From positions 1-49,270 of IMG/VR virus record IMGVR_UViG_3300021963_000191: a stretch of 49,270 bases of DNA. One strand, 5' to 3'. The first letter of the stretch is position 1. Every line of letters starts with the position of its first letter. Below the pieces are notes generated by a model. The model saw only the letters and a list, made by a program, of their open reading frames with translations. It was not told the DNA's origin and ran no database searches. Source of the DNA: a virus. The position numbers and the translations under genes are program-made. Shown here one piece after another: positions 1 to 49,270 of the stretch.

Positions 1-235
1 AACCAGATTTTATTGCACAAGGAGCACAACCCCAAGTAGAAACATACTTCTCATAACTACCGCATTTTTTACAGGCAGTAGAACCTTCATAAGTTTTCTT
101 ACCTTCTTTTATTGCATTTTCACGAGCAGCACTTTTTTGAGTATATCCTTGTGCTTTTGCCTTTTCTTTATTTCTTTTTAAATTTTCCCCCATTATCCGT
201 TTCCTTTCTTCGGGGGTATATTTTGGTTTAGTCAT
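1..235 (-). CDS. Zinc-ribbon protein, 3' end cut by window edge
   Basis: This frame opens with ATG at 235 and runs off the left edge after 78 codons with no stop. The first half is lysine- and arginine-rich. It is followed by a Cys-x2-Cys, x11, Cys-x2-Cys pair (residues about 58-75), a compact zinc-ribbon pattern. I associate this N-terminal pattern (AIKEGKKTY then ACKKCG) with phage proteins that continue into an endonuclease VII or HNH nuclease domain, but that part lies outside the window, so the nuclease role is inference. It sits downstream of gp55 behind its own perfect late promoter. A GGAG ribosome site at about 246-250 lies in one arm of an 11-bp inverted repeat. Confidence 0.6.
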   Translation of the reverse strand, partial: MTKPKYTPEERKRIMGENLKRNKEKAKAQGYTQKSAARENAIKEGKKTYEGSTACKKCGSYEKYVSTWGCAPCAIKSG

Positions 236-245
236 AAGTATTTGT

Positions 246-284
246 AACTCCAAAGTGTATAGTTATTTATAATACTTTGGAGTT
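246..284 (-). promoter_or_regulatory. 11-bp inverted repeat enclosing a late promoter and covering a ribosome site
   Basis: The arms AACTCCAAAGT (246-256) and ACTTTGGAGTT (274-284) are perfectly complementary with a 17-base loop. On minus-strand RNA the downstream arm carries the GGAG ribosome site of the left-edge gene. RNA read through from gp55 would contain both arms and hide that site. RNA started at the late promoter in the loop would lack the upstream arm. No T-run follows on either strand, so it does not look like an intrinsic terminator. Confidence 0.7.
264..271 (-). promoter_or_regulatory. T4-type late promoter for the left-edge gene
   Basis: The minus strand reads TATAAATA here, the exact T4 late -10 element, 28 bases before the ATG at 235. 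Known T4 spacing would start RNA near 257-258. The element lies in the loop of the inverted repeat at 246-284. Confidence 0.75.
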
Positions 285-292
285 AGAGAAGG

Positions 293-760
293 TCATTGAT
301 GCAACTTAATGTGTACGTTATCTTTAATTGTATTATAATCCGAGTTAATACCACCCACATCAGATGTAAATACTTCTTCAAATCCACTACGTTCAATAAT
401 CTTATCTTTGATTTCCATTTGTCTTTTTTCTCTTTGTATTCTACGAAGAAAAGCATAATAAACAATTTGCGTAAAATAAGCAAATGGATTTGTACGTTCT
501 ATATCAAATCTATCAATATATTGAACGCAATTTTCAACACCATCACTTATCATATCTTCACGAAACATATAGTTTACAAAGTTGGGACGATATGATAAGT
601 GAGTAGCAATTTTTAAAAAACACTCACCCAAATAATTTGAAATCCTTGGTGGTGGTGTTCCATTTTCTTTTGCAGCATCTATTCTCATATTGTATGCAAC
701 TAATGCATCGTGAAAATCTTTATTATTTACATAATGTGGATTTTTCTTTACTTTATTCAT
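293..760 (-). CDS. gp55: gp55, sigma factor for late transcription
   Basis: This 155-aa protein matches T4 gp55, the small sigma-70-family factor that directs host RNA polymerase, together with the gp45 sliding clamp and gp33, to TATAAATA late promoters. The recognisable part is the N-terminal HYVNNKDF segment (residues 9-16) and a region-2-like stretch (about 70-108, MISDGVENCV then NPFAYFTQIVYYAF). T4 gp55 is about 185 aa, so this copy is shorter at the C-terminus. I chose the ATG at 760: a longer frame to 796 would start with TTG, and that segment contains the -10 hexamer of a host-type promoter. There is no clear Shine-Dalgarno before the ATG. Confidence 0.9.
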   Translation of the reverse strand: MNKVKKNPHYVNNKDFHDALVAYNMRIDAAKENGTPPPRISNYLGECFLKIATHLSYRPNFVNYMFREDMISDGVENCVQYIDRFDIERTNPFAYFTQIVYYAFLRRIQREKRQMEIKDKIIERSGFEEVFTSDVGGINSDYNTIKDNVHIKLHQ

Positions 761-781
761 TTTTGAATTTGATTTGTTCTT

Positions 782-811
782 ATTATAACATAACAATCAA
801 GAACTTGACAA
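782..811 (-). promoter_or_regulatory. Host sigma-70-type promoter for gp55
   Basis: The minus strand has TTGTCA (806-811), an 18-base spacer and a perfect TATAAT (782-787). RNA would start near 775, giving only about 15 untranslated bases before the gp55 ATG. This fits early or middle expression of the late sigma factor by the unmodified host polymerase. Confidence 0.7.
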
Positions 812-863
812 CTTTCCCCAAACTAACTAAAATAACTCTGTGGGTTTTGAAGAATGGGTGTAT

Positions 864-1265
864 CTAAGTTTTACTATTAGATTTATAAAGCTTTTCTAAG
901 GATACTCTAGCATCAGCAATTGAAGAAATGAAACCCATATTTGAACTTAGTTGTGATTTGCTAGATATTTTATTTCTTTCTCTAATATATTTTTGATATA
1001 CTTTAATAATAGAACTATCATTTACTTCTGTCATTGTGATTATTCTATTCATTTCTACAATAAACATTGTATCATCAGTAAGTTTCATCCAAGGAATAAC
1101 TTTAAGTGCTGTCATTCCAAGCTGACGGATTGTGATAGTTTCCATTAAAACTGGATTATCAAGAATTAAAATAGTTCTATCTTGTTCTTCACAAGGACAT
1201 ACTTTAGAAAATACTTCTTCACCTGATACCATCTTGATTGCTGCATAAAATTCTTCTTCGTACAT
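864..1265 (-). CDS. Sm-like (LSm-fold) conserved phage protein
   Basis: A 133-aa protein conserved, as far as I recall, next to uvsW in marine T4-like phages. Residues about 9-45 (IKMVSGEEVFSKV, then TILILDNPVLME) follow the beta-strand pattern of Sm/LSm-like domains, in which a strand ending in GEE is followed by a conserved NP turn. The rest is helical and charged, rich in Ser, Lys and Ile. It has an AAGGA ribosome site, and its ATG overlaps the uvsW TAA by one base (TAATG), which suggests translational coupling. A role in RNA binding or post-transcriptional control would follow from the fold but is inference; the exact biochemical role is unknown to me. Confidence 0.6.
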   Translation of the reverse strand: MYEEEFYAAIKMVSGEEVFSKVCPCEEQDRTILILDNPVLMETITIRQLGMTALKVIPWMKLTDDTMFIVEMNRIITMTEVNDSSIIKVYQKYIRERNKISSKSQLSSNMGFISSIADARVSLEKLYKSNSKT

Positions 1266-2734
1266 TACTTTTTTTCCTTAAATTCTATTTGTATAATTTC
1301 GTAATTGAATTTTTCTTCATTATAAATCTTAATTCTTTCAATCAAATGATTTAATGTATAATTTTTTTTTGATTTATAAGTACAATCGTCTGCAATATCA
1401 TATAATACTGCTTGTGATTTGTTATCTCCTTTACGAAGAACTCTTCCAATACTTTGAAGATTTCTTATTCTTGATTTTGATGGTGAAGCAAAGATTACAT
1501 TATGAAGATTTTTAATGTTAATGCCAGTAGAAAATGTACCATATGATGCAACAATAATTGCGTCTTTTTCTTTTTCAGTAATTTCTCTTACCTTTTCTCT
1601 TTCTTCTACATCTACCCCACCATAGACAAAAAATACTTTTCTATCTTTTGATGCTGAATTATTTATAAGTTCATAAAGTGGTTGTCCGTGACTTTCTACA
1701 CGATTAAAAAGAACTAAACTATTTCCATTTAAATCTAAAACAAGATTTTTAATAAAGTTATTTCTTTTTTCGTGAGTAATTAAATATTGTATTTCTTCTT
1801 CATATTCATTAAATTTATGTTGATCGTGTTTTAAAAGAAGAACTTTAATATCTAGTTTAGATAAATGGCCTTTATCAATCAGTTCTTTTGTTTGTGTGAC
1901 TTTATAAGAAGGGCCAAACAATCCCTCAAGCACCCACTTATGCGTTTGCGACCCATCCAAGGTGCCTGTAAATCCATAACGATACTTCGTATTATCCAAT
2001 TTCGTCATAATCCCTACAAGCGATTTTGACTTGAATAGGTGTGCTTCATCGCCAATCACTACACCAAAATCATCAAAGAATTTTCTAGGAAGATTATAAA
2101 CGGATTGCCAGGTTGTGATGATTACGTTTTTATTTGTATCTTTTTCTTTTCCAGAATAAATTTTATGGCAATAATCTTCGGCATTCCAACCATAATCTTC
2201 AAAGTCCTTATACATCTGTTCTACTAATGATGTAGTAGGAACTACTACAAGTATTTTTTCATTCTTATCTGTAAAATATCTTACAATAGAATATATCATT
2301 AAAGATTTACCAGAAGCAGTTGGTGAAATCAAAAGCTTACGATTGTATTTTAAAGCATCATAAACAGCATTAATTTGATAATCTCTTGGTTCGTGTCTAG
2401 ATATTTTTTTCATATAATCAGTCACACCTTCGTGTGAAATCATCAAATTCTCTTCAAATGGGTCTCCATAAAATTTATTATGTTTAAACTCAATATTATA
2501 TTCAGAATTTTTTGCCCAAGATAATATTTTATCTAAAAGACCAACATAAATTTCTCCAGTATGATTGCTGTAGAGTCTTATTTTTCCATCCCAATGTTTA
2601 CTGCGATATTGGGGCATAAATTTTGCTCCTGGTACATCAAAAGTAAAATGATCAAATAACTCTTGATGAATATGCGGATCTGCTTCAACCTTTAAATATA
2701 TTTCATTTTTCTTTTGTATAATAATATCAGTCAT
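1265..2734 (-). CDS. uvsW: UvsW, ATP-dependent DNA/RNA helicase
   Basis: A 489-aa superfamily 2 helicase close in size to T4 UvsW (about 500 aa). Visible motifs are a Q-like RDYQ (117-120), Walker A SPTASGKS (137-144), DEAH (229-232), GFTGTL (254-259) and a C-terminal motif VI SIGRVLRKG. The first about 110 residues are the UvsW N-terminal double-stranded-DNA-binding region. In T4 it unwinds R-loops and branched recombination intermediates and helps shift replication from origin-dependent to recombination-dependent initiation. It overlaps uvsY by 8 bases (2727-2734) and is coupled to the Sm-like gene. The ribosome site (AGGA) lies unusually close to the ATG, inside the uvsY end. Confidence 0.95.
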   Translation of the reverse strand: MTDIIIQKKNEIYLKVEADPHIHQELFDHFTFDVPGAKFMPQYRSKHWDGKIRLYSNHTGEIYVGLLDKILSWAKNSEYNIEFKHNKFYGDPFEENLMISHEGVTDYMKKISRHEPRDYQINAVYDALKYNRKLLISPTASGKSLMIYSIVRYFTDKNEKILVVVPTTSLVEQMYKDFEDYGWNAEDYCHKIYSGKEKDTNKNVIITTWQSVYNLPRKFFDDFGVVIGDEAHLFKSKSLVGIMTKLDNTKYRYGFTGTLDGSQTHKWVLEGLFGPSYKVTQTKELIDKGHLSKLDIKVLLLKHDQHKFNEYEEEIQYLITHEKRNNFIKNLVLDLNGNSLVLFNRVESHGQPLYELINNSASKDRKVFFVYGGVDVEEREKVREITEKEKDAIIVASYGTFSTGINIKNLHNVIFASPSKSRIRNLQSIGRVLRKGDNKSQAVLYDIADDCTYKSKKNYTLNHLIERIKIYNEEKFNYEIIQIEFKEKK

Positions 2735-3155
2735 ATCCTGCCGTGAATTTAAGAAATTCGATACTATTTTTGATTTGATAAGTTCTATTTAATATTGTTT
2801 TGAGAATACTATCCAAATAATTTAACATTGTTTGATAATATTCTATTTTGGATATAGATTTTAAAATTTCTTCATCTGCATCCATATACTTATCTATATC
2901 TTGTCTTAATACCTTATAATCAAATGGATGTTCTCTATAAACTTCTGGTTCTGCTTTTCCTGAAAAATACATCCATTTATTTTTTTTAATTATCTTAAAT
3001 TTATTTTCTTCTAGTTTTTTTAGAAGAAGAATATTATTATAAATCTTATAATATTTTGCGTGAAGTGAAGGTATTTTAATGGATTCTGTGTGCAAATTAT
3101 CTGGATCTATCTTTGCATCTTCTTCCCATAATGATTGTATTTCATCAAGATTCAT
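2727..3155 (-). CDS. uvsY: UvsY, recombination mediator
   Basis: A 142-aa protein the size of T4 UvsY (137 aa), at the expected position before uvsW. Matching features are a central lysine-rich segment followed by YFSGKAEPE (residues about 63-71), which corresponds to the T4 YYSGRGDGDE region, and a helical C-terminal half ending in a hydrophobic oligomerisation segment. UvsY loads the UvsX recombinase onto gp32-coated single-stranded DNA. The UvsX and gp32 genes are outside the window. The start is ATG, two bases after the stop of the tail-tube-like gene, so the two are probably on one message. Confidence 0.9.
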   Translation of the reverse strand: MNLDEIQSLWEEDAKIDPDNLHTESIKIPSLHAKYYKIYNNILLLKKLEENKFKIIKKNKWMYFSGKAEPEVYREHPFDYKVLRQDIDKYMDADEEILKSISKIEYYQTMLNYLDSILKTILNRTYQIKNSIEFLKFTAGYD

Positions 3156-3157
3156 AA

Positions 3158-3706
3158 CTACAAAACAACTATGTCATATATAGAATACTTAAAACTAACC
3201 TCTGCTATAACATAGTTAATATCTGTAGATTTTGAATCAAATTTAATCGTAGATAAACTTACAGGAAACATATCTTTAAAATGAATATCAACAATTGGAT
3301 TAAAGTTGCTATTATAAATTTTTAATGTTGCATCTGAATATTCATTAAATGAATTTTTTACAGATGTATTTGGAAAATACTCATCTTCTGCTTTTAAATC
3401 TATAAATTCTTGAATACTATTTGGATATCCAAGACCTCTTAACCAATTATGTACTTGAAGATAATTTTCTAAATTTTCATCTACAAAAAATTCTAAAGAA
3501 AAATCATCATAAGTTAATTTATCACCTGGAACCGGAATATCTTTAAGATATGTTGGTTGCATTGCAACACCAAGATTAATTCCAGGCACTTGAGCAGAAT
3601 TAGAAAAAAAATCAACCTTTGGTATTTTTGTAATTGAAAATTTAAATCCAGCAGGAGATAGATAATTACGATTTGATATTTGCTTTGCCCAAGGTGATTG
3701 CGACAT
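3158..3706 (-). CDS. Tail-tube-fold virion protein (possible gp3 or gp54-type)
   Basis: A 182-aa protein with the tail-tube signature: an N-terminal strand FKFSITKIP (21-29), QVPGINLG (39-46), then PGDKLTYDDFSLEFFVDE (60-77). This parallels AGDRTFDPWAITVIND in the gp19 copy in this window. It is therefore a second tail-tube-fold protein. In T4 the gp19 fold recurs in gp48 and gp54 at the tube-baseplate end, and a tail-completion protein (gp3) sits at the other end. I cannot tell which this is; its place between gp23 and uvsY in marine phages is often labelled tail completion. It has no clear ribosome site and follows a strong terminator, so it probably has its own promoter. Confidence 0.65.
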   Translation of the reverse strand: MSQSPWAKQISNRNYLSPAGFKFSITKIPKVDFFSNSAQVPGINLGVAMQPTYLKDIPVPGDKLTYDDFSLEFFVDENLENYLQVHNWLRGLGYPNSIQEFIDLKAEDEYFPNTSVKNSFNEYSDATLKIYNSNFNPIVDIHFKDMFPVSLSTIKFDSKSTDINYVIAEVSFKYSIYDIVVL

Positions 3707-3723
3707 TTTTATTTGTATTTAGA

Positions 3724-3751
3724 TAAAAAAAGGGCCCCAATTGGGACCCTT
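3724..3751 (-). terminator. Intrinsic terminator after gp23
   Basis: Minus-strand RNA would fold AAGGGUCCC-AAUU-GGGGCCCUU, a 9-bp GC-rich stem with one U-G pair and a 4-base loop, followed at once by seven U. This is an ideal rho-independent terminator just after the major capsid gene and the only GC-rich hairpin I see in the left part of the window. Confidence 0.9.
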
Positions 3752-3770
3752 GAACATATGTAAGAAAGAC

Positions 3771-5159
3771 TTACATTAAATTGTCTACACGCACACGACG
3801 GTAGTAACGGTTTGCATTAGCAAGAAGACGACCAGAACCCTGAGCAGTACCCTCAGCGAATGGATTAGCAACCATACCATAACGAGTCTTGAACCCGATT
3901 TTTGGCTGGAAGGTGTTCTCACCAACGGCACGAACCATTTGGAGGGGCACATAAGGACAATAGAAGAGTCCTGCATCATAAGGCGAAGAACCTTTATATC
4001 CTACAACGTAGTACTGATTAGCAGATACGTTAGCAGCATATGGGTCAATATATACACGATACTTGCCTTGAAGAACACCAGCAAAAGTGTTGCCGGTATC
4101 ATCAACATTCAAGTTTGCATTGAGTGCTGGGGTATAATCAAGAACACCTGCCATTGTGAGTGCCGAAGCAACGTCAGCAGAGCAGAGAATCATATTACCC
4201 TTTCCTCTACGAGTTCTTTGTGCGATTGCGTTTGCATCGCGCTCGATTTGGAATAAAAGACCTTTGAACTTCTCAACGGACCAACGTCCGTTTGAATCCA
4301 CATCGAGGTCGAAAATACCAGCAGTAGCGGTATTAACAGCAGCACCTTGCTCGGCAATTTTATAAACGGTACGAATTACTTCACGGTTAATTTCAGCAAG
4401 AATCTCAGTGGAGAGAATGTTTGCCAATTCCGCTTCAGCATTTAGTCCGTGAATTGCCTTGAGGTCTTGTGCAAGCTCAAGTGAATACTCGGCTTTCAGA
4501 GCGCGTGACTTTGCAGTAACAGTAACTTTCTCGATTGAGAAAGCCATTTCATTGAACTGGTTACCAGCTGCATCTCCAAGTGCTTCAGCAGAAGCAGTAC
4601 CCATTGCTTGACCAGTAGCATAGGTATTAGTTGCAGCAGTTCCAACTGGATTCAAAAGTCCAGGATTGGTTCCTGCTGGGTTTGAAGTAGTACCGAAACC
4701 AGCTGCGCCATCAGTGAAACCTGAAGTAACATCAAAACCGGAATCTTGACCGGAGAATGAAGTATCTGCTTCGTTGAAGAGTGCTTCAGATCCCGACTGA
4801 TTAGTATAACGTGAACGCATTGCGAAGATAAGTCCAGTAGGACCATTCATTGGTTGTACACCAGCAAGGTCATAAGCGACCAAGTTAGGCATAGAACGAC
4901 GAATTAGGCTAATTAGAACTGGGTCGAAACCTGCTACAGGACCGGTTGCAGTAGAAGAACCACTGAAACCACCAGACCCTGCGGCCATTGTTGGTGTTTC
5001 ATAAAGGAATTGATTTTCCTCTCTTAAAAACTTTTCTTGATTTTCTAACAGGACTGCGGTTACCATTCTGCGATGTGAGTCCTTGATTGAATCAAGACCC
5101 TCATAATTAAGTAGTGGTGCCCACTTCTCCTGCAGACGTTCTCCATCGAACATTTGCAT
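3771..5159 (-). CDS. gp23: gp23, major capsid protein
   Basis: A 462-aa homologue of T4 gp23 (521 aa), the HK97-fold hexamer of the head. Recognised by the N-terminal EKWAPLLNYEG (11-21), the LIRRSMPNLVAYDLAGVQPM segment (about 85-104) and the C-terminal PKIGFKTRYGMVANPFAEG. In T4 the precursor is trimmed by gp21 after an (L/I)xE site; here LYE at 52-54 before a Gly/Ser-rich stretch is a plausible cut, by inference. The ribosome site AGAGGT is strong. A CATAAATC element (5191-5198) about 31 bases upstream may be a late promoter variant. The gene is visibly richer in G and C than its neighbours, as expected for a very highly expressed gene. Confidence 0.97.
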   Translation of the reverse strand: MQMFDGERLQEKWAPLLNYEGLDSIKDSHRRMVTAVLLENQEKFLREENQFLYETPTMAAGSGGFSGSSTATGPVAGFDPVLISLIRRSMPNLVAYDLAGVQPMNGPTGLIFAMRSRYTNQSGSEALFNEADTSFSGQDSGFDVTSGFTDGAAGFGTTSNPAGTNPGLLNPVGTAATNTYATGQAMGTASAEALGDAAGNQFNEMAFSIEKVTVTAKSRALKAEYSLELAQDLKAIHGLNAEAELANILSTEILAEINREVIRTVYKIAEQGAAVNTATAGIFDLDVDSNGRWSVEKFKGLLFQIERDANAIAQRTRRGKGNMILCSADVASALTMAGVLDYTPALNANLNVDDTGNTFAGVLQGKYRVYIDPYAANVSANQYYVVGYKGSSPYDAGLFYCPYVPLQMVRAVGENTFQPKIGFKTRYGMVANPFAEGTAQGSGRLLANANRYYRRVRVDNLM

Positions 5160-5207
5160 TTGTTTTACCTCTTTTGGAAATTGTTAGTTTGATTTATGAT
5201 TTAAAAA

Positions 5208-6392
5208 TCACTTTTTAGAAACTCGGCTCAGAGTCTGAAGATACGATCCCATTACACCAGAAACTGGTTCATTATAATTTGTTTCTTCAGATAATGTCTC
5301 TGAATAATCTCTTTGAGCACTAGTGTTTCTTGGGAAATAAGATTCCTTTAAAGTTACTAGTTTCTCACGATAGTTTGCTTCACTATCAAACTCAACATTT
5401 TCAGCAAGAGAAGCGAGTTTATCTTTCTGAGAAGTCGCTAAACCCTCAGTGATATCAGAAAAAATAACATCGGCAACCGACTCTGCTAATCTTTGATTTA
5501 GAGCAACATTTCTTTCAATTTGCTCGTTGAGTTTTGTCTCCATATCATCTAATTTGTCTACCATACTCTCAAGAACATTATATTTATCGTCAGGGATTGT
5601 TACATAATGATCTTCAAAAAGACCTTTCATTCCTTGTAGGAATGATTCGGTCATCTCGGTCTTGAGACCTTGCTCTACAACAAGAGCATTTTCTTGCAAC
5701 CATTCATCGGCAACATACTCAAGGTATGCATCGACTCTTTCTACAAGTTGACCTTTCATTGAATCAACTTCTTCAAGAAGTTTGGATTCATAATGCTCTT
5801 CTAATGATTCATAAATTTCTGAAATCTTAGCATTAATTGCTGTTTCGAAAATAAGTTTTGCTTTCTCTCTAAATTCTTCGGAGAGATCTTCACCAGCAAG
5901 AAGAGCATCAACATCTTCTTCAATGTTAATAGATTCTTCTACTTTCTTTTTCTTTTTCTTTTTATCTTCTTCTTCGTCATCATCTTCATCTTCAGATTCG
6001 TCACCTTCCGATTCTTCATCTTCAGATTCTTCATCTTCAGATTCTTCATCATCATTTTTATGTTTGGCTTCTAGAAGTTCTTCATCTTCTTCGAGTGCTT
6101 CAATTGCTTCTTTCATTTTCTGCATTGCTTCTGCAGATTTAGCACCTTTAGTCACAACATTCTTTACGGACTTAAGTGTTCCGGTAGGAGTGATGAGTTT
6201 TGCAGAATCATCATCGGAACGATAATTCTCTGGTGTTGGTCCACCGAGGTCTTCCCAATTACCAGTTTGACCAGGAGCAATGCCCGTAGTCAACTTTTGC
6301 ATTGGTTCTGCTGCCTTTGCATTTGCATTTACGGCAGTGCGAGATTGGGTTGTGCCTGTTTCCATTTCTTGTAAGTTTTTACCACGGGACAT
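5208..6392 (-). CDS. gp22: gp22, prohead core scaffold protein
   Basis: A 394-aa protein between gp21 and gp23, the place of the T4 main scaffold gp22 (269 aa). It is highly charged and almost wholly helical. Residues about 170-330 form long Glu/Lys-rich helices of the scaffold type. The N-terminal 170 residues are an extension with an acidic Ser-Glu-Asp tract (about 113-140, made by 15-bp repeats) followed by seven lysines. In T4 the scaffold shapes the prohead and is then degraded by gp21. The start is ATG with a GGAGAG ribosome site and a perfect late promoter 37 bases upstream. The extension could be disordered filler or an internal head peptide; I cannot tell. Confidence 0.88.
   Translation of the reverse strand: MSRGKNLQEMETGTTQSRTAVNANAKAAEPMQKLTTGIAPGQTGNWEDLGGPTPENYRSDDDSAKLITPTGTLKSVKNVVTKGAKSAEAMQKMKEAIEALEEDEELLEAKHKNDDEESEDEESEDEESEGDESEDEDDDEEEDKKKKKKKVEESINIEEDVDALLAGEDLSEEFREKAKLIFETAINAKISEIYESLEEHYESKLLEEVDSMKGQLVERVDAYLEYVADEWLQENALVVEQGLKTEMTESFLQGMKGLFEDHYVTIPDDKYNVLESMVDKLDDMETKLNEQIERNVALNQRLAESVADVIFSDITEGLATSQKDKLASLAENVEFDSEANYREKLVTLKESYFPRNTSAQRDYSETLSEETNYNEPVSGVMGSYLQTLSRVSKK
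5994..6053 (-). repeat. Four 15-bp tandem repeats inside gp22
   Basis: Units begin at 5994, 6009, 6024 and 6039, each a variant of AGATTCTTCATCTTC on the plus strand. Translated on the minus strand they give repeated SEDEE-type pentapeptides. The copies are in frame, so copy-number change would alter the acidic tract without breaking gp22. Confidence 0.9.
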
Positions 6393-6428
6393 TTGAACTC
6401 TCCGATTTACCTATGTTAAATCTATATT

Positions 6429-6436
6429 TATTTATA
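6429..6436 (-). promoter_or_regulatory. T4-type late promoter for gp22
   Basis: The minus strand reads TATAAATA in the gap just after the gp21 stop (6439). It lies 36 bases before the gp22 ATG at 6392. This is an exact match to the late -10 consensus. Confidence 0.75.
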
Positions 6437-6438
6437 AT

Positions 6439-7089
6439 TTAAAGATTTGATAGAAATTCTTGAAATAAATTCACTTTGTGTTCATCAAGAATTTTTTGAT
6501 CTACAAGAGTATTAATTCTCTTGTATGTTTTTTTTGCTGCCTGTTCTTTTAGAATTCCACCATCCCAACACCATTCTTTACCTTCCATAATGCCCTGAAC
6601 AAATGCATCAGGTGCAGATGGGTCCGCAACAAGATCAGCAGCAGTTGCAAGCATAAAGTCTTCACCAACAATTTTGTGTCCTTCATTTGTTTGAAGCAAT
6701 GAACCAACACCACGAGAAGAAACTCCAAGAGTTACACCTTCACCAATCAGTGATTGTGCAATTTTGCCCATTGGTGTAGATAAAAGTTGTGCTCTTCCTT
6801 TAAAATTATTTCCTTCACGAACAAGTGAAGTGATCATATGAGAAACACGATCCAAATTTACAGTTGGTCCATCAGGATGCCCAAGTTCACCAAGAGCACG
6901 ACCTTTTTGAACAAATGTTTCATTATATCTGTTCACTTCACGTTCTAAAATATGGATTGGGTATTCTCTATTGTTACGATTTTTAACACCACCTTGAAGA
7001 AATGTTCCTTCAATAAACATTTTTTTGGAAGCACCCCTTCCTTCAGTGATGAAATTGACTTTTTGTACTTCTTCTGTGATGAGTTTCAT
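6439..7089 (-). CDS. gp21: gp21, prohead core protease
   Basis: A 216-aa serine protease of the T4 gp21 prohead family (T4 protein 212 aa). The catalytic His is visible in LGELGHP (His71) and the catalytic Ser in GVSSRG (Ser124 or Ser125); an Asp in LVADPSAP (about 156) is conserved in the family. Other matches are NRNNREYP near residue 38 and the VSHMI segment after the His. In T4 it cleaves gp22, gp23, gp67, gp68 and other head proteins after (L/I)xE sites before DNA packaging. It starts one base after the stop of the 173-aa gene and sits between that gene and gp22, the canonical order. The ribosome site is weak. Confidence 0.95.
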   Translation of the reverse strand: MKLITEEVQKVNFITEGRGASKKMFIEGTFLQGGVKNRNNREYPIHILEREVNRYNETFVQKGRALGELGHPDGPTVNLDRVSHMITSLVREGNNFKGRAQLLSTPMGKIAQSLIGEGVTLGVSSRGVGSLLQTNEGHKIVGEDFMLATAADLVADPSAPDAFVQGIMEGKEWCWDGGILKEQAAKKTYKRINTLVDQKILDEHKVNLFQEFLSNL

Positions 7090-7090
7090 T

Positions 7091-7612
7091 TTAGGTTACT
7101 GATGCGGTTTGGACTTCTGCAATACTTACAGTTGTTGCTGCGGGAGAAAAAACAGAAACTTTTACACTTCTAGATATAATTGCATTTGTGACTGCAATTC
7201 CAGTTACAGTGGAACTATTCCAACCTAGTGTAATTGATGATGCATTTGACGCAGTAACTTGTGTATGTGATGTATTTACTCCAGCGGGAGAACCACCAGA
7301 GATTGTTACATAATCACCCACTATAAATGGATTTCCGTTATTTTCACCAAATTCGACAACTGTTGTTGCTCCTGTAGTAATTCCTGAAATTCTTTGTCTT
7401 GCAACTCTTTGTTTCAAAACATCAGCACTATTTGGAACAATCATAAAATCATTTGCAGTTGCTACTGGATTTTCAGAAATCTGAATATAAGCAGCAGTTG
7501 ACCCACAAGAAACACGAAGATATCCAGATTGAAGAGAAATTGCATTAGATGTTGTTGTTGCTGCAGCAGAAACACTAACAGCATTAACTGTTTGTACAAT
7601 TCTAAAAGCCAT
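7091..7612 (-). CDS. Conserved virion-type protein between gp67 and gp21
   Basis: A 173-aa protein rich in Ala, Ser, Thr and Val, with alternating hydrophobic residues typical of beta-sandwich virion proteins. It starts with AFRIVQTVNAVSVS and has no Cys pair, signal peptide or membrane segment. Residues about 95-140 (VGDYVTISGG, then SSITLGW) resemble the short beta modules of other tail and head proteins. T4 has gp68 at this place, but this protein shows no acidic scaffold character, so it is not an obvious gp68. In marine T4-like phages I recall a conserved structural protein here, perhaps a head decoration or outer protein; that role is inference. Its ATG overlaps the gp67 TAA by one base. 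Confidence 0.6.
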   Translation of the reverse strand: MAFRIVQTVNAVSVSAAATTTSNAISLQSGYLRVSCGSTAAYIQISENPVATANDFMIVPNSADVLKQRVARQRISGITTGATTVVEFGENNGNPFIVGDYVTISGGSPAGVNTSHTQVTASNASSITLGWNSSTVTGIAVTNAIISRSVKVSVFSPAATTVSIAEVQTASVT

Positions 7613-7815
7613 TAGACTTCTTCCTCATCTTCTTCGTATTCGTCATCACCTTCTTCATATGTCTCCGAATCCTCTTCACCAAAAAGACTAGAAGCAACAT
7701 AAGGTTTTGCGTCTTCTACTCTTCCGGCACTTTTTGCAAACAGAATATCTTTAATTCTGTCTGCAATTTGTGAAGGGGAATCATCAGTAACAATCATATC
7801 TACTAAATCTTCCAT
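7612..7815 (-). CDS. gp67: gp67-like prohead core protein
   Basis: A 67-aa protein with a helical first half (SQIADRIKDILFAKSAG) and an acidic tail of Glu and Asp from about residue 46. This is the layout of T4 gp67 (80 aa, acidic C-terminus), which lies between portal gp20 and protease gp21 exactly as here. gp67 is a core protein needed for correct prohead shape and is cleaved by gp21. Sequence identity cannot be judged in such a low-complexity protein, so the call rests on size, composition and position. A perfect late promoter lies just upstream. Confidence 0.8.
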   Translation of the reverse strand: MEDLVDMIVTDDSPSQIADRIKDILFAKSAGRVEDAKPYVASSLFGEEDSETYEEGDDEYEEDEEEV

Positions 7816-7843
7816 ATTTTTATAATGTATAATAACTAAGAAC

Positions 7844-7851
7844 TATTTATA
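7844..7851 (-). promoter_or_regulatory. T4-type late promoter for gp67 to gp21
   Basis: The minus strand reads TATAAATAG, overlapping the gp20 stop codon (7847-7849). The element is 28 bases before the gp67 ATG at 7815. It would drive the gp67, 173-aa and gp21 genes. Confidence 0.78.
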
Positions 7852-9529
7852 TCTCTCCACCTTTCGGCATTTCAATTTCTGCTGCTTTTCCTTGTTTTTC
7901 TAAATCTGGTTCCATTATTGGTTGCCCTAAATTCATTTCGTTGGGAGAAGATTGCATCGGCATTCCAGTAGTTGGGTCAATTGGTTGATTTGGATCTGGA
8001 ATAATTCCTTCTTTAATTTCTTTTTGAATTTGAGCATCAATTTCTTTCATTTGTCCATCAGATTGCTTTAATACTTTTGATCTGATGTATTGTGCTGAAA
8101 AGTATTTACCAATATAAGGTTCCATTGCAGCAACAACCCCAAGTTGATCATTGCGAAGTTCATTTTCTTTTAGATCCGAAAAATGATTATCATAAACATA
8201 ATCATATTGAATATGCTCTCTCAAAACTTCCCAATCTTGTAGTGTAACTATATTTTTCAAAATCAATTGTGTTTTTAGCATATCATTAAAGACTTCTGAA
8301 AATCTTTTTCTAAGTCTTCCTACAAATCTAGTAAATTTAAGTTCATCTCTTAAAATTTCAGATGAACGGCCAAGATTGAAACCACCACCACCAACATCGA
8401 TTCGACTTGAAGGTACATTTAACGATTTGTAAAGTTTCTTTTGAAAATATTCAATATCAGCAAGTTCTCCAAGATTTTGTCCGCCTGGAAGTGTAGTAAT
8501 TTCAGTTCCTCTTCCACCCTCTCTTCGTGGTAACCAGAAATCTTCCAACATAGCCATATATTTGCGATCATCTTTAATCTCTCCTGTATCTGCATTATAA
8601 ACTAACTTATTTCGATAACGATTCATCACATCACGAAGATATTGTTCTGCTTTAATTTTTGGAAGATTGCCGACATCAATATAAAATATTCTTCTTTCTG
8701 GTGCTCTAGAAAGTCTATAAATCACAAGGCTATCTTCAATCATTCTCAATTGATTGAGTGCTTTAATTGATTTATGAAGATAAGATAAAATAGTTTGCTT
8801 ATTTCGATCTACAAGACCTGATGTTACATAGGTAATAGCATCTTTTGCAATTTTTACACTTTTTGCATCATTGCGAAAAGAGATTGATCCACTTGATCCA
8901 ATAGAAGAATTTGGATCATAAAGATAATATTCTTCTATTTTTGGTGCTTGATGAATATCTATTGGTTCGTTACTTCTACTTGATGATGCTGGAAAATTTG
9001 CATTTTGTCCAGTTTGTTCTGCCTTACGAATAAAACGAATTTTAATTGGATCAATATATCTAATTTCTTGAATTCCAGCAGAAGGATTTTTTAAGTCAAT
9101 TACTTTATGGTAAAAAATCTTTCCATCTACGTACCAATTTCTAAAAATTTCGTGTGCTTTTCTATCAAAATCCATAATTTCTTTAATGGATTTAAATTCA
9201 TCACGAATAATTTGTTTTAATTTGTCTGATGCTGGAAGATTTGAAAGTTCGATTTCTACTGGTGAATCATTCAAATCTGATACAATAGCTTCATTTACGA
9301 CATCTTCAATCGCACTATCACATTCTGGGTGTAAAGCCATTTCACGATATCTTTTTACAAGATCTTGTTCATTCTTATAAACACCTTCAATATCTACATA
9401 TTGCCCATAAAAACCACTTTGAATGTAATAATCAGATTTATCTTCTTCATTAGGAGGAACTGGAGAAACAAGTTTTTTTGACTTATCTACTCCAGTATCT
9501 TGTATTTTGAACCCAAACAACTTAGACAT
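7847..9529 (-). CDS. gp20: gp20, portal vertex protein
   Basis: A 560-aa homologue of T4 gp20 (524 aa), the dodecameric portal through which DNA enters and leaves the head. Recognisable segments are RYREMALHPECDSAIEDVVNE near residue 60, FRNWYVDGKIFYHKVID (about 107-123), RAPERRIFYIDVGNLPK (about 277-293) and FWLPRREGGRGTEITTLPGG (about 332-351), the region used for marine portal PCR surveys. I start at the ATG at 9529; one more upstream codon in frame is TTG. A CATAAATA late-promoter variant lies 24 bases upstream, over the gp19 stop. The C-terminus is rich in Pro, Met and Glu, probably a flexible tail. Confidence 0.97.
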   Translation of the reverse strand: MSKLFGFKIQDTGVDKSKKLVSPVPPNEEDKSDYYIQSGFYGQYVDIEGVYKNEQDLVKRYREMALHPECDSAIEDVVNEAIVSDLNDSPVEIELSNLPASDKLKQIIRDEFKSIKEIMDFDRKAHEIFRNWYVDGKIFYHKVIDLKNPSAGIQEIRYIDPIKIRFIRKAEQTGQNANFPASSSRSNEPIDIHQAPKIEEYYLYDPNSSIGSSGSISFRNDAKSVKIAKDAITYVTSGLVDRNKQTILSYLHKSIKALNQLRMIEDSLVIYRLSRAPERRIFYIDVGNLPKIKAEQYLRDVMNRYRNKLVYNADTGEIKDDRKYMAMLEDFWLPRREGGRGTEITTLPGGQNLGELADIEYFQKKLYKSLNVPSSRIDVGGGGFNLGRSSEILRDELKFTRFVGRLRKRFSEVFNDMLKTQLILKNIVTLQDWEVLREHIQYDYVYDNHFSDLKENELRNDQLGVVAAMEPYIGKYFSAQYIRSKVLKQSDGQMKEIDAQIQKEIKEGIIPDPNQPIDPTTGMPMQSSPNEMNLGQPIMEPDLEKQGKAAEIEMPKGGEI

Positions 9530-9552
9530 CAATATAATAAAATAGTTTCTAC

Positions 9553-9560
9553 TATTTATG
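9553..9560 (-). promoter_or_regulatory. Variant late promoter before gp20
   Basis: The minus strand reads CATAAATA, followed by G, one base off the late consensus. It overlaps the gp19 stop codon, 23 bases before the gp20 ATG, mirroring the gp20/gp67 arrangement. Confidence 0.5.
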
Positions 9561-10221
9561 TTTGTTTCGATGTGCCAAGTTGAGAAGCGCCAGTATTATC
9601 AAGAGCATCCCACCATTGAACTTGCAAATCTACTGTAAATTCTTCAATTGTATCTGAAGAATCATAAGAAACATCAATTGCACTTATAGCAGTTGGAAAT
9701 ACCCCATAAAATTTATACTGTTTTAGTATAGGTATTTGACTATTAGTTGTTGGAGTTGAACCGGTAAGGTCTGCTCTTCCAAGTTGATATATAATTGCAT
9801 CTTGTTGATAAGTATTCGGATCAATTTTTCCAGCAGCATCTTCGTTTTTATTCATATAATTGATCCATCTTTCGAAAGCATTTCGAATGTGGAAATCGTT
9901 ATCATTAATTACAGTAATCGCCCAAGGATCAAATGTGCGATCACCAGCAATTTTAAGATTTCTTCCTCTAAATGGAATATCAATAATACCCAAAGTAGAT
10001 GCAGGAAGATTTGCTGCTTTAATTAAAAATCTAGTTTTATCTGAAAGATCGCTTTGATTTCCAGTATGAGTCGCACTATAAACATCAGAAGGAAAAGTAA
10101 TTTCGCATTCAAATAAATTAGATCTTACTCCTCCCCCAGACATTCTACTTTTGAACTCATTTAAAGTTCTAGTATTTGGGTTTTGGGATCCACCAGTAAA
10201 AGCATTGGATTTGTTAGCCAT
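9556..10221 (-). CDS. gp19: gp19, tail tube protein
   Basis: A 221-aa homologue of T4 gp19 (163 aa). After a Ser/Asn/Gly-rich N-terminal arm (1-33) comes NLFECEITFP (35-44), then AANLPAS (69-75) and AGDRTFDPWAITVINDND (92-109). The C-terminal strand TVDLQVQWWDAL matches the T4 end (TLALDYWE). Hexamers of this protein stack to form the inner tail tube inside the gp18 sheath. It follows gp18 by 19 bases with an AGAGGT ribosome site. The extra length over T4 is in the N-terminal arm, two loops and a short C-terminal tail. Confidence 0.96.
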   Translation of the reverse strand: MANKSNAFTGGSQNPNTRTLNEFKSRMSGGGVRSNLFECEITFPSDVYSATHTGNQSDLSDKTRFLIKAANLPASTLGIIDIPFRGRNLKIAGDRTFDPWAITVINDNDFHIRNAFERWINYMNKNEDAAGKIDPNTYQQDAIIYQLGRADLTGSTPTTNSQIPILKQYKFYGVFPTAISAIDVSYDSSDTIEEFTVDLQVQWWDALDNTGASQLGTSKQT

Positions 10222-10240
10222 TTTTTGTTACCTCTTTGTG

Positions 10241-12643
10241 TTAAACTGAACCTACGACTTCTTCAAAACTTACACCTGTGCGAGTAGCAACAAAGGTAAG
10301 ACCGATGAAGTTGATAGATCTTGCTGGTTTTACGAAAATATCAGCTCTAAATTGATTTGCATCAATTATGTCTGGAGTATTATTTGTCTCATCACAGATA
10401 ACTAAGAAGTCACTCATTCCTCTTTTTGCTTTTACATCACGAAGATAAGGTTCGACAATATTGATAAAATTGGATCTAGTAATTACATCATTAAACTCAA
10501 ATAGTTGTGCTCTTGCTGCTCTTTCGATTGTTTCTTCGAGCGTAAGGAATAAACGACGAACATTAATTCTATCAAATGCAGAAGCATAAGATAAAGCAGT
10601 TTTGTCACCAAAAAGAATAATTCCAGAACCAGGTGAATAGATAATTGGATTAATTCTTTTTGGATATAGAAGGTCTCTTTGACCTTGTGATGGATTGTAT
10701 GCAAGTTTCACAGCATTACTAATTGCTCCTCTTGAAGAACCAGCAGGAGAGAACCACGGGAATTGGTTGATTGATGTTCTAGCCATCAATCCAGCAACAT
10801 CTGCATTGCAAGGTATGTATCTAAATGTATTATTGAAGCGATCAAATGTATACTTATATCCAGTATCAAAAACTGCATAGGAACTTGATGTTATGGGATC
10901 AAAGAAATTAATAATATTTGTAGTTTGTGTATCGGTGCTTGTGATGTTCAATACTCCAGATTTGTATGGAGAAATAACAGCTATACAATCTTTTCTTTCT
11001 TCGGCAATTGAAATTAAAGTATTTGCTTTTGACTGTGCTTCAAAAATTGAAGCACCACTAGATGGACCATTAATCAGAAAATTGATTGAATACTCAGCAG
11101 GATTTCTAAAAATTTCATAAGATGAAATAATATCTCCAAATGTCGGTGCCATTCCCCCAGTTGAACTATAATCAACACCACCAGTTAAATTGTAAGTTAT
11201 ATTTCCAATTCCTGCAAATGAAGTGCTTTGGGCATTAGTGCCCCAATTTCCCGTACTTGTATTGGTATAACCAGTATATGTTGTAAAATCAGTAGCAGAA
11301 CCAGTAGGAGCAAATCCGGCATAAATGTAATTTGATATATCTGCAATTGAATCTTTATAATATACAGATTCTGATGGAGATATTTTACCATCTAATGCCT
11401 TGGAAAGGTATGTGTATTTTTCAAGAATATTTCCTGCAATTCCGGTCACGCTACCAGTATCATCGACAACTACAATATGAATTTCATCATTTTTTGAATT
11501 TCTTTCTGATGCATATTGAGAAGTAGATGGTTTTTCGGCAATTGATTTCCAGTATATTGTAGAATTAGTTAATCCTAATGTTTGCAAATTATACCAATCA
11601 GAAACAGTAATCGCAGCAGAACCACTTGATGCAAAGTTAAATGCAGTTCCTGCTGGAACTAATGAAACAAATTGAACGTTTGTTCCCACTCCTGCCGAAG
11701 CAGAATTTATTAAAATTGTATTTTGTGTGCCACCATTAATAGTTGTAGTTCCAAGACCAACAATTGTAGAAGTGTTTACTATTCCTGCAGTAATTGTTCT
11801 AATTTGATTTCCAACAGTTACCCCAGAAGTTGGAAGATTTTGAGTAAGAGATATAGGTCTAATAACAGTAGAACCAGATCCTACTGAACCAAAAAATCTA
11901 TTTGCTTCAACCGATGTAGTAACTCCCGAAGTAGTTTTAAAAAAATAAGAACCAGATTGAGAAGGAAAAGAATTAATACTATTTTGTGAATATGATACGT
12001 TAGTTGATAAACCAGATGAATTATCGTATCTATCAGTAACCTTTACATCAACGTTTTGGTCGCCAATTTTTGTAACAATTCCTCTTAAATATCCAGTAAA
12101 ATTTGAAGCAGTTCCAACTCCAGCAAGAGAAGTATTAATCCCAACGGTTACACCAAAACCAACCGATAACCCAAAAGTACCAATTGCAACTCTTTGATCT
12201 GCGGCAGAGTCAATTACACATACTTTTAAATTATTTGCCCAAGAACCTGGATTTTTTGCTCCATAATACCAAGTTGACCCGGTAGAATAATTATTTGTAT
12301 AATCTTCATAAGATTTAATTTTAAGAGTAACGGAATCAGCTGAAACGCCAGCATTTGAATTGTTCAAATTTGATCCATCAGTTCTAACTACTCTTAGAAT
12401 ACCACCATATGAAAGATAAGATGAAGCACTCATCCAATATTCGTATTGCGAATCGGTAGATAATGGTTTTCCGAAATATTTCAACAAATCCTGTTCTGTT
12501 TCAATTAAAATTGGATAATCTACTGGACCTTGAGAAAAAGGACCAACAATTGCACCAGTTTGATCATTTACGCCATCAATTCTTCCAATAGTTAAATCGA
12601 CTTCCCTTACCCTTACGCCCGGAGATACTAAATTTACCGCCAT
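10241..12643 (-). CDS. gp18: gp18, contractile tail sheath protein
   Basis: An 800-aa homologue of T4 gp18 (659 aa). The N-terminus SPGVRVREVDLT (7-18) and TGAIVGPFSQGPVDYP (29-44) are typical of sheath proteins. The conserved C-terminal domain holds QGQRDLLYPKRINPI, the GDKTALSYASAFDRINVRRL region and ends in SINFIGLTFVATRTGVSFEEV. These terminal parts form the inner sheath layer that links subunits. The middle (about 130-480) is Ser/Thr/Gly/Val-rich and longer than in T4, probably the surface-exposed domains. It is preceded by an AGAGGGA ribosome site and a perfect late promoter, and is followed by gp19 as in T4. Confidence 0.97.
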   Translation of the reverse strand: MAVNLVSPGVRVREVDLTIGRIDGVNDQTGAIVGPFSQGPVDYPILIETEQDLLKYFGKPLSTDSQYEYWMSASSYLSYGGILRVVRTDGSNLNNSNAGVSADSVTLKIKSYEDYTNNYSTGSTWYYGAKNPGSWANNLKVCVIDSAADQRVAIGTFGLSVGFGVTVGINTSLAGVGTASNFTGYLRGIVTKIGDQNVDVKVTDRYDNSSGLSTNVSYSQNSINSFPSQSGSYFFKTTSGVTTSVEANRFFGSVGSGSTVIRPISLTQNLPTSGVTVGNQIRTITAGIVNTSTIVGLGTTTINGGTQNTILINSASAGVGTNVQFVSLVPAGTAFNFASSGSAAITVSDWYNLQTLGLTNSTIYWKSIAEKPSTSQYASERNSKNDEIHIVVVDDTGSVTGIAGNILEKYTYLSKALDGKISPSESVYYKDSIADISNYIYAGFAPTGSATDFTTYTGYTNTSTGNWGTNAQSTSFAGIGNITYNLTGGVDYSSTGGMAPTFGDIISSYEIFRNPAEYSINFLINGPSSGASIFEAQSKANTLISIAEERKDCIAVISPYKSGVLNITSTDTQTTNIINFFDPITSSSYAVFDTGYKYTFDRFNNTFRYIPCNADVAGLMARTSINQFPWFSPAGSSRGAISNAVKLAYNPSQGQRDLLYPKRINPIIYSPGSGIILFGDKTALSYASAFDRINVRRLFLTLEETIERAARAQLFEFNDVITRSNFINIVEPYLRDVKAKRGMSDFLVICDETNNTPDIIDANQFRADIFVKPARSINFIGLTFVATRTGVSFEEVVGSV

Positions 12644-12680
12644 GTCTTTCCCTCTGAAGAAATTTCATTTTGTCTAAAAG

Positions 12681-12688
12681 TATTTATA
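12681..12688 (-). promoter_or_regulatory. T4-type late promoter for gp18 and gp19
   Basis: The minus strand reads TATAAATAC in the gap between gp17 (ends 12700) and gp18, 37 bases before the gp18 ATG. It is an exact late -10 match. Confidence 0.78.
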
Positions 12689-12699
12689 AATTACCAATT

Positions 12700-14349
12700 T
12701 TATCTGTACTCCCACATATATGAGACATCACCATATTCATCGGTGTGCCATCTGTCCCCATCATTATCTACAAAAGAAGTTTCTTCATTTAGGCCATCAG
12801 TAATAAATCCAAATGGAGACATATCTTGTTCTATTTGTTCTTTTTGATCTTCGTATATTCTTTTTCGAACATCATTCTCTGTCATTTCTTTAAAATAATC
12901 TTGAACAACTAACCAAGAAAAAATTACTAAACACATTACCAAATCATCATTGCATCCTTCTTCTGCTTCAAATGATTGATTTTTTTGAATAAAAGTAGTA
13001 AGTTCACTAATAATTTCGTAGTCATTAAAAATAAGTTTATCGTCTTCAATAATTGTTTTTAGATTTGAACAACCAACTCTTTTAACTGTTTTTGACATCT
13101 TTACGCCAAGTTGTGTTTTCTTTCCAGAAAATCCTTGCCCAACAAGTTGCCCTGCTCTTCCTCTCATTGCACACATTAAAATATTATCATACTCTAAATC
13201 AAAATGAAGAATACTCGTAACTTGTTCTCCAATATCATTTACTTCTGCTAACACAAATGATTTATTATATGCTTTTGCTACATCTAAAATTATATTTGGA
13301 AATAACATTGGTTTAATTTCATTATTCCTATATTTTGCTACTATTTTATAAGGAAAGGTTGATATATCAAAAACAACAAATGCCGAATAATCGTTATTCA
13401 ATCCTCTCGAAACGTCCACTGTCATTATATAAGTATGCTCGTCTTTCGGTTTTTCATATACATCTAAACCCCCACTTCTTTTGATTGGTTCATCATAAAC
13501 CAAAGTTTTTATTTTTGATGGATTGATTAATGTTCCAATAGAACCCAAGAACTCGCATTCAAACTCAACTTGAAACTGTTGTTCGCTTGTGTTTTCTATT
13601 GTTTGTTTTTTCCATACCTGATCTCTACCAGGAACTTCACTCCAATGAACTTCGGTAGGAATGTATTGATTTTTTGATCTTTCAGCATCATGCCAAATTT
13701 TATAAAAATGATTCATTCCGTGAGGAGTAGAAACAATAATTAATTTGGTAGATTGCCCAGAAGATATGGTAGGATAAACAGAACTGAAAAAATCTTCAGC
13801 AATATGGTTAGGAACGAATGCAAATTCGTCCAAAAAGATGATATTATAAGAACCACCACGCACCGCAGAGGCAGACGTAGAGGCAGCAAGAATCTTTGAA
13901 CCATTCTCTAGTTCTAATGAACCCCTATTCCATATTAAAACCCCTTGCTGCATCCATTTAGGTAGGTTTTCGTATGCTAATTGAAGTCTTCCAAGAAGGT
14001 CTCTAGCAGTAGACGCTTTATTAGCAAGAATCGCAATATTGACATTATCATTAAATAGTGCGTAATGAAGCAAATAAGAAACGACAGTGGTAGATTTACC
14101 AGACTGTCTTGGCATTTTGCATACGTTAAATCTGTGATCATGGAAATTCTTAATAAGTTTTTCTTGAAACTTGTACATATTAAAAGGCACAAGACCGTGA
14201 TCAAGTGAAACAATTTTTATGTAGTTTTTCGCAAAATACACAGGATCTTTTTTACATTTTATAAATTGCTCAATTTGATCCTTGGTAAACTCTATTGGCG
14301 TATTTGCCTTTTTTAATAGAGGATTACCCAGATATTGATCGTTACTCAT
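12700..14349 (-). CDS. gp17: gp17, terminase large subunit
   Basis: A 549-aa packaging motor homologous to T4 gp17 (610 aa). The N-terminal ATPase has Walker A RQSGKST (81-87), Walker B IIFLDEF (170-176, Asp174 and catalytic Glu175) and the coupling motif STPHG (207-211). The C-terminal RNase-H-like nuclease shows its acidic residues in TVDVSRG, LAEVNDIG and CNDDLVMCL, matching the T4 Asp401/Glu458/Asp542 triad. It docks on portal gp20, translocates DNA with ATP and cuts concatemers at head-full. It starts three bases after the stop of a 62-aa gene, so those genes are probably coupled. Unlike T4, gp16 is not directly adjacent. Confidence 0.97.
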   Translation of the reverse strand: MSNDQYLGNPLLKKANTPIEFTKDQIEQFIKCKKDPVYFAKNYIKIVSLDHGLVPFNMYKFQEKLIKNFHDHRFNVCKMPRQSGKSTTVVSYLLHYALFNDNVNIAILANKASTARDLLGRLQLAYENLPKWMQQGVLIWNRGSLELENGSKILAASTSASAVRGGSYNIIFLDEFAFVPNHIAEDFFSSVYPTISSGQSTKLIIVSTPHGMNHFYKIWHDAERSKNQYIPTEVHWSEVPGRDQVWKKQTIENTSEQQFQVEFECEFLGSIGTLINPSKIKTLVYDEPIKRSGGLDVYEKPKDEHTYIMTVDVSRGLNNDYSAFVVFDISTFPYKIVAKYRNNEIKPMLFPNIILDVAKAYNKSFVLAEVNDIGEQVTSILHFDLEYDNILMCAMRGRAGQLVGQGFSGKKTQLGVKMSKTVKRVGCSNLKTIIEDDKLIFNDYEIISELTTFIQKNQSFEAEEGCNDDLVMCLVIFSWLVVQDYFKEMTENDVRKRIYEDQKEQIEQDMSPFGFITDGLNEETSFVDNDGDRWHTDEYGDVSYMWEYR

Positions 14350-14352
14350 TAT

Positions 14353-14541
14353 TTATTCACCCTTAAACTGCCCCAAACCAATACAACTTAATGTCTCTTG
14401 TTGTTTAAAATATAACTTCACATAACACTTACAAATGTTTTTAAGTGACTCAATATCTTTACATTCATTCAAATCCCTTGAAATTTTTTCGTATTCAAAT
14501 ATTTTAGTTAGATTTGTCAGTTCAATAAGATTTGGGTCCAT
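14353..14541 (-). CDS. Small conserved protein before gp17
   Basis: A 62-aa helical protein starting MDPNLIELTN, with two Cys (in NECKD and ICKCY) and charged helices. I chose the ATG at 14541 because AGGAGA lies at ideal distance before it; a start at 14580 would add 13 residues without a ribosome site. The start overlaps the end of the 627-aa gene by 20 bases and the stop is three bases before gp17, so it is embedded in the packaging operon. I recall similar short proteins at this place in marine T4-like phages but know no function. A terminase accessory role is inference from position only. Confidence 0.65.
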   Translation of the reverse strand: MDPNLIELTNLTKIFEYEKISRDLNECKDIESLKNICKCYVKLYFKQQETLSCIGLGQFKGE

Positions 14542-16405
14542 TTGGTTCTCCTGTAAATAATAATGGTTTATTTGGATCATTTGCTGAAGGATTAAATGCT
14601 AATACAATTGCATTTGGATAAACTTTTCTAATTTCTCTTGTTACTTCCGTTTTTGTTGGTCTAGTAAATTGTTGGAAAAACATTTGAGTTGTTATGTATT
14701 TTCCTCTCCAATTTATTAGTATAGTATATGTAGATCCACGAGTTTGTATTCTTAAATAGTTTTCATCTATATTTGTTTCCTCATTTGCGGGATATGGCAT
14801 TGTTATATTATAATCTTTTTTTGAACTAATTATCTCTGCTGGTAAAGAAAACATATCCCAATATCTTGAACCGTATTTGCATTCACTTCTTCTTTCGAGT
14901 TTTTCACATTTTGGGCAATATCTATCTGCTCTTTCTCGAATTGGAGTATGCCAATCACCATCAAGCGAATTGGTACTTTCGGATTTTGTTCCCCAATTAG
15001 TAGCACCAACTTTACGGCATTTTACGAGAGCCCCCGAGGCATAGGCAGAAGGCCAGACAGAATATCTTGATTTTACTTTAGTATAACAAGCATCTTTGGT
15101 TCCACTACCTTTAGTTTTTGTATCAGATTCTTCTTTTACATCAGTAGCAACATAAGTTGGTTTTGCTGCACCTGATTTTGATTGTTGTCCTGGATCTGCT
15201 AATTTCTTTCTTCTTGCTGCTGATTTTCTTTCTGTATCAGTCATACTTGCTCTTTTTGAGGATGAAACGCACTTGGGAGTTCCTTCTCCTGGTTCATCAC
15301 TTGCACAAGTTCCACCAGTTACTACATTTACCCAACCAGACTTTCCGTCCTTTGATTTGGACTTACCAAACCAATCACGAAGACCTTCTTCGTTGCAATT
15401 ATTTTTTTTTTCCTCAACAAATACCTCACTTTCGAAATCATAAGAATTTTGGAGACCCATTTGTTTTCTTATTTCGGGAGGTTGGTTTCTATAATTAACT
15501 TTATCATCATATTTTTTAGCAATATTAGCAACTGCACCTAAAACTGGTACATCTTTAAGTCCTTGAGCCATTGCACCAGAAGCAGTGGTTGGTGGAGGTG
15601 TTGGTTTTTCTGCAGGTTTTGTAGTTGAAGTTATGTCAGGTTTTTTAAAAAAACTTGGACGTGGTTTTTCTGGAGTTTTAGAAACACTTGTATATCCAAA
15701 CTCAGGATTTCCTTCTTTTGGTTTCAATACACTAGGAGCACTTTTAGTAGCATTATATCTTTGAACTTGTGTAGAAGAATACTCGGTATTATTAGGATTA
15801 TATTGATTGGGTTTTTTTACACCTCCAGTAGAAGGAGATACAATATTTTGACTAAATGGTACAGTCACTCCTAATACTTTTTTTTGCACATATGGTACAC
15901 CACCAGACGGTGCCATTACAGTACCAGTTCCTGGAAGAGAAACCTCATCAATCTGATCACCTTCTGGTTCATAAGATGCCATTTGAACCTTTGATTTGTT
16001 TGGAGTATTTGTTGCTAACGGTGTTTTGTATCGTACTGGATATTTAATTCCTGCAGCTCCTCGATTAGGTCCAATAATAATTGGTGCCCCTGGATTATCT
16101 TCAGGTGGATAATACGATTTAACAGGACTACTAGGTCCTTGATTTTGTTCTTCTATTTTATTATCTTGACTATCTAAATAATCTGCTGCAGTATCAATAT
16201 AATCTGCTGCCTTCGTAATCTTTGACTGCACCCAGGCTTCAATATTTCCTTCACCTTTTAATTTTTGCATCAATCTATTAATTGCACTTTGAATTACTTT
16301 AATTTCACTTCTAGCCATTGAATGTTCGTGATCTTCGGACAAAATATAATCACACATCATCATATCTGTCGTAAATCTCCAATTTTTAAAAGTACTATTT
16401 TTCAT
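14522..16405 (-). CDS. 627-aa multidomain protein between gp16 and gp17
   Basis: Four parts are visible. Residues 1-82 are helical (SEIKVIQSAINRLMQKLKGE, then AADYIDTAADYLDSQ). Residues about 85-320 are a Pro/Ser/Thr/Lys-rich linker that looks disordered. Residues about 338-470 (GLRDWFGKSK, VVTGG, TDTERKSAARRKK, VKSRYSVWPSAYASGALVKC) form a basic module common in marine phage genomes, which I associate with DUF5872. Residues about 488-511 carry CPKC and a third Cys (SECKYG), perhaps a zinc site. Residues about 550-627 (YTILINWRGKYITTQMFFQQF, then RKVYPNAIVLAF) are a small alpha/beta module. Function is unknown; position suggests packaging or an injected virion protein. It separates two normally adjacent terminase genes. 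Confidence 0.7.
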   Translation of the reverse strand: MKNSTFKNWRFTTDMMMCDYILSEDHEHSMARSEIKVIQSAINRLMQKLKGEGNIEAWVQSKITKAADYIDTAADYLDSQDNKIEEQNQGPSSPVKSYYPPEDNPGAPIIIGPNRGAAGIKYPVRYKTPLATNTPNKSKVQMASYEPEGDQIDEVSLPGTGTVMAPSGGVPYVQKKVLGVTVPFSQNIVSPSTGGVKKPNQYNPNNTEYSSTQVQRYNATKSAPSVLKPKEGNPEFGYTSVSKTPEKPRPSFFKKPDITSTTKPAEKPTPPPTTASGAMAQGLKDVPVLGAVANIAKKYDDKVNYRNQPPEIRKQMGLQNSYDFESEVFVEEKKNNCNEEGLRDWFGKSKSKDGKSGWVNVVTGGTCASDEPGEGTPKCVSSSKRASMTDTERKSAARRKKLADPGQQSKSGAAKPTYVATDVKEESDTKTKGSGTKDACYTKVKSRYSVWPSAYASGALVKCRKVGATNWGTKSESTNSLDGDWHTPIRERADRYCPKCEKLERRSECKYGSRYWDMFSLPAEIISSKKDYNITMPYPANEETNIDENYLRIQTRGSTYTILINWRGKYITTQMFFQQFTRPTKTEVTREIRKVYPNAIVLAFNPSANDPNKPLLFTGEPNGPKSY

Positions 16406-16423
16406 TTTATTTTTTGCTTTCTA

Positions 16424-16855
16424 TTATTTAGAAATATCTTCTGCATTTAAACCATTTTTAAGAAGTTTTTGAAGTTCTGCAGTAGAACCAATAAAGAGTG
16501 CATTTGTAACATTCTTTGGTCCAGATTTTTCTTCTTTTTTGAGTTCTTTTACTTTTTGATGTATATCCATTAGTTTATCAGTAGAATCAGCAACACTTTT
16601 AATCAACTGCCCAAAAACTTCATATGCCCTTGGTTGTTGTCCATCTTGAGCAAGTTCCAAAAGACTTGTTGCTGCTTCTTGTCCTTTTTCGATTAAATTA
16701 TAAAGAGTCCCACGAATATAATCATAATCTAATTCGGAGTGATCTTTACTTTGAATGCTTCTTATTTCTTTTTTTGATTCTTTAATAATTTCTTTTGCCG
16801 TAATTGTTGCTTTAATTTCTAAAGACTCATCTATCTTATCAAAATTATTTTTCAT
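16424..16855 (-). CDS. gp16: gp16, terminase small subunit
   Basis: A 143-aa homologue of T4 gp16 (164 aa). Matching segments are DYDYIRGTLYNLIEKGQ (about 43-59), PRAYEVFGQLIKSVAD (T4: PRHMEVFATLMGQM), the coiled helix LMDIHQKVKELKKEE, and ALFIGSTAEL near the C-terminus (T4: VFMGSPTEL). The small subunit forms a ring that recognises DNA and stimulates the gp17 ATPase. It overlaps the end of gp15 by 4 bases (ATGA), so the two are translationally coupled. In T4 gp17 follows directly; here the 627-aa and 62-aa genes intervene. Confidence 0.92.
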   Translation of the reverse strand: MKNNFDKIDESLEIKATITAKEIIKESKKEIRSIQSKDHSELDYDYIRGTLYNLIEKGQEAATSLLELAQDGQQPRAYEVFGQLIKSVADSTDKLMDIHQKVKELKKEEKSGPKNVTNALFIGSTAELQKLLKNGLNAEDISK

Positions 16856-17904
16856 ACATCAATACCTTTAGTTGGACTATAAATTTTTCCGTCACCATAG
16901 TCATAACGATATTCACTAAATCCAAAATCATCATCCTGTTCGATTAAAGCATCATCTGCATTATTAATAATATTTACAACAGTACCAGAAGTATGTGATA
17001 CGATTTCGGTTTCATCTTGTCCCCTATTAACTGTGATTGTGTTTCCAGATATTTCTTTAATATACATTTCTTCATTATCAATTTCAATATATTCATTTAC
17101 AGTAAGTGATGCTGCATTACTCACATCAAATTTAGTAATTTTATCATCTATATGTTCTGCTAGTGAAGTTGTATTATCATCGGTGTAATCTTGTATTGCT
17201 CTTGGTTCAGCAACATAACGAAGTTGTCTAGAAGCATTTTTTCTGTTTGTGTCTGTATAATAATCGACTTGTACTTTTTTGATAAGACCTTCAGTAGAAT
17301 CAGGTAATGGTCCAAATAGATACGTTTTTGCTGTAAAATCTAAATCATAAATTATAATTCTTTTTTCGTCATATCCACTTTCGTAATTATCTTTGAAATT
17401 TATATTTCCAAGAACTATTGGAATATCACGTTTTTCACCTATAGAAGATACCAAATCAATTGTTAAATTAAAAGATGGTTGAAAGTATGGGAGAATTTGT
17501 TCTACAATTTGAAGAGCATCATCATTATATTGAGTCATAATTGAAAGTTGTATGCCCAAATTATAAGGAACAGGCATAAACAATCTATTTACTACTTTAT
17601 CATCTGTGAGACTTTTTGATTTAAATGTTTGCATAGTAGAAATTTTTCTACTATTATCATATTGAATACTATTCATTTCAAATGCAAGTCTTGGGAGAAT
17701 TATAGCAACTCTTTTTCTTAAATCTGGTTTTTGCTCTAATCTTGCTAAAAACTTTTCAGTAGGACCATATGCAATTGGAACTTTTATAGTGCTAAAATCG
17801 CTATCATCTTGTTTTTTGTGTTTGATATTAATATCATTAAATAAAGTACCAAAGGCAATAATTGTCTTACGAATTATTTCGTGATAGTAGTATTGGCCTA
17901 ACAT
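16852..17904 (-). CDS. gp15: gp15, tail terminator / sheath stabiliser, with C-terminal add-on
   Basis: A 350-aa homologue of T4 gp15 (272 aa). The T4-like core is residues 1-240: MLGQYYYHEIIRKTI, KVPIAYGPTEKFLARL, then DDALQIVEQILPYFQPSFN (T4: DDMFQIVEQILPYFQPHFN) and FGPLPDSTEGLIKKV. gp15 caps the tail tube and joins it to the neck. Residues about 255-320 are an added module (LTVNEYIEIDNEEMYI, then ITVNRGQ and HTSGTVV) that is also present in the gp7 and 2494-aa proteins. A TCTAAATA element at 17924-17931 may be a weak late promoter. The gene ends in a 4-base overlap with gp16. Confidence 0.95.
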   Translation of the reverse strand: MLGQYYYHEIIRKTIIAFGTLFNDINIKHKKQDDSDFSTIKVPIAYGPTEKFLARLEQKPDLRKRVAIILPRLAFEMNSIQYDNSRKISTMQTFKSKSLTDDKVVNRLFMPVPYNLGIQLSIMTQYNDDALQIVEQILPYFQPSFNLTIDLVSSIGEKRDIPIVLGNINFKDNYESGYDEKRIIIYDLDFTAKTYLFGPLPDSTEGLIKKVQVDYYTDTNRKNASRQLRYVAEPRAIQDYTDDNTTSLAEHIDDKITKFDVSNAASLTVNEYIEIDNEEMYIKEISGNTITVNRGQDETEIVSHTSGTVVNIINNADDALIEQDDDFGFSEYRYDYGDGKIYSPTKGIDV

Positions 17905-17932
17905 AATAATACCTTTTATTAATTATTTAGAT

Positions 17933-19348
17933 TTAATAATCCCCAAAAGGGTTTCTTTCACTAAAATCTAAAATTTCATCTGCTTCATTTTCTATTGGTA
18001 TATTGTCTGCATAATCATCATATTCATCTTGAGTATTGATTGAAAGAATTTTATAATTTGCATTTGACCCTCCACTTGTTGTTCCCATACCAACTACAGA
18101 TTCTCCCCGAATAAAACTTCCATTTAAAGTTTTGACTTGAAGTATTCTTGTATCATAATCCCAATCATTTACATATGCAGTAGTTCCGGTTGAAACTCCT
18201 CTTACTATTTCGTTGAATATATAATTGCCCGTAGATACGCCAACAGGTGAAGATATTGTAACTACTGGTGGCTGTGTATAACCTGCCCCAGCATTAGTAT
18301 AACGAATTGAAGTTACAATACCAGAAGAATTAATAAATGCTTGTGCAGTTGCATTTGTTCCACCAACAGGTGCAGTACTTATTGCGACAATAGGTGCAGT
18401 AGAATAACCAACACCACCATCAATTAAATTTATTGGACCCAAAGAACCAGAAGATATAATTGCTGTTGCTATTCCTCCAGAACCACTACTACTTATAATA
18501 CTAACAGTGGGTGCAATTGTATATCCAATACCTGGATTTATAACTAAAATTTTATCAATTGAACTTCCAGTTTGACTGGAACGACTCGTCATTATTGCAA
18601 CTGCTGTCGCATTTATACCTCCAGAAGAAGCAGTACTTATTGCAACAATCGGAACAGAAAGATAACCAGTCCCATCATTAATTAAATCTATTCTTGATAC
18701 CGAATTGCCACCAACACCCGCAAGACTAGAGGCAAGTTGTACATTTGCGGATGTTGATGTTGCGCCTAAACCAACCATAATAAGTTTTACGATATATCCA
18801 AAATCTTTTACTGCCTCGTCAACTTCATTAATACTTGTATTAATTACATCATCTGCTTCATAATCCATCACTTCGCATCTTAATTCGTAAACATATAAAT
18901 TATTTAATTGATAAAATGGTTTTTTTCCTTCTACATATTTGATTTCAAAAATTGTATTATCTAATGGGAGATAAATTAAATCTCCTTCTTCTGGTCTTGA
19001 TTTTAATTCAATTTGTGTATTTAAAGAAATAAATGGACTAATAAAATCTTCGTACCTTTCTTTTGAAATTATAAATGTAACTTCATCAGTAGTTTTTACT
19101 CCAAATTTTGATAAGATGTCTCCTTGACCTCCAAATCCCTCATAATTGACTAAATATGCTTCAATTCTGAATGAATCATCAAAATTTGATGATGTTATTT
19201 CTTTTAAAATTGTATTTTTATTGATAATATTTCTTGGAAGATATACTACATCTTGTCCATACATTCTTAATTGTTCATTAATCAAATCTTGTACTAATCT
19301 TTGTTCACTAGAAGAACCCTGCAAAAAATATGGATTAAGTGGAGACAT
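17933..19348 (-). CDS. gp14: gp14, neck protein with GxGY repeat insertion
   Basis: A 471-aa homologue of T4 gp14 (256 aa). Residues 1-195 are the T4-like part: NPYFLQGSSSEQRLVQDLINEQ, GQDVVYLPRN, LVNYEGFGGQGDILSKFG and PEEGDLIYLPLDNTIFEI. Residues about 209-379 are an insertion of four copies of a module (INDGTGYLSVPIVAI, INPGIGYTIAPTVSI, IDGGVGYSTAPIVAI, TNAGAGYTQPPVVTI). A C-terminal part ends in NPFGDY, similar to the T4 end SPFDNDF. gp14 with gp13 forms the neck that joins head and tail. The insertion probably projects from the neck, possibly as a whisker- or collar-like surface feature; that is inference. Confidence 0.93.
   Translation of the reverse strand: MSPLNPYFLQGSSSEQRLVQDLINEQLRMYGQDVVYLPRNIINKNTILKEITSSNFDDSFRIEAYLVNYEGFGGQGDILSKFGVKTTDEVTFIISKERYEDFISPFISLNTQIELKSRPEEGDLIYLPLDNTIFEIKYVEGKKPFYQLNNLYVYELRCEVMDYEADDVINTSINEVDEAVKDFGYIVKLIMVGLGATSTSANVQLASSLAGVGGNSVSRIDLINDGTGYLSVPIVAISTASSGGINATAVAIMTSRSSQTGSSIDKILVINPGIGYTIAPTVSIISSSGSGGIATAIISSGSLGPINLIDGGVGYSTAPIVAISTAPVGGTNATAQAFINSSGIVTSIRYTNAGAGYTQPPVVTISSPVGVSTGNYIFNEIVRGVSTGTTAYVNDWDYDTRILQVKTLNGSFIRGESVVGMGTTSGGSNANYKILSINTQDEYDDYADNIPIENEADEILDFSERNPFGDY
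18210..18720 (-). repeat. Four tandem GxGY modules in gp14
   Basis: Each copy is about 40 codons and has the pattern I-x-x-x-N/D-x-G-x-G-Y-x-x-x-P-x-V-x-I-S followed by a Gly/Ala/Thr-rich stretch. The DNA copies are visibly similar as well, with ACCAGC or ACCAACACC stretches repeating on the plus strand, so duplication is fairly recent. Confidence 0.8.
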
Positions 19349-19352
19349 AATA

Positions 19353-20168
19353 TTAACCTATAAGGTCCATTGGAGGTAATTCGTATTCCGTTTTAAGTTG
19401 ATTTTCTGCTTCTTCTATTTCTTTAACTGCATCATCAAAAAGTTGTCTTCCATTAAGTTGTACACCACCAGGAAGTAATACGCCTTGGAATTTAATCATA
19501 TTCTGTCCCCATTGTCTTTTGATTAGTGCAGTTAAATATTTTTTTAACCACCAATCATTATAAACACTTGATGCATCTGCGGGATTTACCATTCTATAAC
19601 AATCCAATATAAGATAATTATTTGAACTCATTTGACTCCAATCAATATCCAAATATAATCTATGATTTTTTTTATTAAAACGAATTTGAATATCGGGTGT
19701 GATTAATCTACTCAAATCTTCCAAATATGTCTTAACCATTGCATAATTTAAAAGATCTAATGCTCCGTAATAATACAAATCGTTTAGAAATAATTGATAT
19801 TTAATATTAAATAAACCACTTGATATTGTACTTGAATCTATTTTAAATACGTTATTTACACCGATTACGTGATCTGGAAGTTTTATAAAATTATTGGTTT
19901 CTGTATAAGAAAGAGTAGCAATTCCAACAGTAGATGTGGCAGTTGTAGTGGTGACACCTGTCCTTATTGAATTTAATTCATTTTCTGATAGTTTATGTTT
20001 TAAAAATACTTTTTCAATTCCATCATAATGTCTTTCATTAAAATACTGAATTGCATCATCCACCAAATCATCAATTTGGTCATCATCTACATTAATTTCT
20101 ACGACTGGATATCCAAGTTTTCTTAAAGAATAATCAATTAATCCTTGACGGGATGATGGTTGAGTCAT
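19353..20168 (-). CDS. gp13: gp13, neck protein
   Basis: A 271-aa homologue of T4 gp13 (309 aa). The N-terminus LIDYSLRKLGYPVVEINVDDDQIDD is typical: a helix then the acidic Asp run and DAIQYFNERHYDG. The C-terminal part has NDWWLKKYLTALIKRQWG and the GVQLNGRQLFDDAVKEIEEAE helix. gp13 joins gp14 in the neck ring under the portal. It overlaps the preceding 80-aa coiled-coil gene by 4 bases (ATGA) and is followed four bases later by gp14, giving one translational unit. Confidence 0.95.
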   Translation of the reverse strand: MTQPSSRQGLIDYSLRKLGYPVVEINVDDDQIDDLVDDAIQYFNERHYDGIEKVFLKHKLSENELNSIRTGVTTTTATSTVGIATLSYTETNNFIKLPDHVIGVNNVFKIDSSTISSGLFNIKYQLFLNDLYYYGALDLLNYAMVKTYLEDLSRLITPDIQIRFNKKNHRLYLDIDWSQMSSNNYLILDCYRMVNPADASSVYNDWWLKKYLTALIKRQWGQNMIKFQGVLLPGGVQLNGRQLFDDAVKEIEEAENQLKTEYELPPMDLIG

Positions 20169-20407
20169 TGTTGAATTCCTGCCTCTTCGTATTTATCTTC
20201 TGGTTTTATTTTTCTTTTTGATTTTAATATTTCATCATTATGTTGTTGCAATTCAAGATTTGTTGTTAATAAAATATTTTTTTGATCTTCAAAATCTTTT
20301 GTTAATGATTGCAATTTTGCCTCTAATAAAATATTTTGATTCGTTAATGCTGAAATTTTTTGATGATACAGATTAACTAAAATATTCACATCAACTTCAC
20401 TATTCAT
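20165..20407 (-). CDS. Small coiled-coil protein upstream of gp13
   Basis: An 80-aa protein with a strong heptad pattern from about residue 8 to 66 (LVNLYHQKISALTNQNILLEAKLQSL, rich in Leu, Gln and Asn), then a basic segment KSKRKIKP. It has no recognisable domain beyond the coiled coil. It starts two bases after the stop of the 814-aa fibre-like gene and overlaps gp13 by 4 bases. I recall similar small coiled-coil proteins before gp13 in marine T4-like phages. A trimerisation or chaperone role for the fibre, or a small neck component, would fit, but neither is shown by the sequence. Confidence 0.65.
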   Translation of the reverse strand: MNSEVDVNILVNLYHQKISALTNQNILLEAKLQSLTKDFEDQKNILLTTNLELQQHNDEILKSKRKIKPEDKYEEAGIQQ

Positions 20408-20409
20408 AA

Positions 20410-22854
20410 TTAGAATGTTCCTCCGTCCAAAGTATCAGTCCACATTGGTTTATTTGTATATATTGTTGTTACTGTTCCTGGTATTATTGAAATATTTGCA
20501 CCATTTACCTTCAAATCATTTGTAGTGTCAAATGTTCCCTGGGCACCAATTAATGTAATTGTTGTTCCAGAAACAGTAGTTTTAACCACACCATATGCCC
20601 CACTATTATTGACTTGTGTTACTTGATCACCAGCTGTTACTGATGTAGATGATGGAAGAGATAAATTAATTTCAGTAACAGCAGTTAAAATTTGAGTAGA
20701 AGTTCTGGTGCTTGATGCTGTGGATGGATTATTAGTAGAAGTTTGAAGTCCATCATTATCAAAGAATACAACACCGTGAGTATTAAAATCACCAGTTTGA
20801 TAATAAATTCCTTTAATATCTAAATAACCTCTGGTTCCGGTTATAACATTATTTGAATTTGTTGCATCTGGTACATAGGTCCAAGATCTTACTGGTGCAG
20901 CACTTCCACTATTAGTTGTATCGTGATAACCAAAAAATCCTGTTTTATTATTTGCAGTTCCTACACCGGTATTATAATCAAAAGAAATACCTCTATCGGT
21001 ATTTGTATCATAAGCGTGTATTACTGTTAATTGTGATATTGTACTAATTCCGGAACTTGTAGTTCCAGTAATTGTAATAATCTTTGTGGATGTATTATAT
21101 GCTGTAATCGTAGTCAGTCCACTATTTGGTAAAGCAGCATTACCAGTAATAATATCACCAGTATTAATACCAACAACAGAATCCAAAGAAATTGTAGATA
21201 CGCCAGATGCAACTGTTGCAACTACGGTTCTTACACTTGTAACTTCGCCAAGTGATAGAATTGCATCATTTACAGTAACATTACTTGAATTTACTGTAGT
21301 TGTGGTTCCATCAACTTGAAGATCGCCTTTAATAACGACCATTCCTTCATTACTTAATCCATCAGGATATGGATCAATGTATAATATATTTCCGCCACCA
21401 GATCTAGTTGAAATTACATTTGAACTAATTCCAATATTATCAATCGTAACCCCACCAGTATTGGTAAGAGGTCCGGTATGATTAATCGAACCTGTGATGG
21501 TTACAACATCGCCTGAAGCGTTTCCTAGAGTTGTATTACCATCAACTTGAAGGTTTCCTGTGAGTGTTAAATTTGAACCAGATTGATTTCCTGTTACATT
21601 TAAAATTCCGCCAATATAAACATTACTTACAATTCCAACACCACCGGCAACTCTTAATGCACCAGATGTTGTAGTTGTTGCATTTGTAGTTGCGGCAATC
21701 GAAACAAAAGAAGTATTAGGAGTGCTTGGAAAAGTGACGCTTGTTGCAGAAGATGTTGCACCAAGATTTAGTGTGGTCGCATTTGGAACACTTAAAGTCG
21801 CATTACGAATGGTTGCAATACCTGTCGTAGCACCCACCACTAGTGCCGTTGCAGCACCAGCGAAGTTCAGATTGGTTGCTACTGTATTATAAAGGTTCTG
21901 GGTCGCTTGAGTACCTACAACCGTTGGGTTATTGATAGTTGCAATACCAGATGTAGCACCCACCACCAGTGCCGTTGCAGCACCTAATACATTAGCATTC
22001 GTTACATTAGTATTGAAAAGATTAAGTGCTGCGGTATTACTAGTAACATCACCACCATCAATATTCAAATCTCCATCAAGATCTACTATTGCATTACGAA
22101 TGGTTGCAATACCTGTCGTAGCACCAATTACAATACTAGTACCAGCACCAAAGGCATTAACTGTTGTTGCATTTGCATTTAGTAAATTAAATGCTGTTAG
22201 ATTTGTGGTTATATCTCCACCATCAACATTTAAATCTAAATCAATATCTACATTTCCACCAACATTTAGATGAGTAGCAAAACCAACACCACCAGCAACT
22301 GTAAGAGATCCGGTCGTAGGAGTTGTTGAAGCAGTAGTATCGCTAATACTGATTGCAACATTATTTGCAAAATTCCAATCAGCACCTTCAATTTCAAATC
22401 TATCGTCGGTTGCTTCATCATATCTTAATTTTACATCTTTACTAGTTCCAAATGTTAAATATGTGTCGTCTGGGATTACAATTTCACCAGTTCCATTTGG
22501 ATCTAAATTTATATCCCCATCTACGTTTGTAGATGAAATTGTATTTAAATCAATCGTAATATTATCTACGTTCCACTGATTGACTTTACGATTACTGTCA
22601 AGGATAGCAACAAATCCATTTGCCGCAGTTGTTGGATTTGATTGACCCGCAACTAATCCAGGAGCAATACTTAAAAGGTCTGTATAGTATCTACCACCAA
22701 CTACTAGTGGGTTGGAGGAGTTGTCTCCTACAAATAATCTACCGCCACTATTGCCGTGCGTTCCAACCCCAATTGTAAGACCAAGTTCCCCATAATTAAG
22801 AGTTGCCGGAGCAATTGTTCCTGTGGACCTTTTAACTCTAATTATACTTGCCAT
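20410..22854 (-). CDS. Repeat-rich fibre-like virion protein, 814 aa
   Basis: The N-terminus (about 1-60: TLNYGELGLTIG, then GGRLFVGDN) is the head module seen in many phage tail-fibre and structural proteins. The middle is beta-solenoid-like, with three tandem copies of about 45 residues (VDGGDITTN...FNLLNANAT...TGIATIRNA) at about 210-350. The phrase TGSLTVAGGVG / SGALRVAGGVG occurs twice, followed by paired INVTGN-like turns. The C-terminal region (about 500-814) has LQVDGTTTTVNSSNVTVND and FFGYHDT. Composition is Asn, Thr, Gly, Val and Ala with almost no Cys. It resembles a trimeric surface fibre, possibly attached to the neck or baseplate. The receptor role is inference. Confidence 0.65.
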   Translation of the reverse strand: MASIIRVKRSTGTIAPATLNYGELGLTIGVGTHGNSGGRLFVGDNSSNPLVVGGRYYTDLLSIAPGLVAGQSNPTTAANGFVAILDSNRKVNQWNVDNITIDLNTISSTNVDGDINLDPNGTGEIVIPDDTYLTFGTSKDVKLRYDEATDDRFEIEGADWNFANNVAISISDTTASTTPTTGSLTVAGGVGFATHLNVGGNVDIDLDLNVDGGDITTNLTAFNLLNANATTVNAFGAGTSIVIGATTGIATIRNAIVDLDGDLNIDGGDVTSNTAALNLFNTNVTNANVLGAATALVVGATSGIATINNPTVVGTQATQNLYNTVATNLNFAGAATALVVGATTGIATIRNATLSVPNATTLNLGATSSATSVTFPSTPNTSFVSIAATTNATTTTSGALRVAGGVGIVSNVYIGGILNVTGNQSGSNLTLTGNLQVDGNTTLGNASGDVVTITGSINHTGPLTNTGGVTIDNIGISSNVISTRSGGGNILYIDPYPDGLSNEGMVVIKGDLQVDGTTTTVNSSNVTVNDAILSLGEVTSVRTVVATVASGVSTISLDSVVGINTGDIITGNAALPNSGLTTITAYNTSTKIITITGTTSSGISTISQLTVIHAYDTNTDRGISFDYNTGVGTANNKTGFFGYHDTTNSGSAAPVRSWTYVPDATNSNNVITGTRGYLDIKGIYYQTGDFNTHGVVFFDNDGLQTSTNNPSTASSTRTSTQILTAVTEINLSLPSSTSVTAGDQVTQVNNSGAYGVVKTTVSGTTITLIGAQGTFDTTNDLKVNGANISIIPGTVTTIYTNKPMWTDTLDGGTF
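21800..22225 (-). repeat. Three tandem approximately 135-145 bp repeats in the fibre-like gene
   Basis: Copies start near 21806, 21938 and 22092 on the plus strand, each opening with a version of ATTACGAATGGTTGCAATAC followed by GTAGCACC and GCAGCACC stretches. Copies one and three share the opening 20 bases exactly. The repeat keeps frame, so unequal recombination could change fibre length. Confidence 0.8.
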
Positions 22855-23081
22855 TAAAAGTTACCTCCGTTGATGTCCAAATTTTGGGTATTGCCTGGTG
22901 TTAAATTTAAAGTTGCTTCCCACTTAGATATTGCAGAATTATATACTAGGACCATACCATTCAATAAACCTTCACTAATACTAACATCATCCAACCCACT
23001 TAAAGTTCCACTACTACCAGAAAGAGACGATATAACTTTAAGTGCATTTTGGGATCCAACTCTGACTCTTATGTCTGCCAT
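22854..23081 (-). CDS. Short fibre-associated virion protein, 75 aa
   Basis: A 75-aa protein ADIRVRVGSQNALKVISSLS followed by LSGLDDVSIS and GMVLVYNSAISKWEAT. The last two phrases are the linker motif (LSDV...DG.VLVYN...KWV) found repeatedly in phage tail fibres, so this is likely a small fibre or adaptor. It starts next to the 112-aa gene (six bases apart) and its TAA overlaps the ATG of the 814-aa gene by one base. It ends in INGGNF, and the 814-aa protein ends in LDGGTF, so the two share a C-terminal phrase. Confidence 0.65.
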   Translation of the reverse strand: MADIRVRVGSQNALKVISSLSGSSGTLSGLDDVSISEGLLNGMVLVYNSAISKWEATLNLTPGNTQNLDINGGNF

Positions 23082-23086
23082 TTTTG

Positions 23087-23425
23087 TTAACCTGTGGTAA
23101 TTCCAGCAGTAACAAGTGCGCTACCTTCAACGACTCTAGTTTTTACTGATCCGCCATTTAATAATATATCATAACAATATCTTCCTGGTTTTAACCCTGA
23201 TGTTATTGTTGACCCCAAAGATAACGTCACTGTTCCATTACTTGGACTAGGAAAAGAAACAATAAATGTGGCAGCAGTAGAACTAGATGAGGGATGCTTC
23301 TTCATTTTTGAAGAAGCAGTATATCCAGTCAAATTTAATGGTGTATTCGAAGTAGTCTCAAGATAAAATGTCTGATTAAAATCAGATCCAACATCAATTA
23401 CTATGTTACTAACATATGCTGCCAT
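23087..23425 (-). CDS. Small beta-sandwich virion protein, 112 aa
   Basis: A 112-aa protein of nearly pure beta pattern: IVIDVGSDFNQTFYLE, LNLTGYTASSKMKKHP, GTVTLSLGSTITSGL, PGRYCYDILL and a final VVEGSALVTAGIT. This resembles the immunoglobulin-like N-terminal domain of phage baseplate BppU-type proteins and is conserved in marine T4-like phages, as far as I recall. It probably anchors fibres to the baseplate or neck. The start ATG lies 28 bases after a GATAAATA late-promoter variant, so the fibre cluster 112-75-814-80 may have its own late message. Confidence 0.65.
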   Translation of the reverse strand: MAAYVSNIVIDVGSDFNQTFYLETTSNTPLNLTGYTASSKMKKHPSSSSTAATFIVSFPSPSNGTVTLSLGSTITSGLKPGRYCYDILLNGGSVKTRVVEGSALVTAGITTG

Positions 23426-23452
23426 TGAATGTAAATATACTACTTTCTAATA

Positions 23453-23460
23453 TATTTATC
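23453..23460 (-). promoter_or_regulatory. Variant late promoter before the small fibre cluster
   Basis: The minus strand reads GATAAATA, one base off the late consensus, overlapping the stop codon of the 72-aa gene. It is 27 bases before the 112-aa gene, the same spacing as the gp67 promoter. Confidence 0.45.
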
Positions 23461-23677
23461 ATTTAGATAATATTAATTTCTTTAATAAATCTTTTATTTC
23501 GTCAATATCATTTTTAATCTTTATTACATCTTCTTCTATTTGTTTTGATTTTCCAATTTCTTTCATTTTATCTTCTTTTGCTTTTAGATATTTTTGATAG
23601 TCAAGACTTGAGCAATTAATAATTGCATTAGTTTTTTCGTCCCTAAACAAAAAATTATGATCTTTTACTGGTATCAT
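23459..23677 (-). CDS. Small conserved protein with C-terminal coiled coil, 72 aa
   Basis: A 72-aa protein. The N-terminal IPVKDHNFLFRDEKTNAIINCS (2-23) is followed by YQKYLKAKEDKMKE and a coiled coil DVIKIKNDIDEIKDLLKKLI (about 49-68). I recall proteins of this layout in marine T4-like phages, always short and next to the large baseplate genes. Its ATG overlaps the stop of the 2494-aa gene by 4 bases (ATGA), so it is translated from the same message and may be made in step with that giant protein. Function unknown; an assembly chaperone or oligomerisation helper is conceivable. Confidence 0.65.
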   Translation of the reverse strand: MIPVKDHNFLFRDEKTNAIINCSSLDYQKYLKAKEDKMKEIGKSKQIEEDVIKIKNDIDEIKDLLKKLILSK

Positions 23678-26600
23678 GATTTTGATGCAATAACTCTCAA
23701 ATCTTTAATTCTTGGATATAATGCTTGATTTGTTCCAGACATTAAAATTTTAATTTGAAAACCATTAAATAATGGAAGATTATCTGCACTAAATTCATAA
23801 CTTCCAAAATCTGAAATATTCGTGGAAGGGCTTACAAATTTATCAGATCTTCCGCTGTTATTTTTTGGATCAATTACAAAATCATTATTGTCCAAATTAT
23901 CATATCCGGGAAACAAATCAAAAAGCTGTTGCTGGGATGCAGAATCTGATCTTAACAATCTATACATAACTCTTATGTCACTCGTATTGTCTCTATAAGC
24001 ATCAAATAAAACTTTTAGGCTATCAGATGATTGTTTTAGATTGATTGTTTTAGAAACATAGATTGCAGCGTGAGGATCATCAAATAAACTATTTACTCTT
24101 GAATCTGTAGCATAATTTGTGACTGGTTTATTCAATCTAGTCATTACAGTAATCACATTAACTCTATCAAGATCGATCATTGGTGATACTTTTGGGTCAC
24201 CAGTAGAAAATTGAAGTTCAAGTGTAAATGATTTACTTCCAGGATAACTAGAAAGATATTCTAATTCATTTACTCTTGATGCAATAATTCTTGGGGACGA
24301 TAATACATAATCAGATGTCAAAGAAACATCTTCAAAACCTTGATCGACATATGGTATTACATTTCCACCAACACTATTTCCAGAAAATGTCCTAATTTTA
24401 CAACTTATTGATGTTGTAGAAGGCATTAATGTTTGAATATTTGGTTTTATTATGTTAAAAGAAATGTTTTGTGTTGCTTTTGGTCCTTTAAAGTTTGAAG
24501 TGGTAGGAATAATGGATTGATATGATCCTCCAGATTTTGATTCATTAAAATATAAAGATGGATATCCGCCAGGGTTTCCGTTGCTTCTATTTAATCCATC
24601 TGCACTTGGGTCTAGTACAATTGTATACTCATCTAGATCTATAGGATCTGAACCAGAAATACTATGTGTTTTATTAATTCTTTTTAAAGAAACACCATTT
24701 AATTCATATTTTGATACAATTTCATTCGCAACATACGAACCAGATACTGGACCTCTTATTATACCCGTTAATGTTTTTGTGGATTCATTTACACCAGTAT
24801 ATCCAATAATTTCTTCTTTGATTGAAATATACCCCGTATTTGCAGCACCAACAGGATAATTTTCAAAATTATTAAAGACACTAACATCAGACAATACCAT
24901 CGCATCAGTTGAAGATGAATTATAATCAGATGCCAATCTTACAGGAGAAACGTCAGATTCAATACCACTTAATGTGACTTTATTTTGAAATGAGTACATT
25001 CCGTGATTATTGTGATTTACTTTGAATTTTAATCCAGTCGAAATTGAATTTGATGATGTTGCATTTCCATTAACTATTGTTGTAATTCCTACTGTTGTAG
25101 TATATTGAATATATTTTGTAGCATCACTAGTGTCAAGTGTTCCTTGAATATTTCCAATTATTAGAGCATTTACTGAAGTGATAATTCCAGCATTATTTGG
25201 AACTGATAATAGAAGATTTTTTCCCAACCCTCCAGTATTTGTTGAAACAATGCTAAGCACATCTCCAATTCCGTAACCAATACCAGAAACAGTAACTGTT
25301 GCTGCAATTGCAACACCTCCACTAACTGATAAATTTGCTTTTGCGCCTATACCATTTCCGGTTATAGTAGTCAAATCGACATTTGAATATGTTATTGGAC
25401 CATTTGTGTATCCAATTCCGGGATTTGTAATCGTCAACGTTCCTGTTGATCCGGTAGAAATTCCACCCAATACACTTATTAAGTTTGAAGAAAAATTAGA
25501 ATTATTTTTTTGTGTAATTTTGGTTCCTTTTACTAATAAATTTTGATCTGCACTACTAATGCTTGTTCCAATACCGACCAATGTACTATTTGCAAACATT
25601 TGAATTGGATTTTGTCTTAAAGAAACAATTTGATTATTTCCTATATCCAAAATTGGATTATAAAATCTTATATTTGAAGAACTTGTTGTAAAATTTGCAC
25701 GATATAATGTAAATTTCAAATCTTCATATTGACTTGGGTCCCAAGTAGCTCCATTTTGTGATTTAAATAATGATCCTAAAAGTGGTTGCTGCGAAACAAT
25801 AACTCTTTCTGATTCTGGTTTAAGAAGAGTAGATATATCTGGTTCCCCCATTCTTGAAATCCAAACAGTATATTGGTCAGATGCAGAAAGCAAAACGAGC
25901 GAATATGCATTTGCAGTTTCAAGATATACTGGTGACGGAAAAGTAAAGGTTGTTGGTATTGATCCATCTTCTGAAATTAATATTTCATTTGGTTCCAATA
26001 CAACTTCTCCAAATGGAAGAATTGTTTGTGTTGGTAAACCAGTTGTCATCGTTCTTACTTGAAGAGTTACTGGAATATTATTTGTTGATTTTGATTTAAA
26101 GAATATATCACATTTTGTAATATATACACCATTCGAATCAGCAACTTCAAATGATTGTGCTAATGGGTCTACCCATCTAGTATTTGTTACTGTCCTATTT
26201 GTAAATGAGGTATCTGCAACAATTCTTGTATCTGTTTCTGTAGTTTCTCGGTTGTCTGTTCTCACATTTCTTGAAATGTCTGCATTTCTAATTCTTAATG
26301 TTGTTGCTTCAACATTATCTAAAGTACCACTAGATGCAAAATTAGCTTCAGCAGAACTATCAGTAAATCCAGATATTGTGCTGTTTACCTCACTTGTTGT
26401 TAACTTGAGTGTTTTTGTTCCAGTTCTAAATGTTGGTGTTGATGGAATTGTTGGATCGGGAATAAACAATGATGCTATAAGTGTACCACTATTATCACTA
26501 ATTAATCTTAAATCTTTTACATTACATATTGCACCACTAGTTTGTCCAACAAGACGCATTCCGGACACAATTTGCCCATAAAAACCAGAAGAAGATTGAA

Positions 26601-29600
26601 TTTCCAGACTTGCAGTATCAATATTTAAAATTGAAGTTGTTGAGGAATATTGCGAAGAAAGTGAATTTGATGGATTATATGGATCTACTGCATATGTTTG
26701 TGTTGGCAAATTATATGGACCATATTTGTGATTTTGAGTTGCTACCCTAAATCTTATTGTTTTTGATCCAAGAGAACCAACAACAACTTCACCAACCGAA
26801 AATGACCCATTCGTCATAGTAACTTCCAAAAGTTTAGGAGTTACATACGATGTCATATTAATATTATCAAAAAATGCATAAATTCTAGTATTTGGTTTTA
26901 ATCTTCTTGCAATAATTTCAATATTTCTTGATCTCATAAATGACAAAACTTCCCTAGATACAACTCTATCTCCTAGATTTGTTGTATCAAATCTTTGCGA
27001 AACGCCAAATTGTATTCCTTGCCTACTTTGATTGGTAGTAGTTGTAGTTGTTTCATTTGAGAAATTGGTAAAACTATCTTGGAATGTTTGTACTGTTGTT
27101 TCTGTTCTTGGTGAACCAGTCCACGGAGTTAATGATACATCTTGACTAATTTGAGATGATCCATTTTGTATACTGGCAATTTGTTGCCTTCCGCTCGTTT
27201 GTGTACCAGTCCAATTTGTTTCCCAAGATCCCCAATCAGTTGGAGACAAACCAGTGTTTGTATCAACGCCCAATTGTTGAATAAAAGAGTTATAACTACC
27301 TTCTATATCTGCTGTTCTTTGTGAATTTCTCGTTTCTATCCACGTATCTGATGATGGATTTAGTTCAATTGCACCAATCCAATTAATAACATTAAATGGA
27401 TTTATATTTTCAATTCTTGTGGCAAATTTATTTTTTACATATTCTACATCTGAATAATTTAGACATACAATATCTCCAACTCTTTTAATATTTGGGGATC
27501 CTAAATCACTCACAAATCTTAAATCCGCATCTGCATTGGATTGAGTGCCAATACCAATTACAGAATCTGATCCAATCAAAAGATCAATACTTGTCGTGTA
27601 CGGTTGTGGATTCAATTCACCAACAGCAACATCTACACTTGCTCTATATGCTGGATTGGAAATATCACCACCATTATATGATTTAAAATTATCTACAAAA
27701 AAACCACATTTAAATCTATCAAGTTGTGTTGTTTTATCTCTGATTGTAAGATTTTGTGTATCACTTTCAAGAAGAGATAGCGAAGTGTAGTATTCCACAT
27801 TTGACAATCTTTGATCCAAACTTGAAATATCTTTCATTCTGTATCTTTTGTGAGATACTAAATTGGTCTTAACACTAGACACATTGTGCAAATATGCAGG
27901 CAAATAAATTGTACCAATTTCTAAAGAAGAATCTAAATTATTTGGAATTTGTGGAGCCAAAGAAGGAACACCTTTATTGACTATAAAGGAACCATCTTTA
28001 TCCAAAAAGATTTTATCAATTCTTGGCAAATAATAATCATAAGAAAGATTGATATTTTTGGATTTTGCAAAAATATTAGTGGAGGAACTTGTGGTTGAAA
28101 CAAATATTCGTGAAGAAAACTCAAATGGTGATGTTGAAGAACCACTAAATGGTGTAACTCTTGGCCTACAATCAATTATATCAGAAAGTCTGATACCATC
28201 GACCGACTTTAGTTTTCCGTATATGTCTTTGTCGTAAGAATTTACTCCAACAAAATCTCCGGTATCAGAAGAATTTATTGTAAAATGATTATAAATGATT
28301 TTAATTTTTTTTATCGGACCTGAAAATTGTGGTTTTCTAATGATTTTAGAAAAATCCAGATAATCTGACCTTTGTCCAGAATCAAAAATATAATTATTTT
28401 TAATATTTTTATCTCCGGGAAATGCAAACAATACATTTGCTTGTATATTAGATTCTTGGAAACTTATAGATTCGTTTGTGGCAAATATATTTTCATTTTG
28501 ATAAACAATATCTACTTGATTTGTTCCATTTGAAGAAATTAAAACAGCAACTGCACCACTTATTTGTCCAATAATTAATTCTCCCTTTACGGAATTTAAA
28601 ATATTTGAAGATAAATTTGTTAACTGGATAAATGGTAGTGATGGGTCGCCAGTAGTCGAAGATTCAATAATTCCAACAATTTCGGATACATCTGAAATAT
28701 TTAATGAAATTTCTTTATCCTGCACTCTTGTTCCGTATATTTGACCATATATTAATCCATCATTCAATGCGGTTGATCCAATTCCAGATCCTTGAAGTGA
28801 TGATTTATTGACAATTATAGAAGAACATCTATTATGTGTTTTTTTCTTTGTTTTTACGTTTATTTTTTTAAATGTAGTAGTCAAAACTGCATTTCCGTTT
28901 TGGCTAATATTCTGTAATGTTACAGTTCTTCCACTAGGAACAAGTTTTTGGTCAGTTAGTGATTCTATTACTCCATTACTAAATGCTAAATTGTAATCTT
29001 CTTCATCAAATGGTTCAAGAGTTAAATTTGGGTCACTTTCTAGTAATTGTGATAATCCATTACCACTAATTGTTACATTATAACTTTTTCTAATCACTAC
29101 ATCAGATCCAATTAAATCTAAATTTGATATATTTGATTTATTTAATTTTGTATAAAGACCAATATTTTTTATATTATTTAAAATTTCTAGAGTAACTTTT
29201 TTAAAATCATTTGTAGTTATTGTTGAAGATGGCAAACTTCCACTACAAATACCAGAAACAGAAGGAAATGATTTTAATTCAATTACCTTTGCAGTGGTGC
29301 TTATTCTGTGTACTTTATTATATGTTGGTACAATTTCACCTTGTTTGGTGTATGAAACTACATCTCCAGTATTGATTCCAACATAAAAATTTGAATTTGA
29401 ATTTGTTACTGAACTTATTCCTCCAGATGCAACAGAAATTGTAAATTGTGATCCTGAAGGAGATAAAAGAATCGAATTAGAAAGTAGTGGATCTGCTGTA
29501 AATGTTACTCCATTACCGACTATTTGATGAACATCTGAAAAATTAAAATCACGAGACGAAGTAATTGTTCGGCCATTATCTATTCCGTTAATTTCAATTT

Positions 29601-31158
29601 GCTCATCTTTTGCAAAAGAACCAGAAACTTGATATAATGTTAGTTCTTTTGAAGAAGATACAGTGCCAACAAGATATCCTGTCGCTCCACTATTTTTTCC
29701 TCGAATATGTGCAGGAACTGTTTGAGATATGGTTGCATTTAAATTTAAAATTGTATAAGTTTGAACATCATATAAAGATATTTCATATTGTGTTGCTGCA
29801 TTTGTATATTCGGCATTTTTTAATTTTAAATCATATATTCTTGCAACACCTATTTTTAAATCAGATGCAATACCTACAGATACTGTTCTTCCTTGGTGTA
29901 AATTTACTAGTGACGACACTCCAAAACCAACGGGAACTGATCCCGAAACGTTATTAACAATAATTTGCCTTCCTAAATTAAAAGGTATTGCTTGATTGTA
30001 ATCATTAGAAGTAGATCTTGGTTTTTCTACATCAATTATTGTATTATTAATTGTTTCTACTTCATATCCCCTTACATATGCCTTTCCGGGACCAACTGAT
30101 AGACACAGCAAATTGTCAGAGACTGTATTTCCTTGACTTGTTTTTTGATTTTTTAAATATATTCCATTATTTCCAATTTGATCATTTAAGCATTCCTTTT
30201 CCACAATATCAAATGGTTTTACATAATAGTCTCCAGATTCGTCATATGTTCTTCTTGCAAGTTCATCTCTAATTAAATTATAATTTGTCGTTTTTACAAA
30301 TTTTTGTAAAATTCCATTTTCTAGTCTAAGAAGTTCAATGAAATTTTCATCATTAAATTCATCAATTGATTTTTTAATCAATGAAGTAGATATTTTTAAT
30401 CTATCTGCACCAGGAGCTGCATAATTCGAAAACCCTTGAGCATTATCAAATAGATCTTTATATTCGTCTGATGCGACGACGATATCTTCATCAATCAATA
30501 AACCAACTCTATAAGATGGTTTATTTGTATAATAATCTAGTATAACTGTTTCTGAATTTATTTTTAGGAAAAAACCTCTAATAAAATATATTCCTTCTGC
30601 AATTTTTGCGGCAGAACCTACTGCGGTAGAATTTGATATAATAGTTGTAGCAAAAGATGTACCATTTCTAATTGTCGATAAAGAATATGTAATATCCTCT
30701 AATGCTATTAAATTTTCTCCATCAACAAAAGTTGCAGTTGAAAAATTAGTATCACTTGAACTTTGGTATTTTATGTATAAAGTATTGTATGTTATATTTG
30801 TATCATTATTTGATACATAATTCTCAATTTTTGCCTTTACCCCACTAATTTCTCCTTGAATTAATTTTCCTACAAGATTTTCTAGATATAAAGAAATCGG
30901 AAGTCCTAAATGCGTTTCATCAATTTGAACACAGGCATATTCTGAATCATAAGCAATTTGGCCAGGAATTACCATTGCTCCTTCTTTGAAGAAATGATTT
31001 CCGAATTTTTCTATTTGATTTTGAAGTATTGTTTGTAATGTTGTTAATTCTCTTGCCTGAACTGGGGAACCCGGTTTAAATAAAACTTTTTGATAATTTT
31101 TTGATTCTTCAAAATCATCAAAATACGGAGATACGTTTAAATTAGTTTTTTGGGGCAT
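23674..31158 (-). CDS. 2494-aa baseplate/fibre-type virion protein (DUF4815-like N-terminus)
   Basis: The first about 200 residues (NLNVSPYFDDFEESKNYQKV, PGSPVQARELTTLQTILQNQ, GAMVIPGQIAYDSEYACV) match a family I know as DUF4815, found in large tail proteins of marine phages. A central block (about 1399-1429, REVLSFMRSRNIEIIARRLK then RIYAFFDNINM) and WVDPLAQSFEV (about 1659) are conserved in long phage tail proteins. Near residue 1900-1970 are two GxGY modules. A YTGVNES...GIIRG module lies near 2105-2140. It follows gp8 by five bases and probably joins the baseplate rim or a tail fibre. T4 has no direct equivalent here; gp9, gp10 or gp12-like roles are possible. Confidence 0.75.
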   Translation of the reverse strand: MPQKTNLNVSPYFDDFEESKNYQKVLFKPGSPVQARELTTLQTILQNQIEKFGNHFFKEGAMVIPGQIAYDSEYACVQIDETHLGLPISLYLENLVGKLIQGEISGVKAKIENYVSNNDTNITYNTLYIKYQSSSDTNFSTATFVDGENLIALEDITYSLSTIRNGTSFATTIISNSTAVGSAAKIAEGIYFIRGFFLKINSETVILDYYTNKPSYRVGLLIDEDIVVASDEYKDLFDNAQGFSNYAAPGADRLKISTSLIKKSIDEFNDENFIELLRLENGILQKFVKTTNYNLIRDELARRTYDESGDYYVKPFDIVEKECLNDQIGNNGIYLKNQKTSQGNTVSDNLLCLSVGPGKAYVRGYEVETINNTIIDVEKPRSTSNDYNQAIPFNLGRQIIVNNVSGSVPVGFGVSSLVNLHQGRTVSVGIASDLKIGVARIYDLKLKNAEYTNAATQYEISLYDVQTYTILNLNATISQTVPAHIRGKNSGATGYLVGTVSSSKELTLYQVSGSFAKDEQIEINGIDNGRTITSSRDFNFSDVHQIVGNGVTFTADPLLSNSILLSPSGSQFTISVASGGISSVTNSNSNFYVGINTGDVVSYTKQGEIVPTYNKVHRISTTAKVIELKSFPSVSGICSGSLPSSTITTNDFKKVTLEILNNIKNIGLYTKLNKSNISNLDLIGSDVVIRKSYNVTISGNGLSQLLESDPNLTLEPFDEEDYNLAFSNGVIESLTDQKLVPSGRTVTLQNISQNGNAVLTTTFKKINVKTKKKTHNRCSSIIVNKSSLQGSGIGSTALNDGLIYGQIYGTRVQDKEISLNISDVSEIVGIIESSTTGDPSLPFIQLTNLSSNILNSVKGELIIGQISGAVAVLISSNGTNQVDIVYQNENIFATNESISFQESNIQANVLFAFPGDKNIKNNYIFDSGQRSDYLDFSKIIRKPQFSGPIKKIKIIYNHFTINSSDTGDFVGVNSYDKDIYGKLKSVDGIRLSDIIDCRPRVTPFSGSSTSPFEFSSRIFVSTTSSSTNIFAKSKNINLSYDYYLPRIDKIFLDKDGSFIVNKGVPSLAPQIPNNLDSSLEIGTIYLPAYLHNVSSVKTNLVSHKRYRMKDISSLDQRLSNVEYYTSLSLLESDTQNLTIRDKTTQLDRFKCGFFVDNFKSYNGGDISNPAYRASVDVAVGELNPQPYTTSIDLLIGSDSVIGIGTQSNADADLRFVSDLGSPNIKRVGDIVCLNYSDVEYVKNKFATRIENINPFNVINWIGAIELNPSSDTWIETRNSQRTADIEGSYNSFIQQLGVDTNTGLSPTDWGSWETNWTGTQTSGRQQIASIQNGSSQISQDVSLTPWTGSPRTETTVQTFQDSFTNFSNETTTTTTNQSRQGIQFGVSQRFDTTNLGDRVVSREVLSFMRSRNIEIIARRLKPNTRIYAFFDNINMTSYVTPKLLEVTMTNGSFSVGEVVVGSLGSKTIRFRVATQNHKYGPYNLPTQTYAVDPYNPSNSLSSQYSSTTSILNIDTASLEIQSSSGFYGQIVSGMRLVGQTSGAICNVKDLRLISDNSGTLIASLFIPDPTIPSTPTFRTGTKTLKLTTSEVNSTISGFTDSSAEANFASSGTLDNVEATTLRIRNADISRNVRTDNRETTETDTRIVADTSFTNRTVTNTRWVDPLAQSFEVADSNGVYITKCDIFFKSKSTNNIPVTLQVRTMTTGLPTQTILPFGEVVLEPNEILISEDGSIPTTFTFPSPVYLETANAYSLVLLSASDQYTVWISRMGEPDISTLLKPESERVIVSQQPLLGSLFKSQNGATWDPSQYEDLKFTLYRANFTTSSSNIRFYNPILDIGNNQIVSLRQNPIQMFANSTLVGIGTSISSADQNLLVKGTKITQKNNSNFSSNLISVLGGISTGSTGTLTITNPGIGYTNGPITYSNVDLTTITGNGIGAKANLSVSGGVAIAATVTVSGIGYGIGDVLSIVSTNTGGLGKNLLLSVPNNAGIITSVNALIIGNIQGTLDTSDATKYIQYTTTVGITTIVNGNATSSNSISTGLKFKVNHNNHGMYSFQNKVTLSGIESDVSPVRLASDYNSSSTDAMVLSDVSVFNNFENYPVGAANTGYISIKEEIIGYTGVNESTKTLTGIIRGPVSGSYVANEIVSKYELNGVSLKRINKTHSISGSDPIDLDEYTIVLDPSADGLNRSNGNPGGYPSLYFNESKSGGSYQSIIPTTSNFKGPKATQNISFNIIKPNIQTLMPSTTSISCKIRTFSGNSVGGNVIPYVDQGFEDVSLTSDYVLSSPRIIASRVNELEYLSSYPGSKSFTLELQFSTGDPKVSPMIDLDRVNVITVMTRLNKPVTNYATDSRVNSLFDDPHAAIYVSKTINLKQSSDSLKVLFDAYRDNTSDIRVMYRLLRSDSASQQQLFDLFPGYDNLDNNDFVIDPKNNSGRSDKFVSPSTNISDFGSYEFSADNLPLFNGFQIKILMSGTNQALYPRIKDLRVIASKS

Positions 31159-31163
31159 TTGAT

Positions 31164-32747
31164 TTAAAACTCTAGTATAATTTTAATGTCTTCCTTTTGA
31201 CTGGATGACCTAGGTATTGGAGATCTATTATCTATGTATATAATCTCTCCGGACTTTTTATTATATTCTGCAGATGCAATACCAGAATTGAAAGTTAATC
31301 CAAGTTGGTATGTTCTACCATTAATTGTAGTAGATACGCCACTAAATCCAGAATTGATTGATAATGGTGTTGTCCCATTCATAGATGAACCATATATTGT
31401 CAAATTTCCTCCAGTTGCTGGACTTGAAGTAAAGTTTATAAGTTTGTATCCAACAGACGTTGTTGCTAAACCAACCGGTTGATAATATTTTAATACTCCG
31501 GTAATATTATCCCAAGACGCAACAAATCCAATTGCAGTGGATCCAACACCAACTGTCTGCGTAATTGTTGAATCTACTGCATAAGTTGTAGCAGTTGTTG
31601 CTGATCCGGTAAATTTAAGTGCTTTTAGTCCACTTACTATAGATGTATTTAAAAGTTCTACTTGACTTCCGGTAATTGTTGGGTTTTTTATAATACCAAC
31701 TCTTGCAAAATCATTTCCAGAAATTATATCTGGGTTTGATTCTAAAGTTTCATATCTAGAATATATAAGAACTCTATATGCACCAAGTTCTCTATAGATA
31801 TCATATCCATGGCCACCTTTTGGTGGAATAATTACATCAAAAGATGCAAGAGAAGATAATCCTGCGCCAACATTTGACAATGAAGTTGGTATTCCTGGAG
31901 CACCTGGTTCAAATTTTACAGTGCCATAAGTATAACCATTTCCACCATCAGTAATATAAACTTCTGATACTTTTCCAAAAGAATCGGTCGTAATTGTCAC
32001 TTTTCCATCATTACCGTCTCCAAGAATAGGAATGTTGGTGAATGTTGAAGATGTCGGATTGTATGATATTCCTCTTTGTTTAATTATAATAGAATTTATT
32101 CTTCCATCCACTGCATTTGCTTTTGTTGAAATACTTTCACCCGAAATTCCCCAATCTTCTGGAACAGGAATATATTCGATTGAATCAAATTTGATAATTT
32201 CTGAAGGTTTTATTGTGTATAGATATTTCCAAATATATCCATCACCCGAAGTTCCCGCAGATCTTGGTTCCAAATCAATAAATTCAGGTTTATCATATGA
32301 AGGTCTCCCATTTAAATTTTCTGCATCAGATCCATTTTGAAGACAAATATAAACCCTAAGGTCATCGTTGATCACATAATAATTAGATTCATAAAGACTT
32401 GATTGTGATGTTATGGGTGTTTTGTTGTAAATATTATAATCGTGTCTGTACATCTCATAAGTTGTTCCTGCAGTCCAAATTATTTTTCTAACCACTCTAC
32501 GAATATCACTGCTAGAAACTTGCTTCATAGCAATAATTGTATCTTTAATATCATTCTCTTCTTTAAATCCATCCACTGGAGATGGGCCAGTTCCCCAACT
32601 TAAAGATCCTCCAGCTCTTTGATCGGTCGAATTTGGTTGTCCGATAAATGTATAATAACGATTTAGTGTTTGACCGATACCAACAATACTTTTGGTAAAA
32701 TTTTCAGCATTTAATATTCTAAATTGATCAGATATAATAGCAGGCAT
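31164..32747 (-). CDS. gp8: gp8, baseplate wedge protein, enlarged
   Basis: A 527-aa homologue of T4 gp8 (334 aa). The N-terminus has the wedge pattern (FRILNAENFTKSI, YYTFIGQP, then DTIIAMKQVSSSDIRRVVRK). A central GDGYIWKYLYTI (T4: GDGYVWEYLFEI) and EYIPVPEDWG match. The C-terminus SGEIIYIDNRSPIPRSSSQKE parallels T4 SGEMIYMENRPPI. The extra about 200 residues lie between and after: two GxGY modules (about 210-285: IIIKQRGISYNPT, VYITDGGNGYTYG) and a Ser/Thr/Gly beta region at about 370-500. In T4 gp8 dimers bind gp7 and gp10 in the wedge. No clear ribosome site is visible; it follows gp7 by 22 bases. Confidence 0.93.
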   Translation of the reverse strand: MPAIISDQFRILNAENFTKSIVGIGQTLNRYYTFIGQPNSTDQRAGGSLSWGTGPSPVDGFKEENDIKDTIIAMKQVSSSDIRRVVRKIIWTAGTTYEMYRHDYNIYNKTPITSQSSLYESNYYVINDDLRVYICLQNGSDAENLNGRPSYDKPEFIDLEPRSAGTSGDGYIWKYLYTIKPSEIIKFDSIEYIPVPEDWGISGESISTKANAVDGRINSIIIKQRGISYNPTSSTFTNIPILGDGNDGKVTITTDSFGKVSEVYITDGGNGYTYGTVKFEPGAPGIPTSLSNVGAGLSSLASFDVIIPPKGGHGYDIYRELGAYRVLIYSRYETLESNPDIISGNDFARVGIIKNPTITGSQVELLNTSIVSGLKALKFTGSATTATTYAVDSTITQTVGVGSTAIGFVASWDNITGVLKYYQPVGLATTSVGYKLINFTSSPATGGNLTIYGSSMNGTTPLSINSGFSGVSTTINGRTYQLGLTFNSGIASAEYNKKSGEIIYIDNRSPIPRSSSQKEDIKIILEF

Positions 32748-32769
32748 TTTTGTGATAGTTTATATTTAT

Positions 32770-35700
32770 TTATTTACCTTTAAACAAACCTCTGGTTCTG
32801 GTCACTTCTGGTGCAGAAGATAAACCAACTAATCCATTATTTGTATTTATTGTAAAGTTTTTTGGAATACCAATTCCCCTATTTTGATAATCATAAATCT
32901 TACCCCAACTATATTTCCCATAAAAACCATTTGGTCTATTTAATGGATCTGCGTTAACTATAATTTGATTTGCATGATTGGGACTAGGTAAAAATTTACA
33001 AAATACAGTAACAATACCAACCCCAGAAGATTGTACGTTCTCTGCATAATAAACTCCATCAATAAACGTATTTGCCGTTCCGACATTTGTTATTATATTG
33101 TTTGTAGTTGTAATTCCAGTCAAAGCATGTCCACATTGTACATTACTATCGTAAATGATAAAGTAGTCACCTGTTGATATTCCACTATATGATATCCCAA
33201 AACTGTCAAGAGCAGAATAACCAATTCCTAAAGTTGTATTATCATAAGATTCTGATTTTAATCTAAAAATTAGTTGTGGTAGAGTCGATCCATATCCCAA
33301 ACTTGTATCCATCCCAACAATTAATCCATGATCTCCTTTTGATTTTATGGAAACTATTTGCTCGGTTAATGCTTTGTCTGGTTGTATTAATATTTTTGGT
33401 GGATTATTTTGATTATAACCAAACCCAGGATTTGTAATTGAAATTGAAGTTACGATGCCCGATGTGGAATTTGATGTTGCTGTAGCAAAATTATAAACAG
33501 CAGTAGAATATATTGAAGTTGCTCCAACACCAATTAAAACATAACCATCATTATTTGGAACATATAAAATATCATTTATAATATTTGATTGATTTGTCGA
33601 TCTAAATGTCCAATTTATCAAATCAAAAGAATAATACAATATACCATTTGAGTTTAATAATGTATACAATTCATATGATGTATTATAATTAATGTTAACA
33701 AAATTACCATTAATATTTGGTGTTATTTGTTCCCAAGTAACACCAAAAAATGATATAAATATAGAATTTGAATTACCCACTACAATAAATTTTGCCCCAT
33801 CCCAAATAATTTTATTTAAATTATTTGATGTAATTATATCTGTGTCCCAGAATTGTCCATTTGATGATGTCGAAACTGTACCATCATCACCTACTGCAAT
33901 TAGTTTTGATGCTCCATATGCTATGGATTTAAAATTACTAGAAGTATTTGATGCGACTTTAGTAAATGAAGTTGATCCAACACCAACTGCAGAAAAAATT
34001 GCTCCTCCATATCCGACAGAAACCCACTTACCAATATCTGAAAAATAGTTAACATTAGTTAAAGATGAAATATAAGAACTTTCAGATCTTGTGATAATGC
34101 CAAACTGTGAAAATTCTTCATATTTTTTCATTTCTGTCCAAGAAGATATTGTTGTTCCATAACCAATTGCTTTAATTATTTTTCCATTATTACCAACTGC
34201 AATATAAGTATTAGTCGAGGCAAAAGAAACTGAATTAAATGATACAGTCTTAGCAAATCCCACATTCAAAATTGAACTGTAATTTTTTGCATCTGTTGTA
34301 ATTGCAACAACACCACTTTGACCCACAGAAACTATTGGATTTCCATTGGTAATTGAAAACAGGGAAGTATTAGTAGAAAGACCAGAAGATAATGTCCAGT
34401 TTAAAATTGGATCTTTTAATTGTACAGAAATTGACGAAATTGCAACATTTGGTGATGTTGTATATGCATATCCAATTCCACCTGTTGAAATTGCAATTGA
34501 AGAAATTGTACTAGCAACAGAAACTATTGCTGTTGCTATTGCAGAATTTGTATCTCTAGTTTCGACAATTAAAATATTAGCATCTTCTTCTGGTAATGAG
34601 TCTAATGTATTAAATAACGGAAATGCACTGCTTACATATATTGAAGTATCTTCAATATTTACATTTTTAATTATTCTTGTTGTTGGTCTAATTGTTGGTA
34701 TTAAACTTGGTCTTGCTTTTGATACTAAAGATCCATTAATAATTCTATCTTGTTTTTGTTTAGTCCATTTAAGAGGTCTTTGTTTATTTGTATTCGTATT
34801 AATACCTATACTATCATAATTATAAGTGTCAAGTTGATCACTCGAAACGATTTTTTTAACAATTCGTTCAAACTGTTCAATATCTAAATTGTCATAAATG
34901 TTTTCTCCAATTTGAACACCATCACCATCTTTAATTGTTTTTACTGGAGTAATAGTTTCAACATCTCGAACAGATCCTTTAAAAAATAGAACACTACATT
35001 TTGATCCAGGTTTTGGTGGTTCTTTAAAGAATATTCTACTTCCTAAAATAGTATATGATTCATTTGGAATTTGTAGTATATCATTTAAATATATGAATAA
35101 ATTATTTTCCAATTCTATATCAGAACCTGGATTTTTCTTTAGATCTACAACATCAGTAACACCACTTACAGTTTGTGTTAATGTGAATTTGGTTCTTGAT
35201 CCATTAAAATATACAGAAATATCATCAAATGATATAAACTGTCCAACAAAAAATCCACTAAATTTATCTGTTAGTGTTTCATTTACGGTAATTCTAAATT
35301 CACTGAATGATGTTCCTATGTTTGGATTTGTGGTCAAACCCACAACAGATAATACATCGCCAACTTTATATCCAATTCCTGGGTTGTCTATATTGAACTG
35401 AATAATACTTGACCCATTTCCAACTTGAACTGAAACCTTTGCCCCTATTCCATTTCCACTAGATCCACCCGTGTAAGCAACGCCTAAATTGCTGTAAGGT
35501 AATGGTAAACTTATTACTGCAACTGGCAATGATGTGACAGTATATCCAATACCTCCGTTTATAATAGATAGTGACGTTATTGTTCCTCCAGCCCCAACAA
35601 TCGCAGAAATTGAAGCACCAGACCCAACAGTTGATGCAATACTTACAATCGGAGACGTTCTATACCCACTCCCAGCGCCTTTCAGGGTGATTGAATTGAT

Positions 35701-38700
35701 TGTTCCACCCGCTGATACAGAAACAGTTGCTGCGGCACCAATCAGGGGTTGATAACCAAACCCAGTTGTAATTGCAACATTTACAATTTTACCTGCACTT
35801 GGAGCACCAGTTAAAAACTTAATCGTATTTGTATTTGGTGTATCAATTGTATAATCAACTTCTGGAGTTTGGAAAATATTATTAATTAGAATAAATGGTT
35901 TGTTGTTTATGTTTGTGCTACTATTTGTACTTGTAAAAATTCCAGCAACTGGCTGATTGTTTGACGATAATACAAATGTTGTAGCTGCAATACCAGTAAA
36001 TTGATCCGATATATCATCCAAAATTAAATTATTATCAACTGGATTATATGCATCCAATTGTCTCGAAAATACTCTTCCAGAAAAAGATGAATTTTGAATT
36101 AATTGTGGATCGGTTGATGCAATTGATGGACCATAAGGAGGAGTTGAAAAATATATTACATCATCAATAATATTAAAATCTCCTTTCACTATTGTTGTAG
36201 CTGCCCCAACAGTATGCCCAACAGCAACGGATCCCATAAATGCTCTAGTTACGTTTAAAACATTAGTAGAACCAACTCCAACAGAATTGACTTTTAGATA
36301 TTCATTATCAATTTGGAGAATATCATTATTAAAAACAGAGCTGATTCCGGAAGATATGTATACACTTGTAGAACCAATACCAATAGATGTAGAAAGACCC
36401 AGTAATATTTTTTTTCTATGAATTGGACTTTGAATAATATTATCAATCGAAATTATCACATTTTCATTTGGATTTTTAAAACTAAATGATTGAGTTCCAG
36501 TCGTAAGTGATGTCAAATTGAACGGAGTATTCAAAGTTGTTGAAAAACCAGAAACTTGAAAATTATTTGTATCAATTTTTTTGACAAATATATTTGATGG
36601 AAGTTTATTGGTCCCCAATAAGGTTGGAGATAAGTATACGTTATCTGCTGGAGTAGACCCACCAACATTAGAACCAGAAATTATAATTTGATCTGTTGAT
36701 GCATATCCTGTTCCTCCATTTACAATCCTTACTTCAGAAATATCTTTATTTGCGTCTCTTGTTACATTGAATATTGCACCAGTTCCAATCCCACTAGAAG
36801 TAGATGCAACACTTACATATGTCGTATTTACAGTTCCAGCTCTGGTTGTAGAAACTCTTGATATTGTAAAATATAAATTATTTGTGGGGGTTGCACCACC
36901 CATATAAGTTCCAGCAATTGAAATTTGTTGCCCAACGGAATATCCACTTCCTCCATCAATTAACTGAACTGATGTTCCAATAGGATTACCAGTGCTACTA
37001 TTATAAGTAATAAGAACTTGAAATAGTGCTCCTGTTCCAATTCCAATATTTACCACTCCAGGAATTGAATTACCAAATCCAAAATATTGTGAAAAAATTC
37101 CAGGAGAAACTGTACTACTAATACCAGTAACAATTCCAATATATGGAACATAATTATTATATCCATTTTCATATATTGCACTTCCTATTCCTGCACCAAC
37201 TTTCATTAATATATCAAGAGTTCCCGTTGCATATGATGTGGTAGCAATACCAATTCTTGTTCCAACGCCAGGATTATAAATTATTTCTTGCCCAGATTGA
37301 AATCCATGATTTGGGATGATAAATTTATCATTTGATAAATCAATAATCGTGCTAGCAGATCCAACAAACTCTTTATAAAAAATCGGATCACCTTTACTTT
37401 TTAATTTAAAACTTGACAAACCAACAATCGAACCACCAATAGTGGTAGTAAAACCAGTAAATTGATTACTGATATCATCAATCATATAAACTTTGTTTGT
37501 TTTATTTAATGTATAAGATCTAAGAGCAATTCCTTCTAAGAAAAATATTCTTTCAACTGATCCATCATCTAATTGATCATCTTCATATACCATAGCAAAA
37601 TTATTTTTAACAGATAAATCTGCGGTATTGTCTATATTTACAAGTAAAAATGGATCTGGATTTACAGCGTTTACTTTCATATTTGTTGATTTTCCAACAC
37701 CAAGATTTAATGGACCAGAAGTTACTATTCCCGTAATAACTAAATCAGAAAATTCTTTAAATCCAGATGGATGTACAATTGATTTTACAGATTCTTTCCA
37801 AGTTGAATATGGTATTTGTCCTTTAATCGAATATGAGAATTTTTGATAGTAATCATTATCAGAAATTCTTTGTTGATAATCATTTAAAAATCCAACTTTA
37901 TCACCAAAATCATTAATTTTTTCTCTAAAAACATTTAAATCAGAATCCAAAGAAAATTTACTTACATATTTAACTGTTCCATTTAATTTTGATTCCTCAC
38001 CATAAAGTTTATCTTCGATATTTAATGTTCCCTGAACATCTATCAATCTTAATTGATTAGTATCATTGTCCCACCCATTTTCCATAACTTTTGCAGAAAA
38101 TGTAGATCCAGAAATAACTCTTTCGCCAGAATTATAATTTGCATCATCAATTAGAACCATCTGAAATTCTGCCATATCTTTTTTATTAACAACATATCCA
38201 AGTGTTAATAAGTTATTATAATTTCCAAATGTTCCTGTCTGTAAACCAGACATTGAATAGTTTACAACAAAATTTGTAGTGTTTACACCTGTTACTGTAA
38301 AAAAATTATATCCATAATCTTTTGAATTGAAATTTGCTAATCCAGAAGATGAAGGTGTCAATCTGCATTTTTCGATAAAGATCTTATCTCCTACAGAAAA
38401 TGGAAAATCAATTTCAGTAGTTCCATACCCTGTAGAAATGTATGGATATAAAACAGGGTCATTAACTAATTCAATTGTTCCTATACCACTAGTAGCACTA
38501 GCATAAATTGAATCTATTTCATATCCATTTGAATTATTATATGGAACAATTCTAAGTGGTTCTTTTAAATTATAAGAGTTTTTTAAAATATTTACAGAAA
38601 CAACTGATCCACCTTGAATTCCTGCATATATTTCAATATCATTATTTCCTATTATTTTCAATTTGGGTGGTGTATTGTAATTTTTTCCAGATGTTAAAAT

Positions 38701-41700
38701 TCCAACATAATCTATTCTAGCAATGTCTTTGATAATACAAACCGCTGGAATACTTAATTGCGGTAAAGTTGTAGGATCTGTCGGATAATCAAACCCATCT
38801 TTGATTCTGTCAATTGATATTATTTTTCCAATTTCTTCTGAAGTTGGATATAAAATTGCGCCACTTCCAGTTGTACTTGCAATTGAAACAATTGAAGGAA
38901 TTTTTGAATAAGATTTTCCTTTAGAATTGATTCTTACTTTTGATATTGAACCAGTAGAATTGATTGAATCTGTATCATAAAAAACCGATGAAATACCCGA
39001 TGTTTGTGTGTATGAAGTATCTTCTGGTTTTTGTTTTAAATTAAATTTAAATGAAGTAGAATTAATTCCTATTATTGAATAGTCGCTATTCAATAAACTT
39101 TGCCTAATGTCAATTTTATTATTTCCAAATACTTCAAAATCAGAAGACAATTGAAAAGCATCAATATCAAAAAGAGAAGTTGGAGAAAATTTATAATAAA
39201 GCAAATTTGGAATATTTCTTTGATTTGTTGTTATTGTAACAGCAACACCAGATCTATTAATAGCTAATGAATTTGTTTTCTTTTTATCTATTTCGAATCT
39301 TTTTTGAAAATTTTGATCTTTGTAAAATTCTAATTTTAAATCATTTAAAGATAAATCTGATACATCAAAAGTAATTACATCCCCTTTGGTAAAAGATAAT
39401 GGAGGATTTATGAGTGCGATATTATGAGTACCTACACCAACAGAGGTAAATGTGATTCCAATTCCAATTGATGCATCATATGCATAATTTGATAATTGTA
39501 TTTTGTCTGGATTTTGTTTAATTACATAATAAATTGAACCATCAACTAATCCTCCAATACCTACATTTCCTGCATAGTATATTATTTTATCTCCTGTTTT
39601 TAAATTATTATTTGGAATATTAATATTTGAAGTTCCCCCTATAGAAACAAAATTAGTAGAAATACCTATCAAATCGGTTGTTATTTTTTTATTTTTTCTA
39701 TCAAATCTAAATTTAATACTTTCTTCTCTTGACGGAAGAACTGTAAATTTAATTTTATCTCCGTTAAATAAACCATGAGGATCAGAAGTTGTTACAATTC
39801 CCGCATAGTTTTGAACTCTTCCAGTAATTTTTGGATAATATGTTGTCAATGAATGCGAATAACCAACGGAAGAATTATATAAAAACGTTACCGAATTTAA
39901 TGTTGTTCCAATACCAACAGAAGTAGTAAATCCTAGAGTTGAAATACCAAGAAAATTATTTCCAAAATTTACAGCATATACAATTTGATTATTATTTAAT
40001 GTTATTGGTGCTCCATTAGACTCCGAATATGCACTAATTCCAGCTCCTGTAGAATAATTATATACCAATGGTTGTCCAGTATAAAATCTATGATTTTCTA
40101 GATATATGGATTTTTCTGGAACAAATCTGATATTTATTGTACTGGTTCCAATACCTACAACAGAATAAGTAGATCCAGATTGTCCATATCCAATAGTATT
40201 TGTCGGGTCAAAGTAAACAGTTTTATTTTCTGGAATTGTATACCCAATTGCTTTTGGTTCAAAAAATTCAAATTTATTTGTAAGAAGTCTTACGCTTTCA
40301 ATTCCTACTGTATGAATTCCTCCACCAGATTGCCTATTGACTAAAATTTGAGATTTTTTTGAATCAATGCCGGTGATGATCATATATTCTGTTCCAATAC
40401 CAATATTATCACTTACCTCAAATCCAACAACATCTTTAACTGTGAGATATGTTGATATTCCTGTCGTAGATGTATTTTGTAACGTTTCTACCAATTCTGT
40501 CGTTTTTTGGTTTACGAAGATAGTTTTAACACCTTCTAATTGTGAAAGAGAAATTGTAGACAACCCAGAAATAACTACTTCATCACCTGTGGTTAAATTA
40601 TGAATAAATGAAGTTATTCCTACAATTTGATTCAAAGTATTTTCCTTTGAATAAAAAATTACATCATTAAAAGTAGTCACTCCAACTATAAGATTTGATA
40701 TATTTTTACCAGATATTCTTGAAATTTGGGCACTCACACCTGTGCCGTCTGGTGTGTTAGAAAATTTAATTACATCATTCACAGAATAATTTGAACCAAA
40801 ATTGTCAATAAAAATAGAAGAAATTCCAGATTTTTTAATATCTTTTACAATAAATTCTTGTTTTAAATTTGGAGAAATTTTTTCAATAATTTCATAACCA
40901 GAATTTATGGAATCTACATAATAATTACTAAAATTTCTAATTATATTATAAGTTGAAATGTTTGTTTTTTGTGAAAAACTTGGATTAAAGTTTTCTAAAA
41001 TTGGCGTATCTTTAAATTTTTGACTAATTACATATGGATATAATGGGTTTAATATATTTGATATTAGTTCAAATGTTGTAAAATAAGCATATGTCCCATA
41101 TGGATATTCTGGAGTAATGCAATATCTTCCATTATATTCATCCAAATCTCCGGAAGAATTATATTCATAATCATTAATAAAAAATCCATTTACAAAATTA
41201 TTTGGTCTAAGATCATTAGTTGGTAATGATTTTTTACTATAACTAGATGAAATTAATTTAATGGTAGTATCATTTAAATTTTCATATCCATATGGACCAT
41301 AAATTGGATTTCCATCATATGCCCATCCCACAATTGGGGAATGTCGAAATGAAGAAGTTTGTTCTTGATTATTGTCTAAAATATTATCTGAAAGATTTTT
41401 TCTAAATTGTCTTGACAAATAAAAATTTATTGGTTGTAACCCCAAATTCAAATCTAATGCTGGATATGAAAGTGTTTCGTCATCGCCACCATTTACTAGA
41501 ATTGTATTTTTATTTTTTTCAACTTGATCAATTTTCCATTCAAAAACGTCTACTACAAATTTTAAATCAGATCCTCTTCTTACTGCGCTTAATGTTGTAT
41601 TTGATGAAGCATAACCAACTCCACCGTCAACAATAGAAAAATTTACAATTGATCCATTTTCAATTATTGGTTTTAAGTCGGCATATTTTCCTTCACCATA

Positions 41701-44700
41701 AATTATTACTTGTGTTCCATTATCATATCCATTACCTCCAAAAATAATTTGAACATCATTGATAGATCCATTTACAATTACCGGTTTAAGTAGTGCTTTA
41801 CTAATTGAAGATAATTCTACATTGGGTCTTCTATGGAAATTGATAATGTTTGGACTTCCATAAGAATTTCCTCCATTTTCAATATATACACTTTCGGCAG
41901 ATCCCAAAACAACAGGAGTCAATATCGGTGCAACAATAGCAGTAGATCCAATTCCAGAAACTGTTTCTATATTAATTTGAATTGGTGGATAATAAAAAGT
42001 ATGAGTTCCAACACCCAAAGAATCAAATTTTACGTATTTTTTATTTAAATAATTTTGTTTAATTGAATTAATTTCTGTTCCAGTTTCTGAAAGTTTGAAT
42101 TTATTTTTATCAACTACTGTTACTACGTAATCTGTTGTCGATAATAATCCAGAAATTGATGTATTAGTACAGGAATATTTTATAAAATCTTGATTTTTAA
42201 ATCCGTGATTTTTTGCAAAAATATAATTATCTGCAGTATTAATTCCAGATATTTCCATTCCAAAACTAGGATAAAAACTAGAAGCAACTTTAACAAGTCT
42301 ATTTGAATAATTTTTTCCTTTATTTTTTACATATATTTTAGTAATTGTGTTTTTTGAATTTAAAGTATTAAATTGATGAAAACCAGAACTAATTCCAGTA
42401 ATATTAACTGTATTAATGCCAACTATAGAATCATTTTTATTTTTATGTAATTTTACTGATTTTGAATTTACAATTTTTATAAAATAATTAGATTTATCAA
42501 TTAATCCCGAAATATTCGTATTTCCATTTGTTGAATAGATTACTTCTTCGTGATTATCAAAATTGTGATTATTTAAAAAAGTAATAGTATCTGTATTAAT
42601 ATTTACTGATGTTCCATCGGCTTTTAATTTAGAAATAATTTTGGATTTGACTAAATTTGTTTCTAATATTGCTCCTTCGCCATTTCCGCCAGAAATAGTT
42701 ACTTTTGGTTTTCTATCATATCCAATTCCAGGAGAATTGATTTTCACTTCTTCAATTGAACCAGAAAGGATCAAATGTGCATTACAACCAGATCCAATAG
42801 AATCTGAAATAATCAAATTTGGTGGATTTATAACGTCATAATCTTTTCCTGGATTTGTGACTGTAATAGAATTGACCATTCCATAATAAATATTTTCATC
42901 AAATAATGTGGGTGAGTATATTTCTACACCATTTGCAAAAATACCTACTTGTCGATTAAAAGTAGTTCTATTTTCTGGATCATCAAAATAATCAATAGAA
43001 TCATTTAATTTGATTTTTTTTAATAACTTTTGATCTTTGATTATTTTATTTTCAAAACCAAGTTTGTAGATTTGATCTGATGTTATTGGATAATCAATCT
43101 GAATAAATTTTTCATTAAAAATATCACTATTGCTATATGACAATTTAATTTGGTTGTCATTTATTTTTGTTACAAAATATACCCCTGTAGAAATTCCAAC
43201 AGAATTTGAATTGTAATAAATTTTGTCTCCAGTTAAGAAATTGTGATTGTTTGTAGTTAAAACGGTCGTACCAGATCCAACAGAACTAATATTTTTTTCT
43301 GTTGATGTGCATGTAATTTGATAATCAGGAAGACCAGAACAAGCAACATATAAGTATTCTTCATTTTTGTCAATATATGTATTTTGAACTGATGAAATTA
43401 TATTTGAAACATTTGAAAAGACATTAGAACTTGATTTTATAAGTTTTCTTTTAATTTTACTTACATTATTTAAATTTAATGTTTTTGATGTTTCTATAAT
43501 AAATCTATTTTTGATTTCTCTTTTATCACCATCCTCTACATTTGTAACTGTTGCTTCAATCTGTTCTTCGCCGTCAAATATATAAATTTTTTGATTTTTA
43601 TGTACAATTAAATTATCTTTTAAATATATTCTATAAGTATTATTTGTAAGAATTTCAATATTTTGAATATCATGATTGGTTGGAATATTGTAAACCCAAC
43701 TTGTAAATTTATAATCTTTTGAAATATTTTTACCAAAAGAACTTAAGGATATTTTATCTCCTTTTCTTAAGTTTGAAGATTTGTCAAAATTGACATTTCC
43801 TATTACGTTAATAATTCTAAATTTTATTGGAGATATGTTATCAATATCAGAATCTACATAAGAATAAGCTAATTTATTTTCATAAATTAAATCACCAAAT
43901 TGCAAATCATAAATGAGACCAGTAATATTTAATAATTGAGTATTTGTTTTATCTGTGTAATTTATTTCAATATTTCCGCTATTTGTTTTTGCAATTACGG
44001 TGCCAGAATATGCAAATCCAACTGTAGAATCTACATTAATAACTGTTGAATTTTTTGATATAGAATCAATTACTTTTGTGGTTCCGGTAAATTCAAAACT
44101 ATTAATAAAAGAAGTTGAATCTAAAGAAATTTCATATAAATTCTTACCTTGAACTGGTCTATATTCGACATTATAAATTGAAGCTGAAGCAGTTCCAGAA
44201 GATATTTGCTGATACAAAGTAGATCCAGCAAGAAAAAGAGGATCATCACCAGAAACTTTTTCTACTAAAATATTTTTTGTTATAAAATAATTATTATCAG
44301 ATGGCCTCAACATATATTCTTGAGGTTTGATTACTTCGACATCTTCACCAAAGAGAACTTTGAATAATATTTTAAAAGATGTATCAGTTCCCTTTGATGT
44401 ATAAAAATCTTTTGCTCTTGATAAAATATTTTCGATGGATATATTGGAGGTAAAACTTCTTTCTTCAAATCCTGGAAGAAATTGGTTTTTAAATTTTTTA
44501 AAAAATTCAAAAAAGAAAATATAATTTAAGTTATTAATTATTGTTCCGGCAGAATGGTCTTCTGCTAAAGTTTTTGTAAAAGTTAAAAATTCTGGATTAT
44601 TGTTATTTTCAAGATTTTCAATACCACTAAAACCACGTATACATCCAAGAAAAGAATTTTGTGTTTTTGATGTATATGTAATGATCTCATCGTTAATTTT

Positions 44701-45003
44701 TAATATACCATATTTGTCTGGATATCCGATTGTATGAGATGCATAAATTATATCATCAAATGATAAAATAGAAGAAGTTAATTTTGATTGTACCTGAGAG
44801 TCTATTAAAGTTTCATTATTAAAATTTTCAATACTTTTATATTTTACTAGATTATTTGATAAATCAACTACACCCGTTTGGTGTTCTTGTGAAATGTAAT
44901 ATTGATTTAAAAATTGTTTAAATGTGGGCGATTCTTCATTTAGAAACTCCGGTATTTGAGAATCTAAAATGTGATTGATTTTAACTCTTTTGATCTCAGA
45001 CAT
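32770..45003 (-). CDS. gp7: Giant gp7 homologue, baseplate wedge protein, 4077 aa
   Basis: Two T4 gp7 core motifs are visible: DFYTSKGTDTSFKILFKVLF (about 200-219; T4: YDFYSTKGIEASYKFLFKVL) and YYQKFSYSIKGQIPYSTWKE...VHPSGF (about 2380-2415; T4: SRWKSDVIRFVHPVGF). T4 gp7 is 1032 aa, so this is about four times longer. Between the motifs lie GxGY modules, NHxFxxGDxIxY modules and a YHYH-like segment (about 1217-1308: SPIVGWAYDGNPIYGPYGY, YPYGTYAYF). After them come more modules, a beta-propeller of repeated IAVGNNGKI / LIAVGDDGTV blades (about 3580-3830) and a C-terminal FYGKYSWGKIYDYQNR. It lies between gp6 and gp8, as in T4. The frame is open for 12.2 kb. Confidence 0.85.
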   Translation of the reverse strand: MSEIKRVKINHILDSQIPEFLNEESPTFKQFLNQYYISQEHQTGVVDLSNNLVKYKSIENFNNETLIDSQVQSKLTSSILSFDDIIYASHTIGYPDKYGILKINDEIITYTSKTQNSFLGCIRGFSGIENLENNNNPEFLTFTKTLAEDHSAGTIINNLNYIFFFEFFKKFKNQFLPGFEERSFTSNISIENILSRAKDFYTSKGTDTSFKILFKVLFGEDVEVIKPQEYMLRPSDNNYFITKNILVEKVSGDDPLFLAGSTLYQQISSGTASASIYNVEYRPVQGKNLYEISLDSTSFINSFEFTGTTKVIDSISKNSTVINVDSTVGFAYSGTVIAKTNSGNIEINYTDKTNTQLLNITGLIYDLQFGDLIYENKLAYSYVDSDIDNISPIKFRIINVIGNVNFDKSSNLRKGDKISLSSFGKNISKDYKFTSWVYNIPTNHDIQNIEILTNNTYRIYLKDNLIVHKNQKIYIFDGEEQIEATVTNVEDGDKREIKNRFIIETSKTLNLNNVSKIKRKLIKSSSNVFSNVSNIISSVQNTYIDKNEEYLYVACSGLPDYQITCTSTEKNISSVGSGTTVLTTNNHNFLTGDKIYYNSNSVGISTGVYFVTKINDNQIKLSYSNSDIFNEKFIQIDYPITSDQIYKLGFENKIIKDQKLLKKIKLNDSIDYFDDPENRTTFNRQVGIFANGVEIYSPTLFDENIYYGMVNSITVTNPGKDYDVINPPNLIISDSIGSGCNAHLILSGSIEEVKINSPGIGYDRKPKVTISGGNGEGAILETNLVKSKIISKLKADGTSVNINTDTITFLNNHNFDNHEEVIYSTNGNTNISGLIDKSNYFIKIVNSKSVKLHKNKNDSIVGINTVNITGISSGFHQFNTLNSKNTITKIYVKNKGKNYSNRLVKVASSFYPSFGMEISGINTADNYIFAKNHGFKNQDFIKYSCTNTSISGLLSTTDYVVTVVDKNKFKLSETGTEINSIKQNYLNKKYVKFDSLGVGTHTFYYPPIQINIETVSGIGSTAIVAPILTPVVLGSAESVYIENGGNSYGSPNIINFHRRPNVELSSISKALLKPVIVNGSINDVQIIFGGNGYDNGTQVIIYGEGKYADLKPIIENGSIVNFSIVDGGVGYASSNTTLSAVRRGSDLKFVVDVFEWKIDQVEKNKNTILVNGGDDETLSYPALDLNLGLQPINFYLSRQFRKNLSDNILDNNQEQTSSFRHSPIVGWAYDGNPIYGPYGYENLNDTTIKLISSSYSKKSLPTNDLRPNNFVNGFFINDYEYNSSGDLDEYNGRYCITPEYPYGTYAYFTTFELISNILNPLYPYVISQKFKDTPILENFNPSFSQKTNISTYNIIRNFSNYYVDSINSGYEIIEKISPNLKQEFIVKDIKKSGISSIFIDNFGSNYSVNDVIKFSNTPDGTGVSAQISRISGKNISNLIVGVTTFNDVIFYSKENTLNQIVGITSFIHNLTTGDEVVISGLSTISLSQLEGVKTIFVNQKTTELVETLQNTSTTGISTYLTVKDVVGFEVSDNIGIGTEYMIITGIDSKKSQILVNRQSGGGIHTVGIESVRLLTNKFEFFEPKAIGYTIPENKTVYFDPTNTIGYGQSGSTYSVVGIGTSTINIRFVPEKSIYLENHRFYTGQPLVYNYSTGAGISAYSESNGAPITLNNNQIVYAVNFGNNFLGISTLGFTTSVGIGTTLNSVTFLYNSSVGYSHSLTTYYPKITGRVQNYAGIVTTSDPHGLFNGDKIKFTVLPSREESIKFRFDRKNKKITTDLIGISTNFVSIGGTSNINIPNNNLKTGDKIIYYAGNVGIGGLVDGSIYYVIKQNPDKIQLSNYAYDASIGIGITFTSVGVGTHNIALINPPLSFTKGDVITFDVSDLSLNDLKLEFYKDQNFQKRFEIDKKKTNSLAINRSGVAVTITTNQRNIPNLLYYKFSPTSLFDIDAFQLSSDFEVFGNNKIDIRQSLLNSDYSIIGINSTSFKFNLKQKPEDTSYTQTSGISSVFYDTDSINSTGSISKVRINSKGKSYSKIPSIVSIASTTGSGAILYPTSEEIGKIISIDRIKDGFDYPTDPTTLPQLSIPAVCIIKDIARIDYVGILTSGKNYNTPPKLKIIGNNDIEIYAGIQGGSVVSVNILKNSYNLKEPLRIVPYNNSNGYEIDSIYASATSGIGTIELVNDPVLYPYISTGYGTTEIDFPFSVGDKIFIEKCRLTPSSSGLANFNSKDYGYNFFTVTGVNTTNFVVNYSMSGLQTGTFGNYNNLLTLGYVVNKKDMAEFQMVLIDDANYNSGERVISGSTFSAKVMENGWDNDTNQLRLIDVQGTLNIEDKLYGEESKLNGTVKYVSKFSLDSDLNVFREKINDFGDKVGFLNDYQQRISDNDYYQKFSYSIKGQIPYSTWKESVKSIVHPSGFKEFSDLVITGIVTSGPLNLGVGKSTNMKVNAVNPDPFLLVNIDNTADLSVKNNFAMVYEDDQLDDGSVERIFFLEGIALRSYTLNKTNKVYMIDDISNQFTGFTTTIGGSIVGLSSFKLKSKGDPIFYKEFVGSASTIIDLSNDKFIIPNHGFQSGQEIIYNPGVGTRIGIATTSYATGTLDILMKVGAGIGSAIYENGYNNYVPYIGIVTGISSTVSPGIFSQYFGFGNSIPGVVNIGIGTGALFQVLITYNSSTGNPIGTSVQLIDGGSGYSVGQQISIAGTYMGGATPTNNLYFTISRVSTTRAGTVNTTYVSVASTSSGIGTGAIFNVTRDANKDISEVRIVNGGTGYASTDQIIISGSNVGGSTPADNVYLSPTLLGTNKLPSNIFVKKIDTNNFQVSGFSTTLNTPFNLTSLTTGTQSFSFKNPNENVIISIDNIIQSPIHRKKILLGLSTSIGIGSTSVYISSGISSVFNNDILQIDNEYLKVNSVGVGSTNVLNVTRAFMGSVAVGHTVGAATTIVKGDFNIIDDVIYFSTPPYGPSIASTDPQLIQNSSFSGRVFSRQLDAYNPVDNNLILDDISDQFTGIAATTFVLSSNNQPVAGIFTSTNSSTNINNKPFILINNIFQTPEVDYTIDTPNTNTIKFLTGAPSAGKIVNVAITTGFGYQPLIGAAATVSVSAGGTINSITLKGAGSGYRTSPIVSIASTVGSGASISAIVGAGGTITSLSIINGGIGYTVTSLPVAVISLPLPYSNLGVAYTGGSSGNGIGAKVSVQVGNGSSIIQFNIDNPGIGYKVGDVLSVVGLTTNPNIGTSFSEFRITVNETLTDKFSGFFVGQFISFDDISVYFNGSRTKFTLTQTVSGVTDVVDLKKNPGSDIELENNLFIYLNDILQIPNESYTILGSRIFFKEPPKPGSKCSVLFFKGSVRDVETITPVKTIKDGDGVQIGENIYDNLDIEQFERIVKKIVSSDQLDTYNYDSIGINTNTNKQRPLKWTKQKQDRIINGSLVSKARPSLIPTIRPTTRIIKNVNIEDTSIYVSSAFPLFNTLDSLPEEDANILIVETRDTNSAIATAIVSVASTISSIAISTGGIGYAYTTSPNVAISSISVQLKDPILNWTLSSGLSTNTSLFSITNGNPIVSVGQSGVVAITTDAKNYSSILNVGFAKTVSFNSVSFASTNTYIAVGNNGKIIKAIGYGTTISSWTEMKKYEEFSQFGIITRSESSYISSLTNVNYFSDIGKWVSVGYGGAIFSAVGVGSTSFTKVASNTSSNFKSIAYGASKLIAVGDDGTVSTSSNGQFWDTDIITSNNLNKIIWDGAKFIVVGNSNSIFISFFGVTWEQITPNINGNFVNINYNTSYELYTLLNSNGILYYSFDLINWTFRSTNQSNIINDILYVPNNDGYVLIGVGATSIYSTAVYNFATATSNSTSGIVTSISITNPGFGYNQNNPPKILIQPDKALTEQIVSIKSKGDHGLIVGMDTSLGYGSTLPQLIFRLKSESYDNTTLGIGYSALDSFGISYSGISTGDYFIIYDSNVQCGHALTGITTTNNIITNVGTANTFIDGVYYAENVQSSGVGIVTVFCKFLPSPNHANQIIVNADPLNRPNGFYGKYSWGKIYDYQNRGIGIPKNFTINTNNGLVGLSSAPEVTRTRGLFKGK

Positions 45004-46872
45004 TTATCTTGTGTACAATCCGTTAAGGTAACTTGAGGTAGAAGTATATTGTGTAGCTGAAGTATTTTCTCCAGATTCAATAACATCTTCTATAGTATTT
45101 ACCACAGTATTTGAAATATCTATTTGAAGATATATATCTTTCAATGCAATTATATCATTTGACTCCGGAACTGCTTCAATTTGAATAACACCAGTTTCAA
45201 GAGATGTAGAAGTAATATTAATTATATCTAGTATAATTTCACCTTTTGTATAATCAACTGTTCCTGCATTATTTTTTACAATTACGGGATTATTGTCTAT
45301 AAGTTTAAATAAAATAATTCTACCAGATGATAATGAAATTGGAAAATCTGTAATATATAAAGTTTCGGCAAATTCATTAGTTTTAAATCCAGAAGATTTG
45401 ATGCTATAATTATTTGTTTTTTGGTGAAATTTATTACCAAAACATATCTCATAAGTTGCAAATGTATTAAATGCTGGTTGCAAGTCTCTTCTCATTTTGA
45501 CTTTTGTAATATTAGATGTAATTGCTCGATTTGTATTATCAATTAAACTATTAACCTTACTATACTTAAATCTTCCACCAAAACTATTTACGTCCGTTGA
45601 TCTTGAATATATGTTTAAGGTATTAATAACTTGATTGCGAAGTAGACTTGCATTTGCAGTAAATGATTGATTGTAATATATTGTTGTGTCCAATTCTACA
45701 TAAAGATATTTTAAATCAATAATTTCAGGTTTAATTCCAGCAATACTATATTGTTTTAGTTTTTTTCTAATTTCATTTTTTTTAATTTCTGATAAAAAAT
45801 TTCCATTTCTTGGTTTGATTGATATGAATACCTTTCCGTACTGTGGTGGATCTAATTCGTCTCCACCATAAGCAGATACCGAATCCACATTTGTATAAAT
45901 GTATGGTATTAGTGCTTTATAGTCGTTTGCTGTGACTGCTCTGTATTGTGATGCATATACTCTTGGTGCAAGATATTTGATAGAATCCAATTCTTCAATA
46001 TCATCTCCATTTTGAGCAGATGTTGTTGTGGTTAAAAGTGAAATCCCTGATGTAATTGTAATTGCGTTATTGTCCACAATTGAACCAGAAAATGTAAAAT
46101 TGGATGCACCATTTGCAGTTTTTCCATTAGTTACGATGTATGAAACAAGTACAGTGCTTCCGTTTTCTGGTTTCTTTCCCAATAAATTATCACCAAAAAG
46201 AATTTGGTATTTTTCATCATTGACTTCTTGAATTAAAAATACTTTAGAATTTTTATCAATATTTAAAATATTATCATAAAGCGAATATTTTTCGGTTGAT
46301 GTTAAAGATACACTTACTCTGATTGTAGATGTATCGATATCGGTGTTATCTAAAATGTATTTTTGGTTTGGTTGACTATAATCAATCGTAAAAGTTTTAG
46401 TTAAATATGTTCCTTCATAAATTGATATATCATTAAAATATGCAATACCAAAATTATCAACTGTGGTTGTTATAGCAGAAGGAATTGAAAATATATAATT
46501 GCCAGATTCAACAGCACCCAAAGCAACAATTCCTGCCTTTAATGTAACTGTTCTTGAATTTAAAGATCCGGTATTTACCGTAAAAGATATTTTAGATTCA
46601 GCTGATCTTTTAGAACGAGGAACGTAACCAATATTTCTTGCAAGAGATACAACATTTTCTCTTAATGTCGCAGAATCAATAAATGACTCATTTGCTTGCA
46701 TATTAGTATTATATGCAGTAATATAACTATTATATGCTAAAACATCTATTAGAATTGAAAAATTAGATCCTTCAAAATCAAAATCACTAAAATCTGTATT
46801 TGCTCTCAGATAGTCCTTAATCTGAGTTCGCAAATCATTAAAATCTAAATTTGTAAATTGATTAAATGACAT
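45004..46872 (-). CDS. gp6: gp6, baseplate wedge protein
   Basis: A 622-aa homologue of T4 gp6 (660 aa), the wedge protein related to gpJ of other contractile tails. The N-terminal FNDLRTQIKDYLRANTDFSDFDFEGSN region and ANESFIDSATLRENVVSLARNIGYVPRS (about 82-109) are the classic signature; they mark the fold that dimerises around the hub. A middle RAVTANDYKALIP (T4 gp6 type) and YGKVFISIKPRNG follow. The stop and the gp7 ATG are directly adjacent. Its ATG overlaps the gp25 TAA by one base (TAATG), giving coupled gp25-gp6-gp7 translation. In T4 gp6 with gp25 and gp53 builds the inner wedge ring. Confidence 0.97.
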   Translation of the reverse strand: MSFNQFTNLDFNDLRTQIKDYLRANTDFSDFDFEGSNFSILIDVLAYNSYITAYNTNMQANESFIDSATLRENVVSLARNIGYVPRSKRSAESKISFTVNTGSLNSRTVTLKAGIVALGAVESGNYIFSIPSAITTTVDNFGIAYFNDISIYEGTYLTKTFTIDYSQPNQKYILDNTDIDTSTIRVSVSLTSTEKYSLYDNILNIDKNSKVFLIQEVNDEKYQILFGDNLLGKKPENGSTVLVSYIVTNGKTANGASNFTFSGSIVDNNAITITSGISLLTTTTSAQNGDDIEELDSIKYLAPRVYASQYRAVTANDYKALIPYIYTNVDSVSAYGGDELDPPQYGKVFISIKPRNGNFLSEIKKNEIRKKLKQYSIAGIKPEIIDLKYLYVELDTTIYYNQSFTANASLLRNQVINTLNIYSRSTDVNSFGGRFKYSKVNSLIDNTNRAITSNITKVKMRRDLQPAFNTFATYEICFGNKFHQKTNNYSIKSSGFKTNEFAETLYITDFPISLSSGRIILFKLIDNNPVIVKNNAGTVDYTKGEIILDIINITSTSLETGVIQIEAVPESNDIIALKDIYLQIDISNTVVNTIEDVIESGENTSATQYTSTSSYLNGLYTR

Positions 46873-47273
46873 TATACTTTTGTTGATTGTAAAATAAATT
46901 CTATATTCTGAGTCGCAAAAGGCATACCAACAATGTCATAAGAAATACTAATATTTAAATCATTATTATCTAATTCAGATTCAATGATCACATTATTTAA
47001 TTTAATTCTGTATTCATAATTATTAATTAAATTTGTTATTTCTTGTTCTAAAAATACAGATATTTCAGAACTTTGTATTTCAAAAAGGGAGTTTTCAATA
47101 GATGTTCCTAATAAATTATTAAAAAATCTTTCCCCAATACGAGTTCTTACAAGATTCATTACCGATCTTTTGATCGAATCTTCATTTTTTAAAACAGTTA
47201 AATCATTCGTAATTGGATGTCTAGTAAAAGATAAACTAATATCTTTAAAACTACGAGAAATTTTTACTGCCAT
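46872..47273 (-). CDS. gp25: gp25, baseplate wedge protein (gp25/lysozyme-like family)
   Basis: A 133-aa homologue of T4 gp25 (132 aa). Visible features are the N-terminal SRSFKDISLSFTRHPITNDL, then SVMNLVRTRIGERFFNNLLG (about 37-56), the family signature LxTxxGER around the sheath-initiation fold, and the terminal strands. gp25 sits at the inner baseplate and starts sheath polymerisation because its fold mimics the sheath C-terminal domain. It is followed by gp6 with a one-base overlap. The ribosome site is the AGAGA upstream of the ATG. Confidence 0.97.
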   Translation of the reverse strand: MAVKISRSFKDISLSFTRHPITNDLTVLKNEDSIKRSVMNLVRTRIGERFFNNLLGTSIENSLFEIQSSEISVFLEQEITNLINNYEYRIKLNNVIIESELDNNDLNISISYDIVGMPFATQNIEFILQSTKV

Positions 47274-47307
47274 TCATTTTTTCTCTTTTATATATCTATA
47301 ATACTTT

Positions 47308-47547
47308 TTACCAAGTTTTTCCATAATTTGGTTCCGTTCCATATTCCCAATCATCATAATCTTCATCATTACGAATTTTTTCATGAAGATCGGTTTGTTT
47401 TTTTAAATTATGATTGGGTGCCAAATCATGCATAATTTCTTGAATGATTCTTTTTGGCGGTTCTGTTTTATAATCCGTAATCAAATGCGTAGTTCCCCAC
47501 ATTTGACGCATATATTCTTTGTCTCTATCGACTGATAAATTGGACAT
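47308..47547 (-). CDS. Unrecognised 79-aa protein before gp25
   Basis: A 79-aa charged protein (DRDKEYMRQMWGTTHLITDYK, RIIQEIMHDLAPNHN) ending in DWEYGTEPNYGKTW. It has Asp, Glu, Trp and Tyr in the last 25 residues and no membrane segment or Cys. An excellent AGGAGA ribosome site sits before the ATG, partly inside a hairpin. It lies between speD and gp25 on the same strand. I do not recognise the family; it could be an early-phase small phage protein or a virion protein. Position alone does not tell. Confidence 0.55.
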   Translation of the reverse strand: MSNLSVDRDKEYMRQMWGTTHLITDYKTEPPKRIIQEIMHDLAPNHNLKKQTDLHEKIRNDEDYDDWEYGTEPNYGKTW

Positions 47548-47554
47548 TTTTCTC

Positions 47555-47574
47555 CTGTTTTAAAAATAAAACAG
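47555..47574 (-). promoter_or_regulatory. Hairpin overlapping the 79-aa gene ribosome site
   Basis: Minus-strand RNA would form CUGUUUU / AAAACAG (7 bp, loop of 6). The 3' arm ends in CAG, which is the start of the CAGGAGA ribosome site. The stem is AU-rich and so weak, and no U-run follows, so it is more likely translational than a terminator, if it does anything. Confidence 0.35.
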
Positions 47575-47610
47575 AACTTTTATGATGGAGGTTTCTATCT
47601 CCAAATATAT

Positions 47611-47937
47611 TTAACGATTTAGATTTCTGATTTTATAATTGTATGAATTAAAATATTTTAAAAGTTCAATTGCAACAATTTTTGGATTTCCTTCTCCACA
47701 AGTGTAAATGTCAATTGCAATACATCCTTTTTCCGGCCATGTATGCGCCGAAAAATGACTTTCTGATAATGCAATCACAATCGTAAGACCTTGTGGTTCA
47801 AATTTATGAGTAAAGATATTTAAAATAGTCATCTTTGCACGAGAAATCCCCCTTTGGATTACTTCCAATAGAGGGATTGTATCATTTAACAAATTATATT
47901 CAATATCATATACCTCTAATAAGAGGTGATTGCCCAT
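47611..47937 (-). CDS. speD: SpeD, S-adenosylmethionine decarboxylase proenzyme
   Basis: A 108-aa prokaryotic-type AdoMet decarboxylase. It converts S-adenosylmethionine to decarboxylated AdoMet, the aminopropyl donor for spermidine synthesis. The proenzyme self-cleaves to a pyruvoyl group: the sequence SESHFSAHTWPEKG has the cleavage at Glu59-Ser60, with His65 and Cys80 (in IYTCGEG) as the other catalytic residues. Their spacing (5 and 20) equals that of Thermotoga SpeD. The N-terminus GNHLLLEVYDIE is family-like. I start at the ATG at 47937; a TTG at 47952 would add five residues. It is a known auxiliary metabolic gene of marine T4-like phages, thought to support polyamines for DNA packaging or host metabolism. 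Confidence 0.93.
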   Translation of the reverse strand: MGNHLLLEVYDIEYNLLNDTIPLLEVIQRGISRAKMTILNIFTHKFEPQGLTIVIALSESHFSAHTWPEKGCIAIDIYTCGEGNPKIVAIELLKYFNSYNYKIRNLNR

Positions 47938-47980
47938 AGAAAATTGTTCCAATAATTATGATACTAAAAAATTATTTATT

Positions 47981-48610
47981 TTAATTTAAATTTGTAATTT
48001 CATACATGTAATGATTAGATGTTTCTATTTTTCTTTTATTTTCTACGGAATATAAATTCATATCAATCTCATGTCCAGGATTTTTGTCTATTCTATTGAA
48101 TGTCCAGGCACTATCATACCATATAATTCTATTATTTGGGTATGCATAGTAATTTCCAGTTTCCATCTTGAACAAATGAGCACATTTATGTTCAGGAGTC
48201 TCTGAAAAATTAAGATCAGTGACTCCTTTATTTTCCCATGACCAATCAAGAGTAAACATATAACTTCCAATCACCTTTTTTCCGTCAGGACGAATTAATT
48301 CTGCTTGTAATCCAGCAAGACGAGCACGTTTCTGAACGTCAATATATGGCGAAAAACAGTCCCAGTACATAATATCTTCCAATGGTTCAATTGGTGCATC
48401 TGATTTCCAACAAAAGGCATGAATAGGTCTACGAGTCCAATTTACACCATTTTCAAGAAATGCCTCAAACAAAGGAACTCTTTTTTCAATACTAGCAACA
48501 CAATGCACATCACATTTGGTTACTTCGCCATGCCCCTTTATATGATTAAAAAGAAACTCATTACGAATATAACAACTCCAATCTGGAAGGCTGTGATTTA
48601 GATAAGCCAT
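47981..48610 (-). CDS. Unrecognised 209-aa conserved-type protein
   Basis: A 209-aa soluble protein with no signal peptide or membrane segment. It starts AYLNHSLPDWSCYIRNEFL and has many Trp, Tyr and His residues: PIHAFCWKSD (62-71), MYWDCFSPYIDVQKRARLAG (81-100), YMFTLDWSWEN and SETPEHKCAHLF (136-147), YAYPNNRIIWYDSAWTF. Cys in TKCDVHC are paired. I recall a similar family in marine phages and marine bacteria without known function; treat that as memory, not as a search. The gene lies between the 45-aa basic gene and speD in the accessory block, probably on one message with them. It is not a typical virion protein by composition. Confidence 0.6.
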   Translation of the reverse strand: MAYLNHSLPDWSCYIRNEFLFNHIKGHGEVTKCDVHCVASIEKRVPLFEAFLENGVNWTRRPIHAFCWKSDAPIEPLEDIMYWDCFSPYIDVQKRARLAGLQAELIRPDGKKVIGSYMFTLDWSWENKGVTDLNFSETPEHKCAHLFKMETGNYYAYPNNRIIWYDSAWTFNRIDKNPGHEIDMNLYSVENKRKIETSNHYMYEITNLN

Positions 48611-48612
48611 TT

Positions 48613-48750
48613 TTATCCTTTACCTTGACCTCTATATTTTTTTCGAGCGGAATTTCGACTTGTCTTCGAATACTTTGTATTCTTTCCTTGTCCTTGAAGT
48701 GTATTCTTAGGTGTACTATCAATCTTTTGATCTTTTTTATTTAGTGCCAT
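48613..48750 (-). CDS. Small basic protein, 45 aa
   Basis: Translating the minus strand from the ATG at 48750 gives a 45-aa protein, MALNKKDQKIDSTPKNTLQG and then QGKNTKYSKT, ending in KKYRGQGKG before TAA. It is strongly basic with many Lys, Arg, Gln and Gly, and it has a very good AGGAG ribosome site about 8 bases before the ATG. I recall short proteins of this kind (with NTLQGKGKNT and KKYRGQG) in marine T4-like phages. It probably binds nucleic acid or a ribosomal or polymerase surface, but that is inference. It is followed two bases later by the 209-aa gene. Confidence 0.7.
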   Translation of the reverse strand: MALNKKDQKIDSTPKNTLQGQGKNTKYSKTSRNSARKKYRGQGKG

Positions 48751-48809
48751 TTTAATTCTTCTCCTTTTTTGTTCAAAAAACGGTTTTTGACGGGATTTTT
48801 GCGTAAGTG

Positions 48810-48844
48810 TTATAAGAATACTATAAGAAGCAGTTCCTATAACA
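48810..48844 (-). promoter_or_regulatory. Hairpin in the leader of the 45-aa gene
   Basis: Minus-strand RNA contains GUUAUAGGAA and UUCUUAUAAC, which pair over 10 bp with one U-G and a 15-base loop. No U-run follows at once. It sits in the 5' leader after the promoter at 48899-48927; a role in message stability is a guess. Confidence 0.4.
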
Positions 48845-48856
48845 TCTCTGAGATAT

Positions 48857-48901
48857 AGAAAAATACCTCTATAAGACTTGTTTAAATCTCATAGAGGTAT
48901 T
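48857..48901 (-). terminator. Terminator after the glycosyltransferase-like gene
   Basis: Minus-strand RNA pairs AAUACCUCUAU with AUAGAGGUAUU (11 bp, with three more pairs inside after a mismatch) and is followed by a UUUUU run. This is a good intrinsic terminator for the gene ending at 48949. Its upstream arm overlaps the -10 element of the promoter at 48899-48904, so RNA started there should not form the full hairpin. Confidence 0.75.
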
Positions 48902-48927
48902 CTAAGTTAAACCACTGAAAACGTCAA
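48899..48927 (-). promoter_or_regulatory. Host sigma-70-type promoter for the 45-aa to 79-aa block
   Basis: The minus strand has TTGACG (48922-48927), a 17-base spacer and TAGAAT (48899-48904), both one base off consensus. RNA would start near 48892 with a leader of about 140 bases before the ATG at 48750. The remaining bases 48751-48948 hold only this promoter, the terminator and the leader hairpin. Confidence 0.65.
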
Positions 48928-48948
48928 GAAATGTCTGAGAGATAATGC

Positions 48949-49270
48949 TCAGATAACTCTCATCTTTTCATGTCCGACACGAATCTGTGGATCACACCAA
49001 ATTTCAAATCCTTCTTCTTTTGCATCGAGACAGAAAGAAACATCTTCTCCACACATATCTTGTACTTCTCCAGATTCAAAGACTTGCATTTTAGGAGCAA
49101 ACCAAGGATATTCAAGTTTTTCAAATACTCCTTTTTTAATCAGCACCCAACCAAATCCTGTATAATCGACTGTAAATGGTTTGCGCCTTTTGCCCATTGT
49201 ATCTAAAGTTTCATGATTCATAACTCCTCCATTGCCCCTAAAATCGTCTTCTTCTAACCAATGAGCAACT
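48949..49270 (-). CDS. Glycosyltransferase-like protein, 5' part missing
   Basis: The minus-strand frame enters from the right edge already open (107 codons to TGA) and so lacks its start; an internal Met at 49221 is unlikely to be the start. The end of the protein has VDYTGFGWVLIKKGVFEKL, then GEDVSFCLDAKEEGFEIWCD (about the last 35-16 residues) and VGHEK. This is the C-terminal half of a GT-A fold glycosyltransferase, where the acidic ED motif precedes the Cys-containing helix and the final His is metal-adjacent. The substrate is unknown; in phages such enzymes modify DNA or host surface sugars. It is followed by a terminator and promoter. Confidence 0.65.
   Translation of the reverse strand, partial: VAHWLEEDDFRGNGGVMNHETLDTMGKRRKPFTVDYTGFGWVLIKKGVFEKLEYPWFAPKMQVFESGEVQDMCGEDVSFCLDAKEEGFEIWCDPQIRVGHEKMRVI

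Follow-up and report, generated by a model that had tools for sequence, protein, structure and literature searches.

The window analysed here, a complete IMG/VR record of 49,270 bases, carries gp55 on its minus strand, together with a UvsW-like helicase gene, a small gene and a partial gene that runs off the left edge (Table 1). Hundreds of cyanophage records align at the gp55 interval, with gp55 annotation among the matches listed; the Sigma70_r2 match of the window gp55 was weak and fell below the cut-off. The original prediction had placed an early promoter ahead of gp55, and this site does agree with the sigma-70-type consensus at 11 of 12 positions. The match lies within AT-rich DNA and, because the consensus scan returned 11 matches of this grade where 8.3 were expected, the site is treated as a candidate only. 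A terminator scan between this candidate and the hairpin described below identified no terminator-like site. A near-consensus sigma-70-like sequence (TTGACA-17-TAAAAT) was also observed on the plus strand at 805–833, where it overlaps the gp55 promoter candidate in antisense orientation.

Table 1. Features at the left edge of the window, all on the minus strand.
Feature	Coordinates	Strand	Basis or remark
Putative mobile nuclease gene, N-terminal 78 aa (first 78 codons), cut by the contig end	2..235	-	Full-length relatives are 174–219 aa
Zinc-ribbon-like CxxC...CxxC (C55, C58, C70, C73)	17..73	-	Invariant in the first five-protein alignment
Downstream hairpin arm, RNA ACUUUGGAGUUA	245..256	-	Sequence, repeat search
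GGAG, likely ribosome site inside the downstream arm	248..251	-	Sequence; opening cost modelled
Predicted late start (+1), ±1–2 nt	258..258	-	Inferred from the T4 box at −13 to −6 (PMC2988020)
Late-promoter box TATAAATA, in the loop	264..271	-	Kept in 60/67 related loci, fixed distance to ATG
Upstream hairpin arm, RNA UAACUCCAAAGU	274..285	-	Predicted missing from late RNA; covariation in relatives
gp55, late-transcription sigma factor, 155 aa	293..760	-	Upstream neighbour of the element
Candidate early sigma-70-type promoter of gp55, TTGTCA-18-TATAAT, TG ahead of the second hexamer	782..811	-	Consensus scan alone, 11/12

Directly after the gp55 stop codon, the minus strand contains an inverted repeat (285–274/256–245) of 12 bp, 100% complementary, with a 17-nt loop. 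It had been described as a perfect 11-bp repeat; it is indeed perfect, but the outer T-A pair had been missed. The placement of GGAG in the downstream arm and of the late box in the loop was borne out. The window ATG lies at 235–233, with GGAG 12 nt ahead of it, a long gap for a Shine-Dalgarno site. In T4, the late box occupies positions −13 to −6 (PMC2988020), and by this analogy late transcription would start near 258, so that the late RNA would hold the downstream arm without the upstream arm. Perfect inverted repeats of at least 11 bp with loops of 3–30 nt numbered six in the window, compared to a mean of 0.9 in eight dinucleotide shuffles, and only the repeat behind gp55 has TATAAATA in its loop. 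The five others, all perfect 11-bp repeats, lie at 8900–8939, 20633–20682, 22997–23044, 39072–39096 and 48862–48901. By itself, TATAAATA shows no enrichment, with 6 occurrences in the window where 10.6 would be expected. Folding of the minus strand from 295 to 200 gave −16.8 kcal/mol (z −3.95), a value that none of 200 shuffles matched. To see whether other late promoters share the device, the remaining NATAAATA sites of the window were scored; none had a stem as good, although some random positions also reach that level on this loose score.

Relatives were gathered by scans with gp55, the leader DNA and the nuclease N-terminus, and the sample consists of metagenomic assemblies except for a few cultured phages. 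The zinc-ribbon gene was found at 69 distinct loci, the window counted in, two of which lacked upstream sequence, leaving 67 usable. In 60 of these, [T/C]ATAAATA stands in the hairpin loop at a constant spacing to the start codon, once as CATAAATA and otherwise as TATAAATA. The leaders fall into two types. Type 1, which has a long N-terminus like the window, places the box 28 nt from the ATG; type 2, which has a short N-terminus, places the box 20–23 nt and the ribosome site 3–5 nt upstream of the ATG. Among the seven exceptions, three (L141, L150, L159) have the hairpin with a degenerate box, two (L100, L184) have the arms with the loop and its late box gone (TTTCTAACTCGAGTTAGAAA; GCTCCGTAATGCTATAGCATTACGGAGC), which could be due to deletion or assembly errors, and two (L168, L248) deviate further. 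Across all fetched loci there were 326 distinct NATAAATA sites, 52 of them nested in a perfect repeat of at least 9 bp, and 50 of those 52 belong to these nuclease elements, one on the opposite strand. Outside the elements, nesting was seen only at L267 and L029 among the fetched loci. The L267 case (position 3972, minus strand) lies away from the nuclease element; an inverted repeat of 9 bp, AACTGAACT/AGTTCAGTT, encloses its TATAAATA, and another GTTCAGT follows. The reverse strand of the L099 hairpin loop also reads CATAAATA, so a bidirectional late promoter is possible there.

The arms around the late box of the elements differ from copy to copy and change together, as in the pairs TGCTCCAAAGTGTT/AACACTTTGGAGCA (L134), TGCTCCGTAATGTT/AACATTACGGAGCA (L125) and GCACCATAGTGT/ACACTATGGTGC (L163). 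In a set of 43 distinct arm pairs, the true partners were paired at 89.0% of positions. Dealing the partners out at random gave 79.1% on average and 83.4% at most, and none of 2000 deals reached the level of the true pairs. Sliding the register by one or two bases left 30–47% pairing. This arm-swap test compares pairing with the kinship among sequences left in. Taken alone, type 2 retained significant covariation by arm swap (0/2000 deals as good), whereas type 1 did not (238/2000 deals as good) because its arms vary little. MAFFT followed by RNAalifold returned no structure for type 2, since the arms shift relative to the promoter; arm-anchored pairing counts with the arm-swap and slide controls were used in their place. 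Several type-1 relatives have GGTT, GGAA or GCAG where the window has GGAG, and a purine-rich stretch closer to the ATG is then paired. In L095, L099 and L105, the purine-rich site nearer the ATG is covered by an outward extension of the stem.

Thermodynamic modelling was used to compare the ribosome site in RNA read through from gp55 with the same site in late RNA. The median predicted cost of opening fell from 12.0 kcal/mol for read-through RNA to 1.1 kcal/mol for late RNA, and the read-through RNA was the costlier in 60/60 loci. When the upstream-arm stretch was shuffled in five loci, the mean opening cost dropped from 5.6–16.2 to 1.2–4.5 kcal/mol. The modelled stem covers the ribosome site in read-through RNA, and the promoter lies where a start near 258 would leave the late RNA free of the upstream arm. 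In the late RNA of most type-2 relatives, the ribosome site was predicted to be free (mean unpaired often >0.6). The window copy is a weaker case, at 11.2 kcal/mol for read-through and 4.8 kcal/mol for late RNA, because GGAG can re-pair inside the late RNA. The fold of the window late RNA was not better than shuffles. The device originally proposed, an early block relieved in late RNA, agrees with the promoter staying in the loop and the arms changing together in 60 relatives, as well as with these modelled costs. Relatives that keep the promoter and lose the complementarity of the arms, the pattern named in advance as speaking against such a device, were looked for, and the outcome did not overturn it. 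The proposal that late RNA would be free for translation fits most type-2 relatives; in the window copy the modelled release is only partial.

The same repeat could also act mainly as a DNA operator, a palindrome around the late box bound by the nuclease or another dimeric protein that represses its own gene, and such a role may coexist with the hairpin. The late box sits at the centre of the repeat, and I-TevI binds an operator overlapping its own late promoter (PMC2988022). A palindrome would equally give matched arm changes, and G.U changes (34) were not clearly above A.C changes (23). However, the arms differ widely among copies whose zinc ribbons are near-identical, and the ribosome site just ahead of the ATG regularly falls under the downstream arm. 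The three type-1 variants with a new purine-rich site, moreover, extend their pairing over that site. We consider it unlikely that the repeat is mainly an operator and favour an RNA hairpin that acts on the ribosome site.

At every locus with a readable downstream gene, that gene is gp47, whose start codon usually overlaps the nuclease stop codon. The element sits between gp55 and gp47, both of which are uninterrupted. Its presence at this one site is patchy and the empty sites are precise, with gp47 found within 25 nt of gp55 in 55 of the 76 readable gp55 loci. These comparisons bear on a further reading, in which the hairpin, placed immediately behind the gp55 stop codon, serves the gp55 RNA as a terminator, an RNase stop or a processing site and overlaps the ribosome site incidentally. 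Against this, no T-run follows the stem and the terminator scan was negative. The hairpin is missing from uninserted gp55 loci, moves together with the nuclease gene independently of gp55, and keeps a fixed spacing to the ATG. A role for gp55 RNA is therefore very improbable, and the hairpin is better regarded as the leader of the nuclease gene.

The element and its flanks have different relatives. Between the window and L087 or L082, the element DNA is 95–97% identical, whereas the gp55 DNA is only about 70–71% identical. L002 is close to the window in gp55 (95.5%) and in the DNA upstream (96.7%) and has a different, type-2 element. Among locus pairs with >90% element identity, the gp55-side DNA was below 75% in 17 of 61. 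L098 has a type-2 leader stump (arm plus box, GCTCCATAGTGTTATAA) right before a type-1 hairpin, apparently the scar of one element replaced by another. In L002, gp47 residues 1–40 are 80% identical to another lineage vs. 60% to its own, and beyond about 80 residues the relationship is reversed (72–95% to its own lineage vs. 35–68% to the other). The same 40 residues are 92% identical between two uninserted phages. No such switch of identity was found in the upstream gp55. This one-sided, co-conversion-like tract, seen at a single locus, is what would be expected if gp47 had been cut within its 5′ end and then repaired. An element that is far more similar between phages than its flanks are, together with this one tract, points to horizontal transfer with co-conversion of the flank. 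The anatomy of the element, its conservation with matched arms, its insertion and its transfer are read from comparison of the sequences themselves.

Full-length relatives of the partial gene (174–219 aa) have an N-terminal CxxC...CxxC ribbon and a C-terminus that is either HNH or Endonuclease VII, domains found in homing families. L082 matched HNH (PF01844, E 1.8e-6), with L002 and L084 giving HNH matches below the curated cut-off, and L089 matched Endonuclease_7 (PF02945, E 1.3e-23) at its C-terminus. The original association of the gene with Endonuclease VII is thus right for some members of the family, but L082 and L087, to which the window gene is most closely related, have HNH C-termini; the window copy itself ends ahead of the nuclease domain. 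Across the leader and ribbon, L082 and L089 are each 91–96% identical to the window, and their nuclease domains are then unrelated, indicating domain exchange. For the Endonuclease VII type, the best match among solved structures was the restriction enzyme Hpy99I, with T4 Endonuclease VII behind it. A C-terminal Endonuclease VII domain is also seen in the homing and restriction enzymes of the F-CphI clade, whereas the T4 resolvase is arranged differently (PMC6083498).

The further suggestion that the gene is gp49 was not supported. A gp49 resolvase would have an N-terminal Endonuclease VII domain, similarity over its whole length and the role of sole resolvase; here the nuclease domain is C-terminal, and a 213-kb relative encodes another Endonuclease VII elsewhere, in addition to the element. 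Together with the Hpy99I match, this indicates that the gene is not simply gp49, an identity also at odds with its horizontal movement as a gp55/gp47 insertion and with HNH in the closest relatives. More broadly, the gene could be any resident, non-mobile phage gene with a T4-like hairpin, such as a gp49 resolvase; T4 gene 49 does have an inhibitory structure (PMC3014915), and some relatives do have the Endonuclease_7 domain. Yet most gp55–gp47 junctions lack the gene and it is exchanged among lineages, and the same domain evidence applies, namely HNH in the closest relatives, the C-terminal position of the nuclease domain and the separate Endonuclease VII gene in one relative. We regard a resident gene as the most improbable of the alternatives.

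Our preferred reading, to which we assign a probability of roughly 0.8, is that a T4-like phage harbours, between its gp55 and gp47, a free-standing homing-type nuclease gene that carries a hairpin-timed expression switch. RNA read through from gp55 would fold the 12-bp hairpin and hide GGAG, leaving the nuclease untranslated. Once the gp55 protein directs late transcription, RNA starting near 258 would lack the upstream arm and would be translatable. The gene would spread from phage to phage, probably through cleavage of uninserted relatives close to where gp47 begins, with the timed leader travelling along. In this scheme the early block and its release come from modelling, and the late start, the translational effect and the cleavage are proposed by analogy with T4 systems. 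More tentatively, and at somewhat below even odds, the leader and the zinc-ribbon N-terminus may form a mobile, self-timing cassette that recruits varied nuclease domains and repeatedly invades the junction behind the late-sigma gene; with a cut site in the gp47 start, the invader would always be wired to the adjacent sigma. The roughly 60 natural variants, some with a decayed box or a lost loop, make the need for late-only nuclease expression testable, and the 5′ end of gp47 is a concrete predicted location for the cut.

Cultured phages provided a mixed picture of the same junction. Synechococcus phage ACG-2014f (KJ019148) has a related nuclease at the site, with neither the box nor a matching hairpin. 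Between its gp55 and the annotated nuclease, a short, unannotated frame with the zinc ribbon only (L250:2318–2479, MNQYPTSSDNRRNDAHQEGRTTY...) is flanked by repeated AACTCATGA and appears to be a further element, either truncated or a remnant. In Synechococcus phage S-SRM01, an Endonuclease VII gene stands between gp55 and gp47 and TATAAATA lies within an AT-rich inverted repeat (L274:1446–1496); two competing stems around the box leave this case ambiguous. In S-CREM2 and RB11-B, NATAAATA occurs 28–30 nt upstream of the ATG and no strong nested stem was found. In the distant T4-like Rhizobium phage RHph_I1_18 (L275), a zinc-ribbon/Endonuclease VII gene likewise separates gp55 from a gp47-like gene, with neither hairpin nor late box at the nuclease gene, and a nuclease at the same junction in so distant a phage suggests that the junction has been invaded repeatedly. 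The late box NATAAATA was already known in cyanophages (PMC2984593). Among the papers listed by a full-text literature search that combined cyanophage homing endonucleases with hairpins or late promoters, no title or abstract opening described this element.

The regulatory device itself is established. In T4 e and I-TevI, a hairpin hides the ribosome site in early RNA and a late promoter by-passes it, inhibitory structures are known for soc and 49, and I-TevII, I-TevIII, segB and mobE of Aeromonas phage Aeh1 have similar arrangements (PMC2988022, PMC3014915). The element is therefore best classed as a new family that carries this known early-block/late-release device. What it adds is breadth, covariation, a late-sigma neighbour, nuclease domains that are swapped behind a single leader, and a prediction of where the cut falls. 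A device previously known in a few enteric and Aeromonas T4-type phages is extended to mobile nucleases of uncultured cyanophage-like T4 relatives, and the natural covariation is independent support for the hairpin. The resident T4 genes e, soc and 49 likewise have a ribosome site or start codon in an inhibitory structure, and e is released by late promoters (PMC3014915), but the element here is a moving insertion and not a gp49 orthologue. The T4-family homing endonucleases I-TevI, mobE and segB are closer parallels than gp49. Like the element, mobE and segB are free-standing nuclease genes in an earlier-expressed cluster, with a hairpin over the ribosome site and a promoter/hairpin layout similar to that of I-TevI (PMC2988022). 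The element differs from them in its type of protein, which joins a zinc ribbon to HNH or Endonuclease VII, in its place at gp55/gp47 and in its large natural series of matched arms. I-TevI, I-TevII and I-TevIII of T4 share the early-block leader, and the I-TevI late promoter lets late RNA escape the structure; these genes are intron-encoded, whereas the element lies between intact gp55 and gp47. Finally, F-CphI of cyanophage S-PM2, a member of the DHHRN family of homing endonucleases, shares with some of the elements the C-terminal Endonuclease VII domain with DHxH, R and CxxCN, and both are free-standing in genomes of T4-like cyanophages or their likes (PMC6083498). F-CphI adjoins psbA and works with an intron, whereas the closest relatives of the window gene have HNH.
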